Positions 1 through 64,000 of a stretch of 64,000 nt of DNA are shown one piece after another. Numbering within the stretch: the first letter of the stretch is position 1; each line of letters begins with the position of its first letter. Origin of the DNA: Nitrospira sp. KM1 (lineage in GTDB: Bacteria > Nitrospirota > Nitrospiria > Nitrospirales > Nitrospiraceae); the NCBI RefSeq assembly GCF_011405515.1, contig NZ_AP022671.1:62001-126000 (forward strand), written 5' to 3'. The position numbers were made by a program, and so were the translations under genes. A model generated the notes under the pieces. The model was not told where the DNA came from. It searched no databases and was given only the letters and a program-made list of their open reading frames with translations.

Positions 1-2
1 CA

Positions 3-173
3 AAGCCGACGGTGTCAGGCTGGTATTGGTTCCGTGGCGAAGCGCATGAAGCCGACCCGTTCATCGTGCAGGTGGACGACGCAGGTCAGTTCCAATGGCC
101 GGACGGCGGTTACCAGGAAGTGACACTGGCGAAGGGAGAGTGGGCGGGACCGATTGCCGAACCAAGGGAATGA
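3..173 (+). CDS. C-terminal end of a hypothetical protein (partial)
   Basis: An open frame enters from the left edge and ends at a TGA at 171-173, giving the last 56 residues. The visible part contains the pattern GWYWFRGE followed by IVQVDDAGQFQWP, short aromatic-rich stretches typical of a small soluble domain. I do not recognise the family. The codon use matches the neighbours and no other frame is as convincing. The pyrophosphatase gene follows after 108 bases on the same strand. The start lies outside the window, so size and function are unknown. Confidence 0.5.
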   Translation, partial: KPTVSGWYWFRGEAHEADPFIVQVDDAGQFQWPDGGYQEVTLAKGEWAGPIAEPRE

Positions 174-281
174 CAGGGCTTGGGCTGCGCATTTGTCCGG
201 ATGAGAGATACAGAGGTTCATAGATGGCAGCCGGCGCAGGCGAAATAGAGTGGAGAGATGATCGCGAAGGAGGCATAGCGA

Positions 282-962
282 ATGGGACGAACGGGTGGAG
301 ATCCGATCCAGCGGTTGATGAGTTTGATGTTCAAGGCGCACCCCTGGCATGGGGTGTCGATTGGTGAGAACGCACCGGACGTGGTGACCGCGTACATCGA
401 GATCGTTCCGACCGATACGGTGAAGTACGAAGTGGATAAAGACAGCGGCTTCCTCAAGGTGGATCGGCCGCAACGCTTTTCCAATTTCTGTCCGGTGTAT
501 TACGGTTTGGTGCCGCAGACCTATTGCGGCACCGGCGTCGCGGCGCTGTTTTCGAAGCGGGCCAAACGCAAGGGGATGGTCGGGGATGGAGATCCGCTCG
601 ACATCTGCGTGTTGACGGAAAAGACGATTCCACACAGCGATATTCTCCTCACGGCGATTCCCATCGGAGGATTCAGCATGGCGGACGGCGGCGAGGCCGA
701 TGACAAGATCATCGCGGTCATGAAGGACGATGCCGCGTACGGGGATTTCCAGGATATCAGCGACTGCCCAATTTCCGTGATCGATCGTCTCCAGCATTAC
801 TTCCTGACCTACAAGCAAGCGCCCGGGGCGGTTCAGCATAAGGTGGAAATCACCAGTGTCTACGGACGGGATGAAGCGCTCAAAGTGATCCGCACCAGCC
901 ATCACGATTACCGGGAAAAATTTCCGGAACTCGAGTCGCTTTGGCCCAAAATGAAGTCTTAA
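282..962 (+). CDS. ppa: Inorganic pyrophosphatase family protein
   Basis: This 226-residue cytoplasmic enzyme should hydrolyse inorganic pyrophosphate to two phosphates, pulling biosynthetic reactions forward. The family signature DGDPLD lies at residues 102-107 and supplies the metal-binding aspartates; YYGLVPQTYCGTG precedes it. The length is somewhat above the usual bacterial type I enzyme (about 175 residues), mainly through an N-terminal extension and insertions. The start is supported by an AAGGAGG site at 267-273. The helicase gene follows after 24 bases, so the two may be co-transcribed. Family assignment is firm; in vivo activity is inferred. Confidence 0.88.
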   Translation: MGRTGGDPIQRLMSLMFKAHPWHGVSIGENAPDVVTAYIEIVPTDTVKYEVDKDSGFLKVDRPQRFSNFCPVYYGLVPQTYCGTGVAALFSKRAKRKGMVGDGDPLDICVLTEKTIPHSDILLTAIPIGGFSMADGGEADDKIIAVMKDDAAYGDFQDISDCPISVIDRLQHYFLTYKQAPGAVQHKVEITSVYGRDEALKVIRTSHHDYREKFPELESLWPKMKS

Positions 963-986
963 ACGAAAAGGGATGATGAGACGCCC

Positions 987-2726
987 ATGAAATCCGACGC
1001 GACCCATCCGCCTGCTTCCCACACCGCCACGGGGTTTTCCCCCGGCTTCGCCGCCCTGGGCCTGGAGGCCTCGTTGCTGACGACGCTGGAGTCGCTGGGG
1101 TACGAAGAACCCACGCCGATTCAGCGTGAGGCGATTCCGCCGCTCCTGGCCGGCCGCAACCTTCTCGGTCAAGCGGCAACCGGAACCGGTAAGACCGCCG
1201 CCTTTGCCCTTCCACTGCTGCAGCGGATCGCGCATGCGGGAGCAAAGCATCGCCCTTCGGCGCTTGTGCTCGTCCCGACGCGTGAATTGGCGATCCAGGT
1301 GTCGGAGGCCGTTCGACGATACGGGAAAGAACTGCGCACCTCAGTGCTGGCGGTCTACGGCGGTCAGGCCATTGGACCGCAATTTCATGCCCTCAAGCGC
1401 GGTGTGGACGTGATTGTGGCGACCCCGGGTCGCGCGCTCGATCACATTCGCCGTGACACGTTGAAACTGGGTCACGTGCAGGTTGTGGTGCTGGATGAAG
1501 CCGACGAGATGCTCGATATGGGGTTCGCCGACGATTTGGATGCCATTCTCGAACAGACCCCGCCCGCCAAGCAGACGGCGCTTTTTTCCGCCACCATGCC
1601 GCCACGGATCAAATCGATCGCTCAACGGCATCTCAAGAATTCCGTCGAAATTACGATAGCCAAAGAACCGGTCAAGGCCGGGGCGGCTCCGCGCGTTCTG
1701 CAGACCGCCTATGTCGTGACCAGAGCGTATCGAGGGGCGACGCTTGCCCGCGTGATCGATATGGCCGCGCCAAAATCGGCGCTGGTGTTCTGCCGGACCA
1801 GGCTGGAAGTCGATGAAGTGACGGCCATGCTCACCGGCCGTGGGCACCGAGCTGAGGCTATCCATGGTGGAATGAGCCAGGCGCAGCGCGATCGGGTCAT
1901 GCAGGCTTTCCGCACCGGACAGACCGAGTTGCTGGTGGCCACCGATGTCGCCGCGCGCGGCTTGGACATCCCGCATGTGTCGCATGTCGTCAATTACGAT
2001 CTTCCATCATCCGCAGAAGTCTACGTGCATCGCATCGGCCGGACGGGTCGCGCGGGGCGGGAGGGCGCCGCGATTACCATCTTGGATCCGCGTGAGCAGC
2101 GGCTCTTGCGCAGCATCGAGCAGCACACCAAAGCCAAAGTGACCGTCTCGCCGGTCCCTTCGGTGACCGACCTGCGGGCGAAACGTCTGCAGCGGACCGA
2201 GACGGCCGTGCGTGAGTCGTTGGAGGCCGGAGACCTGGATTCTTTCGAGCCAGTCATAGAGAGATTGTCTGCGTCCAGTGATCCGGTGAAAGTGGCAGCG
2301 GCTGCGGTCAAACTCATTTTCAGGGCACAGGGCGGAGCGCGCGCCGAAGAAGACATCCCTGCCATGCCGATCAGACCGCCGGATGCCCATCATTCATCCG
2401 GTCGTTACGTTCGGCATCCTGCCGATCGATCGCACGCCGCACGGTACGATGATCGGACTTCGAGAGGGAGATCCTCCGAGCGGCAGACCGGAACGGCACG
2501 CATCTATATTGGAGCGGGGCGGGACGCCGGCATTAGACCAGGCGATTTGGTCGGCGCAATTGCGAATGAGGCCAAGGTCAATTCCCAAATGATCGGGGCG
2601 ATCGAAATCGAGGAACGGTTTTCTATTGTGGACGTACCTGAAACCGCTGCGCGGGGCATTATCGAAGTCCTGGCTCGTGCTCGAATCAAGGGCCGTAAAG
2701 TCACCGTGCGGCTCTTTCGAGAGTAG
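987..2726 (+). CDS. DEAD-box ATP-dependent RNA helicase with DbpA-type RNA-binding domain
   Basis: The 579-residue protein carries the full DEAD-box set in order: Q motif (TPIQ, about residue 44), Walker A ATGTGKT at 64-70, PTREL, DEAD near residue 170, SAT, ARGLDIP and HRIGRTGR. A lower-complexity basic linker rich in Arg, His and Ser follows, then a C-terminal DbpA-like RNA-binding domain (GDLVGAIANE onward). This is the CsdA/DeaD-type architecture, linked in other bacteria to ribosome assembly, mRNA unwinding and cold adaptation. It follows the pyrophosphatase gene closely. The helicase call is firm; the exact RNA substrate cannot be read from sequence. Confidence 0.93.
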   Translation: MKSDATHPPASHTATGFSPGFAALGLEASLLTTLESLGYEEPTPIQREAIPPLLAGRNLLGQAATGTGKTAAFALPLLQRIAHAGAKHRPSALVLVPTRELAIQVSEAVRRYGKELRTSVLAVYGGQAIGPQFHALKRGVDVIVATPGRALDHIRRDTLKLGHVQVVVLDEADEMLDMGFADDLDAILEQTPPAKQTALFSATMPPRIKSIAQRHLKNSVEITIAKEPVKAGAAPRVLQTAYVVTRAYRGATLARVIDMAAPKSALVFCRTRLEVDEVTAMLTGRGHRAEAIHGGMSQAQRDRVMQAFRTGQTELLVATDVAARGLDIPHVSHVVNYDLPSSAEVYVHRIGRTGRAGREGAAITILDPREQRLLRSIEQHTKAKVTVSPVPSVTDLRAKRLQRTETAVRESLEAGDLDSFEPVIERLSASSDPVKVAAAAVKLIFRAQGGARAEEDIPAMPIRPPDAHHSSGRYVRHPADRSHAARYDDRTSRGRSSERQTGTARIYIGAGRDAGIRPGDLVGAIANEAKVNSQMIGAIEIEERFSIVDVPETAARGIIEVLARARIKGRKVTVRLFRE

Positions 2727-2802
2727 GTATTGTTTACCGCGGTATGTCAGGCGCCGCTTGACGATTCTTGCGTTTTTTAGCATGTATTCCTAGAATGGCC
2801 GC

Positions 2803-3129
2803 ATGCGGTCAGATCCTTGTAAAGGAACACTGACGTGCTGCGGTACATGGATCATTGTCCTGTGTGCGGCCGCTTTCTGTCTCGACCTGACTGCCTTCAA
2901 CACGCCACAACACGCAGCGGTGCTTCTTCATCAACCGGCGTGGATTGACGGTGAGGAATCTGATCCCAACAAGAATTCGGACGGTCTGGTCGTCCCGGAC
3001 GGTCTGCTGGTCGGGCAGACTCTTTCCACTCATCACTCGACTCCGGCTGCCTATTCGGGCAGTGCTTCCGTGCCTTTCTTCAATCTATCAGTCTCGGATT
3101 TCTCGTCCCGTCCTCCACCTCTTTCGTAA
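2803..3129 (+). CDS. Possible small secreted protein, unrecognised
   Basis: A 108-residue frame with a hydrophobic stretch (TWIIVLCAAAFCL) near the N terminus that could be a signal peptide, then a polar region and a Ser/Pro-rich tail. It sits between the helicase and the receiver-domain gene on the same strand. No clear ribosome binding site precedes the ATG, and I do not recognise the family. A competing GTG frame at 2835-2948 reads a short CPVC-containing peptide and has AAAGGAA upstream. Either or neither may be real. Confidence 0.3.
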   Translation: MRSDPCKGTLTCCGTWIIVLCAAAFCLDLTAFNTPQHAAVLLHQPAWIDGEESDPNKNSDGLVVPDGLLVGQTLSTHHSTPAAYSGSASVPFFNLSVSDFSSRPPPLS

Positions 3130-3154
3130 GCGGAATCCCGCAGGTATCTTGGAG

Positions 3155-3176
3155 AGGCACCCCCACCGGGGAGCCT
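3155..3176 (+). other. Short GC-rich hairpin ahead of the receiver-domain gene
   Basis: AGGC-A-CCCC pairs with GGGG-A-GCCT around a short loop, giving about eight base pairs with one internal A.A mismatch. No T run follows, so it is not a typical intrinsic terminator. It lies about 35 bases before the GTG start at 3211 and could shape the leader RNA. Confidence 0.3.
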
Positions 3177-3210
3177 GATGTCCTGTGCAACCGTGAAAGA
3201 GGAGTGACTC

Positions 3211-3585
3211 GTGCAATCTAAAATTCTAGTTGTGGATGATGCGCTCGACAGCTGGCAGTTACTCAGCACGATTTTGCGGAACCATCACTTTCAACCGGTG
3301 TGGGCCGCCGATGGCATTCAAGCCATGAGCGAAGCAAGAAAACATCAGCCTCAGGCGATCCTGTTGGATTTGGGATTGCCGGGAGGAGATGGGTTCGTCG
3401 TGCTGGAACGATTGAAGGGGAACCGCTTCTTATCGGCCATTCCGGTGATCATTGTGACCGTGCAGGACCCCCGGATCGCCGAGCAAAAAGCGCTCGAGCA
3501 CGGCGCGGCGGCCTTTCTCAGAAAACCGGTGAAAGCTGAAGAGTTGATCGCCGCAGTCCACCAGGCGATCGACGGTAAGAAGTGA
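3211..3585 (+). CDS. Stand-alone response regulator receiver domain
   Basis: This 124-residue protein is a single CheY-like receiver domain. The acidic pair is at D9-D10, the phospho-acceptor at D53 (LLDLGLPGGDG), the switch threonine near T83 and the conserved lysine at K105 before proline. There is no output domain, so it must act by protein-protein contact or in a phosphorelay. The GTG start has AGAGGAG about 7 bases upstream. No histidine kinase is adjacent, so the partner is unknown. The downstream gene is on the opposite strand. Confidence 0.9.
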   Translation: MQSKILVVDDALDSWQLLSTILRNHHFQPVWAADGIQAMSEARKHQPQAILLDLGLPGGDGFVVLERLKGNRFLSAIPVIIVTVQDPRIAEQKALEHGAAAFLRKPVKAEELIAAVHQAIDGKK

Positions 3586-3640
3586 CGGAAGGCACGTCCG
3601 GTAATATCAACTTCCGTGAGAGTAACCGGTGGGGGTTCCG

Positions 3641-4924
3641 CTATCGGCGTCCGCCTCCGCCTGAACGTCCGCCTCCGCCTGAACGTCCGCCTCTCGTCGT
3701 GTGACTACCCGATGGCGCGAGCCCTGAACGAGACCTTCCCATCTGACCCGGGCGAAGAAAGTTACCCTGCGCCGGCATGTGCGGAATAGCAGGTTGAACG
3801 CTGCGTGGTGCAGCCAAAGGCCTACCTGGAAGCGGCGGCCGGGTAAAAGAAGACCATCGGTTCGGCGCCTGAGTGTTCGGCCAGTTTTGCTTGAACCCTG
3901 GTGATTCCTGAACTCCTCCGGCAAAGGGCGGTGCAACGATGCGCGGAGGCAGAAGGAGCGACCCTCGAGATTGTCCCGCGAGCGGTGAGGAGATTTGCGG
4001 AGGGGACGAATGGAGAGCGGCGATTTCCCGCAGGCGATGAAGGCGGGGACTGACTGGATGGAATCTCCCGGCTTGGAGCAGAAGGCCTCGGACCGATCGG
4101 ACTCCATACCATGGATAGGTATAGACGCCAGGACCCGCATAGGCCCAATTGGTCCAGGCTTGGGCGATGAACGCATTGCCTTGTAATTGGTTGATCGTGT
4201 CCTGGCGCTGCTGATTGAGCAGTTCGGCTTCCTCGGGCGATTGAACGGCGGCAAGAGCCAGATTGGCGGCGTCGAGCTGCCGGTGCAAGGTGTCCGTTTC
4301 CGCCTGGAGCGCCGTCAATTCCGTCCTCGCATCTTCATTCGCTCGGAGCGCGGCAATCGCCCGGCTCACTTCGTCGGCATCGATCTCCGCGGTGAGGTCC
4401 GCACGGATGACGATCGTATCGCCTTCTACGATCGTCCTGATTTCCTGATCCAGCACAGTGACCACTCCTGCCGTAAAGCTTCGGATATCATCTCTCGTCA
4501 CGTCCATGTTTTTGACTTCGGTGATGCGTTCCAGATACGTGGCTACTTGTTCCAATGCCTGTCGTTTGGCAGCTTCTACCGCCAGCGTGATCCCGTCCGC
4601 CCGCGTGTCGTAGTCACCCATCCGGAATTCCCCTTCGGCTTGGACAATCCTTACGTCACCAGGCAATGGAGGATGCGCAGTCGGAGAAAGAGGAGAAGGA
4701 GGTGGAGAGACCGACGCCGGAGATCCGAAATCGAGCTCGACGAGTTGGCTGCGGTAGCGCTCCGGAACCGAATGCAATTCAGTCGTGTAGGTTCTTGTCC
4801 CGCTGTCGTCCGTGTAGACGTAGATTGTGTTGGCTGCGAGAGAGGTACGGGTCGCGACGTCAGACAGAAAGATCGCCAAGATGAACCCGATGGATAATGG
4901 AACTTGTCCTCGAGGATTCATCAT
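3641..4924 (-). CDS. Secreted LPP20-like envelope protein with repetitive Gly/Arg tail
   Basis: The 427-residue product begins with a hydrophobic segment (SIGFILAIFL) and a short region resembling DUF4124 (IYVYTDDSGTRTYTTE). A domain from about residue 95 to 185 resembles the LPP20/FlgT-N fold: AKRQALEQVATYLERI, then a conserved-looking VVTVLDQEIRTIVEGD stretch. A coiled-coil-prone segment follows (about 195-240). The last 150 residues are low-complexity, Pro/Ser/Arg-rich, and end in GGRSGGGGRSGGGGRR, encoded by an 18-bp tandem repeat near 3650-3700. The protein is likely periplasmic or surface-exposed. Its role is unknown, and the degenerate C-terminal half is the least certain part. Confidence 0.65.
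   Translation of the reverse strand: MMNPRGQVPLSIGFILAIFLSDVATRTSLAANTIYVYTDDSGTRTYTTELHSVPERYRSQLVELDFGSPASVSPPPSPLSPTAHPPLPGDVRIVQAEGEFRMGDYDTRADGITLAVEAAKRQALEQVATYLERITEVKNMDVTRDDIRSFTAGVVTVLDQEIRTIVEGDTIVIRADLTAEIDADEVSRAIAALRANEDARTELTALQAETDTLHRQLDAANLALAAVQSPEEAELLNQQRQDTINQLQGNAFIAQAWTNWAYAGPGVYTYPWYGVRSVRGLLLQAGRFHPVSPRLHRLREIAALHSSPPQISSPLAGQSRGSLLLPPRIVAPPFAGGVQESPGFKQNWPNTQAPNRWSSFTRPPLPGRPLAAPRSVQPAIPHMPAQGNFLRPGQMGRSRSGLAPSGSHTTRGGRSGGGGRSGGGGRR
3648..3703. repeat. 18-bp tandem repeat in the 3' end of the LPP20-like gene
   Basis: The unit CGTCCGCCTCCGCCTGAA occurs twice in tandem and is followed by a partial third copy. On the minus strand it encodes the GGRSGG-type repeat that ends the protein. 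Such short in-frame repeats can vary in copy number by slippage. Confidence 0.7.
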
Positions 4925-5104
4925 GGCCCTCCGCGCTCAGGCCTTTTGTCGTCGGTAAGGACATCCTACCACAGGCTCCGCCGGTTATCCCATGGCTGCC
5001 ACGTCAGAAGCGGAGTGCGGCGGGCAGCGAATGGAGCCAGTTTCAAGCCACCTTACGGTGTTTTTCTGATGCGGGTCCTCGAAGCTGCCTGTTAGGATGC
5101 GAGC

Positions 5105-6337
5105 GTGAATAATCCACTACCTACCCCGACGCCGCGCCGGGCCGCAGTCTTCTTCATTTTTGTCACGATCATGCTGGACATGCTGTCGTTCGGCATCATC
5201 ATCCCGGTATTACCCACGCTGGTCGAAGAATTCACATCGGGTGATACGAGACAGGCTGCCGAGATCTACGGGCTCATGGGTACGGCGTGGGCGATCATGC
5301 AGTTCATCTGCTCGCCGATCCAGGGTGCACTCTCTGATCGGTTCGGCCGGCGGCCGATCATTCTGTTGTCCAATGTCGGACTCGGGATCGATTACATGGT
5401 CATGGCTCTGGCACCGAATCTCGCCTGGCTGTTCGCGGGAAGGGTGATATCCGGCATCGCATCGTCCAGTTTCAGCACCGCCGGCGCGTACATAGCGGAT
5501 GTCACGTCGGTCAACGACCGTGCCGCGGCATTCGGAAAAATTGGGGTGGCGTTCGGATTGGGTTTTGTTCTCGGACCGGCTATCGGCGGGCTGCTTGGCG
5601 CATCGGATCCTCGCCTACCGTTTTGGGGTGCAGGGATCACGAGCCTTCTCAATGCCTGCTACGGATACTTCGTGTTGCCGGAATCCCTGGCTCCCGAGAA
5701 GCGAATGCCGTTCTCGTGGAAGCGGGCGAACCCGGTCGGCTCGCTTATTCTCTTGCGATCTCATCACGAGCTGTTTGGGTTGGCCACGGCGAACTTTCTG
5801 ACGAGTCTTGCCCATGTCGTCCTGCCCAGCGTCACGGTGCTGTATCTCGGGTACCGGTACGGGTGGGGCGCGACGACGGTCGGTCTCACGATGGCCGCTG
5901 TCGGCGTGGGGGCGATGATCGTTCAGGGCGCGCTCGTCAAGCCGATCACCGCAAGGTTGGGAGAGCGCCGGGCCCTCGCCGTAGGCCTCCTTTGTGGCGC
6001 GGTAGGATTTTGCATCTACGGTTTTGCGCCGAACGGCTTCGTCTATTGTTTCGGAATCCCGGTAATGGCGTTCTGGGGACTGACCGGTCCGTCCGCGCAA
6101 TCACTCATGACCCGGCACGTGAGTCATCAAGAGCAGGGACAGTTGCAAGGCGCCATCGGCAGTCTCATGGGCATCGCCGGGCTTATCGGCCCGACGATAT
6201 TCACTCAAACGTTCGCTCGCTTCATCGCTCCGGAATCCGAGTGGCAGCTGCCAGGCGCGCCGTTTCTTCTCGCATCGATGCTGCTGTTGGCGGCCATGGC
6301 GATCGCCTGGCGTGCGACAAGACCTCGTGCGATGTGA
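5105..6337 (+). CDS. MFS drug/tetracycline-type efflux transporter (TCR/Tet family)
   Basis: A 410-residue, twelve-helix major facilitator. The first helix region (LDMLSFGIIIPVLPTLVEEF) and the loop 2-3 motif GALSDRFGRRPIILLSN are characteristic of TetA-like proton antiporters, as is GFVLGPAIGG in helix 5. It should export a small molecule across the inner membrane in exchange for protons; the substrate cannot be told from sequence. The GTG start is supported mainly by the fit to the family N terminus. A second MFS gene follows 59 bases downstream, so they may be expressed together. Confidence 0.85.
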   Translation: MNNPLPTPTPRRAAVFFIFVTIMLDMLSFGIIIPVLPTLVEEFTSGDTRQAAEIYGLMGTAWAIMQFICSPIQGALSDRFGRRPIILLSNVGLGIDYMVMALAPNLAWLFAGRVISGIASSSFSTAGAYIADVTSVNDRAAAFGKIGVAFGLGFVLGPAIGGLLGASDPRLPFWGAGITSLLNACYGYFVLPESLAPEKRMPFSWKRANPVGSLILLRSHHELFGLATANFLTSLAHVVLPSVTVLYLGYRYGWGATTVGLTMAAVGVGAMIVQGALVKPITARLGERRALAVGLLCGAVGFCIYGFAPNGFVYCFGIPVMAFWGLTGPSAQSLMTRHVSHQEQGQLQGAIGSLMGIAGLIGPTIFTQTFARFIAPESEWQLPGAPFLLASMLLLAAMAIAWRATRPRAM

Positions 6338-6396
6338 ACCGCCAATCCTCCAGAGAATTCTCCCCGTAAGTTCGCCCGTGGGTGTTACGATGTCCA

Positions 6397-7863
6397 ATGT
6401 CAACCGCCTTGCCGGCTCCTATTCTCACGAACATTCCTCAACGGATGGACCGCCTGCCCTGGTCCCGATGGCATCGGCTGGTCGTGATCGCGCTCGGCAT
6501 CACCTGGATTCTGGATGGCCTCGAAGTGTCGATCGTCGCGGCGCTCGGGCCGATCCTCACGCACGCCGACACCCTGCACCTGAGCGAATCCGAAGTCGGC
6601 CTGACGGCCTCTGCCTATTTGGCCGGCTCCGTAGCAGGTGCCGTTGTGTTTTCCTACCTTACCGACAAGGAGGGGAGGAAGAAGTGGTTCATGATCACAC
6701 TGGCCCTGTACCTGACGGCCACAGTGCTCACGGCGTTCTCATGGGATCTCTGGAGTTTCATGCTGTTCAGATTTCTGACCGGCGCAGGAATCGGAGGCGA
6801 ATACGCGGCCATCAATTCTGCCATCGACGAATTGATTCCGGCACGTTGGCGGGGACAGACCAACCTGGTCATCAATGGCAGTTGGTGGATCGGCAGCGCC
6901 TGGGGAGCGATGCTCACGGTGCTGCTGCTGAATCCGGAGATCATTTCGGTGCAGTTGGGCTGGCGACTCTGCTTTGGTCTGGGAGCGATCTTGGGAGTGG
7001 CGATCGTCCTCGTCCGGCGGTTTATTCCAGAGAGCCCGCGCTGGCTCATGACGCATGGGCGGGTGAAGGAAGCGGAGGAGGTCGTCGGTTCGATCGAACG
7101 GCAAATTGCGCGTGAAGAAGCGTTGCGCTCATTGCCGGATGCAGAGGGGACGATTACCGTCCACGAACGTCCGCCGGTTACGATCGCGACCGTGGCCCGT
7201 GAGCTATTGAAGCAGTATCCATTGCGCACCGTGCTGGGAGTTGCGCTCTTGACCACGCAGTCGTTCATGTATAACGCGATTTCCTTCACCTATCCCTTTG
7301 TGCTGACCAAATTTTACGAGGTGCCGATTAGCCACATCGGATACTATGTCTTGCCGTTCGCACTCGGGAATTTTCTGGGCCCGTTGCTGCTCGGCCGTTT
7401 CTTCGACAGCGTCGGGAGGAAAATCATGATCAGTTCCACTTATGCCATCGCCGGGTGTCTGCTTGCGTTAACGGGGTATCTGTTCTTGCAGGGAGCCTTT
7501 ACGTCCATCAGCCAGACGATGGCGTGGTCTGCAATTTTCTTCTTCGCGTCCGCAGGCGCGAGCGCGGCCTATCTGACTGTGAGTGAAATCTTTCCAATGG
7601 AGATCCGCGCGATGGCTATCGCCGTGTTTTTCGTCGTCGCGCAGGGAGCAGGCATTCTGGCTCCGTGGCTGTATGGCAAGATGATCGAGACGTCGGCTGA
7701 AAGCATCTTTTACGGCTATCTCTTAGGCGCGGGCCTGATGATCGTCGGCGCTATTGTGGAAGTCTTTCTTGGGATCAACGCGGAAGGAAAGTCCTTGGAG
7801 TCCATTGCAGCGCCCCTCTCGACTCGATCGGAGAGGGAACAAAAGGTCGCGTCCGCGTCATAA
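6397..7863 (+). CDS. MFS transporter, sugar/organic-acid porter type
   Basis: About 488 residues with twelve predicted membrane spans. Family hallmarks are LDGLEVSIVAALGPIL in helix 1, the loop motif YLTDKEGRKK, RFLTGAGIGGEYAAINSAIDE in helix 4 and PESPRWLMTHGRVKEAE at the central loop. This places it with sugar/aromatic-acid-type proton symporters. I chose the ATG at 6397 because the frame upstream begins only with a GTG at 6382 and adds five unremarkable residues. It follows the TetA-like gene on the same strand and converges on the TPR gene. The substrate is unknown. Confidence 0.85.
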   Translation: MSTALPAPILTNIPQRMDRLPWSRWHRLVVIALGITWILDGLEVSIVAALGPILTHADTLHLSESEVGLTASAYLAGSVAGAVVFSYLTDKEGRKKWFMITLALYLTATVLTAFSWDLWSFMLFRFLTGAGIGGEYAAINSAIDELIPARWRGQTNLVINGSWWIGSAWGAMLTVLLLNPEIISVQLGWRLCFGLGAILGVAIVLVRRFIPESPRWLMTHGRVKEAEEVVGSIERQIAREEALRSLPDAEGTITVHERPPVTIATVARELLKQYPLRTVLGVALLTTQSFMYNAISFTYPFVLTKFYEVPISHIGYYVLPFALGNFLGPLLLGRFFDSVGRKIMISSTYAIAGCLLALTGYLFLQGAFTSISQTMAWSAIFFFASAGASAAYLTVSEIFPMEIRAMAIAVFFVVAQGAGILAPWLYGKMIETSAESIFYGYLLGAGLMIVGAIVEVFLGINAEGKSLESIAAPLSTRSEREQKVASAS

Positions 7864-7927
7864 GTGCAAATCACCAAGCCGGTCCTTCCGGTTGGATGAA
7901 CTCGAGCAGTGATTCGGACAACCGCAA

Positions 7928-8887
7928 CTATCGTCCGGCTCCGTGCACATGCATCTGGCGCTGGCGATAGATGGCGATTGCACGAAGTTCCGACTCCTCG
8001 GCTTCCGTCTCTCGTCCAGCATCCCGGTAGAGCGCGGCAAGCATCGACTGGGCTGCCGCTTCCATAGCCGGGTCACGAAGATTCTGGGCGAGGAAGACGG
8101 CCTGATGGGCGGTGCGGATTGCGTCCTCCAGTCGGCCACCTTCACCGTACAGATGCGCAAGCCTCAATGTCAGCACGCCCTCGAGGGGCATGCTTCGCTC
8201 TGCCTGAGCGAGGTGCAGCCCCGCCTCGTACATCGATCGTGCCTCGTCCGGCCGCTCCACCAATGCATAGGCATTACCCAATGCCGCCACCGCCGCGAGT
8301 TCTCTGGTTCGATCGCCACTGGTCCGCGCGCGCTGTACGGTTTTTTCAAGAAGGGTGAGACCTTCATCTGAAGATCCATTGCCGGTCTGCAACAATCCGA
8401 GGTCTATTGAGGCGTCAATGGCGCCGCCGAAGTCCTTGGTTCGGTCGAAGAGGGCCATGGCCTGGGTCAACGAAGTGCGGGCGGCATCGGACTTTCCCAG
8501 TCTCGCGGCGACGCGTCCGGTCAGAAGCAGCGCCTGGGCATGCGCACGTCGGTCGGAAGCCGCAGCGAGGACGGGCAGCGCGACTTGCAGTTCGGTGTAG
8601 GCATCTTGTGGCCGACCCTGACGTTCGTAGACGTGTGCGATTTTGACCCGCGCGTTCGCTGCGCCGCGGAACTGCTTTTTCCCCAGATAAGTCTTGAGTG
8701 CCAGTTGATAATACGTGAGGGTTTCTCGGAAATGATGCTGGTGTTCGTGGACCTCGCCGATCCGGAGCAGTTCGTCGCCGGTCAGGGTATTGGCCGAAGA
8801 CACCGGCTGCGCAGCCGGGAATGCCGGCGAGGCCGGAGTTGCGTATGTGAAGGATGCCAACGCTAACAACAGGACCGTGGTTTTCAT
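7928..8887 (-). CDS. Secreted TPR-repeat protein
   Basis: The 319-residue product has an N-terminal signal peptide (TTVLLLALASFTYATPASPA) and then about six tetratricopeptide repeats spaced 40 residues apart, with typical positions such as ALKTYLGKKQFRGAANARVKIAHVYERQG and AVAALGNAYALVERPDEARSMY read in parts. TPR arrays form protein-docking superhelices; secretion points to a periplasmic scaffold role. It lies downstream of, and on the same strand as, the small lipoprotein-like gene and the Ap4A phosphorylase-like gene, which may form one transcript. Specific partners are unknown. Confidence 0.8.
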   Translation of the reverse strand: MKTTVLLLALASFTYATPASPAFPAAQPVSSANTLTGDELLRIGEVHEHQHHFRETLTYYQLALKTYLGKKQFRGAANARVKIAHVYERQGRPQDAYTELQVALPVLAAASDRRAHAQALLLTGRVAARLGKSDAARTSLTQAMALFDRTKDFGGAIDASIDLGLLQTGNGSSDEGLTLLEKTVQRARTSGDRTRELAAVAALGNAYALVERPDEARSMYEAGLHLAQAERSMPLEGVLTLRLAHLYGEGGRLEDAIRTAHQAVFLAQNLRDPAMEAAAQSMLAALYRDAGRETEAEESELRAIAIYRQRQMHVHGAGR

Positions 8888-8944
8888 GTTGCCAGAATGA
8901 TCTTGTCAGAAGGGCGAATCAAGACCGGAGCGTCGGATCAAGAC

Positions 8945-9082
8945 TCAGCGCGGACCTGACGGTGCAACGGGCACGGGGGGCTGATTCGGCGGGTTTCGGG
9001 GAAGGCAGCTTGGCAGAGCCGCGCTGAGGAGAACCGTGATCAGTAGCGAACCGACCATCCAGAGTTTCTGCTGGAATCTCAT
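8945..9082 (-). CDS. Small proline-rich lipoprotein-like protein (45 aa)
   Basis: This short frame reads MRFQQKLWMVGSLLITVLLS, then AALPSCLPRNPPNQPPVPV and a short tail. It has a basic N terminus, a hydrophobic core and a lipobox-like LPSC, followed by a Pro/Asn-rich mature segment of about 20 residues. The start is only 10 bases after the stop of the upstream Ap4A phosphorylase-like gene on the same strand, which supports translational coupling. The ribosome binding site is weak. It looks like a small lipoprotein; the function is unknown. Confidence 0.5.
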   Translation of the reverse strand: MRFQQKLWMVGSLLITVLLSAALPSCLPRNPPNQPPVPVAPSGPR

Positions 9083-9092
9083 GAGCGTCCCG

Positions 9093-9986
9093 TCAGGACA
9101 TGTGCGGAAGTGCCGCAAACTGAAGCGCGGTCATCGGACCGTGCTTCCGCAGCAACTCCAGTTGATCCGTGTCGCGTACGAACATTTCACCGGCGAAACT
9201 GAGTGCATTGATCGGAATGCCCTCGAAATAGTCCTGAGATCGTGGCACCAGCAAAAGCCAGCGTCTGGTCATGAGCAGATTGTACGGCGCCACAGTGTCG
9301 GAATTCCCCGGCCGCATCGGGAAACCGACCGCCCGCAGCAACGCCCGGTAGCAGGCGAGCAACGTCGCGCCGGCCTTTTTCTCCGGGTCCAGCCAATCGC
9401 TTTCGACCGGTGCATAGGCGTGGAGAAACGGCAGCGTGGGGACCAGACCTATTTCTCCCGGAATTCGCAGCGAATGAAAGAGCGTTTCGATCGGCAGCCG
9501 CGGCCCGGTTGAAGCCGGAAGTGGAATAAGCTGGAGATGCTTGTGCCGGCCCGCCGTGCCTGCCGCCGATCCGGCATCGTAAAAAATCAGACCATCGATT
9601 TCTGCTAATGCAATCAGCAGCGCCTCACAGTCCCTGTGCGTAAGCGGTGACTCATGCGCCTCAAAGGAGCGCGTGGCAATCACGACTTGATGTGCAACCA
9701 GGCTGACCTTATTGAGAAAGGCGACATGCGTCGGTGACAGTTCTGCCACGAAGAGATCAGGGTCCGGCATTGTCATCGGGTGTGAAGATTGGCGGGTCGT
9801 GTGGTCGGACTTCGCTCCGACATGATCCGTCATGACCCGCACGACGAACGAGACGCCTGCCTGCTCGATCACTTCCGTTTTCGTTGGAATAGATTGCAGC
9901 GCTCCCTTGCGGGAAGCATCGGCCGAGCGCGCAACGAGCGAAGGCCAAAGCCGGCCGGATTCGAGCAAGCGGTCGTGACCGTCCAT
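9093..9986 (-). CDS. ATP adenylyltransferase / Ap4A phosphorylase family protein
   Basis: The 297-residue protein matches Ap4A phosphorylase-type members of the HIT superfamily. The central signature GRHKHLQLIPLP gives the histidine motif, preceded by FVAELSPTHVAFLNKVSLVAHQVVIATR, and PYNLLMTRRWLLLVPRS typifies the C-terminal domain. Such enzymes split diadenosine tetraphosphate with phosphate to ADP and ATP and are linked to stress signalling. The first 40 residues are not typical, so the start could lie further in. The cytosolic role is inferred from the family. The small lipoprotein-like gene follows at once. Confidence 0.78.
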   Translation of the reverse strand: MDGHDRLLESGRLWPSLVARSADASRKGALQSIPTKTEVIEQAGVSFVVRVMTDHVGAKSDHTTRQSSHPMTMPDPDLFVAELSPTHVAFLNKVSLVAHQVVIATRSFEAHESPLTHRDCEALLIALAEIDGLIFYDAGSAAGTAGRHKHLQLIPLPASTGPRLPIETLFHSLRIPGEIGLVPTLPFLHAYAPVESDWLDPEKKAGATLLACYRALLRAVGFPMRPGNSDTVAPYNLLMTRRWLLLVPRSQDYFEGIPINALSFAGEMFVRDTDQLELLRKHGPMTALQFAALPHMS

Positions 9987-10141
9987 CCCTATAGATTAGC
10001 GGGATTGCCGTGAACAAGGAAAGAGGAAAATTCACCTGCCGAACGGTCTGATACGGTTGCAAGGAGTGACACCGGCCGGTAAAGTGTATTTCGCTGTTCG
10101 ATGAAGCGGTTCAGCTTTCTCTCGCGTATTCGGAGGCTTGT

Positions 10142-10783
10142 ATGGCGTTGCGCGGAAATGTGCTGTTGGCCGGTCTGATGGTTTGGTACGTGGCCCTTTC
10201 ATTTTGGGTGGCGTATGAGCCGGTGGATCGCCAATTCTGGGTCATGGCGAGCATCCTGCCGGCCGTTCTGGTGCTGATTTTGGCCGTCACGCATCGGCGG
10301 ATCCGATTCTCGACGGCTTCGTACGTGTTGATCACGTTGTTTCTGACGTTGCACGCAGTCGGCGTCCATTATACCTATGCCCAAGTCCCGGCGGGTGTAT
10401 GGCTCGAGCAGGTTCTTCCTGGACGGAACCATTACGATCGCCTCGTCCATTTCTGCTTCGGATTTCTTTTGACCTATCCCATCGAGGAATTGTTCCGTCT
10501 GACGGGTTCACTGCGTGGCTGGCTTCTCTATTATCTGCCTGTGATGACGATTCTTGGATTGAGCGGCCTGTGGGAAATCATCGAAGCCTGGGTTGCAAGC
10601 TCCGTGCATCCAGAATTGGGTATGACGTATCTCGGCTCTCAGGGAGATATCTGGGACGCGCAGAAGGATATGGCATCGGCGTTGTACGGATCGCTTGCCT
10701 GTATGGCTCTTCTGCTGCTCATCCGCTTTGGGTGGGGACCGCTCAGGCGGCAGACCCAAGCGCTTGCCGATTCGCCGCAGTGA
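10142..10783 (+). CDS. DUF2238 (YjdF-type) integral membrane protein, copy 1
   Basis: 213 residues with about six membrane spans. The DUF2238 hallmarks are STASYVLITLFLTLHAVG, HYTYAQVP, YDRLVHFCFGFLLTYPIEE and GSQGDIWDAQKDM near the C terminus, where the acidic GDxWDAQxDM motif faces the membrane boundary. The function of this family is not known. The next gene is a paralog 19 bases downstream, so the two are very likely co-expressed. The ATG start begins directly with the first hydrophobic helix. Confidence 0.85.
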   Translation: MALRGNVLLAGLMVWYVALSFWVAYEPVDRQFWVMASILPAVLVLILAVTHRRIRFSTASYVLITLFLTLHAVGVHYTYAQVPAGVWLEQVLPGRNHYDRLVHFCFGFLLTYPIEELFRLTGSLRGWLLYYLPVMTILGLSGLWEIIEAWVASSVHPELGMTYLGSQGDIWDAQKDMASALYGSLACMALLLLIRFGWGPLRRQTQALADSPQ

Positions 10784-10802
10784 ACCTCGTGATGGGCGCG
10801 CG

Positions 10803-11420
10803 TTGAAGAAGCCCCGGGTGCTTCTCGCACTTGCGGTCTGGTACGCCGTCGCCTGGACGGCGTTGGCGATCGAGCCGGTCGACCGCCGTGACTGGCTGCT
10901 AGAAAATATTCTGGCTCTCACCGCCATTGCGGCGCTGGCCGTCACCTACCGGTGGTTTCAATTTTCCACGCCGTCATATGTACTGATCACGGTGTTTCTC
11001 ACGCTTCACGCAGTCGGAGCGCACTATACGTATGCTGAGGTGCCGTTCGGGTTCTGGTTGAAGGACACGTTCGGTTTGAGCCGAAACCCGTTCGACAGGC
11101 TCGTACATTTTTCCTATGGGCTATTCCTCGTCTATCCGTTCAGGGAAGTGCTTGTGCGGCTCGCCGGGATCGGAGGCTTCTGGGCATTCTATCTGCCGGT
11201 CAGCGGGATGTTAGCGCAGGGCGGGCTCTTTGAAGTTATTGAGGCGATCGTGGCGAAGATCGTGAGTCCCGAACTGGGCACGGCGTATCTGGGTATGCAG
11301 GGGGATGAATGGGATGCGCAAATGGATATGTTGTCTGCGCTGCTCGGCGCCATGGTGACTATGAGCGTTCTGTCTGTAGCGGGTGGGCGGAGCAAGACGG
11401 CGGGCAAACGAGATCGGTAA
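10803..11420 (+). CDS. DUF2238 integral membrane protein, copy 2
   Basis: About 205 residues, clearly paralogous to the preceding gene. Shared stretches include EPVDR, FSTPSYVLITVFLTLHAVG, HYTYAEVP, FDRLVHFSYGLFLVYPF and MQGDEWDAQMDM. The best start by alignment with copy 1 is the TTG at 10803; an ATG at 10695 would create a 90-base overlap and add a non-homologous N terminus. Function is unknown. The stop codon lies two bases from the stop of the convergent proline-rich gene. Confidence 0.8.
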   Translation: MKKPRVLLALAVWYAVAWTALAIEPVDRRDWLLENILALTAIAALAVTYRWFQFSTPSYVLITVFLTLHAVGAHYTYAEVPFGFWLKDTFGLSRNPFDRLVHFSYGLFLVYPFREVLVRLAGIGGFWAFYLPVSGMLAQGGLFEVIEAIVAKIVSPELGTAYLGMQGDEWDAQMDMLSALLGAMVTMSVLSVAGGRSKTAGKRDR

Positions 11421-11422
11421 AT

Positions 11423-11596
11423 CTACCCGAATAGTTGAGGAATCGGAGGCCGCACAGGCGGTGTCGGAGGCATCGGCTGGGGGTCCGGCAACGGAGGCTG
11501 CGGGGGCGGAAACGGATCCGGTGCCGGGGGTATGGGACCGGGATCCGGATCGGGGTTCGGACGCGGTACGGCCAGAATCGCATCGGATGTGTTCAT
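11423..11596 (-). CDS. Small proline/aspartate-rich protein (57 aa)
   Basis: The frame reads MNTSDAILAVPRPNPDPDPG, then a long Pro-rich stretch alternating with Asp, Gln and Leu, ending PPIPQLFG. About half of the residues are proline. Other frames here give Arg-rich or Gly-rich sequence without this regularity. It has no signal peptide and would be an extended polyproline-type chain, possibly a linker or SH3-like ligand. The ribosome binding site is poor. It ends next to the second DUF2238 gene and precedes the transglycosylase on the minus strand in gene order. No family is recognised. Confidence 0.45.
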   Translation of the reverse strand: MNTSDAILAVPRPNPDPDPGPIPPAPDPFPPPQPPLPDPQPMPPTPPVRPPIPQLFG

Positions 11597-11639
11597 AGTT
11601 TTACCCTACCATGCGATGCTCCCTTATGCATCCGCCTTG

Positions 11640-12503
11640 TCAAGACGCCGCGGCCAGTTTCGCGAATTGGCGTTTCATGTCGTTGACACGTTGCAAATAC
11701 TTCGCGACGTCATGACTCCCGCACTGCTGGTTCGGTCCAAGCCTGAATCCGCGAGCCGCATAGCTGTTTCCGATTGACGGTCCGCAGAGATGGATTACGG
11801 TTGCCAGATCGTGCTTGTGAGGCGGGGTGGCAGGGGCCAAACGCCGATGGCGCAAGGCTCCGGCCACTCCACGGTCCAGCAATGCCGACGTCAGTTCGAT
11901 GGCATGGCTCGGCAATACGCGTGTATACAGGCTGTTGAACCAGCACGACTGCATATCGTGCCACGGGCCGTCTTCGACGACGACGTGGTTATGGACACAG
12001 TAGCGCTTGCCCTCTTGAAAGGCCGCATCGGTAATCTGATACATCCCGACCGCACTTGACGCCGGTTGATAGACCGTGAAGGGATTCCAGGCCGGGCGCC
12101 ACCGCCAGTACGTCCGAGCGACCGGGTTGCCGTCGCCTTCGACCTGTGCCAGCGCGGCAAGCAGTTCCGGTGGGATTGTTTTGGTCGAATGCTTGCGGAA
12201 CAGTGATCCGTATTCCCGCCACGTCTGCGACGGGCTCTTGTCCAATGCGCGATCCAACGGAAACAACATTTCCGTCGGTTTGTTTATCGCATGGTAGGTC
12301 CAGTTGACTGTCAACCAGACGAAGAGAATGATCAGACCTGCAGAGAGCCATCGAATGGAGACCGGGGCCGAGGCCAGCGATGTTCTAAGAGCCTGGAGCC
12401 AGAGTCGGACAAAACGCCAGATGGATCTCCCCGTGATGCGGCGTCCGCGCTGCTGTCGTCTGGATCGTTCAGCTCGACTCAGCAATCTGGGGGCCATGAC
12501 CAT
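11640..12503 (-). CDS. Membrane-anchored lytic transglycosylase-like protein (SLT domain)
   Basis: The 287-residue protein has a basic N terminus and a single membrane anchor ([19 protein letters not shown], about residues 50-70), then an SLT-like catalytic domain. The catalytic glutamate is probably the one in [14 protein letters not shown], and [14 protein letters not shown] matches the conserved glycine/tyrosine motif. [14 protein letters not shown] insert and Cys residues may form a disulfide. It should cleave or remodel peptidoglycan in the periplasm. The next gene upstream is divergent. The family is clear; the physiological role is inferred. Confidence 0.8.
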
Positions 12504-12652
12504 ACACTATAGCGCAAACGCTTCGTGTCCGATCCGTTGAAGCATTCCGTAGTGAAATTTCTGTTGAACTTTGTCACGGCGCTCGTTCAGGATGGGCGGA
12601 ATGTATTGCATCCCGCACCATTTTCTTATCAAGAACTAAACAGGCTCAACCT

Positions 12653-14497
12653 ATGACATACCTTCCCATCGAGGATCACGGTATCATCGGCAACATGCGC
12701 ACGGCCGCACTGGTCGGCATCAATGGGTCGATCGATTGGCTGTGCGTGCCATTCTTCGATTCACCGAGCGTCTTCGGCGCAATCTTGGACGATCGTCAAG
12801 GGGGCAGTTTCGATATCACGCCCAGCGACGACAATGTCCAGACAAAACAGTTTTATTGGCCGGAGACCAATGTGCTGGTGACACGCTTCTTATCGCCGGA
12901 CGGTGTCGGCGAATTGGAAGACTTCATGCCCGCGGGATTGCCGTCCGATTCACCGAGGCAGGATCAACTGTTTCGGCGCGTCAGGGCGAGACGGGGAAAG
13001 CTGGCCTTCACGATACATTGCCGCCCGGCATTCGATTACGCCAGAATTCCTCACCGGACGATGATCACGAAGCATGGTGCGGTATTCGAGACGAAGGCAT
13101 TGAGTTTGTCGTTGGCGAGCACGGTTCCCTTGGTCGCCGTGGATGAAGGAGGTGTGACGGCCTCGTTCGTGCTCCGGGAGGGTGAAGAAGCCGTCTTCGT
13201 CTTGTGCCCCTTGCCGCAGGGAGAGGAATGCCGGGCCGTTCCCTCGAAGGGCGAGACACAGGACGTGTTCGAACAGACCGTCGAATTTTGGCATCGTTGG
13301 CTTGCGAAATGCACCTATGTCGGCCGTTGGCGTGAAATGGTGTACCGGTCGGCTCTCACGCTGAAGCTGATGACGTTCGGACCGAGCGGTGCCATCGTCG
13401 CCTCGCCCACCTGCAGTCTCCCCGAGGCGATCGGGGGAACGAGAAACTGGGATTACCGCTATACATGGATCCGCGACGCCGCCTTCACCCTCTACGGGTT
13501 TCTGCGGATCGGGTTCACCGAAGAGGCGCATGCATTCATGCAGTGGATGGATGCGAGAGCCGGTGAAGTCGAAACCGACGGCACGCTGCAGATCGTATAC
13601 GGCGTCGATGGGCGGCACGATCTGACGGAACACACGCTCGATCACCTCGAGGGGTATCGTGGTTCCCGTCCGGTGCGGATCGGGAACGGAGCCTACAATC
13701 AACTGCAATTGGATATTTTCGGCGAGTTGCTCGATTCATTGTATTTGTACAACAAGCATGTGATGCCCATCGGCATCGACGCCTGGGTCAGAATCCGCAA
13801 GCGTCTCAACTGGCTGTGTGAGAACTGGCAGCTTCCCGACGAAGGCATCTGGGAGGTGCGCGGCGGCCGCCGGCAGTTTGTCTTTTCAAAACTCATGTGT
13901 TGGGTGGCCATGGATCGCGGTGTCCGGTTGGCCGATAAGCGATCGTTCCCGTCCGATCGAGAACGCTGGCAGCGGGTGCGGGACCAGATCTACGAAGAAA
14001 TCATGGCCAAGGGGTACAGCCAGAAGCGGCAAGCCTTCGTGCAGCACTATGATACCGATACATTGGACGCCTCCAATCTGATCATGCCGCTGGTGTTTTT
14101 CATGGCCCCCAACGATCCGCGCATGCTGAATACGCTCGACGCCATCAATCGTTCGCCGCAGGCGGGTGGGCTGGTGTCCGATGGACTGGTGTACCGATAC
14201 GATACGGCGACCGGCGAGGACGGGTTGTGCGGCGGGGAAGGCACGTTCACGATGTGCTCGTTCTGGCTCGTCGAGGCGCTGACTCGGGCCGGCCACGTCG
14301 ATCACGGAAAATTGGCCGAGGCCCGATTGCTCTTCGAACGGATGTTGGGACATTCCAACCATCTCGGCCTCTATTCGGAAGAAATCGGTCCGCGCGGCGA
14401 AGCGCTCGGCAATTTTCCGCAAGCGTTTACCCATTTGGCACTGATCAGCGCCGCTTTCAACCTCGACCGGACGCTCGGTCGAAAAGAGCACGGGTGA
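12653..14497 (+). CDS. Glycoside hydrolase family 15 protein (glucoamylase/trehalase type)
   Basis: At 614 residues this is the full length for bacterial GH15 enzymes of the glucoamylase-like/trehalase group. The N-terminal beta-sandwich starts with [17 protein letters not shown] and [16 protein letters not shown]; the catalytic (alpha/alpha)6 barrel carries [15 protein letters not shown], then [10 protein letters not shown] with a likely catalytic acid, and [15 protein letters not shown]. It would release glucose from alpha-glucans or trehalose. No signal peptide is seen, so it acts in the cytoplasm. It opens a carbohydrate-related run of five same-strand genes. Confidence 0.9.
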
Positions 14498-14558
14498 ACT
14501 TGCACAAGCCGCTCTCAGGTCTCATGCTCATGATATTCGTCAACCACAAGGAGGTCAC

Positions 14559-14984
14559 ATGCAACGCAAAGGTTCGGCCGTCTGGCAGGGCGATCTGAAA
14601 TCAGGCAAGGGCACCGTCTCGACGGATAGCGGGGTACTGTCGCAGACGCAATATTCCTTCTCGACCAGGTTTGAAAGCGGAAAGGGCACGAATCCCGAGG
14701 AATTGATCGCCGCGGCCCATGCCGGCTGTTTCACGATGGCGCTGTCGGCGCAGTTGGGCAATGCGGGTCTGACGCCGGAAAAACTCGAAACGACGGCCAC
14801 CGTGACGTTCGATAAACTGGAAGCGGGCTGGACGGTGACCGGTATTCTGTTGGATGTCAAAGGTAAGGTGCCGAAGGCCGACCAGGCCGCGTGGGAGAAG
14901 GCGACGCAGGCGGCCAAGACGGGCTGCCCGATTTCCCGCCTGCTCAATACCACGATCAACATGCAAGCGAAGCTCGAAAGCTGA
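14559..14984 (+). CDS. osmC: OsmC family peroxiredoxin
   Basis: 141 residues, the normal length for OsmC. The two redox cysteines are visible as C57 in AAHAGCFTMAL and C123 in KTGCPISRLL, and the N terminus QRKGSAVWQGDLKSGKG fits the family. OsmC proteins are homodimeric thiol peroxidases that reduce organic hydroperoxides, often induced by osmotic or oxidative stress. A GGAGGT site precedes the ATG. It sits between the GH15 and HAD genes, 6 bases ahead of the latter, which implies joint expression with the carbohydrate genes. Confidence 0.92.
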   Translation: MQRKGSAVWQGDLKSGKGTVSTDSGVLSQTQYSFSTRFESGKGTNPEELIAAAHAGCFTMALSAQLGNAGLTPEKLETTATVTFDKLEAGWTVTGILLDVKGKVPKADQAAWEKATQAAKTGCPISRLLNTTINMQAKLES

Positions 14985-14990
14985 GGCGGC

Positions 14991-15689
14991 ATGGCTCGGG
15001 CCAGAGCCTCCGCCTCCATCGCCTTTCTGTTTGATCTCGACGGCACATTGATCGACAGTGTCTATCAGCACGTCTTGGCCTGGCGTGAGGCGACGCAGGC
15101 GACGGGGATCGAGCTGCCTGTCTGGCGTATTCATCGCCAGATCGGCATGAGCGGCGGCCTCATGCTCAATGCCTTGTTGCGGGAGACCGGCCGTCCGGTG
15201 TCACGCCGAGATGCGGAGCGCATTCAGCGAGTCCATGCGGAGACCTATGCGTCGCAGGCGGCGTCCCTTCGCGTTCTTCCCGGCGCACAGGAACTGCTGG
15301 ACACGCTGGCAATGCACCGTATCCCCCACGCCATCGCGACGAGCGGACGCACCATCAGCGCCGTCCACACGCTGAAGCTGCTCAAGCTTCACAAGACGGT
15401 TCCGGTCATTACGCGGGATGACGTGCGGTATGCGAAGCCGGACCCTGATCTTTTCGTCGCGGCCGGCAAGCGGCTCAACATGCCGATGAGCCGTTGCGTG
15501 ATCGTCGGAGACAGCGTGTGGGATCTGCTGGCGGCGCGCCGCGCGTTTGCAATTTCCGTCGGGCTGCTCTCGGGAGGCTACGGGCGTGAAGAGCTGGAGC
15601 GGGCCGGCGCGTATCGCGTCTATGAGGATCCAGCGGGTCTGCTTGCGCATTTGGATGAGGTCGGCGTCAGACTTCACGAACGCGTCTAA
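14991..15689 (+). CDS. HAD superfamily hydrolase, phosphoglycolate phosphatase-like
   Basis: 232 residues with the HAD motifs: motif I FLFDLDGTLIDSV (nucleophile D15, acid D17), motif II ATSGRT, motif III YAKPDPDLFVAA and motif IV GDSVWDLLAARRA. The cap domain inserted after motif I is of the helical C1 type found in phosphoglycolate phosphatases and beta-phosphoglucomutases. The neighbours suggest a sugar-phosphate substrate, but this is inference. It starts 6 bases after osmC and is followed 22 bases later by the DUF302 gene. Confidence 0.85.
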   Translation: MARARASASIAFLFDLDGTLIDSVYQHVLAWREATQATGIELPVWRIHRQIGMSGGLMLNALLRETGRPVSRRDAERIQRVHAETYASQAASLRVLPGAQELLDTLAMHRIPHAIATSGRTISAVHTLKLLKLHKTVPVITRDDVRYAKPDPDLFVAAGKRLNMPMSRCVIVGDSVWDLLAARRAFAISVGLLSGGYGREELERAGAYRVYEDPAGLLAHLDEVGVRLHERV

Positions 15690-15711
15690 ACATTGATGGA
15701 GAACTCACAAC

Positions 15712-16176
15712 ATGCGCGATGCCACCGCGTTGTCGACCTGGTTGCTGTCCTGTGTCTTCGCCGCCGGCTTTGCCGGTCCCGCGATGGTGCAAGCTGCTGA
15801 CAATCTGATCACGACGGCCAGCCGCTATTCCGTTCCCGAGACGATCGACCGGATCGAAAAGGCTGTGACGGCCAAAGGGATGACGGTCTTTGCCCGCATC
15901 GACCACGGTCTGGAAGCCACGCAAGTTGGACTCGACATGAAACCGACCGTGTTGCTCATTTTCGGCAATCCGAAAAGCGGCACTGCGCTGATGGTGGCGA
16001 GGCCTACTGCGGCAATTGATTTGCCGATGAAGGCGCTCGTATGGGAGGATCGGAACGGAAAAGTATGGCTCACCTATAACTCGCCTGCATTGCTTCGTGA
16101 GCGTCACGGCGTGGCGGAGAATCTGACATCCACGCTCGATCCGGTGGGCAAACTGCTGGAACAATCCTTGGAATAG
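15712..16176 (+). CDS. Secreted DUF302 protein
   Basis: 154 residues with an N-terminal signal peptide ending near MVQAAD, followed by a DUF302 domain: SVPETIDRIEKAVTAKGMTVFARIDH, PTVLLIFGNPKSGT, LPMKALVWED and KVWLTYN. DUF302 folds are small alpha/beta proteins of unknown biochemical role found in periplasmic proteins. GGAG lies upstream of the ATG (TGATGGAGAACTC). The position between the HAD and GH13 genes suggests operon membership rather than functional linkage. Confidence 0.85.
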   Translation: MRDATALSTWLLSCVFAAGFAGPAMVQAADNLITTASRYSVPETIDRIEKAVTAKGMTVFARIDHGLEATQVGLDMKPTVLLIFGNPKSGTALMVARPTAAIDLPMKALVWEDRNGKVWLTYNSPALLRERHGVAENLTSTLDPVGKLLEQSLE

Positions 16177-16200
16177 ACCAGAAGATCGGACGATCACCTC

Positions 16201-18111
16201 ATGCCCGCGTCCCTTGAGCGCATTTCCTCCGAGACACCGATGGGCGCCCATTTGCTTGCCAACGGTGCCACGTTTCGAGTCTGGGCGCCGCATGCGCGCG
16301 CCGTCTATGTGGTTGGAGATTTCAACAACGGCGTGAGAAGCGATGCCGGTCTGCTGAACCGCGACGAGCATGGACATTGGCGGGGTTTTATTCCCGGTGT
16401 ACGGGACCGGCAAGCGTATATGTATTACATCGTCGGTCAAGGCAGCGAAGGACTGAAGCGCGATCCCTTCGCTCGAGAGCTCGAAACCCCGTTTCCGGCG
16501 CGGTGCATAGTCCGGGCTACCAATTTCCCCTGGCATGACGCAGGCTATGTGCCGCGCCCTTTTCACGAGTGGGTCATCTATCAGCTCCACGTCGGGACGT
16601 TCTTTACTCCGAACCTGCCGCAAAGGGGAGGAACCTTCCTGGATGTTGCTCGCAAAATTCCCTATCTCGCCGGCTTGGGCATCACGGCGTTGCAGCTCCT
16701 TCCGATTCAGGAATTCCAGACCGCATTCAGCCTTGGATACAACGGGACGGATTATTTTTCGCCCGAGATGGATTTTGGCGTGTTGGATGCCGATCTTCCG
16801 GCATATCTCTCCGCGATAAACGGATTGCTTGACGCGAACGGCCGGCGCCGCTATGAGGCAGGGGATCTTCGAGGTGAGATGAACCAGCTCAAGGCGCTTG
16901 TGGATCTCGCCCATGTATACGGTTTGGCGGTCATGCTTGACGTGGTGTACAACCATGCGGGAGGTGGGTTCGACGAGGGAAGTCTGTACTTCCTCGATCG
17001 CCAGGATCCGTCTGGGGGACGGCAAAACTCTCTCTATTTTATGGACAGGGGGCATGCAGGGGGGCTTGTATTCGATTACGCCAAGCCCGAGGTTCGGGAT
17101 TTCTTGATACAGAATGCGAAATTCTTTCTTGACGAATATCGGGTAGACGGATTTCGTTATGATCAGGTGAGCGTCATCGATCACGACGGCGCTCCGCATG
17201 GTTGGCGGTTTTGCCAGGATCTGACATCTACACTGCACGCCCATCGTCCTGCCGCGTTGCATCATGCCGAGTATTGGAACGTAAACCCGTACGTGGTGAG
17301 ATCTCCGCCGGAAGGCGGCGGCTTTGACACGACTTTGACCGACGGTCTGCGTCTCGCGATCCGGGACGTCATCGGCAACGCCAGTGCGCCCGACGAACGT
17401 GCCCTGAACATGACGAGTCTTGGCGCGAGTCTCTGGCCCTCCGGATTCGATCAGCAGTGGCGCTTCGTGCAGGGACCGGAGAATCACGACCTCGTCTATG
17501 ACGGGCGAGAGATGCGCATCGCCCGGATTGGAGATCCGGGAAATCCGCGTTCATGGTACGCGCGCAGCCGCGCACGGGTTGCGACCGGGCTGAGTCTGAC
17601 GGCGCCCGGTGTCCCCATGCTGTTCATGGGACAGGAGTTTCTGGAGGATAAGCAATGGTCGGATGATTTCGAGTCGCATCGTAACTTGCTGTTGTACTGG
17701 GGCGGGCTCGATGCCGGAGATAAGCAGATGCTCGATCATGTCCGGTTCGTCCGTGAACTATTGGCGCTGCGGCGATCGCTTCCCGGCCTGACCGGTAATG
17801 GGTTTCGGATCGTGCATGCACACGACAACAATCGCGTCCTCGTATTTCATCGGTGGGTGGATGGACGTGGGGATGATGTCATGGTGACCGTGCATTTGGG
17901 GCCGTTTCACCGATACGGGTATCGAATCGGGTTTCCCGGGTCCGGTGCGTGGCGAGAGGTGTTCAACAGCGACGTGTACGAGAACTGGGTCAATTCGGAT
18001 GTGGCCGGCAATGGCGGACAGGTCGTGGCCGGTCAAGATCCGTTGCACGGATTCGTGGCTTCAGCGGCCGTTGTCCTGCCGGCCAATAGCCTTCTCATAT
18101 TCGCGCGATAG
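16201..18111 (+). CDS. GH13 alpha-amylase family enzyme with CBM48 (branching-enzyme / trehalohydrolase type)
   Basis: The 636-residue protein has an N-terminal CBM48-like domain (GATFRVWAPHARAVYVVGDFN) and a GH13 (beta/alpha)8 barrel. The conserved regions are LDVVYNHAGG, VDGFRYDQV with the nucleophile Asp, HHAEYWN with the acid Glu and GPENHDL with the transition-state Asp. A C-terminal beta domain ends at LPANSLLIFAR. This architecture is shared by glycogen branching enzymes and malto-oligosyltrehalose trehalohydrolases; I cannot decide between them. It closes the five-gene carbohydrate run and is cytoplasmic. With the GH15 upstream it fits glycogen or trehalose turnover. Confidence 0.87.
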   Translation: MPASLERISSETPMGAHLLANGATFRVWAPHARAVYVVGDFNNGVRSDAGLLNRDEHGHWRGFIPGVRDRQAYMYYIVGQGSEGLKRDPFARELETPFPARCIVRATNFPWHDAGYVPRPFHEWVIYQLHVGTFFTPNLPQRGGTFLDVARKIPYLAGLGITALQLLPIQEFQTAFSLGYNGTDYFSPEMDFGVLDADLPAYLSAINGLLDANGRRRYEAGDLRGEMNQLKALVDLAHVYGLAVMLDVVYNHAGGGFDEGSLYFLDRQDPSGGRQNSLYFMDRGHAGGLVFDYAKPEVRDFLIQNAKFFLDEYRVDGFRYDQVSVIDHDGAPHGWRFCQDLTSTLHAHRPAALHHAEYWNVNPYVVRSPPEGGGFDTTLTDGLRLAIRDVIGNASAPDERALNMTSLGASLWPSGFDQQWRFVQGPENHDLVYDGREMRIARIGDPGNPRSWYARSRARVATGLSLTAPGVPMLFMGQEFLEDKQWSDDFESHRNLLLYWGGLDAGDKQMLDHVRFVRELLALRRSLPGLTGNGFRIVHAHDNNRVLVFHRWVDGRGDDVMVTVHLGPFHRYGYRIGFPGSGAWREVFNSDVYENWVNSDVAGNGGQVVAGQDPLHGFVASAAVVLPANSLLIFAR

Positions 18112-18153
18112 GGCAGGACTTCAGGGTCAAAGCCGGTTACGAGAAGGAATGCT

Positions 18154-18249
18154 ATGTCTGTTCCTCTGGATGTCATCGTCCACGGGTTCGGCGTAAAAAC
18201 GTGCCGGGAGGGGACGAGACCGGAGGCGATCTATTTGGTTCGTTCGTGA
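18154..18249 (+). CDS. Possible very short peptide (31 aa), unrecognised
   Basis: ATG at 18154 with AGAAGGA about 6 bases upstream, reading MSVPLDVIVHGFGVKTCREG and ending after 31 residues. The good ribosome binding site is the main argument. It overlaps the end of the convergent winged-helix-like gene by 19 bases. There is no recognisable domain and chance occurrence is quite possible. Confidence 0.22.
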   Translation: MSVPLDVIVHGFGVKTCREGTRPEAIYLVRS

Positions 18250-18473
18250 TGCGGCTTCGAGGATTTTTTGTGCTCCGGTAGACGGATGATATATTTGCCT
18301 TCGCCCTCAAAAGTCACCAGCACATCTCCTCGCCTGCTCAGCCGATCGATTTCGAAAAACACCTGGTTCCAGCTGAGTTCAGGAAGGTTCTGTGCCAGGG
18401 TGTCGAGGTCGCACTTGTGAGCGTGTCTTACGGCACCGAGGATGCGGTCGGTCACTGGTGCGTACGCAGTCAT
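18231..18473 (-). CDS. Small winged-helix-like protein
   Basis: 80 residues. The order ILGAVRHAHKCDLDTLAQNLPELSW read in parts, then VFFEIDRLSRRGDVLVTFEGEGKYIIRL, fits a compact winged helix: three helices and a beta wing ending in a basic tail (KKSSKPHHERTK). A paralog occurs at 57172-57489, sharing DRLSR-x-GD and the same spacing. Upstream on the minus strand an AAGGAGG-like site (revcomp of cctcctt at about 18481-18487) supports the start. It could bind DNA or RNA. No ligand or partner is evident. Confidence 0.7.
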   Translation of the reverse strand: MTAYAPVTDRILGAVRHAHKCDLDTLAQNLPELSWNQVFFEIDRLSRRGDVLVTFEGEGKYIIRLPEHKKSSKPHHERTK

Positions 18474-18566
18474 GATTGGACCTCCTTTCGATATCCGGAC
18501 GTGTTTTCGCGCAAACCGTACACGTATTCCTCTGATCCGATGGACGGATGAGACCGATCTCTGTTC

Positions 18567-18695
18567 CTACGGCACGACGGTGAGCAGCAGCGCGTCGCTC
18601 CCTCGAATGAGAGTGGGAATCAGCACGAAGATGAGAGCGAGCAACACGATCAGCGTCGTGACGTGGACGAGATGCCGGGGATTCACCGATTCCAT
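18567..18695 (-). CDS. Small single-span membrane protein (42 aa)
   Basis: The frame reads a short polar N terminus MESVNPR, then one hydrophobic span HLVHVTTLIVLLALIFVLIP, then TLIRGSDALLLTVVP. Such one-helix proteins are common and often missed. GAGAGA lies upstream of the ATG at a plausible distance. It is 93 bases upstream of the winged-helix-like gene on the same strand. Function is unknown. Confidence 0.42.
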   Translation of the reverse strand: MESVNPRHLVHVTTLIVLLALIFVLIPTLIRGSDALLLTVVP

Positions 18696-18775
18696 GGGTT
18701 CTCTCGAGTGCGTGCCGCCACCCGGGCGATTGATATTTCTTGGGACGTTAGTCTGGCGTAGAAGTGATGGAGAGT

Positions 18776-18824
18776 GCGGAGAACTCCGCGCAACAGGACG
18801 GACAAGCGTGCGGAGATATCCGCA
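18776..18824. promoter_or_regulatory. Pair of GCGGA-type inverted repeats upstream of the small membrane protein gene
   Basis: GCGGAG-AA-CTCCGC lies at 18776-18789 and TGCGGA-GATA-TCCGCA at 18809-18824, centres about 34 bases apart (near three helical turns). They lie 80-130 bases upstream of the small membrane gene start at 18695 and about 300 bases upstream of the winged-helix-like gene start. The spacing suits paired dimeric regulators, but a role is only inferred. The remaining non-coding sequence from 18696 to 19010 shows nothing else I can name. Confidence 0.4.
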
Positions 18825-19010
18825 ACCACTGTCACTGAACGTCAGAGCATTATGCTAAGCCGATGGAGAATGGTCGTCAACCCTCAACTTCCTGGCCTCA
18901 GATGCCTGTTAGCGGGAATCCGAAACCCCGGATGATCATAGAACCTTCCATGTGTGCATGAATACGAACGCGGGACCATTCATCTCTGACGCTCAAGACC
19001 GGCAGACTCA

Positions 19011-19829
19011 ATGATCCGTCGGATACGAAACAGATTCCTGGCAGCGGTATGTCTCGTGCTGCTGACGGCCTGCGAAGGCAGAGAGTCTGTTCCACAGTGT
19101 GGTCCGGGAAGTGCGGAGAATCAGCAAGGTGTCCAATCGTTCAGCGCACTGATCCTCAGGAAGCGCGATCACACTTCCGCCTACCTCGCGCGAGCGAAAT
19201 GTCTGTATTTCATCGGGTCGTACGAACCGGCTCTTCAAGACCTGAACGAAGTCATCCGGCGTAGGCCCAGACAAGCCGAAGCATATCTGTATAGGGCCAA
19301 AATCGAAAAGATGCTCAAGCGGACCTTGCAGGCTCTTGAGGACTACAGTACGTCGATCCGGCTAGAGCCGACGGCCGAAGCCTACTACGACCGTGGTGTC
19401 TTATACCTCAAAGAATTCACGAACAAGGACGGCGAAGCGCTGGAGGACTTCAACGGCGCCGTCGGTCTCGATCCAAAGCACATTCCGGCGTACAAAGCGC
19501 GGGCTGAGATCCTCAGAAAATACGGCCAGTATCTCAGTGCTCTGCAGGATGCTGAAACGATATTACGCCTCGATCCTTCCTCTCCCCGTGCGTATTGTGG
19601 CGTCGGCATCGCGCACTACGCTCTCGGTCAAGAGTCTGAGGGCAAAAAGTTTTTGAATATGTGTTTCGAGAAGGATCCTAGCCCACGGATACGGGACCAT
19701 TACGAAAACGAAGCCCGCAAGGCTCAACATGCCAGGCAGCCGCGGAGAGGGGGAGGAGGCATTATGTCCGAAGATCAGGAGGTGCCGACACAAGATTTGC
19801 AGACAGGACCTCAAGGACATACCGAATAA
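19011..19829 (+). CDS. TPR-repeat lipoprotein
   Basis: 272 residues with a lipoprotein signal (RFLAAVCLVLLTAC; lipidated Cys near residue 21) and at least five tetratricopeptide repeats, for example AYLARAKCLYFIGSYEPALQ and YDRGVLYLKEFT. The C-terminal 40 residues are Arg/Gly/Gln-rich and unstructured. It should be anchored to a membrane on the periplasmic side and act as a docking scaffold. No good ribosome binding site is seen before the ATG. Neighbouring genes give no specific hint of the partner. Confidence 0.82.
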   Translation: MIRRIRNRFLAAVCLVLLTACEGRESVPQCGPGSAENQQGVQSFSALILRKRDHTSAYLARAKCLYFIGSYEPALQDLNEVIRRRPRQAEAYLYRAKIEKMLKRTLQALEDYSTSIRLEPTAEAYYDRGVLYLKEFTNKDGEALEDFNGAVGLDPKHIPAYKARAEILRKYGQYLSALQDAETILRLDPSSPRAYCGVGIAHYALGQESEGKKFLNMCFEKDPSPRIRDHYENEARKAQHARQPRRGGGGIMSEDQEVPTQDLQTGPQGHTE

Positions 19830-19901
19830 GGGTGCCCCTCTGACGAGCGGATGATCGTCTGATAGAAGGACGCAGGTCCTCGCTCGAGGCATTGGGTTAT
19901 T

Positions 19902-20978
19902 TCAGCGTAGCGCACGCGCCTCAAACCTCGCGAGTTGTTTGCCCTCGGCATCGAACAGTTCCAAATGTTCCCCGATCACGGTCCACGCTGCAGTCCGTCC
20001 GAGCGCCTCGATGAAGTGCTCTTCCTGCTCCATTCCAGCCCGGCAGGCCATTTTAGTCCCCGCAACCTGGCTGAACGAAACCAAGCGCCTGTCGAGGCGA
20101 TACTCACCCATGAGCCTGTTGCACCCCCCTGATCCGGCTAGGCGGTGCTGTTCCTGGTGGAGAACCATGGCCGGTTCCCTTTGCTGCTCGGGCACGATCA
20201 CCGGCATGCCTGCGAGCCTGGTGAGTTTCCAGTAGGTATTCTCGAGAGTGGATGTCGCCAGCCGTGCACCACAGGTCTCTCCCGGCCACAGGCCAAGAAA
20301 TCGGTCGACAATCAGCATTGGATGGGGTGTGGCTCCATCCGCCCCGGACTTCGTTACGACGCGGCCCTCTACGGTGGCGAGAAGTTCATCGTTCGGTTGT
20401 TTCCTGAATTTGACGTAGGTCTGTTCCAGAGACGCATTGTCCGCCTGTTGCATGACCGGCCAGCGCCGTCCCGTCAGGCATTCGGAGAATGATCCGGCAT
20501 CTGCCACATATCGGTACATACCGCGCAGCGCCAGGTGTGACTCGGGAGACTCAACGTCGTTTGCTCGCGTGAGCGTATAGTTGAGACCTGTCGCGATGTC
20601 ATGCCCGTCGATACCGAGCTTGCGAAGGTTGTTTGGATCAATGATGCGGAACTGATCCGGTGAAACGGATTCATCGTACAAAACGAGCCGTTGGCCATCC
20701 GGTGAAACAATCCAGCTGCCGATACTGTCGAAGCGGCTGTTTCGCTCCAGGTAGGTCAGGCTCAGGAAGAACGCATGGTCGGGATGTAAGGTCAGTTGGT
20801 AACGAATGCCTGGACAGTCTGCACAGGGAAAGTCTCCCGAAAAGGTCGCGGGAAGTCGTCCCAAGACGGGCGTACGTTCTTGAGGGTTCGATGCAGGGAC
20901 TGCAGTCGTTCGCGGACCTGTACAACCGAGGACCGACAACAATATGAACGTCATGATCCACACACGATGTCCTACCAT
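19902..20978 (-). CDS. NlpE-like and META-domain fusion lipoprotein
   Basis: Starting at the ATG at 20978 (CGGAGAAAG upstream), the protein is about 358 residues with a lipobox FILLSVLGC. The N-terminal part matches the NlpE copper-resistance lipoprotein domain: ATFSGDFPCADCPGIRYQLT includes the CxxC motif. The C-terminal part is a META/HslJ domain: LENTYWKLTRLAG and GSGGCNRLMGEYRLD. A longer frame to 21041 adds 21 unlikely residues. NlpE senses envelope or copper stress through the Cpx pathway in enterobacteria; the fused form is likely a stress-sensing outer-membrane lipoprotein, but that is inference. Confidence 0.82.
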   Translation of the reverse strand: MVGHRVWIMTFILLSVLGCTGPRTTAVPASNPQERTPVLGRLPATFSGDFPCADCPGIRYQLTLHPDHAFFLSLTYLERNSRFDSIGSWIVSPDGQRLVLYDESVSPDQFRIIDPNNLRKLGIDGHDIATGLNYTLTRANDVESPESHLALRGMYRYVADAGSFSECLTGRRWPVMQQADNASLEQTYVKFRKQPNDELLATVEGRVVTKSGADGATPHPMLIVDRFLGLWPGETCGARLATSTLENTYWKLTRLAGMPVIVPEQQREPAMVLHQEQHRLAGSGGCNRLMGEYRLDRRLVSFSQVAGTKMACRAGMEQEEHFIEALGRTAAWTVIGEHLELFDAEGKQLARFEARALR

Positions 20979-21099
20979 TGCAGTCTTTCTCCGTTTGAAA
21001 TCCTGATGACAGATGTCCACTATTCGCGTGAATGTGAGCACGAGTCTACTCTATGTTGGGGGCCGTTGATCACAAGCTACGGCCCCGTCAACGACCGTC

Positions 21100-21498
21100 T
21101 CACGATCTTGTCTGCGAGCCCGCCAGCTTGGGGGAGTCGGCGACCCGTTTCTCCAAGTCCAGAACGGGACGGATGACGATGCTGCCTATCCGGGCCGATG
21201 GAAATTTCGAGGCAACACGGATGGCTTCGTTGAAATCTCTGGTCTCAATGAGAAAAAACCCGCCGAACTGTTCCTTCGTCTCGGCAAAGGGACCGTCCGT
21301 CGTCAGCGTCTTCCCGTTGCGGACTCGCACAGCCGTTGCGGCTTCGGTTGGGTCAAGTGCCTCAGAGGAGATAAGCGTGCCTTCTGTGCGAAGCGATTCA
21401 CAGTACATCATCGTCTCTTTGATGATCGCGTCCTCCTCATGCTTAGGCAGTTCCTCAAACGTCTTCTGGTCGTGACAACACATGAGAAAGTATTTCAT
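21100..21498 (-). CDS. YCII/DGPF-domain protein
   Basis: 132 residues with the DGPF motif in TTDGPFAETKEQFGGFFLIE and an N terminus MKYFLMCCHDQKTFEELPK typical of YCII-related proteins, a ferredoxin-like fold often encoded near ECF sigma factors. A perfect AGGAGG lies 8 bases upstream of the ATG. A second, frameshifted YCII gene lies about 100 bases upstream on the same strand. The biochemical role of these proteins is not established. No ECF sigma factor is present in the window. Confidence 0.85.
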   Translation of the reverse strand: MKYFLMCCHDQKTFEELPKHEEDAIIKETMMYCESLRTEGTLISSEALDPTEAATAVRVRNGKTLTTDGPFAETKEQFGGFFLIETRDFNEAIRVASKFPSARIGSIVIRPVLDLEKRVADSPKLAGSQTRS

Positions 21499-21599
21499 CG
21501 CTTGTGCCTCCTAAACGTTGTAAACAAGTTGTTCGCTCACATAATGGTCATACTTGTCGGCTATACTTTGTTCGTGCGTGTACGGAGCCACCTTTCCGG

Positions 21600-22020
21600 C
21601 TAGCGTGCACGATTTGCCCGTCCCTGCAATTCCTCAAATTTGGACGCGACCTTCTGGACGTCCTCCGGAAAATCGCTCAATTCCTGCACCTGCCGGATTT
21701 CAATGATCTCATTGTCAGAGGCGGGGCAGTGCGACGCCCATTGGATCGCTTCGTCCTTCGATTTCACTTGAATCATCCAATAGCCTCCGAGAATCTCTTT
21801 CGTTTCGACATAGGGGCCGTCGGTCACGCTCGACTTCCCGTCTTTGAAAGAAACTCGCGCGCCCATCGACAGCGGGTGTAGACCGTCGAGCGAAAGCAAC
21901 GCCGGCCTTCTGAAGATCTACATTATATTTCATCATCGCAGCCACACGATCGGCCGGGGGCACGGCTCCCGGTTCAGCCTTTTCATATCCCTTGGGGATC
22001 ATCAACATCATGAAACGCAT
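21600..22020 (-). pseudogene. YCII/DGPF-domain gene with a frameshift
   Basis: Two overlapping frames together make one complete YCII protein. The first half, MRFMMLMIPKGYEKAEPG to DLQKAGV, reads from 22020 (AAAGGAGA upstream). The second half continues in another frame from LSLDGLHPLSMGARVSF through SVTDGPYVETKEILGGYWMI to 21600. The shift falls near 21897-21901, where adding two bases or removing one restores the expected GVLLSLDGL. Either the gene is broken or the assembly has an error. The two halves retain good family conservation, which suggests a recent event. Confidence 0.75.
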
Positions 22021-22321
22021 CTATCAGTCTCCTTTCAATGACCATACGGAAAACATTACAAAATCCGACGCTTCATCAACTTCCACCCTGTAGTCGTAGG
22101 AACCCGGCGGATTCGACATGGGAGCATGTAGCGCTAAGCACCTATCTATCTTCAGTAAAGTCAAGCCGTCCGGTCAGCCGCTCATGAGGTGCGCCTCCGA
22201 TCTCAGGCATTGTAGACGTGGTTCAGTGGGCTGATGATCGGCCGCATAAGGAGTTGACAGCGGCAGAAGCGAGTCGTAGCCTGTCGCCAAGCCGTCACTT
22301 CACTTCCACCGGCTGAAGTGT

Positions 22322-22996
22322 ATGATGTTCGTACCGTCGATGCTCGCGGCTAGATCTTCTGACACGAGAGACCTTTTCAATCCTAAAACGGTCCTCATCG
22401 GTATTCTGCTCTGCGGGTTCTCTTACATTGTGACCGGGGACCCTGTACAGGCGGAAGGGGAGTTTTCACCGTCTGCGATCAAAAAGGGTGTGCTGCTGGT
22501 CGCGAGTCCTTCGCTGAAAGATCCCAATTTCCACGAGGCCGTGGTGCTGATCGTGGAGCATGGCCCTGGAGGGACACTCGGACTTATCGTGAATCGCTCT
22601 CTCAAGGTGTTCTTATCCGAGGCGTTGCCGGATATGACCATTCTGAGAGGAACCAGCTATCGGCTGTTTGCGGGGGGGCCCGTCAACATGGCGAGCCTGC
22701 TCCTACTGTTTCGATTGAAGGAGCCCTCAGCCGAGGCGCGACTGGTGTTCGATGGCGTCTATGTCGGCACGGCGAATGTCCTGGAACGTTTCGTAAAACA
22801 GCCACTGCCGGACGACGCCTTCCGGGCGTTTGCCGGATATGCGGGCTGGGCTCCGCAGCAGTTGAAGGCGGAGATGCTCCAAGGATCCTGGGCGATTCTT
22901 CCCCCTGACGCTCGCGCGGTCTTCGATCACGACCCGGCTACACTCTGGCAGGACTGCATCAGGAAGCTTCAGACCCCACGGACTATTTCCAACTGA
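22322..22996 (+). CDS. YqgE/AlgH (UPF0301) family protein with an N-terminal export-like segment
   Basis: The 224-residue protein contains the whole AlgH fold from about residue 57: KKGVLLVASPSLKDPNFHEA, VEHGPGGTLGLIVNRS and the hallmark GYAGWAPQQLKAEM. Before this lies about 55 residues including a hydrophobic run TVLIGILLCGFSYIV and a possible cleavage site after PVQA. Most AlgH proteins begin directly at the fold and are cytoplasmic. Here the N terminus looks like a signal peptide or anchor. The molecular role of the family is unclear; in Pseudomonas it affects alginate transcription. Confidence 0.85.
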   Translation: MMFVPSMLAARSSDTRDLFNPKTVLIGILLCGFSYIVTGDPVQAEGEFSPSAIKKGVLLVASPSLKDPNFHEAVVLIVEHGPGGTLGLIVNRSLKVFLSEALPDMTILRGTSYRLFAGGPVNMASLLLLFRLKEPSAEARLVFDGVYVGTANVLERFVKQPLPDDAFRAFAGYAGWAPQQLKAEMLQGSWAILPPDARAVFDHDPATLWQDCIRKLQTPRTISN

Positions 22997-23543
22997 TCGA
23001 GCGATACAGTCGAAGCAACGACGCTCTTTTCAGTCCATAGACCAGCGATGTCTGCTTGTGTTGTGCCCGGGGGTAGGCCCATGATGTTTCCACGCGATAC
23101 ACGAAGCCGCTTCATTCGTCGCTCTTGATATCTGTCCATAGGCCCATGTGAGAACCCGCAACCAGTCTGTCAAATCCGGGAAAAACCGGAATTCGGAGAA
23201 ACCGCTCGGAAATATGCCAGCTTGCGATGAGAGTCAATCGTCATTGACTCCCAAGTAATTTGGCAAAAGGCGGTATAAACAGGAACTTTATCGAATCGAT
23301 TTGTCAGAACTGCACTGGGGGGTCATTCATACATCGATAAGGTGATAAATCGCCGCTTAGCAGGCCATGATTCCCCTAGTGCAGCACGTCACTAATGCAG
23401 ACCTTTTCGGGTCAATCCAAGTGCAGCCAGTCATTTGGGTGACCCGTGAAAATCGATAGTCAAAAGGTGTTTGGCGCACTACTTGTCTGAGATTGGCACC
23501 ATGCGTCACCCCCGGGTGTCACATCCGGCACAATCGCCATGGC
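22997..23543. other. Long non-coding stretch, nothing recognised
   Basis: About 550 bases with no convincing gene in either direction and a lower G+C share than the flanks. I see only scattered short repeats (GGGTCA/TGACCC arms near 23410-23450) and no tRNA-like or terminator-like fold. It separates algH from the TetR promoter. Confidence 0.4.
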
Positions 23544-23577
23544 TTGACCGGAAACTAATAGTACTTGTATAGTTTCC
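23544..23577 (+). promoter_or_regulatory. TetR-gene promoter with overlapping inverted-repeat operator
   Basis: A sigma70-type promoter is visible: TTGACC at 23544-23549, 18 bases, TATAGT at 23568-23573. Across it lies a perfect inverted repeat GGAAACTA (23550-23557) and TAGTTTCC (23570-23577) with a 12-base spacer. This is the expected size and place for a TetR-family dimer to block RNA polymerase, so autorepression is likely. The predicted transcription start near 23580 is only about three bases before the ATG at 23583, which would make the mRNA essentially leaderless. Confidence 0.65.
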
Positions 23578-23582
23578 ATAGT

Positions 23583-24224
23583 ATGCAGCGCGCATCCCGA
23601 AAATCCGCCCATCAGACAGTCGATGTTGCCGGTAGCAAGCCGTTTATCCAGCGCATCGTCACTGCGGCGCGGCAGCACTTCCTGTCGAACGGTTTCCGAA
23701 GCGTAACAATGGACGACCTCGCTCATGAACTCGGCATGAGCAAGAAGACACTGTACGCGTCATTTCCAAGCAAGACTGCCCTGCTTGACGCGGTACTTGC
23801 AGACAAGTTCCGTGCCGTCGAAGCGGACCTCGAAGAGATTACCTCCACATGTGCTTCAGATGTGCTTGGTGCCCTCCACCGCCTTCTTGCCTGCATGCAA
23901 CGGCACACCGAGGAACTTCGCCCGCCCTTCGTCCGTGATATGCGGAAAGAGGGGCCCGTGCGGTTCAAGGAGATCGAACGGCGCCGTCGTGATCTGATCG
24001 AACGGCATTTTGGCAAATTGCTCGGCGAAGGACGAAAGGCGGGCATTATCCGGAAAGATCTTTCCGTCCCCCTGATCATGGAAATTCTATTGGGGGCGGT
24101 TCAAGCGATCATGAACCCGGTCAAAATTGAAGAACTCGGTCTCACACCGAAAACGGGATTTTCGACCATCATCACGGTGATTCTCGAAGGTATCGTGACC
24201 GAACCCGTCAGGGCGAAACTCTAA
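23583..24224 (+). CDS. TetR family transcriptional regulator (CecR-like position)
   Basis: About 213 residues. The N-terminal helix-turn-helix is clear: FIQRIVTAARQHFLSNGFRS, VTMDDLAHELGMSKKTLYASFPSK. The C-terminal domain is the ligand-binding and dimerisation part. I chose the ATG at 23583; a TTG at 23565 would lie inside the promoter's -10 region. The stop codon overlaps a possible start of the HlyD gene (TAATG), so the regulator heads the export operon. In enterobacteria CecR has the same relation to ybhGFSR. It probably represses this operon through the operator at 23550-23577. Confidence 0.88.
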   Translation: MQRASRKSAHQTVDVAGSKPFIQRIVTAARQHFLSNGFRSVTMDDLAHELGMSKKTLYASFPSKTALLDAVLADKFRAVEADLEEITSTCASDVLGALHRLLACMQRHTEELRPPFVRDMRKEGPVRFKEIERRRRDLIERHFGKLLGEGRKAGIIRKDLSVPLIMEILLGAVQAIMNPVKIEELGLTPKTGFSTIITVILEGIVTEPVRAKL

Positions 24225-24253
24225 TGGGATTGAAGGCTGGAGAGAGCCTCGAT

Positions 24254-25213
24254 ATGTCTGCCCTTCTCAGTCGGGGCATCGCGATAGCGCTGTGCCTGGT
24301 GCTCGGCTGTGCTGCAGAGGATCCGAATCGTGTACAAGGCTATGTGGAGGGAGAATTCATGTATATCGCTTCGCCGTTCGCCGGGGCGCTGGAATCTCTT
24401 CACGTACAGCGAGGCGCACAGGTGAAGGCGGGCGATCCGCTCTTTCGTCTCGACAGCGCCGCAGAAAAGGCCGCAAGAGACGAAGCAGAGCGGCGTCTTG
24501 TGCAAGCTCATGCCAATCTGGCGGACGTGAAAAAGGGTATGCGCCCATCCGAAATCGAGTCCCTGGCGGCGCAACTCCAGCAGGCGCGTTCCGCGCTGAA
24601 ACTATCTGACCGAGAGTTTGCGCGGCACAAAGAACTCATGCGTATTCCTGGTGCAACAGCGGAGTTGGATTTCGACCGCGCGCGTTCCGCGCGGGACCAG
24701 AATCGTCAGCGGGTGGCTCAATTGGAGGCTGACCTGAAGACGGCTCAACTCGGTTCCCGTATCGACCAAGTGTCTGCCGCCGAAGCCGAAGTCCGGGCAC
24801 GTGAATCCGCGTTGGCGAAGGCCGAGTGGGATTATTCACAAAAGCACCAGAGTGCGCCCAAGGCGGCGCTCGTGTTCGATACGCTGTATCGCGAAGGCGA
24901 ATGGGTCGCCGCGGGGAGGCCGGTGGTTGCGCTATTGCCTCCTCAGAACATCAAAGTTCGGGCGTTCGTGCCGGAGACTCGTGTAGGGACGATTCATCCC
25001 GGCGACCCGGTTCGGGTAAGCGTGGACGGCGTGCGAGAACCATTCATCGGTACGGTCAGCTATATTTCGCCGAAGGCGGAGTACACTCCTCCGGTCATTT
25101 ATAGCCAGGAGAGCCGGAGCAAGCTGGTCTTCATGATCGAAGCGGTGTTCGAACCGCAAGTCGCATCGAATTTGAACCCGGGTCAGCCCGTCGACGTCCG
25201 CTTGGGATCATGA
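24254..25213 (+). CDS. HlyD/YbhG-like periplasmic adaptor lipoprotein
   Basis: From the ATG at 24254 (GGAGAG 9 bases upstream) the protein is about 319 residues with a lipobox LVLGC. It shows the adaptor pattern: a lipoyl-like half VEGEFMYIASPFAGALESLHVQRG read in parts, a long coiled-coil hairpin (about residues 70-190), the second lipoyl half and a beta-barrel domain (NIKVRAFVPETRVGTIHPGD). An alternative ATG at 24224 overlaps the TetR stop. It links the ABC pump to an outer-membrane channel. Lipid anchoring is unusual next to YbhG, which has a signal anchor. Confidence 0.85.
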   Translation: MSALLSRGIAIALCLVLGCAAEDPNRVQGYVEGEFMYIASPFAGALESLHVQRGAQVKAGDPLFRLDSAAEKAARDEAERRLVQAHANLADVKKGMRPSEIESLAAQLQQARSALKLSDREFARHKELMRIPGATAELDFDRARSARDQNRQRVAQLEADLKTAQLGSRIDQVSAAEAEVRARESALAKAEWDYSQKHQSAPKAALVFDTLYREGEWVAAGRPVVALLPPQNIKVRAFVPETRVGTIHPGDPVRVSVDGVREPFIGTVSYISPKAEYTPPVIYSQESRSKLVFMIEAVFEPQVASNLNPGQPVDVRLGS

Positions 25214-25216
25214 TCT

Positions 25217-26158
25217 ATGCCCAATACTTCAAGCCGGCCGGATCTCGCCATCGACGTACGCGGGATGACCAAGCGGTTCGGAGAACGCACCGTGGTCGAC
25301 CATATCGACTTGCGAGTAGGAACCGGAGAAATTTACGGCTTTCTCGGCCCCAACGGCAGTGGAAAGACAACGTTCATCCGGATGCTCTGTGGGCTGTTGC
25401 GAGCCGATGCGGGCAGCGGGACATGTCTTGGCTACGATGTGATCACCGAAAGCGAAGCGATCAAAAGCGAAGTGGGGTACATGACTCAACGCTTCAGCTT
25501 TTACGAGGATCTGAGCATTGCGGAAAACCTGGACTTCGTGGCGCGCATGTTCTCGGTGAAGAATCGGCGCGAAGCGGTCCAACGCAGCCTCGAACGGCTT
25601 GGACTCGTCGAACGACAGCACCAACTCGCCGGAGAACTGTCGGGAGGATGGAAGCAACGGCTCGCATTGGCCGCCTGCCTGATCCATCAGCCGAAACTGC
25701 TGCTGTTGGATGAACCGACCGCGGGAGTCGATCCCAAAGCACGCCGCGAGTTTTGGGAGCAAATCCACGATCTGGCCGCCGAAGGCCTCACGTTTCTCAT
25801 CACGACCCATTACATGGATGAGGCCGAACGCTGCCACCGGCTCGCCTATATTGCCGCGGGTCAGCTACTGACCGCCGGGACCGTCTCCGAAGTCATTGCG
25901 CATGCCGGTCTGACTACATGGTCGGTCACGGGCAATGAGCTGCACCGCCTTACGGTGCAGCTTCGTGACCGTCCCGGTGTCAGTCAGGCGGTGGCGTTTG
26001 GAAGCATGCTGCATGTCAGCGGTGACGATGACGCGGCGCTGGAAGCCGCCATTGCGCCATTCCGGACGGATGAATACGAGTGGCGACGGATCAGCTCCGG
26101 GCTCGAAGACGTGTTCATTCATCTCATGGAATCGGCGCCGGAACGGGTATCCCGATGA
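25217..26158 (+). CDS. ABC transporter ATP-binding protein (YbhF-like, single NBD)
   Basis: 313 residues. Walker A GPNGSGKTTF, the signature LSGGWKQRLALA, Walker B LLLLDEPTAGVDP and the switch histidine in LITTHYMDEAERC are all present. The C-terminal 80 residues match the DrrA-type regulatory tail of multidrug exporters. E. coli YbhF has two ATPase domains in one chain; this one has a single domain. It powers the export system with the HlyD adaptor upstream and the permease that starts 4 bases before its own stop (ATGA). Confidence 0.92.
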   Translation: MPNTSSRPDLAIDVRGMTKRFGERTVVDHIDLRVGTGEIYGFLGPNGSGKTTFIRMLCGLLRADAGSGTCLGYDVITESEAIKSEVGYMTQRFSFYEDLSIAENLDFVARMFSVKNRREAVQRSLERLGLVERQHQLAGELSGGWKQRLALAACLIHQPKLLLLDEPTAGVDPKARREFWEQIHDLAAEGLTFLITTHYMDEAERCHRLAYIAAGQLLTAGTVSEVIAHAGLTTWSVTGNELHRLTVQLRDRPGVSQAVAFGSMLHVSGDDDAALEAAIAPFRTDEYEWRRISSGLEDVFIHLMESAPERVSR

Positions 26159-27333
26159 CCGGAGAGCAAATCAAAACGTCCGTGCATCCCGTGAAGAAGG
26201 CGATCAGGTTTTCTTCCGCTCGGTTATGGGCGATGGTCGTCAAAGAGTTCGTCCAGATGCGACGGGATCGTCTCACGTTCGGGATGATGATTGGGATACC
26301 GCTGCTTCAGCTCGTTCTCTTCGGGTATGCGATCAATTCCGATCCGAAGCATTTGCCGACCGCAGTGTTGCTGGCCGATAACGGTCCGCAGGGGCGCACG
26401 GTCCTCCATGCGATTCGAAACAGCGACTATTTCGAGTTCGTCAGACAAGTGACGACCGAATTGGAAGCTCGTGATGCGCTCGCCCGTGGAGAAGTCCAGT
26501 TCGTCGTCAATATTCCGGAACGGTTCACGCACGATTTGCTCCGCGGAGCCAGGCCGGTTCTGCTCGTGGAGGCTGATGCCACGGATCCGGCTGCCACCAG
26601 CAACGCCATCGGCTCGATGCGTCAGCTCGTGAATCAGGCGCTTCAACGCGACCTTGCAGGTCCGTTGGCCTTTCTGTCCGGCTCAGACGGGCCGATCGAT
26701 CTCCGTGTGCATGCCCAGTACAATCCCGAGGCGATTACCTATTACAATATCGTGCCCGGTCTGATGGGCGTCGTGCTTACGATGACCATGGTCATGATTA
26801 CCGGATTGGCCATCACCCGTGAACGGGAGCGCGGCACGATGGAAAACCTGTTGTCCATGCCGACGCGCTCCCTTGAGGTGATGATTGGAAAGATCATTCC
26901 CTACATCCTGGTCGGATATGTTCAGGTCGGATTGATTCTGACGGCCGCCTATTTTCTATTTCACGTCCCCATGCTCGGCAACCTCGGGTTACTTCTCGTT
27001 GTCGCGCTGATCTTCATTGCCGCCAATCTGGCGATGGGCATCACGTTTTCGACCGTGGCGGAAAACCAGTTGCAAGCCATGCAGATGTCCTTCTTTTTCT
27101 TCCTGCCGTCATTGTTGCTGTCCGGGTTCATGTTTCCATTTCGCGGCATGCCGCAATGGGCGCAGGCACTGGGTGAAGTCCTCCCATTGACGCATTTCCT
27201 CCGAATTGTGCGCGGGATCCTTCTCAAGGGAAACGGATTTCAGGACGTGGTCTTGCAGTTGTGGCAGATCGCGTTATTCGCCGCCGTGGCGTTGGTTATA
27301 GGGGTCATGCGGTACCGGCGGACGCTGGATTGA
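26155..27333 (+). CDS. ABC-2 type permease (YbhS/YbhR-like)
   Basis: About 392 residues: one N-terminal membrane helix (GMMIGIPLLQLVLFGYAI), a large periplasmic domain (residues 60-200, with ADATDPAATSNAIGS), then five more spans including MTMVMITGLAITRERERGTMENLLSMPTR, the family hallmark. The start ATG overlaps the ATPase stop as ATGA. E. coli has two such permeases (YbhS, YbhR); here there is only one, so it probably forms a homodimer. Likely substrates are drugs or lipophilic compounds, by analogy only. Confidence 0.9.
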   Translation: MTGEQIKTSVHPVKKAIRFSSARLWAMVVKEFVQMRRDRLTFGMMIGIPLLQLVLFGYAINSDPKHLPTAVLLADNGPQGRTVLHAIRNSDYFEFVRQVTTELEARDALARGEVQFVVNIPERFTHDLLRGARPVLLVEADATDPAATSNAIGSMRQLVNQALQRDLAGPLAFLSGSDGPIDLRVHAQYNPEAITYYNIVPGLMGVVLTMTMVMITGLAITRERERGTMENLLSMPTRSLEVMIGKIIPYILVGYVQVGLILTAAYFLFHVPMLGNLGLLLVVALIFIAANLAMGITFSTVAENQLQAMQMSFFFFLPSLLLSGFMFPFRGMPQWAQALGEVLPLTHFLRIVRGILLKGNGFQDVVLQLWQIALFAAVALVIGVMRYRRTLD

Positions 27334-27603
27334 AGGACAAGGCCCGTCTCGCCTCGAGTGCCGCAAGCCTACCTCCCGAACCGATCCTTCCGACCTCACC
27401 GGGCGAAACCTTCCGGAATTCCCCGGCAGCCATGTCTTGTGCCGTGGTACGTTGGGTCAGTTCCGGCTGTCCTTTCCCGTTCAGCCTAAAGGGTGTCTCG
27501 GTCATTCAGACAAGGAGCCTAAGAGCGGGGTTTTGTCGTCGGAACGTTAACGGCTTCGTTTTTAGAGAGGAACGCTACATTGCGCGCGATACGGAGGTTG
27601 CCT

Positions 27604-27957
27604 ATGCGTGCATTCTTGGTCGCTCCGCTTGTGTTTCTTCTTCCCGGTTGTATCTGGATCAGCACGGAATTTCCGCCGATCAATCCAGAGGTGAAGAAAT
27701 TGCGCGAGGTATCCGACTGTGTGCCGATTATTTTCGGCTTCGGATTCGGAACGGCCTCTTATGAAGAGGCCATGAAAAAACCCTCTGCGGCCATCGGTCA
27801 TCAGCCGGGAACCAATAGCCTAAAGCTGACGAAGGTTCGTGGCTACGGCACGGGAGACTATCAGTTTCTGATGTTTGGCGCGAAGTGCGTTGAGGTGACA
27901 GGGGAGTCGGATGGGAGCGGAGCGGATCCGATACCGCTTATGCCACCTCGGTTCTAA
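27604..27957 (+). CDS. Small TRL-like lipoprotein
   Basis: From the ATG at 27604 (GGAGGTTGCCT upstream) the protein has about 117 residues with lipobox VFLLPGC. The mature part includes CVPIIFGFGFGTASYEEAMKK, resembling TRL-like lipoproteins, in which a Gly/Phe-rich strand and an EAM helix recur. Two Cys residues in the mature part may pair. The promoter region before it (27334-27603) is about 270 bases with nothing I can name. Function is unknown. Confidence 0.7.
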   Translation: MRAFLVAPLVFLLPGCIWISTEFPPINPEVKKLREVSDCVPIIFGFGFGTASYEEAMKKPSAAIGHQPGTNSLKLTKVRGYGTGDYQFLMFGAKCVEVTGESDGSGADPIPLMPPRF

Positions 27958-28155
27958 AAACGGACTCCAGAACGAACCTCACGTTCGGCAAAAAAGTAAG
28001 CTGGCCCACTGCCCGGATTCGCATCCGGTTGCCGTTCGGTGTTTGCTGTGTTAAGGCATGCATAATCAGGCTAAGGTGATCAATAGTGCCGCATGTATGG
28101 TGATCACCAAGTCAGAGCTGTCTGCCGTTGGCGGCCGTAACGGGAGATCATAACC

Positions 28156-28422
28156 ATGACGCCATTACACCCGAGTCTCTCAGCGTTCGTGCTGGCCGGC
28201 CTGATTCTCGCGGCCTGCGATCGGCAGGGGCCTCCGCCGAAGCCGATCGGATCGGCCACGAACAAGCACGTGGAGGAAGCGCCTGCTGCACCGTCGCGGC
28301 GGGATGTCGAAACGCTGATTGAGAAGATGAACACTCCGATGGATGATGCTCGGCAAGCGGAAAACATGCTCAAAGAGTCAGCGGATCGAACCAAGCGTCA
28401 AGCGGAGCATGCCAATCCATAG
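28156..28422 (+). CDS. Small lipoprotein with helical mature domain
   Basis: 88 residues: signal AFVLAGLILAAC with a clean lipobox LAAC, a Pro-rich linker (RQGPPPKPIG), then a charged helix-forming stretch (VETLIEKMNTPMDDARQAENMLKE, read in parts) with heptad-like spacing. It resembles small envelope lipoproteins that oligomerise by coiled coil. No family name can be given. The GATCATAACC region before the ATG lacks a strong ribosome binding site. Confidence 0.65.
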   Translation: MTPLHPSLSAFVLAGLILAACDRQGPPPKPIGSATNKHVEEAPAAPSRRDVETLIEKMNTPMDDARQAENMLKESADRTKRQAEHANP

Positions 28423-28580
28423 CGGCTTTCCCAATGACGCTGATCTTGTCGGCCCGGGCATGCCCTTCGTCTGATCGACGCCCCGGATTCCATCCGTCGT
28501 GCCACCCCTTGGAATTATACGGTTCATGGCGCTAGCATACGGGCTGCAGGCGTTCGATATGCATTGCTAAGGAGGTCACT

Positions 28581-29066
28581 GTGCGAATTCTTCTGGCCGT
28601 CGACGAATCCGAGAATTCCCATCGTGCGGTGAGTTACGTCGGGTCCCTTCTTCATCGAACCCCGGATGTCACCGTGACCATTTTTCACGTGCTCAAACCG
28701 ATGCCTCGTGAGCTGCTCGAACATGGAGGATCGGAAAATCCTGCTGAAGAATTACAACTCGGCCGGCAGTTGCGTCAGGACCAGCAAGCCTGGATTCAGA
28801 AAGAAGGGGAGTCAGAGTCCCAGGTCCTGAACAGGGCATGCGAAACGTTGACGCAAGGCGGTTTCGATCGAAGCCGGGTGACGTTGAAGACGGGGCATGA
28901 AGATGATATCGCCAGAAACATCCTCGAAGAGGCACGAAACGGAAAGCATGAGACTATCGTGGTGGGGCGGCATGGAACGTCACGGATGAAACGCCTGTTC
29001 GGTGGCGGCGTGACCGATCAATTACTGCGGGATGCGAAGGGATTTGCCATCTGGGTCATAGAGTGA
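28581..29066 (+). CDS. Universal stress protein (UspA family)
   Basis: 161 residues, one Usp domain. The start MRILLAVDESENSHRAV and the nucleotide-binding loop VVGRHGTSRMKRLFGGGVTDQLL are typical of the ATP-binding subgroup, with the GxxG-x9-G-S/T pattern. A strong AAGGAGGT site lies before the GTG start at 28581. Usp proteins are cytoplasmic and bind ATP or other nucleotides in stress adaptation. The next genes downstream are convergent, so it is likely monocistronic. Confidence 0.9.
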   Translation: MRILLAVDESENSHRAVSYVGSLLHRTPDVTVTIFHVLKPMPRELLEHGGSENPAEELQLGRQLRQDQQAWIQKEGESESQVLNRACETLTQGGFDRSRVTLKTGHEDDIARNILEEARNGKHETIVVGRHGTSRMKRLFGGGVTDQLLRDAKGFAIWVIE

Positions 29067-29144
29067 GAAGGCAGGTTTATTTATCGGCATCGCTGACCGT
29101 GCTCATATATGGGAGAGCTGGTGACCGGCCCGGACTTATGGGCT

Positions 29145-29336
29145 TCAGCCTACGGAGGGATTTTCGCTGCAATCAGACTCTCGGGTGCAAAACGGAACAG
29201 TCTTTTCGTGCAACTCCTTGGCGTAATAAGCGATCAGATCACATTCGTCTTCGGACAGCTCGCCGGTCTGTAATACCAGACCAAGCAGTCGTTCAGAGTA
29301 CCGCACAAAATCCTGTACTTCGGCTCGTACCGACAT
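29145..29336 (-). CDS. Small acidic protein of unknown function (63 aa)
   Basis: MSVRAEVQDFVRYSERLLGL followed by an acidic helical stretch (GELSEDECDLIAYYAKELHE) and a short tail with two cysteines. AAAGGAA about 7 bases before the ATG supports the start. It lies 9 bases downstream of the DUF6279 lipoprotein gene on the same strand and is probably its operon partner. I do not recognise the family; it looks cytoplasmic and all-helical. Confidence 0.65.
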   Translation of the reverse strand: MSVRAEVQDFVRYSERLLGLVLQTGELSEDECDLIAYYAKELHEKTVPFCTRESDCSENPSVG

Positions 29337-29345
29337 ATATTCCTT

Positions 29346-30209
29346 TCAGGCCCGGCTCAGTGCATGAATCGTCAGAGCAAGGTCGTTGAGTTTGGCGATC
29401 GCGTGGTGCCGCTGCTCAGACGTGGCCACGCGATCGATGGCAAGGATCAGGCCGGCGGTCTGCTGGCGCAGTTGTTCAATTTGCAGGAGAAATGTCGGGT
29501 CGGCGTACTTCTCCTGATCGACCAACCATTCTGATAGACGTTCCTGTATGCGAGGATCGCTTCTCTGTTCAACGATCGCAACCAGCTGGCTGTTGCGACT
29601 CGATTGATGCGCATACCAAGCCGGCAGGGTGTCAGGCAAATCCATCGACAGGCGGATGATAATCTGTTCCTGTTCTCTTGTGAGGGAGCCCAGCCAGTCT
29701 TTTGCGATGGAGACTAGTTTTTCAGCACGCTTGACTTGCCGTGCCTGTGCACCATCGCGGAGAAGCGCTTCTTCACGAGACAGTCGTTGGTGCAGCGATC
29801 TCCGCAGACGGGGAATCTGTTGATCGTTGACCAGTCGGATGAATTCACCGCCGTCGCCTGCGAAACGGGTAAAGAGGTCTGTTTTGAGTTGGTCGAATTG
29901 AGCAAATCCCCATGCGATGTCGTCTCGCGTCAGTCCACGCCGGATGCGATCCTCCACTTGAAGCAAGAGGGATTCGTAACGAGGCAGGGCTTCGTGCCGA
30001 TGGCGGTCCAAAATAGATTCGAGTCGTGAAGAGACAAATTTCTTTTGCGATTTTGACAGATCGAAATATCCGTCCAGCTGCTGAGTGAGAAGCCAGCCCG
30101 CATGGTTATACAGCAGCGAGGTCGCACAACCGGTGAGGCCGAGGAAGACAAGCGCGATGAGAATGAAATTCCAGACCTTGATAGACCGACGCATCATCAT
30201 GGTGATCAT
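29346..30209 (-). CDS. DUF6279 family lipoprotein
   Basis: About 287 residues with a lipobox ALVFLGLTGC and the family pattern LLYNHAGWLLTQQLDGYFDL, SKSQKKFVSSRLESILDRHR and further all-helical sequence with many basic residues. DUF6279 lipoproteins are periplasmic helical proteins of unknown role. Several ATG codons occur in a row (30209, 30200); none has a good ribosome binding site. I chose the outermost ATG; the frame extends to 30236 only with a TTG start. Confidence 0.78.
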   Translation of the reverse strand: MITMMMRRSIKVWNFILIALVFLGLTGCATSLLYNHAGWLLTQQLDGYFDLSKSQKKFVSSRLESILDRHRHEALPRYESLLLQVEDRIRRGLTRDDIAWGFAQFDQLKTDLFTRFAGDGGEFIRLVNDQQIPRLRRSLHQRLSREEALLRDGAQARQVKRAEKLVSIAKDWLGSLTREQEQIIIRLSMDLPDTLPAWYAHQSSRNSQLVAIVEQRSDPRIQERLSEWLVDQEKYADPTFLLQIEQLRQQTAGLILAIDRVATSEQRHHAIAKLNDLALTIHALSRA

Positions 30210-30501
30210 GGCTAATTCAGAAGAACAGGCGAGCAACTGCCCACGTTAAATACCCTACCATACGGCTAGGCGAGGGAATAGGTGCACGAATGCTTTTTTG
30301 AGTTTCAGATTCCTCAGGTCCGCATGGCAGTCAGGGCTTCGACAAAAGCGACACAGTTCACAGGCGCATGCAGACGTTTTGTTCCCTCGAAATAGTCACG
30401 AGGCACCCCCATGAATGGCGTTTGGCTGCGTTTGTTGCGGCGTAGAGATTGCAGAGTTCTGATCTGAAGGATAGCGGCCTATCAGTGAAGCGTTGTTCTA
30501 G

Positions 30502-30978
30502 CAGGATGTTGAAAAAGTCGCTCATGTTACCCGCCCGCCCGGACGTGGCAAGACACGCCTTCACCAGGCTGCGTTCTCGCGGGGCACTTTCGCCTCACCA
30601 TCTCAGCGGCGTTCACAGTCGTGCCGTGCCTTATTCGGCACGGCGTGAACCTCAGAGGCTCAGCGTACGGCCCGGGTAAGAGCGGCTTGAGCCGCTCGGG
30701 GCGGGCGGGTGAGACCTGGGAAAACGACTGTCCCCACAGTCGGTGGGCGGGCGGGTGAGAATGGATACGCTTCGCCTCAAGACACTGGGCGCTCACCGGC
30801 TCGCGCCCGTCCGCAACCGTGACGCTCATTATTCTTCGCGTCGCAGACCTCGCTGCGGCTTTGCCCGCGGAACGGCGCGTCGCGGGATAACGATTGCAAA
30901 GCAATCGATAGGTGGGAGGGTGGAAATGGAATCGCCGGGGCTGGATGGGTGAGAACAATGGCCTTTTTGAACATCCTG
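30502..30978. mobile_element. 477-bp hairpin-rich element with terminal inverted repeats (MITE-like)
   Basis: The ends are CAGGATGTTGAAAAAG (30502-30517) and CTTTTTGAACATCCTG (30963-30978), inverted repeats with 15 of 16 bases matching. Inside are many stems: GCCGTGCC/GGCACGGC with GTTCAC/GTGAAC around it (30611-30650), GAGCGGC/GCCGCTC (30680-30697), GACTG/CAGTC (30726-30741) and CGATTGC/GCAATCG (30891-30907). The run GGGCGGGCGGGTGAGA occurs twice (30699-30714 and 30745-30760) and CCCGCCCGCCC near the left end can pair with either. No transposase or other gene is present. It looks like a non-autonomous mobile or structured repeat element. Confidence 0.6.
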
Positions 30979-31020
30979 TGAGGAGCAAATCGGTAAAGAG
31001 CGCTGCGGAGACGGATACCG

Positions 31021-31632
31021 ATGCCAGTTCTGCTTTTGATCACCGTTCTGATTGCGGGTTGGCCCTCGCTGGTGTCTGCCGAGTGGTATGTCGCAGGTCA
31101 ATTTGGAGGCAATTTTGCCGACCAAGTGCAGGCCGTGCGCGGGACCGGGGCATTGCAGGGGTTGAGTGCTCCCGATTTCGACCTCAAGAACAGTTACGCC
31201 TATGGAGGAAAGATCGGCTATTACGCCGGTCACTTTATTCTCGGCGGTGAATTGGATGTGCTCTACAGCAACCCTCACATCAAGAACCTCGATAATATTC
31301 CGGGTGTGCATCTGGGCGTGACGAACATTGGGCTGAACGTGCTGCTTCGGTATCCCGGAGCGACGTATCAACCGTACATCGGCGCAGGACCGGCTGTGAT
31401 TGTCAGCCGGTTGAGTCAGTCCGCCACTACCCAGTCGGATTCGGACACGACGGTAGGAGTGAACCTGTTAGCCGGAGTCCGCGCGTTCGTGACGTCGAAT
31501 GTGGCGGTGTTCACTGAATATAAATATACGATGGCCACGCTCCGTCTTACAGATGCGTTTGGTCATGACAGCGGATTTCACGGCGACTACCGTGTTCAGC
31601 AATGGGTCGTCGGGTTGTCGTACCATTTCTGA
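31021..31632 (+). CDS. Outer-membrane beta-barrel protein
   Basis: 203 residues with a signal peptide (LLLITVLIAGWPSLVSAE) and alternating amphipathic strands ending in the aromatic terminal strand VVGLSYHF, where the final Phe is the usual barrel-insertion signal. Patterns such as YVAGQFGGNFAD and PYIGAGPAVIVSRL match the eight-strand OmpA-like or OmpW-like barrels. It starts 43 bases after the 477-bp element, which therefore lies in its promoter region. The function is unknown; Slp follows 11 bases later. Confidence 0.8.
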   Translation: MPVLLLITVLIAGWPSLVSAEWYVAGQFGGNFADQVQAVRGTGALQGLSAPDFDLKNSYAYGGKIGYYAGHFILGGELDVLYSNPHIKNLDNIPGVHLGVTNIGLNVLLRYPGATYQPYIGAGPAVIVSRLSQSATTQSDSDTTVGVNLLAGVRAFVTSNVAVFTEYKYTMATLRLTDAFGHDSGFHGDYRVQQWVVGLSYHF

Positions 31633-31642
31633 AAAAGGGCAC

Positions 31643-32479
31643 ATGCGAACGCATGTCTTCCAGTCGGTTTCGATTCTGATCACCGCGGCCATGCTCACGG
31701 CCTGCGCGCAGTCGGCTCATCAACTCGAGCGAAAGGGCATCGGGAGCGAAGGACTGATGGAAGGGTCACCCGCTTCAGAGAGCAGGGTCGATGCGGATGC
31801 TTCAGAGCAAGCATCGCTGTTCGCCCAATTGAGGGCGGCGCCCACCGAGTTCCTTGGACGAACCGTGACGATCTCAGGGATTGTCTTGAACGCAAAACGG
31901 CTGGAAGGGTTTACGGAACTGGAAATTCTACAACTGCCAGCCGATGCGGGAGTGCCTTCGGCAGGGGATCGTCGCCGGTCTCTGGGACGGTTTCTCGCCA
32001 GACAATCATCATTCCTCGACCCCGCCACTCTTGGTGGCGATCCTCTCGTGACTGTCACAGGTGTCGTGGAAGGGGAACTTCAACGTCCGCTGAATGAAGG
32101 TGCCGACAACTATCTCTATCCGATTGTAACGGTAAGAGAACTCAAAGTGTGGCCGAGGGGTCTGTCGAGATCATCGGCTCCGTTCTCGGCCCAGAGATAT
32201 CCGCGTCCGTACCAAGATCTGTATGCGGAGCCTGAGCCTTCATCCTTTGGGTGGCTCGGCTCATTCTTGCAGGGATTGGTTCAGTCCTTGTCGTTCGGCG
32301 GGTATGGCGGAGGCTATGGCGGGTACGGAGGTTATAACGGCTATGGCGGATATCGCGGCTACCGGGACTATTACTATCATGGAGGGCCGTATGGGTTCTC
32401 ACCACTGCCAGCACCGCCCGCATCTCCGCCGCCTTCACCCCCAGCCGATGCTCCTCCACAATTCCAGAAACCTCACTGA
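31643..32479 (+). CDS. Slp family outer-membrane lipoprotein with Gly/Tyr- and Pro-rich tail
   Basis: From the ATG at 31643 the protein is about 278 residues. The lipobox is AAMLTAC. Slp-type sequence follows: FLGRTVTISGIVLNAKRLEG, FLDPATLGGDPLVTVTGVVEG and YLYPIVTVRELKVWP. After that comes a YGGGYGGYGGYNGYGG-type repeat and a Pro-rich end (PPASPPPSPPADAPP). E. coli Slp is a starvation-inducible lipoprotein linked to acid stress. The added low-complexity tail is unusual for the family and may extend from the membrane surface. Confidence 0.82.
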   Translation: MRTHVFQSVSILITAAMLTACAQSAHQLERKGIGSEGLMEGSPASESRVDADASEQASLFAQLRAAPTEFLGRTVTISGIVLNAKRLEGFTELEILQLPADAGVPSAGDRRRSLGRFLARQSSFLDPATLGGDPLVTVTGVVEGELQRPLNEGADNYLYPIVTVRELKVWPRGLSRSSAPFSAQRYPRPYQDLYAEPEPSSFGWLGSFLQGLVQSLSFGGYGGGYGGYGGYNGYGGYRGYRDYYYHGGPYGFSPLPAPPASPPPSPPADAPPQFQKPH

Positions 32480-32580
32480 TCGCGTTCAGAAACCTCACCC
32501 GGTTTGAACGGGGAAAGTGCCTCATGTTTATGTAGACCTGCGGTTGATGAAGCAACAAGCTTGGCGTAGGCTTGCCTCCC

Positions 32581-33042
32581 ATGTCGGGCTTGGCATTAAA
32601 GGTTCCACCTGTTCTGCTCGTCTTTGTCGTGGCCGGTCTCATGTGGTTTGCGAAGACCATCTGGCCTGAACTCAATTTTAAGTTTCCTGGCCGTACACTG
32701 CTGTCGGTCGGCGTCACCCTCATCGGCGCGGCTGTGATCGTGTCGGCGTACGTGTCATTTCAGAGAGTGGGAACCACCGTCAATCCAATGAAGCCTGAAT
32801 CATCATCCGCTTTGGTACGTTCTGGTATCTACGCATGGAGCCGCAATCCGATGTATGTAGGCTTTCTTCTGATTCTCATTGCCTGGGCCCTACTGTTGTC
32901 CAATGCGACGGCATTCGTGTTTTTGCCCGGATTTCTTCTTTACATGAATCGTTTTCAAATAGAGCCTGAAGAAAGAGCACTCTTTTCAACATTCGGGCAG
33001 CACTTCACCGCTTACGCCGCACGTGTTCGCCGTTGGATATAG
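32581..33042 (+). CDS. Isoprenylcysteine/phospholipid methyltransferase family membrane protein
   Basis: 153 residues with four or five membrane spans. The C-terminal part carries the family pattern SGIYAWSRNPMYVGFLL (RNPMY) and RFQIEPEERALFSTFGQHFTAY with the EE motif that binds S-adenosylmethionine. Such small membrane methyltransferases modify lipids or isoprenylated compounds. The ATG at 32581 is preferred to a TTG at 32572. The gene stands alone between Slp and the nucleoside transporter. The substrate is unknown. Confidence 0.85.
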   Translation: MSGLALKVPPVLLVFVVAGLMWFAKTIWPELNFKFPGRTLLSVGVTLIGAAVIVSAYVSFQRVGTTVNPMKPESSSALVRSGIYAWSRNPMYVGFLLILIAWALLLSNATAFVFLPGFLLYMNRFQIEPEERALFSTFGQHFTAYAARVRRWI

Positions 33043-33124
33043 TGCGACGTGTCTCCCCGCTTGACGCCAGCCTGTTCCCGGCGTAGCCTCCCGCCGTCGT
33101 TCCAGCTATGACGGAGGCGCATCG

Positions 33125-34438
33125 ATGGAAGACTGGCCGTACCGACTGTTGGCATTTGTTGGGTTTTTTGTGATTGCGTTCGTTTCCTGGCTGACGGGCC
33201 GGCGTGGCCGATTGAATTGGAGGACCATTGCCGGAAGCGTGGCACTTGCTTGGGGGCTTGGGCTTGTCACGTTCTGGTTCCCAGGATCACGCTGGATTCT
33301 CAGCGTGGTCAACGACGTCGTTGTGGCGATGTTGGCCGCTTCTCAAAAGGGGTCGCTGTTTCTGCTCGGACCTCTTGCTCTGGGGCCCGGTCAGACGCTG
33401 CTCGATGGAACGGCCTCCATAGGATTCATCCTCGCTGCGCAGGCACTGCCTGCGGTGGTGTTCTTTGCGTCTGTCATGTCGGGACTTTATTATCTCGGAG
33501 TCATGCAGGCTGTTGTGAGAGTGTTTGCCAGATTATTTTATCGGACGATGGGGTTATCCGGAGCGGAAGCGCTCTCCGGAGCGGCCAACATCTTTGTCGG
33601 CATCGAGGCCGGTTTGATCGTCCAGCCTTTTCTTGCCGCCATGACCGGCTCTGAACTCGTGTTCGTATTGACCTGCATGATGGCGACGGTGGCCAGCACC
33701 GTTATGGGTATTTATGTCGGGGCGCTGCACCATGTCGTGCCGCAGATTGCCGGCCATTTAATCTCTGCATCGGTCATTGCCATTCCCTGCGCCGTACTGG
33801 CCAGCAAACTCGCCTTCCCGGAAACCGAACACCCGGCAACACTCGGCGGCATTCCGATCGAGGCTGGGGCCACCAGGGCGGACCGATCGGAAATGAGTGC
33901 TGCCGATGCTCCGTCCAACCTCATAGTGTCATTGATCGAGGGTGCAGGGCAGGGGGTAAGAATGGCGGTGGGGATTGCGACACTGCTAATCGTGTTCCTC
34001 GGATTGGAAGCCCTGCTGGATCTCGCTCTCGGTCAACTGCCTTTTTGGGGAGGAACGCCGCTCTCGGTCGCGCGAGTCTTTGCCTGGCTGACCTGGCCCT
34101 TCACGATTCTTTTGGGCCTTCGTCCGGACGAATGGAGTGCCGGGGCGGACCTGTTGGGTTCTCGCTTCGTGGAGACGGAAGTGTCGGCCTATTTCAGGCT
34201 TGCCGCCCTCCAGTCGGCTTCCCCGCCGGCATTTTCCACACGGTCGCTGACGACCATGACCTATGCACTGTGCGGGTTCGTGCATTTTGCAAGCATGGGG
34301 ATTTTTGTGGGCGGCATTGCCGCTCTGGTGCCAGGCCGGGCTAAGGATTTATCGATCTTGGGCTTTCGCGCTCTGTGGACGGCGTTCCTCACCACTTTAA
34401 TGACTGGATGCATAGCCGGAGTCTTAGCGGCTTTCTAG
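33125..34438 (+). CDS. Concentrative nucleoside transporter (CNT/NupC family)
   Basis: 437 residues, the usual CNT length. The helical hairpin and binding motifs are visible: FFASVMSGLYYLGVMQ, GLSGAEALSGAANIFVGIEAG, MTGSELVFVLTCMMATVASTVMG and CGFVHFASMGIFVGGIAALVP. CNT proteins import nucleosides with sodium or protons. GGAGGCGC lies just before the ATG. Immediately downstream is a decayed PAP2 gene on the same strand. Confidence 0.9.
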   Translation: MEDWPYRLLAFVGFFVIAFVSWLTGRRGRLNWRTIAGSVALAWGLGLVTFWFPGSRWILSVVNDVVVAMLAASQKGSLFLLGPLALGPGQTLLDGTASIGFILAAQALPAVVFFASVMSGLYYLGVMQAVVRVFARLFYRTMGLSGAEALSGAANIFVGIEAGLIVQPFLAAMTGSELVFVLTCMMATVASTVMGIYVGALHHVVPQIAGHLISASVIAIPCAVLASKLAFPETEHPATLGGIPIEAGATRADRSEMSAADAPSNLIVSLIEGAGQGVRMAVGIATLLIVFLGLEALLDLALGQLPFWGGTPLSVARVFAWLTWPFTILLGLRPDEWSAGADLLGSRFVETEVSAYFRLAALQSASPPAFSTRSLTTMTYALCGFVHFASMGIFVGGIAALVPGRAKDLSILGFRALWTAFLTTLMTGCIAGVLAAF

Positions 34439-34664
34439 CATCTTCTCCAGTTATCCCCATCAAAGAGTATGGGGGTCCAGTTGAGTGCAAAAGGCAATTT
34501 GCAGAAGAACTCACGGAGCGAATAGAAATTTGCTTCAAACCCGATACTCTTCCGGTCTAAATACCTCCTTAATGACTTTTGGCAGTTTCCAGTTGGCGCA
34601 ATACAACCCAGTCCGTATCAGGCCCTGGCTTACACAGGAGCTACAGTTCCGCCATGCGGCGGGC

Positions 34665-35067
34665 CTCAGAGAAAAAACTGTGCGGGGTGGAATTCCTTTC
34701 CTAGCGACCACGCCACATTTCTCTTTGCCATTGTGATCGGGTTGCTGTTTGTGTCGCGGCCTTTGGGCATCCTGCCCTTGCGCACGCTCTCATGATCGGT
34801 TCGTTTCCACGGGTTGCATTATCTGTCGGATATTCTTGGCGGCGCGGTATTGGGAGGAGGAGTGGCCTATCTCCTGTGTTCGAACGAGAAGGCGTTGAAA
34901 TACGTCGGAAGGCTGACGAGTAAATGGGAATGCGCCATGCCGGGAGTGTTTTATGCCGCCATGTTCATTCTGACGACCAGATGACATACCTCTTTTATGA
35001 TGCTCATGAAGGCGCCAAATTCATCTACGAACTGATCCATGGAGTCGGGTCGAAACTCCTACAGTAG
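34665..35067 (+). pseudogene. PAP2-superfamily phosphatase remnant
   Basis: One frame reads WNSFPSDHATFLFAIVIG (34688 onward), the first PAP2 catalytic block. It continues to an in-frame TGA at 34793-34795 and resumes in the same frame with GLHYLSDILGGAVLGGGVAY, the last catalytic block. The frame ends at a TGA at 34982-34984; shifting by one base there, it goes on as MTYLFYDAHEGAKFIYELIHG to a TAG at 35065-35067. The N-terminal third is not recognisable. So the gene has lost its start and gained at least one stop and one frameshift. Intact relatives dephosphorylate lipid or undecaprenyl pyrophosphates. Confidence 0.7.
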
Positions 35068-35203
35068 AACCTGGCGCAACAATCTGCCGGTCAGTTGCCT
35101 ATGTGGTCGAGCGGGTTGCACTCGCGCTCAGTCGCATGAGAGTCACCACTAATCATTCCCCCGGTCCTTGACCTGTTCCGTTCCTGAGCGTAGATTTTCC
35201 GCC

Positions 35204-35542
35204 ATGAAGAGAGATCAGTGGCTGTATGGACTTGCCCTCGTGTCCGGCATCCTGGTCTGGATCGTGGTGGCTTCGATCTCCGGTAAAGGCGAAGCCTGGG
35301 ATTCGGAGACGTATTTCACGGTAGGTATTCCTGTTCTTTGTCTGGTGGCTGGGGCGCTAGCCTATGTCGAACCGGAACGGGCCTGGCGTTGGGGGCTCAT
35401 TCCTCAGATCGGACAGGGCGTGTCCATGCTGGCGAGCCAGGAGATCGGCAATCTGTTTCCGCTTGGACTCGTAGCATTGGGGATATTCGCCATTCCGGCC
35501 GTCGTGACGGCCAAACTCGCCGCTGTGCTTTCACAGCGATAG
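35204..35542 (+). CDS. Small integral membrane protein
   Basis: From the ATG at 35204 the protein has about 112 residues and three or four hydrophobic spans: LYGLALVSGILVWIVVASI, FTVGIPVLCLVAGALAYV, LVALGIFAIPAVVTAKLAA. The motif RAWRWGLIPQIGQGVSML lies between spans 2 and 3. No family is recognised, though the pattern is common among unnamed small membrane proteins. A longer frame from 35168 adds 12 unlikely residues. It is followed 95 bases later by the AsmA-like gene. Confidence 0.7.
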   Translation: MKRDQWLYGLALVSGILVWIVVASISGKGEAWDSETYFTVGIPVLCLVAGALAYVEPERAWRWGLIPQIGQGVSMLASQEIGNLFPLGLVALGIFAIPAVVTAKLAAVLSQR

Positions 35543-35637
35543 ACGGACGCCCGCGCGAGCGCGCTTTCCTTCTTTCTTCGTTGTTCCCGCCTTGGTAAGC
35601 TGCCAACTCCGGATTAACCGCAACGGCAACTGACTCC

Positions 35638-38600
35638 ATGACCGTACCATTCCGACCGCGATTTTCGGTGTTCGAAATGCTGGGGATCGTCTGTCTCCTC
35701 GTGCTCGCGCTTCTACTGACTGTCGTGGCGTATCTGCAGACCCCTCATGCATTTCGTCATGTTCTGGTTCCGCTTGTGCAGCGCATCACGGGAGCGGCGA
35801 TCGATGCGCGGAGCGGGGCCTTATATCTCCGGGGTCAACTGGAGATGGGCGGGTTTGCCTTTGTGGACGCTGATTCGGGCTTGGCATTGACAGCGGAGCG
35901 TGTCCATCTTCGCCTATCGCCATGGACCCTGATCAAGGAGCCGTTACCCGTGATCGAGGAATTGCAGATACAGGGCGCGGAGGTCCGGATGAGGCTGGAT
36001 CAGAGATCAGGAAAGGAATCGGGCGACGTTCAAAAATCAGAACCGGTGACAAGCCGACCGTTCCATTTTCCCGTTGTGATTGAAAGGGCCAGATTAGATG
36101 ATTCGACGGTGATCATTGAAACGAATAGCCGACGGCTGAGCGGTCGCATCGTCTCTGCATTGGAGCACATTGGTCCCGGCCGGACCGGTTCTATCTCGGT
36201 ACGAGCCGGTCTCCTCATCGAGCAGGAAAACAGCCAGGACTTGTCCGGTACGATCGATTTGGGAATGTCCGTGGACGTGACGAGCGATGGATCGTTCAGA
36301 TGGGAAGGGACCAACAAGGCATTCGTCCGCAAAGGCCCGGGAGGGCTGGAGCCAACAGGTACCGACGTTTTTGGAATTCGGCAGGCTCTGGCAGGACACT
36401 ATCAAGGGAGTATCTCGCGCCTGAACGGTTCTTCCGAGCTTGCGCTGACGAGAGGAAAAATCCCGCTCGGCACCGCCAGCCTGGCATGGAATGTCGACGG
36501 GTCCGCCAGGGCAACCATAGCCGATGGATCGCTCACATTGAGCGAAGTCACGCCTGATGCGTTGAATCTCTGGCTGGCTGAACATGAGGGACTGCAGTTA
36601 CAGGCAGATTCGATTGGCGCGGAGTTCATTGGACGCCTGGAAGGCGCGAAGACTTCCGTTCGCGGTCAGGCCAAAGGAATTGCGGTTCGTCTGCTATCGA
36701 CGGACGGAAAGACCGGTCCACCCGTCGATGTCGTGTTCCAGGAGGATGGCTGGTTCGACTCTGCGACGGACGATCTCGGCATCCAGCTACTCTCGCTGAC
36801 CATCAGCGAAGGAGCCAGAATCGTCGCGACAGGCGAATTGGATCGCCCGACGGTCCTCAATCTCGCGCCCCGCGACCACGAGGTCACAATGGAAGGCCAG
36901 GAGGATCGGTCCGTCTGGTCTGTGAAGTTAATCTCTTCCAGGATTCAGGATCTTCGCCCGTGGGCGACGCTGTTTGGGCCTGATCCGTTCAAAGGCGTGA
37001 CGGCTGGGACAGTGCAAGGCGCGATGTCGATTTCGATGCGAGAACATGGCATGACCATGGATGCCTCCGGGCAACTGCGATCGACGGGAGTTCTGGTGCA
37101 GAGTGAAGCCAAAGGGGGAGTGATTGGGCCGCTCGAAATGCTCGCCGATGTGAAGGCGAAGCTGACCGGACTGTCCGTCGTAGATCTACAATCGATCCGC
37201 GTGACGACTCACCTCAACAATCAAACTGTGGCCGTCTTGCAGGCGACCGGAGGGTGGCAGTTATCCGCTGAAACGGGACTGAGTGGTTTGGACGGCTCGC
37301 TGGACCTGACCGGATTACCGGGTGAGGCGCTGAACCCGCTTGTGGGTCTCTGGAGTCGGGTGAAGGTCGGCCGTGCGCGGATCGACGGCCATGCGGCGCT
37401 CAAAATGAATCGCGTGCGTGCGAGTTGGGAGGTAAGGTTACAGAACAAAGGCCTTCATCTTCTATTGCCCGACAGTGATGGAAACGTCCCTCCGTTAGAT
37501 CTGACCGTTTCACATAGCGGAGAATTTGTGAGGGATGAGCGGACCGTCCGTCTGAATCAATTGCTTATCAACGTATTCGAAGAGAAGCGCTCGGTGGCGG
37601 CGCTGTCCTTGGACCATCCGCTGACCATGCATCTGCTCGCGACAAAAGCCGGTCATGCCAATGGGCCAACGGATCCGATCACACTAGGATTGCGGATCAA
37701 CCGGCTGTCCATCGGATACTTGCGTCCCTGGATCGAGCTGGGTGGAGGACAACCCATTCGATGGCTCCGGACCGGCGTGATAGATGCCGATCTCAAGGCG
37801 CGGTTCATCGACGTTGATGATATTGCCCTTGCCGGAAGGTTGGACCTGGATCGAATATCGTTCGCGAATGTCGATCATGCAGTCCCGCCCATGGTGTTCA
37901 GTACGGACATCCGCGGCTCCATTGCACGACGGTCAAAAGTTACGGTGGAGTCGTGGACGGCGCGAGTGCGCGGGGAGAATCAAGTACTCGGCCACACCCG
38001 TCTGTCCGGAACCGCCGATTCTGGCGGCTCAAGCGATGTCGTTTTGGAAATCGCATCCCAGAATATGGCTGAATTATTGGAACGATTGGGGTTGTTGACT
38101 GAACGCCAGTACGGTCTGATCTCCGGTGGTCACCTTGCCGGCAATGTTCGGGTCGTCACCGCCGGCCCCGGTCGACCGTTTACTGCACAGGGAACGCTGC
38201 GCGGCACCGACTTGAGCATCCGGATGGGCGGGGACCAACGTATGACACGGTCGCTCAACGTAACAGCCGACGTGGAAGTCGATCCGGGAAGACATGTCGC
38301 GGAGATCAAACGGGGTGAGATCGACGTCCATGCCGGTGAACGTGACGCGGGACGGTTTTCCATTAGCGGGCGTTGGCCGGTGAATGCAGAAGAAGATAAC
38401 GCACAGACCGGAAGTATCGAGGTGGCGGTCCAGGAATGGGACGGAGGAGCTGTCGCGGACTTTTTCAACCTCTTGCCCGGCCGCGCGTCCGGTCCGTTGC
38501 TCGTCACCGGGGCGGTCAAGATAAGTCGCACGACGGGAGGCAAGAGCCTGACGGTGCAGGGATCGGAGACAATCGGTCCGATCACCGTGGAGGTCGCAAG

Positions 38601-39798
38601 CGGGAAGCGAACCTCTGCCACCATGATGATCAAGCACAATGTGGGGTTTCATGGCGACGAGATCCGGGTGTCGGACCTGTCGCTCGATGCGAAGCGTCTC
38701 GATGGCCTCCCGGACAAAGCCACCATGAGTGGAAGTATTCGAAAAGGGGCGAACCGTGGTGCGCACCTGCGCGGTCATGTCGAATCACTCGATGTCGACT
38801 GGTATACGGGACTTTTGACTGAACGCGAGGATCGCGGTCACCCGCGGACTGCTGAGCGGTCGAAGAGGACGCACGAAGATCCAGACATGACCGATGCGCT
38901 GGATGTGGACATTGATCTTGCCGTAGGCACCATTCTGTACCGGAATCTGGAGATCGGTTCAGGCAGATTGGCCGTCAAGAGCGATGATACGGGACTGCAT
39001 GCGATGTTGGATCCGACTGGGATTGCCGGAGGATCTGTTCAGGGCACCGTGACTCTTGTCGAGAAGCACGGCTTGCAGGATATCGGATGGGACGTGAAAG
39101 GTAACGCCCTTGATCTCGGCGTGCTCATCAAGGCCATCCTTTCCGAGCAGGAGCCACGGATTATAGGACGGGGCAGGTTCACGACCATTGGCCATGGCCA
39201 GGGACAAGGGGAACGACTGAGGAAAAGCCTGACCGGCACGGCCACGGTGGACGTCGAGGACGGGAAATTCGTCCATTCGCCCGCCCTTGAATTCCTCGCC
39301 GAAAAGACCAACATCAGTGATTTCAAAGGACTGGGATTTCGCACCATACACGGAGAGTTTAGAGCCGAGAACGGATGGATATATCTTGATCAGCTGAAGG
39401 CTGACGGCCCGTCCGTGGCGGTCCAAGCTGCCGGCAAGATTGGATTGGACGGCCGCGTCGACGCGTTCTTGGAGCCTCAAGTCGGGCCCCAGTTCTCCGA
39501 ACACGTCAAGATCCCGTGTCTCGATCAGTTCACCAAGACAGCTGAAGGGTTTACCCGATTACCGGTGGCGGTTTCAGTCAAAGGCACGTTGGCCAAACCC
39601 TCTTTTGGAGCGGACGTGACATCCGCCAATCTGGTTGCACGGCAGACAAGCGCGGTCATCGGTACCGTTGCCGATGTCCTGACAGGCTGTCGCGGTGGTC
39701 AAGCTGCCCAAAAGGCCACAGAAAATGCGTTCAAGGCGGCAACCGATTCGGGCAAACAACTCTTCGATAAGATGCTCGGCGGGAAAAAAGAGCCGTGA
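35638..39798 (+). CDS. Very large AsmA-like envelope protein
   Basis: 1386 residues with one N-terminal membrane anchor (MLGIVCLLVLALLLTVVAY) and a long repetitive beta-rich body of the AsmA/TamB/YhdP group. The N-terminal block (GALYLRGQLEMGGFAFVDAD) and the C-terminal block (SVKGTLAKPSFGAD, VDAFLEPQVGPQF) are characteristic. AsmA-like proteins form hydrophobic grooves that span the periplasm and carry phospholipids to the outer membrane. The length matches the bridging members. The C-terminal part contains two Cys residues (IPCLDQF, LTGCRGG). No membrane-integral partner gene is adjacent. Confidence 0.83.
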   Translation: MTVPFRPRFSVFEMLGIVCLLVLALLLTVVAYLQTPHAFRHVLVPLVQRITGAAIDARSGALYLRGQLEMGGFAFVDADSGLALTAERVHLRLSPWTLIKEPLPVIEELQIQGAEVRMRLDQRSGKESGDVQKSEPVTSRPFHFPVVIERARLDDSTVIIETNSRRLSGRIVSALEHIGPGRTGSISVRAGLLIEQENSQDLSGTIDLGMSVDVTSDGSFRWEGTNKAFVRKGPGGLEPTGTDVFGIRQALAGHYQGSISRLNGSSELALTRGKIPLGTASLAWNVDGSARATIADGSLTLSEVTPDALNLWLAEHEGLQLQADSIGAEFIGRLEGAKTSVRGQAKGIAVRLLSTDGKTGPPVDVVFQEDGWFDSATDDLGIQLLSLTISEGARIVATGELDRPTVLNLAPRDHEVTMEGQEDRSVWSVKLISSRIQDLRPWATLFGPDPFKGVTAGTVQGAMSISMREHGMTMDASGQLRSTGVLVQSEAKGGVIGPLEMLADVKAKLTGLSVVDLQSIRVTTHLNNQTVAVLQATGGWQLSAETGLSGLDGSLDLTGLPGEALNPLVGLWSRVKVGRARIDGHAALKMNRVRASWEVRLQNKGLHLLLPDSDGNVPPLDLTVSHSGEFVRDERTVRLNQLLINVFEEKRSVAALSLDHPLTMHLLATKAGHANGPTDPITLGLRINRLSIGYLRPWIELGGGQPIRWLRTGVIDADLKARFIDVDDIALAGRLDLDRISFANVDHAVPPMVFSTDIRGSIARRSKVTVESWTARVRGENQVLGHTRLSGTADSGGSSDVVLEIASQNMAELLERLGLLTERQYGLISGGHLAGNVRVVTAGPGRPFTAQGTLRGTDLSIRMGGDQRMTRSLNVTADVEVDPGRHVAEIKRGEIDVHAGERDAGRFSISGRWPVNAEEDNAQTGSIEVAVQEWDGGAVADFFNLLPGRASGPLLVTGAVKISRTTGGKSLTVQGSETIGPITVEVASGKRTSATMMIKHNVGFHGDEIRVSDLSLDAKRLDGLPDKATMSGSIRKGANRGAHLRGHVESLDVDWYTGLLTEREDRGHPRTAERSKRTHEDPDMTDALDVDIDLAVGTILYRNLEIGSGRLAVKSDDTGLHAMLDPTGIAGGSVQGTVTLVEKHGLQDIGWDVKGNALDLGVLIKAILSEQEPRIIGRGRFTTIGHGQGQGERLRKSLTGTATVDVEDGKFVHSPALEFLAEKTNISDFKGLGFRTIHGEFRAENGWIYLDQLKADGPSVAVQAAGKIGLDGRVDAFLEPQVGPQFSEHVKIPCLDQFTKTAEGFTRLPVAVSVKGTLAKPSFGADVTSANLVARQTSAVIGTVADVLTGCRGGQAAQKATENAFKAATDSGKQLFDKMLGGKKEP

Positions 39799-39852
39799 TT
39801 GCCGCCTCGACCCATAGTGTCAGGGCACCGACCCGGCCGAGTCAGCATGTGA

Positions 39853-40938
39853 TCACTCTTTCAGATTGGACCGGTCTAACAAATCAGCGAGTCGTGCATT
39901 GGGATCACCGTACATGCCCTCGCGCGTGACCTGAACGATGGCCCGATGGAAGGGCTGGTTGGTTTGGGTGAGAATTTCAAGGCGTTTAGTCGCAATTTCC
40001 TCTTGCAACTGGGCGGTGAGCGTCTCCGACTCTTTTCTGGCACGCTCGACGGCGGCCGGATCTCCTTGTTCCTCGGCGAGTTTGATCTGTTGTTTGGACG
40101 TCTCGATTGCTGTGAACCGCGGATCGGCGAAGGCGCGCATCTCATGATCGAACCGTTGAACCCATCGTGATTCTTTCGACACCCTCGTCAGATCGACCCA
40201 TGCTGTCATGGCAAACGTGACTTTGCGAACCGGCGACCGAAGCGGCCGGAGTGTCGCCGGATGGGTGCCGCGGTGTGTTGCGGCGGCGCCTTCCTTTGCT
40301 CGTGCGATACGCCCGAGCGAATGAGGATGGATCACGAAATAGAGGCCCGTCATGCTGCGCGGGACCTCAGTCGAGAGCCTCACGAGGGTTTCGACGCCCG
40401 TGTCGATGTCGAATCCTGCTTCATGGAGATAGGCTAATGCAAAGGCATCGGCCCGTTCCTCGTCCGACTGAGAAAAGACGGGAGACTGAGACCACGTGCG
40501 CGCCCACGATCCCCGGCCCTCAAAGCAGTGGGCCATTTCATGAGCGATGACAAATGCCAATTCGTCGTCATCGGAGAGAAATCTCACCATTCCCTCGAAC
40601 AGTGCGATCGCATCGCCCGTACACCCGGCATCGATCCTGTCGCCTGCCACGCCCGCGTACATGAGAACGGGGATAATTGAAGGGCGGCTCAAACGGTCCT
40701 GCAGAGCCAGTCCAATGAAGTTCAATCGGTCCCGCTGTTCTTGGCGCCATGGCCGCAGCTTCTCGAGCAGCTCGTTGCGGGCTTGCTGCTCTTCAGGGGT
40801 GAGGAGCGGAGCGCAACCGATGATGCCGGCCACGACACATAGCGCATGGATGATGGTGAGGATCGCCAGCCGCATACGCCGGGACAGGCCGGCGAGGAAG
40901 GGAAAGCGCTCACCGGCGGGCATCGGTGACATCATCAC
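39853..40938 (-). CDS. M48 family metalloprotease, second of a tandem pair
   Basis: 361 residues. The zinc-binding HEMAH lies at 133-137, and the third ligand is in ERADAFALAYLHEAG. The N terminus has a hydrophobic run ending in GIIGCAPLL, which may be a lipoprotein signal with some extra residues before it. The C-terminal half is a coiled-coil-like helical region (IKLAEEQGDPAAVERARKES). The gene overlaps the upstream M48 gene by 29 bases, so translation is coupled. BepA-type relatives degrade or help fold outer-membrane proteins; a similar role here is inferred. Confidence 0.87.
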   Translation of the reverse strand: MMMSPMPAGERFPFLAGLSRRMRLAILTIIHALCVVAGIIGCAPLLTPEEQQARNELLEKLRPWRQEQRDRLNFIGLALQDRLSRPSIIPVLMYAGVAGDRIDAGCTGDAIALFEGMVRFLSDDDELAFVIAHEMAHCFEGRGSWARTWSQSPVFSQSDEERADAFALAYLHEAGFDIDTGVETLVRLSTEVPRSMTGLYFVIHPHSLGRIARAKEGAAATHRGTHPATLRPLRSPVRKVTFAMTAWVDLTRVSKESRWVQRFDHEMRAFADPRFTAIETSKQQIKLAEEQGDPAAVERARKESETLTAQLQEEIATKRLEILTQTNQPFHRAIVQVTREGMYGDPNARLADLLDRSNLKE

Positions 40939-41989
40939 TGCCGGATATCATCTGCAAGGTGTTGAACGTTTCGTCCAGCAAGGCGATGAGTCGCGCGGTC
41001 GGATCTTCCGGCGGAGGCTCGAGAGAAAGACGCAGTAGGCTTCGCTTGATCGCATTTGTCGAAGCCAGATCGACCACGCGTTCTCGGTCGGCAATCTCCC
41101 GCTCCAGTCGCATCACCGATGCCTGCACCTCGGCTGCAAGGGTCTCGGCGGCAAATCGGTCTTCAAGCCGTCCGTCGTTCTGCAGGCGGGCGAGCTCTTG
41201 TTCGATCGCTCGCCGGCGTTTTGCAAGAAACGTCTGATGGCCGTCACGCATCCATCTAAGAAATTTCGACTGTGCAGTGACGCCGGCGTGATCGAACCAA
41301 GCCGCCTCAGTGTGTAGTCTCGAAGAAGGAGGTATGCCGTTGCCTTCGTGGGCGGGATGGTTCTCCTTCTTCGAGCCGGCAACGACTTTTTTCGCTTGGA
41401 CAAGGCGTTCGAAGGTTCCCGGGTGTGTGGAGAAATAACTTTTCCTATTGGTGTAGGGCAGTGCAGCGGCCTTGCGCTCCCACATCGTCACAGCCGCCTC
41501 CAGATTGAATCCTGCGAGGTCGAGAAATCTGAGTGCGTCGAGATCGGCTTCCCGTTCCTCTTCCTGATCAAACAGTTTGCTCCCCCAGAACGCCGCCATG
41601 TGAGAAAAGGGTTCGGCTTGTCGGGCACGGCGCTTATTCACATGCTCCCGCAGGCAATGTCCCAACTCGTGACCGATCACCGCGGCCAACTCATTGTCAT
41701 CGGAAAGAAAGCGCACCATACCTTGCAGTACGCCCATTCTGTCGCCGTCGCAATAGGCGTTGATCTCGTTGCTCATGACCAGCGAGACCGGCACATAGCG
41801 TGGGATATGAGCAGGATCCTGCAAGGCCATGCTCAAGATGGATACTCGATAGAGTTGCTCGTTCGCAAGGGACTGCTGTCTCGCGTCGAGTTCGGCCAAT
41901 ATCTGAAGCTGGTTGCTGGACTGTGCCGGCGGTCTCTGAGCGCAGGACAGCATCGCGAAGGGCAGCACAATCAGGAGTAGCGCCATCAT
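40910..41989 (-). CDS. M48 family metalloprotease lipoprotein, first of a tandem pair
   Basis: 359 residues with a lipobox LPFAMLSC (Cys at 16), so a periplasm-facing lipoprotein. The catalytic motif HELGH is at 107-111 and the Glu ligand lies in EEREADLDALRFLDLAG. Domain order matches the downstream paralog: N-terminal helices, VRFLSDDNELAAVIG before the active site, a helical C-terminal region. The two genes are clearly duplicates that diverged. Both lack the C-terminal TPR domain seen in BepA. Confidence 0.88.
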   Translation of the reverse strand: MMALLLIVLPFAMLSCAQRPPAQSSNQLQILAELDARQQSLANEQLYRVSILSMALQDPAHIPRYVPVSLVMSNEINAYCDGDRMGVLQGMVRFLSDDNELAAVIGHELGHCLREHVNKRRARQAEPFSHMAAFWGSKLFDQEEEREADLDALRFLDLAGFNLEAAVTMWERKAAALPYTNRKSYFSTHPGTFERLVQAKKVVAGSKKENHPAHEGNGIPPSSRLHTEAAWFDHAGVTAQSKFLRWMRDGHQTFLAKRRRAIEQELARLQNDGRLEDRFAAETLAAEVQASVMRLEREIADRERVVDLASTNAIKRSLLRLSLEPPPEDPTARLIALLDETFNTLQMISGSDDVTDARR

Positions 41990-42251
41990 GATGGTTCAGG
42001 GAACGACGCCGGGCCTAACCCGTCGAGCGTCGGGCTCATGGAACCATGTATCTTCCTGCTTATCCAGGAAAGTCTGAAAAGGATGTGTCACAGATTTCTT
42101 CGAAGTTCCGGCCGATGTCGTCGGAATCCATCTCCGCGCACAATTTATGAGCACCGCACATCCGTTAGCATCGACTTGTGCTGTTGAAGAGATCCATCAC
42201 GGAGTGGGCTGGAGACGCACGAATGTGGCCAGAGAAATTGAATGTCCTCGT

Positions 42252-42788
42252 TCAGTAGGTGGCTCCCCCGAGATCGGGGTCCGGTGCCATCTGGCCTTCC
42301 GAGAATTTCAGCGCCGTTCCGCGATGTTCGAAAAAAATGATTCCCCGATCGGTCATGCCCTCATAGGTCAGTACGATCTCGCTTTCCTCGCCCTGCCAGT
42401 TTAACTGTTGTAATGCCCCCTTGGTCGTCTGACCTGGCGTACGGTCCAAGGGACCATAGCGGGATTGGAGATAGGAGACGACCTGATCGTGTGTGCCTTT
42501 GCCGTGGTAGCGGACGACGACTCTCGCAAACTGACCGTTAAATGTGAGCAGCCGCATTGAGTCAATGTTCGCGTTCCCGAGTGGAGGAGCGCCCTGCTTG
42601 AGCTCATACCCTTTGATCGTGGGGGTATCCTCTACGAGTTGAAAATCGGCGGACTCGGAAAATGCTGCGCCCCAGGGAATGCCCTCAAAGCCTTTTGGAT
42701 CGTTGAGCATAGGAACGGCGCCGACCGGCACAAGCGGTCCGAATAGGCCTAATACGATGATTGTCAGAAGACCGGCGAGGCGGGTCAT
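42252..42788 (-). CDS. Secreted protein of unknown function
   Basis: From the ATG at 42788 the product is about 178 residues with a signal peptide (TRLAGLLTIIVLGLFGPLVPVGA) and a mature domain KGFEGIPWGAAFSESADFQLVED, followed by LLTFNGQFARVVVRYHGKGTHDQVVSYLQSRYGPL read in parts. The FxGIPWG start and the RVVVRY/SYLQSRYG pattern recur in periplasmic proteins of unknown function. The frame stays open to 42890, so the start is uncertain; I preferred the ATG that begins the signal peptide even though no ribosome binding site precedes it. Confidence 0.62.
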   Translation of the reverse strand: MTRLAGLLTIIVLGLFGPLVPVGAVPMLNDPKGFEGIPWGAAFSESADFQLVEDTPTIKGYELKQGAPPLGNANIDSMRLLTFNGQFARVVVRYHGKGTHDQVVSYLQSRYGPLDRTPGQTTKGALQQLNWQGEESEIVLTYEGMTDRGIIFFEHRGTALKFSEGQMAPDPDLGGATY

Positions 42789-42993
42789 GGGAGGAACGTC
42801 GGTCCCACGCTTCGGGCCCGACGACGGTGTGGCGATGGCGGTATGAAGGTCACGCATCGAACCCTCGTTGGGGATTATCATACCGCTCATCTTGGAAAAG
42901 AGAAAGAGCGTGGCCGAACCAACTTGCGTAAGCTGGTGTGATGTGTGACAAACAACCGACCGTTCATCAAATGGGTGAGTCGAGACTCTAAGG

Positions 42994-43479
42994 ATGTCTA
43001 TGAGTGAATCCGGCCATGCGAGCGATGAGTCGATTCACCGCCTGTATGATCGTCTCATCGAAGGGTGGAACGCGGGTAGCGGGGAGGCCTTTGCTTCAGT
43101 GTTTGCCGATGACGGAGATTTGATCGGCTTCGACGGGTCACACTTCAAGGGACGGGACCAGATAGGTTCATTCCATCAGCGATTGCTCGATACCCACATG
43201 AAGGGCTCGCGCCTCGTCGGCCGCATCATGAGCGTGCGATTTGTGAGTCCCCACGCGGCCGTGCTTCATGCGATCGGCAGCACCATCATGCCCGGCGCCT
43301 CGCGGCCGTCGCCATCGAGAGACTCGATTCAAACGATGGTGGTGATTCATCGCGATGGTGAATGGCGTTTGGCGGCTTTTCAAAATACGAGAGTTCGCCC
43401 TTTGGGCCATCATTGGGGAGGAACGGCGATCTGGATGGTAACGGATTGGCTGTGGAAAATCTTCGGACGGAAGGTTTGA
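42994..43479 (+). CDS. SnoaL-like / DUF4440 (SgcJ-EcaC type) protein
   Basis: 161 residues with the nuclear-transport-factor-2-like fold of SgcJ/EcaC proteins: IHRLYDRLIEGWNAGSGEAF, ASVFADDGDLIGFDGSHFKG and VVIHRDGEWRLAAFQNTRV. Many such proteins bind small molecules or act as accessory enzymes without a common reaction. Two in-frame ATGs occur (42994, 43000); the AAGG at about 42990 suits the second better. It is followed at 111 bases by a rhodanese-type gene on the same strand. Confidence 0.8.
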   Translation: MSMSESGHASDESIHRLYDRLIEGWNAGSGEAFASVFADDGDLIGFDGSHFKGRDQIGSFHQRLLDTHMKGSRLVGRIMSVRFVSPHAAVLHAIGSTIMPGASRPSPSRDSIQTMVVIHRDGEWRLAAFQNTRVRPLGHHWGGTAIWMVTDWLWKIFGRKV

Positions 43480-43589
43480 AGCATCGTCGCGGAATGTTTC
43501 TTGCTGACGATATTTTCCGCTTGGGCACGGTTCCGGCCCATTTTATAATCGACCATCGGGGACCATAAACACGAAACACGGAGGGCACA

Positions 43590-43961
43590 ATGGGAACACA
43601 GATTGAAATCAAAGACCCGGCTCGAGCCAAGAGTTTTTTTGAGGCGAAGATGTCATTTACAACAGGCCCGACCGAATTGGAGCGTATGATCAAAAATAAT
43701 GAGGTCAATGTCGTCGATGTTCGGGCGGAAGAGGATTATGCCAAGGGACACGTTCCGGGCGCGGTCAATCTGCCTAAGGATCAGTGGTCCACCGAAAAGG
43801 GATTGCGAAGAGACAAAACCAACGTCCTGTATTGTTACTCGATAGTTTGCCATCTCGCGGCCACCGCCGCGGTGGAATTCGCGGGCAAGGGCTATCCGGT
43901 GATGGAACTCGATGGCGGATGGCGTTGGTGGCAAGACGATGGATACGACATCGAAAAATAA
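43590..43961 (+). CDS. Single-domain rhodanese-like protein
   Basis: 123 residues. VVDVRAEEDYAKGHVPGAVNLP and LDGGWRWW frame the fold. The active-site loop YCYSIVCHLAATAA has a cysteine at C82, matching the catalytic position, with a second Cys at C87; the arginine usual in the CxxxxR loop is absent. This CYxxxC variant is common among small rhodanese-like proteins and may transfer sulfane sulfur or act in redox sensing. A good GGAGGG site lies upstream. No obvious sulfur gene is adjacent. Confidence 0.85.
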   Translation: MGTQIEIKDPARAKSFFEAKMSFTTGPTELERMIKNNEVNVVDVRAEEDYAKGHVPGAVNLPKDQWSTEKGLRRDKTNVLYCYSIVCHLAATAAVEFAGKGYPVMELDGGWRWWQDDGYDIEK

Positions 43962-44125
43962 TTAGAGTGGGATCAGACGTTGGGCCGAACGAGTCTGGGG
44001 TGTGGCCGATTGCTCGGGATGTCCTGTACGACATGCCCATACCCATTGCCCTGGTCCGATCTGGTTCATCAAATGTGGAAACCCTTCCGTGAACGGGTAG
44101 CGGCTAGTACGCAGGAGATGTCTTC

Positions 44126-45148
44126 ATGACCAACCCGAAACATGCAGCGGAGCCCACGCCGGAATTGTTTTTTCAAACGGCCAATGCCTATCAGCGATCG
44201 CAAGCCATAAAAGCGGCCATCGATCTGGATTTGTTTACGGCAATCGGGGAAGGGAAGAATACGACAGATTCCCTGGCAGCCCATTGCGGGGCGGCAGCTC
44301 GGGGCGTGCGCATTCTCAGCGACTATCTCACCATCCAGGGTTTTCTGATCAAGAACGGAGATCGGTACCAACTTACGCAGGACTCCTCGGTATTTCTCGA
44401 TAAAAAGTCACCGGCATATATTGGAGCGTCTCTGGGTTTCCTGCACGCGCCGAAGTTCACCGATGCCTTCCACCACCTGACGGCTTCCGTCAAACAAGGG
44501 CGGACCGCGGCGGGGGGAGACGGGACTGTTGAGCCGGAGAACCCCGTCTGGGTCGATTTCGCCAAATCAATGATTCCACTGATGATCAAACCGGCTCAAG
44601 GGATTGCCGATTTCGTCGGCAAGACTCAACCAGGAGTCAAACGGGTCCTCGATATAGCCGCCGGGCACGGCATATTTGGAATCGAAATCGCCAAACGCTG
44701 CCTGAGTGCGGAGATCGTAGCGCTCGATTGGCCGGCGGTGCTGGCTGTTGCCCAAGATCTTGCCCGACAAGCCGGCGTGCAGGAACGGTACCGGACGATC
44801 GCAGGAGATGCTTTTCAGCAGGATTTTGGACAGGGCTACGATCTGGTGTTGCTCACGAATTTCCTCCATCACTTTTCCATGGACACCTGCGAATCCCTCT
44901 TGCGCAAGATCAAACGGTGTCTCACCCCAGATGGGCGGGTGCTGACGCTTGAATTCATCCCAAACGACGATCGAATTACCCCGCCCATGGTGGCCGAATT
45001 CAGTCTCATTATGCTGGCCACGACGCCAGGGGGGGATGCCTACACGCTCAAAGAATACGATCGAATGTTCAAGGCCTCGGGATTTTCAAGGACTGATCAG
45101 CATGTGGTACCGGGGTCCATGGAGCAGGTGCTCGTATCCTATGTATGA
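44126..45148 (+). CDS. SAM-dependent O-methyltransferase family protein
   Basis: 340 residues in two parts: an N-terminal dimerisation winged-helix (YQRSQAIKAAIDLDLFTAIG, ARGVRILSDYLTIQGFLIK) and a Rossmann-type methyltransferase domain with motif I VLDIAAGHGIFGIEIAKR, motif II region EIVALDWPAVL and LLTNFLHHFS. This is the arrangement of plant-type O-methyltransferases and CrtF-like enzymes. CAGGAG lies 9 bases before the ATG. The substrate cannot be read from sequence, and the neighbours give no biosynthetic context. Confidence 0.85.
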   Translation: MTNPKHAAEPTPELFFQTANAYQRSQAIKAAIDLDLFTAIGEGKNTTDSLAAHCGAAARGVRILSDYLTIQGFLIKNGDRYQLTQDSSVFLDKKSPAYIGASLGFLHAPKFTDAFHHLTASVKQGRTAAGGDGTVEPENPVWVDFAKSMIPLMIKPAQGIADFVGKTQPGVKRVLDIAAGHGIFGIEIAKRCLSAEIVALDWPAVLAVAQDLARQAGVQERYRTIAGDAFQQDFGQGYDLVLLTNFLHHFSMDTCESLLRKIKRCLTPDGRVLTLEFIPNDDRITPPMVAEFSLIMLATTPGGDAYTLKEYDRMFKASGFSRTDQHVVPGSMEQVLVSYV

Positions 45149-45308
45149 GATGAGACTGTTGCGCTGTATTGAGTCACTCTGAAGTACCCAAGGCCGAGCC
45201 CGTTCGTTTAGTCCTTAGTCTGACCCGCCGTCAATCTGACCGTCACCCATCCGGACGAGAAGTCGTACTGCCTGAGGGAGCACCATCTCAATGAAATTCG
45301 GGAAGGTC

Positions 45309-45968
45309 TTACGGCCGGATCTGAGAGGATGGTAATGTCGATTGAGCGGGGAGTGACCGAGCAGATTTGGCCCGTTGCGGCGGAAAGTGGGTGAACATTT
45401 CATGGACGATGGTGCGAATACGTTCGTCTCGCTGCTCAGAGGTCAAGCCTGGGTCGACCGTGCCGTCGGCTGTCGCGCGCCAGACCAAAATATTGGATGA
45501 GACGTCCACGACATCGACAAGCAGAGTGCCGCTGAGAGATGCCGGAGATGCCGGCGTCGATGTTGGTGCATGTCCTCCGGCATAACGGCTGTCCGCGGAG
45601 CGTGTAAACGGGATTCCTGACATTCCGGGAGAATAATATTGGCTGGACATGTCCGGGACAAGGTCGTTCAGTCCGACATGGTAGGCCACGTAGAAGTCGG
45701 GTTTTCCGGTCGCAGGAGATGTATATCCCTTTAGCCGCAGTTGTCCACCGACCGCGATCCGAATGCGCATGTCTACGTCAGAATTATCTAGACGTGAATC
45801 GCCAGTTCGTTCTTGAGGGCCGGGCAGCCATTCATATGTGCGATAGGTCGTGAAATCAGTGTTCCGATCGTAATCATACCCCACCTTGGCTGACGTGCAG
45901 GCTCCGGTGAGAGATGCGATGAGCAGGAAGAGGAACGGCATCAACGGTGAGACCCTCGTCGGTGTCAT
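45309..45968 (-). CDS. DUF4136 lipoprotein, copy 2
   Basis: 219 residues. Lipobox IASLTGAC; DUF4136 pattern KVGYDYDRNTDFTTYRTYEW at the mature N terminus, then DSRLDNSDVDMRIRIAVGGQLR, KPDFYVAYHVGL and the C-terminal IRTIVHEMFTHFPP. Proteins of this family are periplasm-facing lipoproteins of unknown role. The ATG overlaps the stop of the upstream paralog by four bases (ATGA), which supports coupled translation. The start is well defined by this overlap. Confidence 0.88.
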   Translation of the reverse strand: MTPTRVSPLMPFLFLLIASLTGACTSAKVGYDYDRNTDFTTYRTYEWLPGPQERTGDSRLDNSDVDMRIRIAVGGQLRLKGYTSPATGKPDFYVAYHVGLNDLVPDMSSQYYSPGMSGIPFTRSADSRYAGGHAPTSTPASPASLSGTLLVDVVDVSSNILVWRATADGTVDPGLTSEQRDERIRTIVHEMFTHFPPQRAKSARSLPAQSTLPSSQIRP

Positions 45969-46507
45969 TTCTTCGGTGGGAAATGCTCAAGCATGCCGTG
46001 AATGATGTAGTGAATACGCTTGTCGCGCTCCTCCGGGGTCATACCTGGACTCACCTCCGCCAGGGCAGACCCCTGCCAGACCAATTGTTTTGAGCCGGCA
46101 TCGACAATGTCGATGAGCAACGTCCCTTCTTTGTATGCCTGGATGTCGTTGATCGTCGTGTAGGTACCATGAGACATGTCTCCGATATAATTTTGAGTCG
46201 ATGCTCCCTTCATCATGTCCTTCAGGCCTGCATGATAGGCGACATAGAAGTCCGGTTCCCCGTTGATGGGAATGCTGAAGCCTTTGGCGCGAAGCTCATC
46301 GGCAACGGCTGTGCGAATGCGAGTGTCCAGCAGGGTATTGTCGATGCGGGCATCTCCGGAAACCTGTTGTTGTTCCGGTCCCCATTCAAACGTGCGATAC
46401 CCACGGAAGTTGGCGGTATGATCATAGTCATATCCGATCTTCGGAGCCCCACAAGCCGTGACCGCGAAGATCAGCGGGCAGATACATGTCGCGAGCGCTT
46501 TATGCAT
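45965..46507 (-). CDS. DUF4136 lipoprotein, copy 1
   Basis: From the ATG at 46507 the protein has about 180 residues and a lipobox FAVTAC. It parallels the next gene: KIGYDYDHTANFRGYRTFEW, DARIDNTLLDTRIRTAVADELR, EPDFYVAYHAGLKD and IHYIIHGMLEHFPPKK. The frame stays open to 46660, but those residues are not lipoprotein-like. This is the first gene of a two-gene tandem. The repeated motif set suggests duplication followed by divergence; both are probably outer-membrane lipoproteins. Confidence 0.86.
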   Translation of the reverse strand: MHKALATCICPLIFAVTACGAPKIGYDYDHTANFRGYRTFEWGPEQQQVSGDARIDNTLLDTRIRTAVADELRAKGFSIPINGEPDFYVAYHAGLKDMMKGASTQNYIGDMSHGTYTTINDIQAYKEGTLLIDIVDAGSKQLVWQGSALAEVSPGMTPEERDKRIHYIIHGMLEHFPPKK

Positions 46508-46647
46508 AGCGTCTATAGCGGATGGTAGCAGAAGGCATCGCACTAATGAAGGTGCAATGTCAATAATCGCATGTCCAGAGCGGGGTCGCCGCCGCCGGGG
46601 GAATCGTAAGGCGGAGGTCGAATGCCGATAGCGTGAGGGGCAAAGCC

Positions 46648-46992
46648 ATGACTCAAACATTGCATCTGCGTACAGAGCACCTAAAGGAAGGCCTGTGCTC
46701 GGTATTCGTCACTCATACTACTGCCGCGTTGACCACGGGAGAGATTGGAGAAGGGACAGAGTGTGATTTTCTCGAGATCATGGAGAAAATCATACCTTCG
46801 ATTCAGTTTCGTCATGCGCACGATCCAGTACATGCATGGTCACACATGGCAGCCTCGATCATCGGTCCGTCGCTCACCATTCCAGTGCGCGGAGGAATGC
46901 TGGTTCTGGGTACATGGCAATCCGTGATGCTTGTCGAACTCGATGGCCCTCGCGAGCGACAGGTATACGCAACGCTTACCGCGGATAGGTGA
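46648..46992 (+). CDS. YjbQ/UPF0047 family protein with shortened N terminus
   Basis: 114 residues from the ATG at 46648 (GAGGGG upstream). The core is intact: GLCSVFVTHTTAALTTGE, HAHDPVHAWSHMAASIIGPS and GTWQSVMLVELDGPRERQV. Family members are usually 130-140 residues and carry about 15-20 more residues between the first strand (here TQTLHLRT) and GLCSVFV. That stretch, normally with the IxDIT motif, seems missing without loss of frame. YjbQ proteins have been tied to thiamine phosphate metabolism. A strong hairpin terminator follows the stop. Confidence 0.82.
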   Translation: MTQTLHLRTEHLKEGLCSVFVTHTTAALTTGEIGEGTECDFLEIMEKIIPSIQFRHAHDPVHAWSHMAASIIGPSLTIPVRGGMLVLGTWQSVMLVELDGPRERQVYATLTADR

Positions 46993-46995
46993 ACT

Positions 46996-47033
46996 GAAAG
47001 CCGCAGCATCCGGCATCAGATGCTGCGGCTTTC
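46996..47033. terminator. Bidirectional intrinsic terminator
   Basis: A perfect 15-bp stem GAAAGCCGCAGCATC / GATGCTGCGGCTTTC flanks an 8-base loop, sitting between the convergent YjbQ (ends 46992) and FKBP (ends 47046) genes. The A-rich 5' arm and T-rich 3' arm suit termination from both directions. Confidence 0.85.
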
Positions 47034-47045
47034 TAGCAGCATGAA

Positions 47046-47549
47046 TTAGGAGGGGTCCTCTACTTTGAGAATCTTGAGTTTCACCACGATAGCCTTGCCG
47101 GCCAATGGATGATTATAGTCCATGACCGCCGAGCCTCCGGACAGGTGGGTCACGGTTGCAGATTGTCCAGCTTTGTCTTGCAAGATGTCACCTTCTTTTG
47201 TTCCGTCCGGAAGATCCACCTTGGGTATCGTTTTCTGCTTGCCGGCGTCATAGGGGCCGAACCCGTCCTCGGCAGTCAGTTCAATTTGTTTCTCCTCTCC
47301 CGTCTTCATGCCCGTCACTGCGCGTTCGAGCGACGGCAGCAGTTGGTGCTTCCCCTGCACGAACCGCCCCACGTCTTTCACCTCGAAGGCCGTGTTGCCT
47401 GGCACCGTAATATGATAAATCAGCGTGACGTTCGATCCCTCGGTGATCGGATGAGATTCCTGCGCCAGTGCGGGCTGGATAATTCCCCCGATGATCAAGG
47501 TACCGAAGAGCGAAAGCATCATTCCCAGTTTCACAATTGACGGCGGCAT
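47046..47549 (-). CDS. Periplasmic FKBP-type peptidyl-prolyl isomerase (SlyD-like)
   Basis: 167 residues with a signal peptide ending near PALAQES. The mature protein follows the SlyD/FkpB pattern: TEGSNVTLIYHITVPGN, VQGKHQLLPSLERAVTGM, then the inserted flap (GEEKQIELTAEDGFGPYD) and AVMDYNHPLAGKAIVVKLKIL, which includes the conserved DxNHPLAGK. It should speed proline isomerisation during folding of exported proteins. Most SlyD proteins are cytoplasmic; the signal peptide makes this one periplasmic. AAGGAGGAAC lies upstream of the ATG. Confidence 0.9.
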   Translation of the reverse strand: MPPSIVKLGMMLSLFGTLIIGGIIQPALAQESHPITEGSNVTLIYHITVPGNTAFEVKDVGRFVQGKHQLLPSLERAVTGMKTGEEKQIELTAEDGFGPYDAGKQKTIPKVDLPDGTKEGDILQDKAGQSATVTHLSGGSAVMDYNHPLAGKAIVVKLKILKVEDPS

Positions 47550-47592
47550 AGTTCCTCCTTTCGATTCCTGATCGGATTTGTTTCACCAAGCA

Positions 47593-47913
47593 TCAGGGTT
47601 TCACATCATCGTGAATCTGGTCAGCCGCGGATGGAGACGATTCGGACAGTTTTGTCATTTTTATGATTCTGTCGCTCAGGTCGATTTCAATACTGACCTG
47701 ATCTCCTCTCGCGACTTGAATCTGTAAGATTTTCGGATCGCTCACCGGAAGGGTCCAGGTGGTGCCTTCTCTTGTCTTGAAGGTAATGGTTCTCTCACTT
47801 TGGTCGACACCCACAATCGTACTGGCGTTGAAGGTCGTATCCGCAGTGCTGATTGAAGGAACAGATACAATCAGCATCCAGAGAAATGCCCCCGTCAAAA
47901 TTCGAAAAATCAT
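47593..47913 (-). CDS. Small secreted protein of unknown function
   Basis: 106 residues with a signal peptide (FRILTGAFLWMLIVSVPSIS) and a mature beta-rich part: FNASTIVGVDQSERTITFKT, REGTTWTLPVSDPKIL and VARGDQVSIEIDLSDRI. The pattern fits a small OB- or SH3-like periplasmic domain, as seen in several unnamed proteins of nitrifiers. GGAGGTGAGCC lies before the ATG. It lies 43 bases upstream of the FKBP gene on the same strand, so co-expression is likely. Confidence 0.7.
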   Translation of the reverse strand: MIFRILTGAFLWMLIVSVPSISTADTTFNASTIVGVDQSERTITFKTREGTTWTLPVSDPKILQIQVARGDQVSIEIDLSDRIIKMTKLSESSPSAADQIHDDVKP

Positions 47914-48288
47914 GGCTCACCTCCTAGCGAGTGGTCGAGGGTTGTCCTACGAGACATGGTCGTTACTTAGTCCGCAAGTATTGTTCCGCCTCGCATCGGC
48001 CAGTGTCTGTGGCGAAATGCCAGAGGTTACAATACGTTGTGAGATATTGGCGCGGGCAGAAAGAAAGTGGAGGAAATCTAAGAGAGGGCATGGTGTCCGT
48101 TCGATTTATGTGTATACAAATAAAATTTGGAATATCGCGTACATAGCCTGAACAGACATTCTGTCTTTGAAGAATTAAATTTCCGTTGCGGTAACCAAGT
48201 AAAAGGTTTGGAAGTCACTGAAAATGCAGTCTTTTTATTAATTCCATTCTTGGTATCAAATATGCTGATAGTCATGCATATGATTTTC
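47914..48288. other. A/T-rich intergenic region
   Basis: About 375 bases with clearly lower G+C than the neighbourhood, notably at 48100-48290 where runs such as TATACAAATAAAATTTGG and TTTTTATTAATTCC occur. It likely holds the promoter of the lipoprotein gene at 48289. A reading frame opens from 48127 in line with that gene but codes for an unlikely N terminus. I see no repeat or terminator. Confidence 0.45.
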
Positions 48289-48636
48289 ATGAGAGCCATT
48301 GTCACGCAATGTGCGGGGGTTATCGTATTCAGCTTATTCACAGGTTGTAGTTTGGTTGGCATGGAAGACTCAGTTCAGGTGAGTGCCGCCTCTTCTAGGA
48401 AATCCGATGACGAAGGCGAAAAAAATCTCGCTGCTATTAAAGCGATTGTCGCCGCCGAGCAAAAACGAGGGGTGGATAGTTCGGGCCCGGAATATGTGAA
48501 CTCACACTTCACACGCCCAAATGCTTGGCCGCCGGACTGGACCAAACCGTACTCCGCGCCGACCAGACTTTCTGACGATGAATTGGAGCGTTCGACGAAT
48601 TCTCGAACCAAACGCAAGACTTCGGGGACGCCTTAA
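48289..48636 (+). CDS. Small lipoprotein of unknown function
   Basis: From the ATG at 48289 the protein has 115 residues and a lipobox VIVFSLFTGC. The mature part starts with Ser/Asp/Lys-rich sequence (SSRKSDDEGEKNLAAIKAIV), then FTRPNAWPPDWTKPYSAPTRL and a basic C terminus. The aromatic/proline block may be a small folded unit. No family is recognised. The gene follows a stretch of unusually A/T-rich DNA, which may point to acquisition by transfer. Confidence 0.6.
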   Translation: MRAIVTQCAGVIVFSLFTGCSLVGMEDSVQVSAASSRKSDDEGEKNLAAIKAIVAAEQKRGVDSSGPEYVNSHFTRPNAWPPDWTKPYSAPTRLSDDELERSTNSRTKRKTSGTP

Positions 48637-48930
48637 CATGCCGGAAGACGGACTGCCTTAGGGCGATCCATAGGTATGCGAAAACTCGTCTGCCACCCGA
48701 GTCACCCCTGCATCACATGCCTCTCGTGCGCGTGCACGTTGGAGAGATTCCATAGGGCATTTGCCTCACTTGATTAGCCTAGACTGCGACTTTTCCCCGG
48801 CCCCCGAGGTTCTTTTGGAGCATTGTGAGCCAGCCGGCTGGCTGGTTGAATGCAAGAATGCCGGGAGGTGATGTGCCGTGTTGTTTCGGTCAAGGCCAGA
48901 TAACATCCTGATTCAGCGAAGGAGGGAATC

Positions 48931-49272
48931 ATGGCGACGACGATCAATACTCCCAAGAAACTGACTGCTGACAATTTCGATACAGAGGTTCTGCACAACT
49001 CGAAACCTGTGTTGGTCGATTTCTGGGCCGAGTGGTGCGGCCCCTGCCGGGTGATGGGTTACGTGTTGGAAGAGTTCGCGCAAGAAATCGGCGAAGGCGT
49101 CGTCATCGCAAAACTGAATGTTGATGAACATGCCGATATCGCGGCCGGCTACCAAGTGCAGTCGATCCCCACGATGCTCTTATTCAAGGACGGACTGGTC
49201 GTGGATCGTATCGTGGGAGCTGTGCCGAAGAAGGTCGTGGCTCAGCGACTCGCTGCCATCAAACCGGCTTGA
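48931..49272 (+). CDS. trxA: Thioredoxin
   Basis: 113 residues with the canonical active site WCGPC at 35-39 and the cis-proline in QSIPTMLLFKDG. The fold is complete: LTADNFDTEVLHNSKPVLVDFWAEW, VIAKLNVDEH and RIVGAVPKK. It should act as a cytoplasmic disulfide reductant, fed by thioredoxin reductase (not in the window). GGAGGGA lies before the ATG. The residue following the motif is Arg and then VMGYVLEEF, slightly unusual in that M-G-Y replaces the common M-A-P. Confidence 0.93.
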   Translation: MATTINTPKKLTADNFDTEVLHNSKPVLVDFWAEWCGPCRVMGYVLEEFAQEIGEGVVIAKLNVDEHADIAAGYQVQSIPTMLLFKDGLVVDRIVGAVPKKVVAQRLAAIKPA

Positions 49273-49277
49273 AGATC

Positions 49278-49306
49278 AGCGGCCTGCGCCGCACGCGCAG
49301 GCTGCT
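49278..49306. terminator. Hairpin after the thioredoxin gene
   Basis: AGCGGCCTGCGC pairs with GCGCAGGCTGCT (11 of 12 positions) around a five-base loop directly after the trxA stop. There is no strong T run after it, so termination is likely but not certain. Confidence 0.5.
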
Positions 49307-49485
49307 CCTATCATTCTGCGATCAGGTTACGATCGCACGTCCCCCATTCGCCATCGGTCCCTCTTATTACGCAGGCTCAATATTCTTCCTTTACATCCCA
49401 TCCATTTTACGGTTTATTGCGACCGATCTTGGTGGACCGAGACCGGCTTGAGAACGGCCCATGAGTTCAAGGTGGAGAGGCAGCA

Positions 49486-49986
49486 ATGCCAAAAAAACTC
49501 AGTGCGGGAATTCTTCTCTTTCGCATGCAGAATGACCGGCTACAAGTGTTGCTGGTTCATCCTGGCGGTCCATTTTGGTCCAAAAAGGACGAGGGCGCCT
49601 GGTCCATTCCAAAAGGAGAGTACGGAGAAGGAGAAGACCCTCTGGCGGTCGCCAAGCGTGAATTTCAGGAAGAAACCGGATCTGACCTGCAGGGCGAACC
49701 GATTCCCTTGTCTAAGCTACAACAGCCTGGAGGCAAGGTGATCTCGGCCTGGGCGGTGTCCGGCGATCTGGACCCGGCAAACGTCAAGAGCAATATGTTC
49801 ACTCTCGAATGGCCTCCGCGTAGCGGCCGCCTGCAGGAATTTCCCGAGATCGATCGGGCGATGTGGTTCGACCTTCCGACCGCCAAGAGCAAGCTGTTGG
49901 CGGGCCAACAGCCATTTCTTGACCAGCTCCAGCGATTGGTGTCATCCGCTGGATCTCTTGCGAATTCGGCACCCTGCGACCAATGA
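49486..49986 (+). CDS. NUDIX hydrolase
   Basis: 166 residues with a complete Nudix box: G-x5-E-x7-REFQEETG. The N terminus KLSAGILLFRMQNDRLQVLLVHPGGPFW and GAWSIPKGEY match the NUDIX group active on nucleotides or dinucleoside polyphosphates (bis(5'-nucleosyl)-tetraphosphatase-like). The C terminus includes RLQEFPEIDRAMWFDLPTAK. The product is cytoplasmic. GGAGAGGC lies before the ATG. A GNAT gene overlaps its stop by four bases, so the two form an operon. With the Ap4A phosphorylase-like gene, a second dinucleotide-related activity is in the window. Confidence 0.9.
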   Translation: MPKKLSAGILLFRMQNDRLQVLLVHPGGPFWSKKDEGAWSIPKGEYGEGEDPLAVAKREFQEETGSDLQGEPIPLSKLQQPGGKVISAWAVSGDLDPANVKSNMFTLEWPPRSGRLQEFPEIDRAMWFDLPTAKSKLLAGQQPFLDQLQRLVSSAGSLANSAPCDQ

Positions 49987-50468
49987 CCGCCATCCGAATT
50001 GTCCATGCTCAGCCCGAGGATGCGATGCTGGTTGCGGACATGGTCGGATCCCTTCTGAATGAGATTATGGAGGCGGTCAAAGAAAAAGCATTTGCATTTG
50101 ACCGGCAAAAAACAGCGGAGAGAGCCGACCGATGGATTCAAGATGGCAGGTACACTGTGCTGCTTGCCAGGTCGGCTGATCAAGCCGGTGCCGTGGCATT
50201 TCTCACTCTTTGTGAGAGGTACGCCCTGTATACGGACGGGGCATTCGGTATCATTCCGGAATTCTATGTGTGCCCTGCCTATCGATCTCGAGGAGTCGGC
50301 AGCGCGCTGCTCGCCGAGGCTGTACGCATCGGTGAGGATAAGGGATGGCGCCGTCTTGAAGTGACCACACCGCCTCTGCCCCAGTTCGATCGGACGTTGT
50401 CTTTCTATAGCAGACAGGGATTCACCATCTCCGGCGGGCAGAAGCTCAAGCTCACCCTAGGGTCATAA
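49983..50468 (+). CDS. GNAT family N-acetyltransferase
   Basis: 161 residues with the acetyl-CoA binding motif A: EFYVCPAYRSRGVGSALLAEAVRI (R-x-x-G-V-G), motif B in WRRLEVTTPPLP and a C-terminal RTLSFYSRQGFTISGGQKL. The start ATG overlaps the NUDIX stop (ATGA), which fixes the reading start and suggests coupled translation. GNAT enzymes acetylate small molecules or proteins; the substrate is unknown here. Confidence 0.9.
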   Translation: MTAIRIVHAQPEDAMLVADMVGSLLNEIMEAVKEKAFAFDRQKTAERADRWIQDGRYTVLLARSADQAGAVAFLTLCERYALYTDGAFGIIPEFYVCPAYRSRGVGSALLAEAVRIGEDKGWRRLEVTTPPLPQFDRTLSFYSRQGFTISGGQKLKLTLGS

Positions 50469-50819
50469 TGAGAGACATCTTGAATTGAATACGATCCCGA
50501 ACAGCCCCGCCGTTCAGCGATCTCTTCAAACGCAGTCATAGACCCTCACGCTCATCCTTGCCATCAAACAAATCGGAAGTATTTGTTTGGGAAGCAGGTA
50601 TTCTCACTGCTTGTCTCTTCGATGACCTGTTCCTTCCTTCACAGCGAGCACTCACGTTCTACTTTTTGGGATTGTTTTGGATCTTTCCCTGCGCTCTGGC
50701 GAACGTTCGGAAGAGGGGCCTGCTGACTCGGTAGGTTGGCCCGTCGGACATGGTCTCGCGTCGTGAGGCGAAGGCTGAGCAGAGCAGGAGACGATTTGGA
50801 GGAAGGAAGAGAATTGGTC
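50469..50819. other. Intergenic region, nothing recognised
   Basis: About 350 bases between the GNAT gene and the small membrane protein gene. Frames on the minus strand (for example 50639-50857) overlap the small gene and lack coding character. I see no strong promoter or hairpin. Confidence 0.35.
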
Positions 50820-50945
50820 TCAGGGGAATTGACGGCGGTTCGTTCTTCGTCGTGCAAGCTGCTCGCGGATTATCGATCCGATAATGAAGAAGGGAAAAGC
50901 GAGAAACAACAAATACCATGATGTCCACAGCATCGGGTCCTGCAT
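50820..50945 (-). CDS. Small single-span membrane protein (41 aa)
   Basis: MQDPMLWTSWYLLFLAFPFF begins the protein, which spans the membrane once (WYLLFLAFPFFIIGSII) and ends with a basic tail (REQLARRRTNRRQFP). The ATG at 50945 has a strong AAAGGAGA about 6 bases upstream, which favours it over a longer frame to 51032. The topology would place the basic tail in the cytoplasm. Its sequence recalls short respiratory or transporter accessory peptides, but no family can be named. Confidence 0.6.
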   Translation of the reverse strand: MQDPMLWTSWYLLFLAFPFFIIGSIIREQLARRRTNRRQFP

Positions 50946-51185
50946 AGTGTCTCCTTTGTCGCAAAGTTCTACGCAATCGTCATACCCTGATCTGCAGCCG
51001 ACCGCACGCCGAGAATCCTTCAAGATCTGCAACCATTGTGATCAGGTACCCGCCACATCTTGTGTCACCTTCCGGGGTCTCGAGTGCAACTGCTGTACTC
51101 TTGTCGTCAAAACGACACGAATTGTGCCTGAATCCCACAGGATATATTTGCCTACTTGCCCCTGTAGGCAGAATGCTCCGGTTGA

Positions 51186-51530
51186 TTGCTTGGTATTCCG
51201 AGGCTGGATACAGGCGTGGGGTTGAGACTGCGTGAACAATCCTCTATTGTTTCGTCCGTGGAGAGGGCGCATGCACCTGAAAGCCAAGTAGGTGACCAGC
51301 TGGCAAAGCTGCGGACTCAACTGGCAAATGAACGTACCTTGCTGGCCTATGTCAGGACCGCAGTGGGATTTATCGTCATCGGAGTTCCCGCCGTCTGGTT
51401 GATCGATCATCCGCATGCGAGCATCGCCGGCTGGGTATCGATCGGAGCTGGTATGGCTATATTGCTGGGAGGAATTTGGCGATTTGTTCGCGTCAAAGAT
51501 CGTATAGGCAAAGAGCAGAAAGAGGCATGA
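51186..51530 (+). CDS. DUF202 (YidH-type) membrane protein
   Basis: Up to 114 residues. The DUF202 pattern is clear: KLRTQLANERTLLAYVRTAVGF, where ANERTxLAYxRTA is the hallmark, followed by two or three membrane spans (IVIGVPAVWLI, GWVSIGAGMAILLGG). The start is uncertain: upstream starts at 51186, 51216 and 51258 all lack a good ribosome binding site, and the N-terminal 35 residues before KLRT are not conserved. The family's function is unknown. It is followed by the convergent CsgG-operon end. Confidence 0.75.
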   Translation: MLGIPRLDTGVGLRLREQSSIVSSVERAHAPESQVGDQLAKLRTQLANERTLLAYVRTAVGFIVIGVPAVWLIDHPHASIAGWVSIGAGMAILLGGIWRFVRVKDRIGKEQKEA

Positions 51531-51582
51531 GCCAGCCCCGCATGAAGCCAAAATGCATCCGGTCGGCCAGGGCGACGTGGAT

Positions 51583-52251
51583 TTATTGGAACTGTTCGTG
51601 GTCTTTTCCGAATTGCGGATGGTATGGGCCCGCAGGCAAGCCCTGTCCGGGACGTCCGGCGGCGAATGCGTTAGCCTGGATCGCCAACGGACGATAATCC
51701 ACCGTACTGGCTGTCAGCGCCGCACTCAGTGCCGCGCTCGCCAATGCCCCGATCAAGCCGCCGCCACCGGCGCCGCCGCTGCCTTGAGCGAGGCGTTCTT
51801 CATGTTTCCAGAGCAACGTGCCCGTTGCGGTATCGACCAGGCGGTATTGCGCCCCTACGGTAATGCTTGATGCCAGGACAACGTACGAAGTCGTCCAGTC
51901 GATGATGGTGACATACAGCACGGCATCTGCGCCGAAGAGTGCCTTGAATTGGGACGGCGGAACCGCTGCGATGGCGCCCTCGTCCGTGGCTCCCAAATCC
52001 GTCAAAATATCCTGGACCATCCAGACCGGAAAGACGTAGTAGCCTCGTTCGGCAAACGCCGTGCTCACCGTGGTCAGGAAGACCGACGGAGCGTCCACTG
52101 CCGTGGTTGTGTTGGCTGGAGGAACGATGACGATCGAGCGGGGTTGGTGTTCATAGAATGTGTCATATACGCGTGGCGGCGGAGGCGACGTGACGCAACC
52201 GGATAGCGTGATCAGTACAAAAACTCTGAGAAGAGGCGACACCGGGGTCAT
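51583..52251 (-). CDS. DUF799 (GNA1162-like) lipoprotein
   Basis: 222 residues. Lipobox VLITLSGC and a mature domain with SIVIVPPANTTTAVDAPSVFLTTV, TAFAERGYYVFPVWMVQDIL and FGADAVLYVTIIDW, typical of the GNA1162 lipoprotein known from Neisseria, whose fold resembles TolB N-terminal or CsgG-type domains. The C-terminal part is Gly/Ala-rich (GSGGAGGGGLIGALASAAL). Its start overlaps the DUF4810 stop by four bases. It is the last gene of a four-gene operon with CsgG. Confidence 0.88.
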   Translation of the reverse strand: MTPVSPLLRVFVLITLSGCVTSPPPPRVYDTFYEHQPRSIVIVPPANTTTAVDAPSVFLTTVSTAFAERGYYVFPVWMVQDILTDLGATDEGAIAAVPPSQFKALFGADAVLYVTIIDWTTSYVVLASSITVGAQYRLVDTATGTLLWKHEERLAQGSGGAGGGGLIGALASAALSAALTASTVDYRPLAIQANAFAAGRPGQGLPAGPYHPQFGKDHEQFQ

Positions 52252-52652
52252 GAGGCAGGTTTCTTTTCCAATCCTTGTTGCGGTTCTGGTGTTTTCCGGT
52301 CCTGCATGCGACTGATCATGTTGTACATTAACGGTTGAGATTCCGGATAAAGCGCGGCTTCTTTCTGCAGTTCAGCGATCGCGTCGTCTACTTTCCCTTG
52401 CTTGAATAGAAGGTAGCCGTAATCGGCGTGAACTCCCGGCGCCACGTTGTGTTTGCCGTCCGTCGGTGCCTCGTTGATTGTCGTGGCCAGCATGGTCGCG
52501 GCGCTGGATTCTCCCTGCTCTCCGGCGTTCTGGTGGCGAGTGAGCAAGCTGTCTTCATACGACCCCCAATAAAAATGGGTTGACGGACCGCAAGTGGCCA
52601 AACTGAGAAGCAGTGCGCAGAAGGCCGTGCGTGGAATCGTGCGGCGTATCAT
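52248..52652 (-). CDS. DUF4810 lipoprotein
   Basis: From the ATG at 52652 the protein has about 134 residues and a lipobox-like LLSLATC. The body matches DUF4810: FYWGSYEDSLLTRHQN, HADYGYLLFKQGKVDDAIAE and ESQPLMYNMISRMQ, which resembles a TPR-like helix pair. It overlaps both neighbours by four bases (ATGA type), a tight operon. In Neisseria the same trio (CsgG-like, DUF4810, GNA1162) occurs together. Probably an envelope assembly accessory protein. Confidence 0.87.
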   Translation of the reverse strand: MIRRTIPRTAFCALLLSLATCGPSTHFYWGSYEDSLLTRHQNAGEQGESSAATMLATTINEAPTDGKHNVAPGVHADYGYLLFKQGKVDDAIAELQKEAALYPESQPLMYNMISRMQDRKTPEPQQGLEKKPAS

Positions 52653-52990
52653 CGGATGTCGATCGTCCGTGTAGAGCCGGTGCCGACATAGACCTTCTGT
52701 TTCAGCCGGGTGGCCCCAGCCTGGCGGATTTCGACGTCGTGCGTCCCGGGTGTGACACCAAGCTGACCTCCGGATCGATAGGCGTCTCCAGAGCCGATCG
52801 ATGCCCCGTCCAGGAAAATCTCGTCGTGACCGGAAATATTGGTAAAGCGAATGTACCCCTCGTCTTTGTTCTGATCGACGTTCGAAGTCGTGGTCTGGGA
52901 GACTGGCCCGAAGATGGGAGCGAAAAGTCCGCAACCGGAGAGGAGGAGAGGGAGCAACCGCAATCCCGGACGCAACAGATTCGTGCTCAT
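52649..52990 (-). CDS. Small lipoprotein in the CsgG operon, PEGA-like
   Basis: 113 residues. Lipobox LLPLLLSGC; after a short linker the mature part reads YIRFTNISGHDEIFLDGASIGSGD, LGVTPGTHDVEIRQAG and VYVGTGSTRTIDIR, the pattern of PEGA-like beta domains (GTHxVEI). It lies between CsgG and DUF4810, 14 bases after the former. This gene is additional to the three-gene set I know from Neisseria. It could dock onto CsgG in the outer membrane, but that is inference. Confidence 0.78.
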   Translation of the reverse strand: MSTNLLRPGLRLLPLLLSGCGLFAPIFGPVSQTTTSNVDQNKDEGYIRFTNISGHDEIFLDGASIGSGDAYRSGGQLGVTPGTHDVEIRQAGATRLKQKVYVGTGSTRTIDIR

Positions 52991-53004
52991 GAGCCCTCCT
53001 CCCG

Positions 53005-54000
53005 TTAGAATTGAATCAGATTGTCGGTTGTCGGAGCCGGCCCGGTGACAAGGCGGCAGATCGAACCCTCGTTCGTTTCACTGTCTCCAAAGAATGAGAC
53101 GACCAGGAGCTCGCCGATCTGGGCGTTCGGGAGCTGAACATTGAAGCCCGTTTGCGGGCTCTTGATCACCTTACCCGGAACCATCACCTTCAGATGATCG
53201 CCCGCGCGGAGCCCCTGCCGTTCGCCGCCCGAGATGATGACGTTGGTCCCTTCGACGCTGAGCACGTTCGTCGTCCATGGCTTGTCGGAGAGCTTATTGA
53301 TGAGTTTGTCGATGAGATTGACCACAGCGGCCGACAGGGCCTTGTCGCCAAGGGTAGAGTCAAAGGTCGCGCGATCCCCAAGTCCCAGAATCGTCGATTG
53401 ATCCAGCGTGGCGTCTCCCGCTCCATCGTCGCTGAAAAATGCGTGACCGGTCCGCGGGTCCACCAGTCGGGCATTCACTTTTGCGTGGGCGATCTGCTGC
53501 CTGGAACGCGAGAACATCTGCACTTCTCCAACGTCCTTACGACCAAACTCGGCAATGGAACCGAAGATCAACGCATCGACCCCGACAAGGTTCTTTTTGA
53601 ACTGGTCATGGCTCAACCCCATCAGCTCGCTTTCGGCCTCGAGTTTGTTGAGATCGGTGCGCTCCAGGACAATAAACTTTCCGGAGCGTGTCAGCTCTGT
53701 GGAGAGCATATCGGCGGCTTGTTTGCCCAGACGGTCAAAGTTCGGATCGCGATTGTAGGCCTCACCAAATAGGCTTGATGAGCCGCCTTTGGCTTCATTG
53801 GTGAACCGTGCGACTGCCACCTTGCGTTTCAGCAGGCGGGTCGACGAATTGACGCCGGCGGTCGTCGGGTTGACCGGAGCCTGGGCGGCAGGATTGGGGG
53901 AGGAAGGCCGTGAATCCACGACCTCGCGTTTATCGTAACTCGCACACCCGGTTATGAGAAGGAGGGAGGCACCAAGAGCCGCAATCTGTCTCATGAGCAC
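53005..54000 (-). CDS. CsgG/HfaB-type lipoprotein
   Basis: 331 residues. Lipobox LLLITGC; the CsgG domain shows KVAVARFTNEAKG, GKQAADMLSTELTRSGKFIVLERTDL read in parts, LVGVDALIFGSIAEFGRKD and KVNARLVDPRTGHAFFSDD. The C-terminal 90 residues form an added domain (VEGTNVIISGGERQGLRAGDHL). CsgG forms the nonameric curli secretion pore in E. coli, but relatives without curli genes occur in many phyla. No curli subunit gene is visible. It begins a four-gene operon of lipoproteins. Confidence 0.87.
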   Translation of the reverse strand: MLMRQIAALGASLLLITGCASYDKREVVDSRPSSPNPAAQAPVNPTTAGVNSSTRLLKRKVAVARFTNEAKGGSSSLFGEAYNRDPNFDRLGKQAADMLSTELTRSGKFIVLERTDLNKLEAESELMGLSHDQFKKNLVGVDALIFGSIAEFGRKDVGEVQMFSRSRQQIAHAKVNARLVDPRTGHAFFSDDGAGDATLDQSTILGLGDRATFDSTLGDKALSAAVVNLIDKLINKLSDKPWTTNVLSVEGTNVIISGGERQGLRAGDHLKVMVPGKVIKSPQTGFNVQLPNAQIGELLVVSFFGDSETNEGSICRLVTGPAPTTDNLIQF

Positions 54001-54203
54001 CTCATGGAGGTTTGAATCGACACGTGTAACTACAAAAGACGGTAACAGAAAGCATTGCGGTCAGCAAGGGACGTTCCGGAGAACTGGCGCCCATGGCCAG
54101 TCGGACCTGATGGGGATCGGCTTCAGATTTGTCCGCTTGCCACATGCGTGCGTGGAGCGTAATATCGGGCTCTCATCACAATACAAAGATGGAGGTGCTT
54201 GCT

Positions 54204-54980
54204 ATGGCTGCGCGCTCCACTTCATCATCCCAAAAATCCAGGCTTTCAATCGACCGAAGCATCGACTTGATGCGAAAACAGCTTGACGGTCTTGCGCCGT
54301 TTTTGCGCAAGGGGAAGCCGAATCGCAGTCTCGACGAATTCGACTTGGAAACGGAACGATTGATTGCGGATCTGCTCGGAGAAACGTCTTCGCTGTTGGA
54401 CGCCTACGAGTATGCCCAGTGGGGTGAAGCGGCAGGTCTTGTGAACATGACGGAAGAAGCTCCGGAGAGCATTGGACTGGATAGCGAGCGGCAAAGTCTC
54501 TTTCAGCGAAGCCGCGTGCTTGAAAGTTGCGTGTCGGAGTTGGAAGCCAGACGCGCCAATGGATCCAAAGCACCGCAATCGGGCCGGCATCTGCTCACCG
54601 GTCCGCAAGTGGCTGAGCATATGTCGCCTGAATCGAGAAGCGTCTCGCAGACGGCCACGCTACGCGAAGCCGGAAAACTCATGGAGAAGTGGAAGACGGG
54701 GTCGCTCCTCGTGACGGACAATCAGACCTACGTAGGATTCATCACCGATTCTATGCTTGCACGGGATGTCGTGGCCAACGGACTCGATCCCAACACGACG
54801 CCGGTCTCATTCTGCGCCCGAAAGCCGCTGGTCGCCATTCATGGAGATCGTCCGCTGATTGAAGCGGTGCGCATGATGAAGGAGCAGGCCACCAGGCATT
54901 TGGCCGTTGTGCAGGACGGTTCCATTATCGGCGTCATTTCGGTCTCGAACATACTTCGCTATTATTCCGGCGTCGTATAA
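54204..54980 (+). CDS. CBS-domain protein
   Basis: From the ATG at 54204 (GGAGGTGC upstream) the protein has about 258 residues. The N-terminal half is helical (SIDRSIDLMRKQLDGLAPFL) and unknown. The C-terminal half holds two CBS motifs: VSQTATLREAGKLMEKWKTGS, LVTDNQTYVGFITDSMLARDV, and RPLIEAVRMMKEQATRHLAVVQ, IIGVISVSNILRYY. CBS pairs usually bind adenine nucleotides. It starts a run of same-strand genes toward 59.7 kb. Confidence 0.87.
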   Translation: MAARSTSSSQKSRLSIDRSIDLMRKQLDGLAPFLRKGKPNRSLDEFDLETERLIADLLGETSSLLDAYEYAQWGEAAGLVNMTEEAPESIGLDSERQSLFQRSRVLESCVSELEARRANGSKAPQSGRHLLTGPQVAEHMSPESRSVSQTATLREAGKLMEKWKTGSLLVTDNQTYVGFITDSMLARDVVANGLDPNTTPVSFCARKPLVAIHGDRPLIEAVRMMKEQATRHLAVVQDGSIIGVISVSNILRYYSGVV

Positions 54981-55020
54981 CCGACGCCGAGAACGGTTGC
55001 TACGCCTGTAGGAGGAAATC

Positions 55021-55380
55021 ATGGGACCAATGAAGACGGTTGTCAGAGACCAGGCTTTGTATGAGGCGAAATCCGGAAAACTCATCAAAGATGGATTCGC
55101 CGATTATCGGGAAGTCGAAGCGTATGTCAAACACCACTATCTCGCGTTGCCGGTGGTCGACAATGCGGGAAAGGCCTGGGTTCTCGACGACGGCCCCATT
55201 TACTGTCTGCACGGCAGCCAATATGAACTGTTGAACGATCAACGCGTCCATCTGTCGCGTTGTCCGGATTGCGGAGGAATGGGAATCCGGGCCGACGAAT
55301 TCGTCGTCGAGTCCGACTGTATTCGATGCACTCAATGTGGACATGAGTTTGATGCGAGATTGGAGATGATGGAGACCTGA
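55021..55380 (+). CDS. Zinc-ribbon protein
   Basis: 119 residues with two CxxC pairs: CPDCGG near residue 80 and CTQCGH near residue 102, spaced as in a zinc ribbon. A CLHG (about 60) and HHYLALPVVDN segment lie before. GTAGGAGGAA precedes the ATG. It follows the CBS gene by 40 bases and may be its operon partner. No catalytic motif is visible; it may be a nucleic-acid or protein binder. Confidence 0.75.
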   Translation: MGPMKTVVRDQALYEAKSGKLIKDGFADYREVEAYVKHHYLALPVVDNAGKAWVLDDGPIYCLHGSQYELLNDQRVHLSRCPDCGGMGIRADEFVVESDCIRCTQCGHEFDARLEMMET

Positions 55381-55537
55381 TCCATATTGTTGTATTGTCT
55401 CCATTCTGATCGGTAAGTTTGCTGCGGTTCCTCCATCGGAACGACGGTGGGCGGCCAGCGCCCGGCCGCTCCCAATCTATTTGATTAAGGCCACCGGCAA
55501 TCATACTCTCATGGGAGAGATCTCTTTGTAGGCGCCC

Positions 55538-56599
55538 ATGAAAGACGGAAAAGATCCCTCAAGCCACTGCTCCAGAACACTCCAGCGCCGGCAATTCCTG
55601 AAGATCCTCGGTGTGACCGGATCCGTACTGGCGTTGAATCCAGCGAGCGGGACGAGGAGCATGCTCGCGACAGCCGTTTCCCATGCGAGGCCGGCGCCGG
55701 GAGATATTCCGAAGCGCCCGCTTGGCCGCACCGGTATCGAGGTCTCCGTTCTCTGCTTTGGAGGCGCTCATTTGGGACGGATTCAGGACGAGTCGGAGGC
55801 CGTCAACCTTCTGCACCACGCGATCGATGCCGGTATCACGTTTCTCGACAATGCCTGGGAGTACAACGGGGGAAGATCGGAAGAATTGATGGGAAAGGGG
55901 CTTCAAGGACGCCGGCAACAGGTCATCCTCATGACGAAACTGTGTTCTCATGGACGTGACAAGAAGGTGGCTATGCGGCAACTCGAGGAATCCCTCCGCC
56001 GACTGAAAACCGATTATCTCGACCTGTGGCAAATCCATGAAGTCGTGTACGACGACGATCCCGACCGGCATTTCATGCCTGGCGGTGCCACCGATGCACT
56101 TTTTGAGGCCAAACGGCAGGGCAAAGTACGTTTCATCGGTTTTACAGGACACAAGCATCCCAAGATCCATCTCGACATGTTATCGCGGAACTTTCCGTTT
56201 GATACGTGCCAGATGCCGCTCAACACGTTCGACGGGTCGTACCGCAGTTTCGAGCATGACGTCCTGCCGGTGCTCAATGAACGCGGGATCGCACCAATCG
56301 GAATGAAAAGCCTGTCAGGAAACGCCGAACCCATTAAACAGGGAATTCTGACGCCGCAAGAAGCGATGCAATATGTGTTGAGTCTGCCGATCGCATCCCT
56401 CGTGAGCGGAATCGATTCTCACGACGTGTTGAAGCAGAACATCACGATCGCGCGACACTTTTCTCCGATGTCGACGGCTCAAATGGACGGTTTGCGGAAA
56501 CGTGTAGCGGCGTTCGCCATGGATGGGCGGTACGAGCTGTTCAAGAGCACGAATCGATACGATGGGCGTATCGGCAAGGAACAGCACGGGCTGGCCTAA
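55538..56599 (+). CDS. Exported aldo/keto reductase (Tat signal)
   Basis: 353 residues. The N terminus TLQRRQFLKILGVTGSVLAL has the twin-arginine motif RRQFLK, so export folded to the periplasm is likely. The aldo/keto reductase barrel follows: RPLGRTGIEVSVLCFGGAHLG, the catalytic Asp/Tyr in DNAWEYNGG, Lys in ILMTKLC and His in WQIHEV. NADPH is the expected cofactor, which is odd for a periplasmic protein. Signal and barrel are in one frame without interruption. Substrate unknown. Confidence 0.86.
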   Translation: MKDGKDPSSHCSRTLQRRQFLKILGVTGSVLALNPASGTRSMLATAVSHARPAPGDIPKRPLGRTGIEVSVLCFGGAHLGRIQDESEAVNLLHHAIDAGITFLDNAWEYNGGRSEELMGKGLQGRRQQVILMTKLCSHGRDKKVAMRQLEESLRRLKTDYLDLWQIHEVVYDDDPDRHFMPGGATDALFEAKRQGKVRFIGFTGHKHPKIHLDMLSRNFPFDTCQMPLNTFDGSYRSFEHDVLPVLNERGIAPIGMKSLSGNAEPIKQGILTPQEAMQYVLSLPIASLVSGIDSHDVLKQNITIARHFSPMSTAQMDGLRKRVAAFAMDGRYELFKSTNRYDGRIGKEQHGLA

Positions 56600-57134
56600 A
56601 ACCGACACGGGCTCCCATAAACACTGATTGGGAATAGATCAGAGCCGGTTGGATTTGCTGCAAGTCATCTTCTCAAGTCATCCTCTAATGTCGAATAGCT
56701 CGCCGCACGACCCCGGGATGTCGAACCCCTCTCACGATGACGTGCGAGACGTCGGTTGGTCCATTGGTCCCTTGCACATTGTAGTCTTTGATATTCGCGA
56801 ATCTGCCGGCGTGCGGAGCGCTTGTGTTGCACAGCCAGCAGTCCAGTCACATGAATTGCTGAGATTCGAACATCAGCGGAAGCGACTCGCACGAAAAGCG
56901 CAGGAATGAGAGGTATGCATCCTGCAAGACGGTCTGGACTGATGAAAACACAGTTCGATCGAGGAGTTAAAGATGCCTGGTTCTCCTGAATTCATATTCC
57001 TCCCCATCCCTGTTCCAGACTCATCTGCATGCCGGACAGAGATGTCCCAATGCTGTCACAAAACTTCGCGCTGCTGTTCTATGTGAACGGCGATCAATAG
57101 GCCTATTTCAATACAAAGTTCGGCTAGCAGACAT
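56600..57134. other. Long intergenic region before the second winged-helix-like gene
   Basis: About 535 bases between the reductase and 57172. The only sizeable frame (56628-56909) has no ribosome binding site and poor coding character. I see no terminator of note. It likely holds the promoter for the following group of small genes. Confidence 0.4.
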
Positions 57135-57150
57135 TCCGCAATATTGCGGA
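57135..57150. promoter_or_regulatory. Perfect 16-bp palindrome ahead of the second winged-helix-like gene
   Basis: TCCGCAATATTGCGGA is its own reverse complement and ends 21 bases before the ATG at 57172, next to the GGAGGAG ribosome binding site. It can act as a protein-binding site on DNA or as a short hairpin on mRNA that could affect translation. The TCCGCA/TGCGGA arms recur in the inverted repeats at 18776-18824, upstream of the paralogous gene, though in the opposite arm order. Confidence 0.5.
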
Positions 57151-57171
57151 GCATCACCAGGAGGAGATTCT

Positions 57172-57489
57172 ATGGCTGTCACTGCTCAGGCAGTTTCCTT
57201 GATGTCATTCTCGGATTGCTCAATCGATGAATGGCTTCTGAGCACCCTGCAGATGCGTGGGCCACAAACGCTCACTGACCTTAGCAACTCGATACCGGAC
57301 GCACAGAGAACACCACTGTTCCTGGCCGTAGACCGCCTCAGCCGCTCGGGAGACATTGTCGTCGGATGTCCGACCTGCGGCGATTACATGATTTCGGCGC
57401 GACACCAAGTCATTGCTAAAGGTGCAAGCAATCACAGTGCGCACGACGTCGAGCTGAACGGCTGCATAAAGGAGGATACCCGTGATTAG
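57172..57489 (+). CDS. Winged-helix-like small protein with CxxC, paralog of 18231-18473
   Basis: 105 residues. The core SIDEWLLSTLQMRGPQTL, DLSNSIPD and LFLAVDRLSRSGDIVVG parallels the gene at 18231-18473, with the shared VDRLSR-x-GD. Unlike that copy it carries CPTCGDYM after the wing, a possible metal or redox site, and a Cys in the tail. GGAGGAG lies 7 bases before the ATG. It overlaps the next gene by eight bases. The protein may be a small metal- or redox-responsive regulator; this is inference. Confidence 0.72.
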   Translation: MAVTAQAVSLMSFSDCSIDEWLLSTLQMRGPQTLTDLSNSIPDAQRTPLFLAVDRLSRSGDIVVGCPTCGDYMISARHQVIAKGASNHSAHDVELNGCIKEDTRD

Positions 57490-57922
57490 AAACGGTTCGC
57501 TCATTGCTTCTCACACGGATGAGATCCAACGTCCAGCGGCCTCGGTCATGGCCGAGCCCCACGACGAGGAACAATTCTGGGACCAAGCGGACCCGTATGG
57601 GCGGCCCGGACTTCTCGTTCTATCCTCGAGCTTCAAGATCCTGCATATCAATCCTGAGGCGGAAGAAATGCTGAGATTCCTATGCTCGGACGATTGCAGA
57701 CCAGACGATTGCGATTGGAGACCGATTCACCTGAAACGGCTGGCCGGCGAACTGCTGCGCCCGGTCCGTCTTCATGGCGTGGGAATTCCCGATCGCGCAG
57801 GCATTGCCTATGTCAGGATCGTCATCAGCATCGAGGAGGTCGTGCCTCGTTGTGCACCGTCCACCTGTTCGAGACCCACAAGTCACGGCCGTGAGGATCT
57901 GACGCACAAAACCGAGGGATGA
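57482..57922 (+). CDS. PAS-like domain protein
   Basis: 146 residues with the start of a PAS fold: RPGLLVLSSSFKILHINPEAEEMLRFL. Later parts include HLKRLAGELLRPVRLHGVGIPD and IAYVRIVISIEEV, which recall the beta strands of PAS-LuxR proteins. Beyond that the sequence (PRCAPSTCSRPTSHGRED) looks random and may result from a frameshift; another frame reads SLCTVHLFETHK. No output domain is present. AAGGAGGATA lies before the GTG start; translation is coupled to the preceding gene. It may sense a small ligand. Confidence 0.65.
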   Translation: MIRNGSLIASHTDEIQRPAASVMAEPHDEEQFWDQADPYGRPGLLVLSSSFKILHINPEAEEMLRFLCSDDCRPDDCDWRPIHLKRLAGELLRPVRLHGVGIPDRAGIAYVRIVISIEEVVPRCAPSTCSRPTSHGREDLTHKTEG

Positions 57923-57962
57923 AGTCTCATAAATTGAATAAGCACGTACGGGGGTAACCAAC

Positions 57963-58163
57963 ATGAGAAGCGGCCGCTCGAAGAGCACAAACCAGGAATG
58001 TCCGCATTGCCATCAGGATAAGCTAGTGCAGACGGGGATCTACTGGTGCTGCGGGGTATGTCGCTATGCCATTACGCATGCCGCTCTTCTCGTCGACTGC
58101 GGCGAGACAGTAGTGCGTGCCTCATACCATCGAGAGTCGCAGGGCGGTCTGAAGCCATCCTGA
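57963..58163 (+). CDS. Small zinc-ribbon protein, copy 1
   Basis: 66 residues with ECPHCHQDKLVQTGIYWCCG and VCRYAITHAALLVDC: CPHC and CCGVC supply four cysteines at zinc-ribbon spacing. A closely related segment lies at 59440-59540 in a second copy. The gene is part of a same-strand set of small genes. The fold suggests metal or nucleic-acid binding. A GGGGTAACCAAC leader precedes the ATG, with no strong ribosome binding site. Confidence 0.65.
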   Translation: MRSGRSKSTNQECPHCHQDKLVQTGIYWCCGVCRYAITHAALLVDCGETVVRASYHRESQGGLKPS

Positions 58164-58233
58164 TGACATCAACGACGGTCCATCCGATCATGGGTTTTTA
58201 CATGAGCGGTTGGGCATTGAAAGAGAGGGGCAC

Positions 58234-58800
58234 GTGATACGCATCGGAGACAAAGCGTTGACGTTTCGCTTTCCAGCCGTCGTCGACGGCGAAGTGTTCT
58301 ACGTCGATACTGAAAAACTCTTGGGACAGTGGGTCGTCCTCAGTTTTGTACCCGTTCTTGGAGAATCCGAGCGCGCGATTTGGAATCGGCAAGGGAAACA
58401 GTTGATCGCGCTGGGAGCGGCCCTGCTCGTGGTTCCATCCGAGGCCCGGGCTGTTCACCAGGCGCGGTTTCTTCGTGCAGGGCAAATGTACTTCACGATG
58501 GTCGGCGATCCGCTGGAACGGTTGCAGCGCCTCTACGGAGACCGGACCGCACAGTCAATGGGACGTGGGCGAACGTTTCTGATCGACCCGGAAGGGTTTG
58601 TTCGATTCCATCTTCTGCACACCGTTTCTGAGCGGGGCATGACTCTTTTGATTGAGCTGTTGCAGGCGCATCAAGCCTCGGAAACGCAATATCGATCCGC
58701 ATCCGCCGGGCGTTTACGTCAGGCGCAAGCATGCGGCCCACGACCCAGCACAACGAGCGGGAAGATTCGAGCGATGAGAAGAGACGTGTCAGTTTCATGA
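58234..58800 (+). CDS. Peroxiredoxin-fold protein lacking the catalytic cysteine
   Basis: 188 residues from the GTG at 58234 (GAGAGGGG upstream). Order and motifs match AhpC/TSA-type peroxiredoxins: ALTFRFPAVVDGEVFYVDT, GQWVVLSFVPVLGESERAIW at the place of the usual FYPxxFTFVCPT, then VVPSEARAVHQARFL, YGDRTAQSMGRGRTFLIDPEGFVRFH. No Cys is present in the active-site region; the only cysteine is near the C terminus (QACGPR). It cannot be a normal peroxidase. It may be a binding or regulatory variant. Confidence 0.7.
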   Translation: MIRIGDKALTFRFPAVVDGEVFYVDTEKLLGQWVVLSFVPVLGESERAIWNRQGKQLIALGAALLVVPSEARAVHQARFLRAGQMYFTMVGDPLERLQRLYGDRTAQSMGRGRTFLIDPEGFVRFHLLHTVSERGMTLLIELLQAHQASETQYRSASAGRLRQAQACGPRPSTTSGKIRAMRRDVSVS

Positions 58801-58810
58801 AGAATTTGCA

Positions 58811-58930
58811 ATGAGAATGATCGCCGAACATGTGGTGATCGCAGGAGAAGGGGCGCTGCTATTTGGGGCGGTGCTTTTTGTGCTGGCCATGCTTCGGGAC
58901 TTTTGGGGAGCACGAAGCGGAGATGAATGA
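58811..58930 (+). CDS. Small single-span membrane protein (39 aa)
   Basis: MRMIAEHVVIAGEGALLFGA leads into one hydrophobic helix (ALLFGAVLFVLAMLRDFW) and a short acidic tail. It starts 10 bases after the peroxiredoxin-fold gene, suggesting coupling. Upstream GAAGAATTTGCA is a weak ribosome binding site. Function unknown. Confidence 0.5.
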   Translation: MRMIAEHVVIAGEGALLFGAVLFVLAMLRDFWGARSGDE

Positions 58931-59157
58931 TGAACAGGAAACGATAGTGCCGTGGATCAAGGCGGTAACTGTTCATCTCACGGTCAACGGGAGGATACAA
59001 GGGGGACCTATGTCTATCGCCTGTTTGAATCAAGACAATTCATCGGATGTCAACGAGCCCGATTCTCAATGCTGTCCTCCGATGCTCTGCCTGGGAAGGC
59101 AGCGACGGCTCTGGTCGAGAGTATCCGAATATGTCTTTCATTCAACGGGAGGATGAC

Positions 59158-59331
59158 ATGACGGTGATTATCATCGGCATTGCGACGGTGACGGCTTTGG
59201 TGTGGGTCGTAGCGGCTAGTCTGGCAAACGAATCCGATGTCCGAAGACGTCTTGATGCTCGAGACAACCAGAGCGGAGGTGGCGAGGAGAAACGGCGCGT
59301 CGTCTATGACGAATCTCAACGAGCCGCATAA
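59158..59331 (+). CDS. Small membrane-anchored protein (57 aa)
   Basis: MTVIIIGIATVTALVWVVAA is a membrane span at the very start, followed by a charged soluble tail (SDVRRRLDARDNQSGGGEEK). GGGAGGAT lies 8 bases before the ATG at 59158. Longer frames upstream have no support. The topology suggests a signal-anchor with the tail in the cytoplasm or periplasm. No family is recognised. It overlaps the start of the second zinc-ribbon frame. Confidence 0.55.
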   Translation: MTVIIIGIATVTALVWVVAASLANESDVRRRLDARDNQSGGGEEKRRVVYDESQRAA

Positions 59332-59662
59332 GACGCAGAGGATTTGTCCGTCGATCCGCGCCCCACGGCGGTCTGGTCGGGCCGTGCTCCATTGGCGGCT
59401 CCGCAATTCGCGGGGGGATTCGGTGGGAATCCCATTCCCCCGCTGCAGCCAACATAGCCTGGTACAGATCGGGATCTACTGGTCCTGCGCAGCATGCCAG
59501 TATGCCATTAGTCAAGCGGCTCTCCTCATCGAATGCCAAGGAATATCCAGGCGTGCCGGATATTCTTCTCATCATCCCGAACGTCACGGCCGTGATGAAG
59601 CGGTCGCGAGCATACCCACCTGGCCAGGCTGGAAGGGCGGGCCTCGGCGGTCCTTGTGTTGA
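59306..59662 (+). CDS. Degenerate second copy of the small zinc-ribbon protein
   Basis: The frame reads through PFPRCSQHSLVQIGIYWSCA and ACQYAISQAALLIEC, clearly related to copy 1 at 57963. The first cysteine is replaced (FPRC versus CPHC), so one zinc ligand is lost. The N-terminal 45 residues (RAPRRSGRAVLHWRLRN) do not match copy 1, and the C-terminal 35 residues are Gly/Trp/Arg-rich. The DNA of the two copies is also alike (GGGATCTACTGGT-CTGCG). It may be a decaying duplicate. The start at 59306 overlaps the preceding gene and is unsure. Confidence 0.45.
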   Translation: MTNLNEPHKTQRICPSIRAPRRSGRAVLHWRLRNSRGDSVGIPFPRCSQHSLVQIGIYWSCAACQYAISQAALLIECQGISRRAGYSSHHPERHGRDEAVASIPTWPGWKGGPRRSLC

Positions 59663-59886
59663 TCTGCAAGCAGGGATCAGCACGAATTGCTGATTCTTCC
59701 GCAGTCGGCGCGGGTGTAACTCAGGAGATGGCTGAATCAACTCCAAAATCGTCAGTGGCATCGATTCTGCTCTTCTGACATTACCGACGGCACCTGTGAA
59801 CGCACGTCGACGAGGAAATCAGTGAGACGATTGCGACCAGTTCCCTCCGGTGCAGATCGTGTTCTGAAGAGCGGCGGAGCGACGGC

Positions 59887-60414
59887 ATGACGACCGAGGT
59901 CGCTCCGTCGGTCAGCCTCGCCCAGCTTCATGAGTCCAAACCCGACAGGGTTACGATCGTGGTCTTGAGCGGTGACCTGGACCGCGTGATGGCGTCCTTC
60001 ATCATCGCGACCGGTGCGGCGGCGATGGGGATGCACGTGACGATGTTTTTCACCTTTTGGGGCCTCAACGCCATCCGCCGAAAAGGAGCGGCAAGTGCGG
60101 CTCGTGATTGGCTGCGCCGCACGTTCGGCCTGTTGAACAAGGGCGGGGCTGGACGATTGCCGTTGTCGCGATTCCATTTCGGCGGGCTCGGCACAAGGAT
60201 GATGCACCGCGTGATGAAGCAGAACCGGATGCCGGGTGTACCGGAATTGCTGCAGACCGCGCAGGATCTCGGCGTGCAATTCATCGCCTGCACGACGACG
60301 ATGGGGTTGATGGGAATCACCAAAGACACGTTGATCGACGGCGTGGATCAGTTGGCCGGCGTCAGCACCTATCTAGCCGAGGCCAAGCAAGGCCGCGTGA
60401 ATCTCTTCATATAG
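59887..60414 (+). CDS. DsrE/DsrF/DrsH-like family protein
   Basis: 175 residues with the DsrE2-type pattern: VTIVVLSGDLDRVMASFIIA, MGMHVTMFFTFWGLNAIR, MPGVPELLQTAQDLGVQFIA and the cysteine in IACTTTMGLMGI. DsrE-like proteins carry sulfur as a persulfide between enzymes and often work with TusA, encoded next. A membrane-associating helix (FIIATGAAAMGM) is typical of the DsrE2 group. It opens the sulfur-related set at the right end of the window. Confidence 0.9.
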   Translation: MTTEVAPSVSLAQLHESKPDRVTIVVLSGDLDRVMASFIIATGAAAMGMHVTMFFTFWGLNAIRRKGAASAARDWLRRTFGLLNKGGAGRLPLSRFHFGGLGTRMMHRVMKQNRMPGVPELLQTAQDLGVQFIACTTTMGLMGITKDTLIDGVDQLAGVSTYLAEAKQGRVNLFI

Positions 60415-60497
60415 GTAAAGGTCGATGTCAGGGCTCAGGCTGAGATCGCTGTGGATTGCCGGGCCGCAATCTAACCTCAGCCTTCATGGAGTTGTTA

Positions 60498-60743
60498 ATG
60501 GCACAGGCCGATGTCACGCTCGACACCCTCGGACTTCTCTGTCCGATGCCGATCATTCTGACTGCGAGGAAGATCAAAGAGCTGGCCGTCGGGCAGGTAC
60601 TGGAAGTGGTTTCCGACGATGAAGGGATCAAGAGAGACATGCCGGCTTGGTGCCAGACGACCGGGCATGAGCTGGTGGGGCTTGAAGAGCAGATCGTCGC
60701 GAGCAAGCCGGCCTACAAGGCGTTCGTCAGAAAAGTCAGATGA
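60498..60743 (+). CDS. tusA: TusA family sulfurtransferase
   Basis: 81 residues, the usual TusA size. The sulfur-accepting cysteine is C15 in DTLGLLCPMPIILTARKIKEL, the exact TusA CPxP motif. The body VLEVVSDDEGIKRDMPAWCQ and LVGLEEQIV completes the fold. TusA relays persulfide sulfur in tRNA thiolation, molybdenum-cofactor or sulfur-oxidation pathways. It follows the DsrE-type gene by 83 bases, a pairing known from sulfur-oxidising and dissimilatory systems. A longer frame to 60456 lacks support. Confidence 0.92.
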   Translation: MAQADVTLDTLGLLCPMPIILTARKIKELAVGQVLEVVSDDEGIKRDMPAWCQTTGHELVGLEEQIVASKPAYKAFVRKVR

Positions 60744-60815
60744 GTCCGCGGCCCGCGGCAGCTCGGCTGCATTGTGAGGGTATCCCGGGCGCCAAGGGCA
60801 AGATGGGAGGGCTTG

Positions 60816-61573
60816 ATGAAATGGCAAAAAAGGGTCCGTTCGCCCACGCGGGCTGTGTATATCGGGCTTGGGATCATTCTCATGTGAGTCGGCCTCTGGT
60901 CGGCCTGTTCGTCGAACAACACGGATGTCTCTTCCCCTGCATCGGCGGCGGGTTATGAAGTTTGGGTCAGCGATCAGGCCAATACGCAAGGTATTACCGG
61001 AGCGGTTTCCGACGGCACTCACGCGGGACATGTGCTGGTCTACGACGGCGCCGATCTCGAGAAGACGCCTCCTGTCGATAATCCGCGGATCTTGGATGTG
61101 ACGGCCGATCTCTTCCGGAACGCGAACGTGACGACCGGCGCGCACGTGAGCCGCATCCACGACTATGTGTATAGGGCAATGAATTTTGTCGCCAGCGGCC
61201 ATTTGGGCATCGTGCATGGCCAAGCGAAAACACCGGTGTGTCTCTTCCGCACGACAGCCTTACCACCACCGGGGTGTGCGGCACGACTACCGGTACGGCC
61301 GTGACCAACGATCCGACGCCGGACTTGGGTGATGTATCGCTCGGCGGAAATCCGCAAGGCGACCGCATCTATGTCGCTCTTCGCGGGCCGTTTCCACTGA
61401 CCGTCGCCCATGCTGTGGACGGCAGTTGTCCCGGGCTCGGCCTCGTCAAGCTCTCCGCCGACCGGCGGCCGGGAGAGCTCACGGCGGTGCTCGGCACCAC
61501 GGTGCTGGACGGAAACGGCGCGCGCAATTTGAGCGATCCCCATGCGGCGATCGTCCGCGCGAAAACATCTTAG
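60816..61573 (+). pseudogene. Broken beta-propeller lipoprotein gene
   Basis: From an ATG at 60816 (GGAGG 5 bases upstream) the signal AVYIGLGIILM is interrupted by TGA at 60885-60887, then continues in frame as VGLWSACSSN (lipobox-like), YEVWVSDQANTQG, GHVLVYDGADLEK and MNFVASGHLGIV, with repeats like a YncE/surface beta-propeller. That frame ends near 61301. A different frame (61238 on) supplies the C-terminal end DVSLGGNPQGDRIYVALRGP through GNGARNLSDPHAAIV to the stop at 61571-61573. So a stop codon is present and a middle section, normally several hundred bases, is missing. Confidence 0.7.
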
Positions 61574-61583
61574 GAGCGAAACC

Positions 61584-62111
61584 ATGGCGTTGTTTCTCAT
61601 CGAAAGCAAGCTGATTCCCGGCGAACGGCGACGGATCACGCAGATGCTGGACCGCTTGGCCGCGGAAGCCAAGCAGGCCGGCGGCGACATCGTGGAAGCG
61701 CAGGTGAGCGAGGAGGCGGCGCGCGTCATCATCGTGCTGGACATCGGGGACGCTCGCGGGGCGCGTCATGCGGTCGAGAATGCGGGACTCGACATCCAAC
61801 TGCTGAAAGCCGTCAGGCTGGTGGGTCAGGACTTGCAGGCCATCAAGCAGCGCAAGGGAACCGCCAACTATCTCGTGGAGTGGAATCTTCCGGCCGGGCT
61901 CAGCATGGATGCGTATCTGAAACGCAAGGCTGAAAAGACGCCGCTCTATGCCGAGGTTCCCGAGGTGAGTTTTGAGCGGACGTATGTCTGCGAAGACATG
62001 AGCAAGTGCCTCTGTTTGTATGCCAGCCCCGACGAAGACGCCGTCGTGCGCGCCAGGAAGGCTGTGAGCGCTCCCATCGACGCCGTGAACAAAATCAAGA
62101 ACGTCCGGTAG
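61584..62111 (+). CDS. DUF4242 family protein
   Basis: 175 residues from the ATG at 61584 (TAGGAGCGA upstream). Two halves are visible: FLIESKLIPGERRRITQMLD with VIIVLDIGDARGARHAVENA, then NYLVEWNLPAGLSMDAYLKR, VSFERTYVCEDMSKCLCLYAS and VRARKAVSAPIDAVNKI, the latter typical of DUF4242. That family includes small nickel-binding ferredoxin-like proteins (SCO4226). Three Cys residues lie in the CEDMSKCLC segment. It is translated 10 bases after the broken propeller gene and 11 bases before the dehydrogenase-fold gene. Confidence 0.82.
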   Translation: MALFLIESKLIPGERRRITQMLDRLAAEAKQAGGDIVEAQVSEEAARVIIVLDIGDARGARHAVENAGLDIQLLKAVRLVGQDLQAIKQRKGTANYLVEWNLPAGLSMDAYLKRKAEKTPLYAEVPEVSFERTYVCEDMSKCLCLYASPDEDAVVRARKAVSAPIDAVNKIKNVR

Positions 62112-62122
62112 CAAAACAGCTC

Positions 62123-63193
62123 ATGGCCGCCATATCCGATCGATTGCGGACATTTCTGGCGCAGCGCGCGGACGGCATGAACGACGGGACCGTCCCCGGT
62201 GAACAAGCCATTCACGCCATTGCGCAGGAAGAATGGCTGGGGTTGGGGGTTCCTGCGCGCCTGGGCGGATCCGGAGGGCCGCTGCTCGGCGCGATTGAAT
62301 CGATTGCCGCGGTCTCGGAGTATTGCCTCACGAGCGGCTTCCTGCTGTGGTGCCATCGTATGCTCATCGAATATCTGGCACACAGCGAGAATCCATGGCT
62401 GCATGAGCAGGTATTGCCCCGGTTGCTGACGGCCGATCTCCATGGCGCAACCGGTCTGTCGAATGCGGTCAAACATTTGGCGGGAATCGAGCCGTTACGG
62501 GTGGAAGCGGAGCTTCGAGCGGAGAACGTGACGATCAACGGATCGCTGGCCTGGGTCTCCAATTTGGCGCCGGGCGGGTTCGCCGTGGCGGTCGCCGCGC
62601 GGACCGGCGGTGACCGATGGGCGGTCATCGCGGTGCCTTCGTCCGGCAAGGGAGTCGAGGCGGGAAAAGAATTGCCCCTGTTCGGACTGGGCTCCTCGCT
62701 GACTGCACCGATCCGGTTCGACCGGGTCTCGTTGCCCGCGACCTGGCTGATTCATGAGGACGGCGAGACGTTTTTGCGCCGCATACGGGCGCGATTCGTG
62801 CTGCTCCAGATCGGCCTGTCGCTGGGGCTCGCTCGGAGGTCGCTCAGCGAGGCCAGCTCGGCCGGGAGAGACCTCACGCAGGGCTTGGCAAAGCGTGCGG
62901 ACACGATCGCGGCGACATTGCGCCGGTTCGAGGAGGCCGTTCGTGAATACGGATGCGCAGAGTCGCTCGACCCCGAGGAATTGCCCCATGTCTTCGAGTT
63001 GCGGATCGCCTTGGCGAACCTCGCGATCGAGGCGGTGTGGTTCGAGCTGCAGGCCAAAGGAGGACGGGCCTATCTCAAGGGCTGTGGGACGGGGCGCCGG
63101 TTGCGGGAGGCTGCCTTCCTGCCGATCGTCTCGCCCACATGCGTGCAGCTCGAGGAGGAGTTGAATCGTCATTATATGAGAGCGCCGGTATGA
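62123..63193 (+). CDS. Acyl-CoA dehydrogenase-fold flavoprotein (SfnB/DszC-like group)
   Basis: 357 residues, slightly short for the fold (380-400 usual). The N-terminal helical domain (IAQEEWLGLGVPARLGGSGG), the beta domain (LHGATGLSNAVKHLAGIE, ITINGSLAWVSNLAPGGF-like stretch) and the C-terminal helical domain (FVLLQIGLSLGLARRSLSE) are all seen. The order resembles flavin-dependent monooxygenases and dehydrogenases of organosulfur use (SfnB, DszC), but a fatty-acid role cannot be excluded. It sits next to a sulfonate/nitrate-type ABC ATPase. The ATG at 62123 follows the DUF4242 stop closely. Confidence 0.8.
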   Translation: MAAISDRLRTFLAQRADGMNDGTVPGEQAIHAIAQEEWLGLGVPARLGGSGGPLLGAIESIAAVSEYCLTSGFLLWCHRMLIEYLAHSENPWLHEQVLPRLLTADLHGATGLSNAVKHLAGIEPLRVEAELRAENVTINGSLAWVSNLAPGGFAVAVAARTGGDRWAVIAVPSSGKGVEAGKELPLFGLGSSLTAPIRFDRVSLPATWLIHEDGETFLRRIRARFVLLQIGLSLGLARRSLSEASSAGRDLTQGLAKRADTIAATLRRFEEAVREYGCAESLDPEELPHVFELRIALANLAIEAVWFELQAKGGRAYLKGCGTGRRLREAAFLPIVSPTCVQLEEELNRHYMRAPV

Positions 63194-63258
63194 GCGGCCT
63201 CCCGCCTCCTCTAATAAGCGATCATCACATTTCACACGGCCGGAAGAGGGCTGATCCG

Positions 63259-64000
63259 ATGTCTAACGCGCGTGAGCACGGCCATTCACAGCCGGTTCTG
63301 GCGGCGAAATCGCTGACCAAACACTACGAGACGAGCCGCGGCACGGTCGCGGCGTTCGAAAGGATCGACCTCACCGTCTCCAAAGGTGAATTGGTATGTT
63401 TGCTGGGAGCCAGCGGATGCGGAAAATCCTCTCTGCTCCTGACGTTGGCCGGCCTCTACCGGGCGACCTCGGGCGAGGTGCGGCTGTATGGGCGGCGCCT
63501 GGACGGGCCTGACCCAACAGTAAGTCTCATCTTTCAGGACCCCTGCCTGCTGCCCTGGCTCAATGCGCGGCACAACGCCGCCTTCGGTCTCCGGTTCAAC
63601 CACAGCCGGCACGTGACGCGCCGGGAAACGATCGAGCGGACGGACGACGCGTTGCAACGCGTGGGATTGCATGGATGTGAGCTCAGATATCCGGCGCAGC
63701 TCTCCGGAGGCATGGCCCAGCGGGTGTCCTTGGCCAGAGCGCTGGTCCGCCGGTCTGAGCTGCTGCTGTTGGACGAGCCGTTCGGTGCGTTGGACGCGAT
63801 CACCCGCCTGGAGATGCAGCAGCTCCTCCGCTCGTTGATTCACGAGCAGGCTTGCACCGCCGTCTTGATCACGCATGATATCGACGAAGCGCTCCTCCTG
63901 GCGAACCGCGTGTTGTTGATGGGCGGCTCGCCGGGCCGGATCTGCCATGAATGGGTCGTCGACATTCCTCATCCGCGCGAGGAACATCCGCGTCCCCTCG
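63259..64000 (+). CDS. ABC transporter ATP-binding protein, sulfonate/nitrate/taurine type (partial)
   Basis: The frame runs off the right edge, giving 247 residues. Walker A is GASGCGKSS, the Q loop is LIFQDPCLLPWLN, the signature LSGGMAQRVSLARAL, Walker B LLLLDEPFGALD and the switch region LITHDIDEALLL. The PFGALDAITR and DPxLLPWL features are typical of SsuB/TauB/NrtD-type ATPases. The ATG at 63259 has GAAGAGGG upstream. The permease and binding protein probably lie beyond the window. Together with the flavoprotein, an organosulfur or nitrogen-compound uptake role is likely. Confidence 0.9.
   Translation, partial: MSNAREHGHSQPVLAAKSLTKHYETSRGTVAAFERIDLTVSKGELVCLLGASGCGKSSLLLTLAGLYRATSGEVRLYGRRLDGPDPTVSLIFQDPCLLPWLNARHNAAFGLRFNHSRHVTRRETIERTDDALQRVGLHGCELRYPAQLSGGMAQRVSLARALVRRSELLLLDEPFGALDAITRLEMQQLLRSLIHEQACTAVLITHDIDEALLLANRVLLMGGSPGRICHEWVVDIPHPREEHPRPL

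Follow-up and report, generated by a model that had tools for sequence, protein, structure and literature searches.

Gene content of the locus

The window analysed here is a stretch of 64,000 nucleotides from Nitrospira sp. KM1, a member of the Nitrospira family with a genome of 4.5 Mb. Its right-hand end carries, all on the + strand, the five genes that a first-pass annotation had named, and Pfam matches bear out each of them: a DsrE2-like sulfur carrier of 175 aa (59887..60414; PF13686, 2.4e-50); TusA, of 81 aa and with its CPMP motif present in the sequence (60498..60743; PF01206, 5.4e-22); a protein of 175 aa with a SCO4226-like DUF4242 as its C-terminal half (61584..62111; PF14026, 5.1e-18); a flavoprotein of 356 aa with the acyl-CoA dehydrogenase (ACAD) fold (62123..63193; Acyl-CoA_dh_N, 9e-7); and a NitT/TauT-type ABC ATPase (about 63259..64000; PF00005, 4.7e-31), which is cut by the window end and has its stop at 64104. 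Extension to the right, as had been proposed, reveals a TAT/NMT1_2 binding protein (64101-65288) and a permease (65350-66126) directly downstream of the ATPase, both on the + strand and beyond the window.

Within this array the DUF4242 and flavoprotein genes are 11 bp apart and the flavoprotein and ATPase genes 65 bp; the ATPase and binding-protein genes overlap by 4 bp, and 61 bp separate the binding protein from the permease. The close spacing that had been ascribed to the last four genes of the window holds for DUF4242, flavoprotein and ATPase but not for TusA, whose stop lies 840 bp from the DUF4242 start. The compact unit is formed by DUF4242, the ACAD-fold flavoprotein, the ABC ATPase, the TAT-exported binding protein and the permease, without DsrE2-TusA. 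All five genes stand on one strand in the order found on plasmid pANL of S. elongatus, and this order is beyond chance because it recurs in several phyla, being kept in Nitrospira, cyanobacteria, Thermomicrobium, Proteobacteria and Deinococcus. No riboswitch or other Rfam RNA was detected in three loci, that of Nitrospira sp. KM1 included.

Probable insertion into an encapsulin/cysteine island

Between TusA and the operon lies a pseudogene remnant (60816..61573, + strand) of a gene for a 533-aa secreted or lipoprotein-like protein, recognised by blastn to the locus of an operon-free relative, in which that gene is intact. Positions 60701-61255 correspond to 1216-1785 of that locus and 61258-61582 to 2617-2941; the remnant carries an in-frame stop and a frame change and lacks about 831 bp of the intact gene. 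The gap at 60744-61583 was also considered as a missed gene, and this was discarded, as it holds no Pfam family and represents the remnant; the pseudogene as a part of the operon was rejected as well, since Nitrospira MAG_246 has other genes at that place. Homology to the operon-free locus stops at 61582, which sets the left junction of the operon at 61582..61583. Because the relative has the intact gene and homology ends 2 bp ahead of the DUF4242 start codon, the five-gene operon looks, from these sequence comparisons, to have been horizontally inserted into an older island.

Beyond the operon, on the - strand, this island contains genes for an EpsC-type serine acetyltransferase, an encapsulin cargo cysteine desulfurase, a 2A shell, a ThiF/MoeB-like protein and a CysK-like protein. 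The shell scores 469 bits with NF041162, over the cut-off of 380, and the desulfurase 787 bits with NF041166 against a cut-off of 800, as scored on a 565-aa version missing part of the N-terminus. The two elements required of a family 2A encapsulin island, a shell and a cargo desulfurase with a long N-terminal extension, are both present. Among 147 genomes of the family the flavoprotein occurs in 2 and the 2A shell in 10; both flavoprotein carriers have the shell, and in both of these Nitrospira the operon lies inside the island.

The DsrE2-like gene is part of the older encapsulin-associated island and not of the inserted operon. It is syntenic with, and 94% identical to, its counterpart in the operon-free relative, whose genome yielded no operon flavoprotein; it is a near-universal core gene (56 of 60 Nitrospira-family genomes); and the DsrE2-TusA pair adjoins the encapsulin island also in relatives where no operon flavoprotein was found. 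No TusA or DsrE genes were found beside the operon outside Nitrospira. The proposed neighbourhood of TusA, DUF4242, ACAD and ABC genes is conserved across phyla in its five-gene operon and not in its TusA part.

The flavoprotein and the small DUF4242 protein

The flavoprotein is predicted to adopt the ACAD fold over its full length (pLDDT 92.1). Among solved structures, acyl-CoA dehydrogenases come closest in fold (Z about 40), and comparison with isovaleryl-CoA dehydrogenases gives Z about 41 and rmsd 2.2-2.5 for 340-351 residues; the desulfinase 5ahs also matches, with Z 37.5. SfnB, MsuC and DszC are absent from the best 50 structural matches, an absence to which no weight attaches. In a tree the operon flavoproteins form one clade (support 100/100), outside both the SfnB-like proteins (100/99) and ordinary ACADs. 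The clustering with fatty-acid enzymes that had been named beforehand as a ground for refutation is not seen, and, judged by sequence, the clade is neither SfnB-like nor of the fatty-acid type. At neither of the ACAD catalytic Glu positions does any of the 19 aligned members have an acidic residue: the MCAD position holds Ser, Thr or Ala and the IVD position mostly Phe. The flavin-site motif W-x-[ST]-N is retained; the C-terminal H-D-P motif is absent from the aligned operon flavoproteins. Of the NCBIfam models, SfnB fits the tested relatives best, though weakly: TIGR04022, with a cut-off of 430.9 bits, gives them 34-56 bits and has no match listed for the window protein. The genome contains no flavin reductase of PF01613 and no luciferase-type desulfonating monooxygenase of PF00296, and only one partial match to PF03358. 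No paper characterising the operon flavoprotein was found.

The DUF4242 protein has a predicted tandem ferredoxin-like fold (AlphaFold2, pLDDT 87.8) and a CxC pair (C142, C144) conserved without exception in the 8 relatives compared. By sequence it has no match among solved structures; by fold it has distant ferredoxin-like and dimeric alpha/beta-barrel matches only. In the Proteobacteria and Deinococcus operons its place is taken by an AhpD-like CMD protein with CxxC-H.

The ABC importer

The TAT-exported binding protein, the single permease and the single ATPase constitute, by their sequences, an importer of the NitT/TauT class. The ATPase had been labelled SsuB/TauB-type, which stands at the level of the family and not as a subtype, as nitrate (205 bits), taurine (202 bits) and sulfonate (190 bits) models tie, all far under their own cut-offs. 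For ATPase and permease, nitrate-type models score equal to or better than sulfonate ones, and all three components also match nitrate and bicarbonate transporters. The 12 binding proteins all match the SsuA subfamily model; SsuA_fam gives 89 bits against a curated NCBIfam cut-off of 163.5, and the ATPase and permease models likewise remain under cut-off. Among solved structures the binding protein matches 3un6, from S. aureus, best, and next the NrtA/CmpC types.

Neighbourhoods in other organisms

In six Calothrix loci the flavoprotein, a member of the same clade, is encoded divergently from phycocyanin genes whose subunits each contain 1 Met and 1-3 Cys; ordinary CpcB paralogs have 7-8 Met and 3 Cys. 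The one locus with typed flanks carries genes for Sulf_transp, rhodanese and a sulfate-type ATPase as well. No paper on this low-sulfur phycocyanin was found. A Variovorax copy of the operon lies near a TauE/SafE gene. In S. aureus, a DUF4242 gene adjoins ssuB (PMC9796851), and the tauBAC-like (tau/ssu-like) operon is reported to be CymR-regulated and sulfide-repressed (PMC5480029).

Putative function

The inserted operon probably serves organosulfur import and flavin-dependent processing, as a putative sulfur-source operon, and its neighbourhoods suggest that it works under sulfur limitation. The importer would bring in one particular anionic organosulfur compound, a specificity suggested by homology, namely the 51-63% identity of the binding protein across phyla. 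The flavoprotein, devoid of the ACAD base, may act on this compound oxidatively, be it as flavin monooxygenase or as oxidase, with release of sulfite or sulfide, and the DUF4242 protein (CxC) or the AhpD-like CxxC protein might be its thiol-redox or peroxide-handling partner. In this Nitrospira the released sulfur could then pass to the adjoining cysteine genes (serine acetyltransferase and CysK-like) and to the encapsulin with its cysteine desulfurase cargo. Weighed against this reading are the structural proximity of the flavoprotein to ordinary acyl-CoA dehydrogenases and the matches of the importer to nitrate and bicarbonate types, the lack of PF01613 and PF00296 in the genome with only a partial match to PF03358, which leaves a two-component monooxygenase with no obvious source of electrons, and the Calothrix flavoproteins, which have no homologous transporter beside them. 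Uptake and desulfurisation of an organosulfur compound had been suggested for this locus before; a sulfur-acquisition transporter with a flavoenzyme agrees with the encapsulin island, pANL and Calothrix settings, and the persulfide relay that completed the suggestion is not supported by the distribution of DsrE2 and TusA.

Such a relay would have DsrE2 and TusA take persulfide sulfur from the flavoprotein as working parts of the operon. Both genes do lie upstream on the same strand in the two operon-bearing Nitrospira, and TusA has the CPxP cysteine; the 840-bp pseudogene between TusA and the operon, the presence of DsrE2 in nearly all genomes of the family, the occurrence of the pair near islands where no operon flavoprotein was found and the failure to find TusA beside the operon in other phyla make this unlikely. 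The proximity of the pair to the operon would merely reflect the island into which the operon inserted. We consider it equally improbable that the importer takes a non-sulfur ligand (nitrate, cyanate, bicarbonate or a thiamine precursor) and that the sulfur neighbourhoods are incidental: the nitrate-model scores of ATPase and permease and the rank of NrtA/CmpC after 3un6 favour such a ligand, but the uniform SsuA matches, three independent sulfur-starvation settings (pANL, Calothrix phycocyanin and S. aureus CymR) and a Nitrospira core paralog (genome position C1:4092479) that is only 29% identical speak against it.

The nearest solved folds would suit a true acyl-CoA dehydrogenase, or a desulfinase acting on the CoA ester of a sulfur compound in the manner of 3-sulfinopropionyl-CoA desulfinase. 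This reading is likewise improbable in view of the two non-acidic catalytic positions and the separate clade, and no CoA ligase gene is annotated beside any of the operons examined. That an AhpD-like protein (CxxC-H) can stand in for DUF4242 (CxC) might also mean that the small protein and the flavoprotein release no sulfur and instead, linked with a sulfonate importer, defend against peroxide or persulfide by protecting the cell or by reducing some intermediate; this is slightly less probable still, since a flavoprotein gene kept so close to the importer genes, and in a constant order, suggests an enzyme for the compound that is taken up.

Under the sulfur-source reading, organosulfur would become available to the nitrifier right next to the encapsulin in which it stores sulfur, a proximity that points to a link between intake and storage. 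The operon would then be a widespread one for scavenging sulfur, with an enzyme of neither the SfnB nor the SsuD type, and S. elongatus PCC 7942 (pANL) is a genetically tractable strain that carries it. A bolder proposal, which we put forward tentatively and regard as rather doubtful, is that the operon flavoproteins are an undescribed ACAD-fold sulfur-oxidising class, in which the CxC (DUF4242) or CxxC (AhpD-like) partner replaces the flavin reductase, and form with the importer an uncharacterised sulfur-scavenging route in at least five phyla.

Comparison with known systems

The ACAD-fold flavin monooxygenases SfnB, MsuC and DszC share with the operon flavoproteins the fold and the sulfur-starvation context; the operon flavoproteins differ from SfnB in their separate clade, in the missing H-D-P motif and in scores far under the SfnB cut-off. 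The CMD/AhpD-ACAD-SsuABC-like operons of Proteobacteria and Deinococcus have the same flavoprotein clade, ABC genes and order, and differ in the CMD protein that replaces DUF4242. The CymR-regulated operon SA0165-SA0169 of S. aureus likewise has a DUF4242 gene beside ssuB, and 3un6 is the best solved binding-protein match; no flavoprotein gene is named there (PMC5480029, PMC9796851). Family 2A encapsulin with cysteine desulfurase cargo (SrpI/CyD) is present in full further downstream in the island; its genes lie on the other strand from the operon and occur also in 8 family genomes where no operon flavoprotein was found.

The system had been thought undescribed, which agrees with the dearth of papers on the flavoprotein and not with the presence of the same operon on the sequenced and annotated pANL, or with the reported CymR regulation of the related S. 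aureus operon. On pANL, DsrE2-TusA was not found, genes for GGT, catalase, a chromate transporter and beta-carbonic anhydrase are interspersed, and about 9 kb separate the operon from the encapsulin genes. No papers on sulfur regulation of these pANL operon genes were found; srpI is induced by sulfur starvation (PMC8049743). The order DUF4242-ACAD-ATPase-binding protein-permease is the same, with identities of 48, 44, 48, 54 and 61%, respectively, and on pANL, too, the operon shares its replicon with srpI, cyd, epsC and cysK.

Gene content and conservation of the operon

Uptake of an organosulfur compound and its flavin-dependent processing are the probable functions of a real, conserved operon in the 4.51-Mb, single-contig genome of Nitrospira sp. 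KM1. All the genes claimed in the first-pass annotation are present, namely those for a DsrE2-like protein (59887-60414), TusA (60498-60743), a DUF4242 protein (61584-62111), a flavoprotein of the acyl-CoA dehydrogenase (ACAD) fold (62123-63193) and an ABC ATPase (63259-64104). Extension past the window end revealed both transporter partners on the same strand: at 64101-65288 a binding protein that is NMT1_2/SsuA-like and TAT-exported, and at 65350-66126 a permease. The tight spacing claimed for TusA through ATPase holds from DUF4242 onwards (11 bp to the ACAD gene, 65 bp to the ATPase gene, a 4-bp overlap with the binding protein gene and 61 bp to the permease gene) but not for TusA, 840 bp from DUF4242.

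The five genes keep this order in Nitrospira sp. MAG_246 (L012), the nearest named operon relative, Kovacikia (L011), S. elongatus plasmid pANL (L008), loci L014 and L015, and Thermomicrobium (L061); in Leptolyngbyaceae (L013) a beta-carbonic anhydrase gene lies between the binding protein and permease genes. A CMD/AhpD-like gene replaces DUF4242 in Roseomonas (permease past the end of the stretch examined), Agrobacterium, Variovorax, Deinococcus, Bartonella and others. DUF4242 occurs in eight operons and CMD in nine, both together in none; all nine aligned CMD proteins have H-G-C-x-F-C-V-A-G-H, and CxC is present in 8/8 DUF4242 proteins. Since the binding protein is better conserved outside Nitrospira (51-63% identity) than the flavoprotein (35-52%), the sequences suggest a single ligand common to the operon binding proteins. 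The beta-carbonic-anhydrase-like protein inside the Leptolyngbyaceae operon (L013:13361-13921) is 73% identical to that of the pANL sulfur region (L008:12833-13411); COS hydrolase and CS2 hydrolase are among its relatives of known structure, and its substrate might be COS or CS2, not CO2.

Probable insertion into a pre-existing sulfur island

Downstream, on the opposite strand, lies a gene for a 620-aa porin-like protein (weak Alginate_exp match; L003:9587-11449, in the locus reaching past the window end), followed by those for an EpsC-type serine acetyltransferase, a family 2A encapsulin cargo cysteine desulfurase, the 2A encapsulin shell, a ThiF/MoeB-like protein and a CysK-like protein (by sequence similarity, no family scan). 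The porin-like protein is 78% conserved in MAG_246, between operon and encapsulin genes, and had no match in the loci of eight other shell-bearing genomes (no targeted search); it could be the outer-membrane entry route of the substrate.

The operon seems to be an insertion in a DsrE2-TusA/encapsulin island that was already present. In the operon-free relative locus L053, the order is DsrE2-TusA-533-aa gene-MgtC-like gene, with EpsC, desulfurase and shell about 5 kb off, and its genome (G104) holds no match to the operon flavoprotein. Insertion is suggested because the alignment of the window with L053 begins upstream of DsrE2 and ends at 61582, 2 bp short of the DUF4242 start. The 840-bp gap is a pseudogene, since the window copy of the 533-aa gene has lost 831 bp and the remainder is disrupted by a stop codon and a change of frame. 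Loss from L053, rather than the gain in the window genome that we infer, is formally possible, but a flavoprotein match is absent from 145 of the 147 family genomes searched. G+C content (operon 61-64%, window 57.3%) is weak evidence for insertion because DsrE2 also reaches 60.8%. Just past the permease lies a 251-bp MITE-like element (G000:C1:128123-128373; L003:9124-9374) with 19-bp inverted ends (CTAGCAGGATGTTGAAAAA), whose left end contains the permease stop codon; its 17-bp core has 23 exact copies genome-wide against 0 for the reversed control, several forming close inverted pairs as in the element itself.

The persulfide relay proposed in the first-pass annotation is not supported: besides the distance of TusA, DsrE2 was found in 56/60 family genomes, and, among the operon loci compared, the operon recurs with TusA or DsrE adjoining it only in the two Nitrospira. 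A second DsrE2-TusA pair is located at G000:C1:2297283-2297978 (L004:8229-9030), divergent to a gene whose product reads as Rieske-type oxygenase-like (sequence reading, no family scan). Small ORFs at 57963-58163 and 59237-59662 have a common zinc-ribbon-like, Cys-rich stretch (LVQ-GIYW-C--C-YAI--AALL--C), and are apparently a duplicated short gene.

The flavoprotein

The AlphaFold2 model is a confident ACAD fold (pLDDT 92.1), with isovaleryl- and butyryl-CoA dehydrogenases as the closest solved folds to the model. In a maximum-likelihood tree, which included no functionally characterised DszC or MsuC, 20 operon and Calothrix flavoproteins form one clade (100/100), separate from six SfnB-like proteins (100/99) and ordinary ACADs, so that clustering with fatty-acid enzymes was not seen; three long-branched ACADs were placed near SfnB with uncertainty. 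Members of the clade replace the catalytic Glu of MCAD (Y-E-G-T column) by Ser, Thr or Ala, followed by Pro, and have a hydrophobic residue in the IVD Glu column (alignment read by eye); they lack the H-D-P of SfnB but retain the flavin-site motif W-x-[ST]-N. Lacking the catalytic Glu and H-D-P, and forming its own clade, the flavoprotein is neither a fatty-acid enzyme, judged by sequence, nor an SfnB member. Its role is most likely flavin-dependent oxidation of the imported sulfur compound, as the analogy to MsuC-type group D monooxygenases suggests (MsuC fold and function: PMC8234197). No reductase gene lies near the operon; a genome search gave no PF01613 and only a partial PF03358 match.

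Transporter class, sulfur settings and known systems

The ATPase, binding protein and permease all belong to the nitrate/taurine/sulfonate class; the sulfonate type annotated earlier stands at that level only, as nitrate models score equal or better for ATPase and permease. The SsuA subfamily model was matched by 12/12 binding proteins, the window's own falling under the cut-off, and the substrate type thus rests on context, not on transporter sequence. The importer would bring in an organosulfur compound, which the flavoprotein would then process flavin-dependently. The best solved match of the window binding protein is 3un6, an S. aureus binding protein.

In both Nitrospira the operon adjoins encapsulin/cysteine genes. 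Among 147 family genomes, ten have the shell gene and two the flavoprotein, both within the ten; by simple arithmetic the chance is (10/147)(9/146) = 0.004, adjacency not yet counted. In six Calothrix loci (L016-L019, L021, L022) the clade flavoprotein gene is divergent to a phycocyanin alpha/beta pair in which each subunit has 1 Met and 1-3 Cys, whereas ordinary CpcB paralogs from two of those genomes have 7-8 Met and 3 Cys; under sulfur starvation, Calothrix is known to produce phycocyanin of this sulfur-saving kind. Sulf_transp, rhodanese and sulfate-type ATPase genes occur in the L017 vicinity. Homologous ABC genes are absent alongside the Calothrix flavoprotein, and some of these proteins have a partial deletion of the SNAMK-LAG motif, which is conserved otherwise.

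The closest match of the window operon is the pANL operon, already sequenced, for which no functional characterisation was found in the literature. This plasmid carries the operon plus srpI, cyd, epsC and cysK, and sulfur starvation induces SrpI and its cargo (PMC8049743). In S. aureus, a DUF4242 gene is reported to adjoin ssuB (PMC9796851), and a sulfide-repressed tauBAC-like operon is listed in the CymR regulon (PMC5480029); we infer that these are one operon, which, through the 3un6 match, would be homologous to that of the window.
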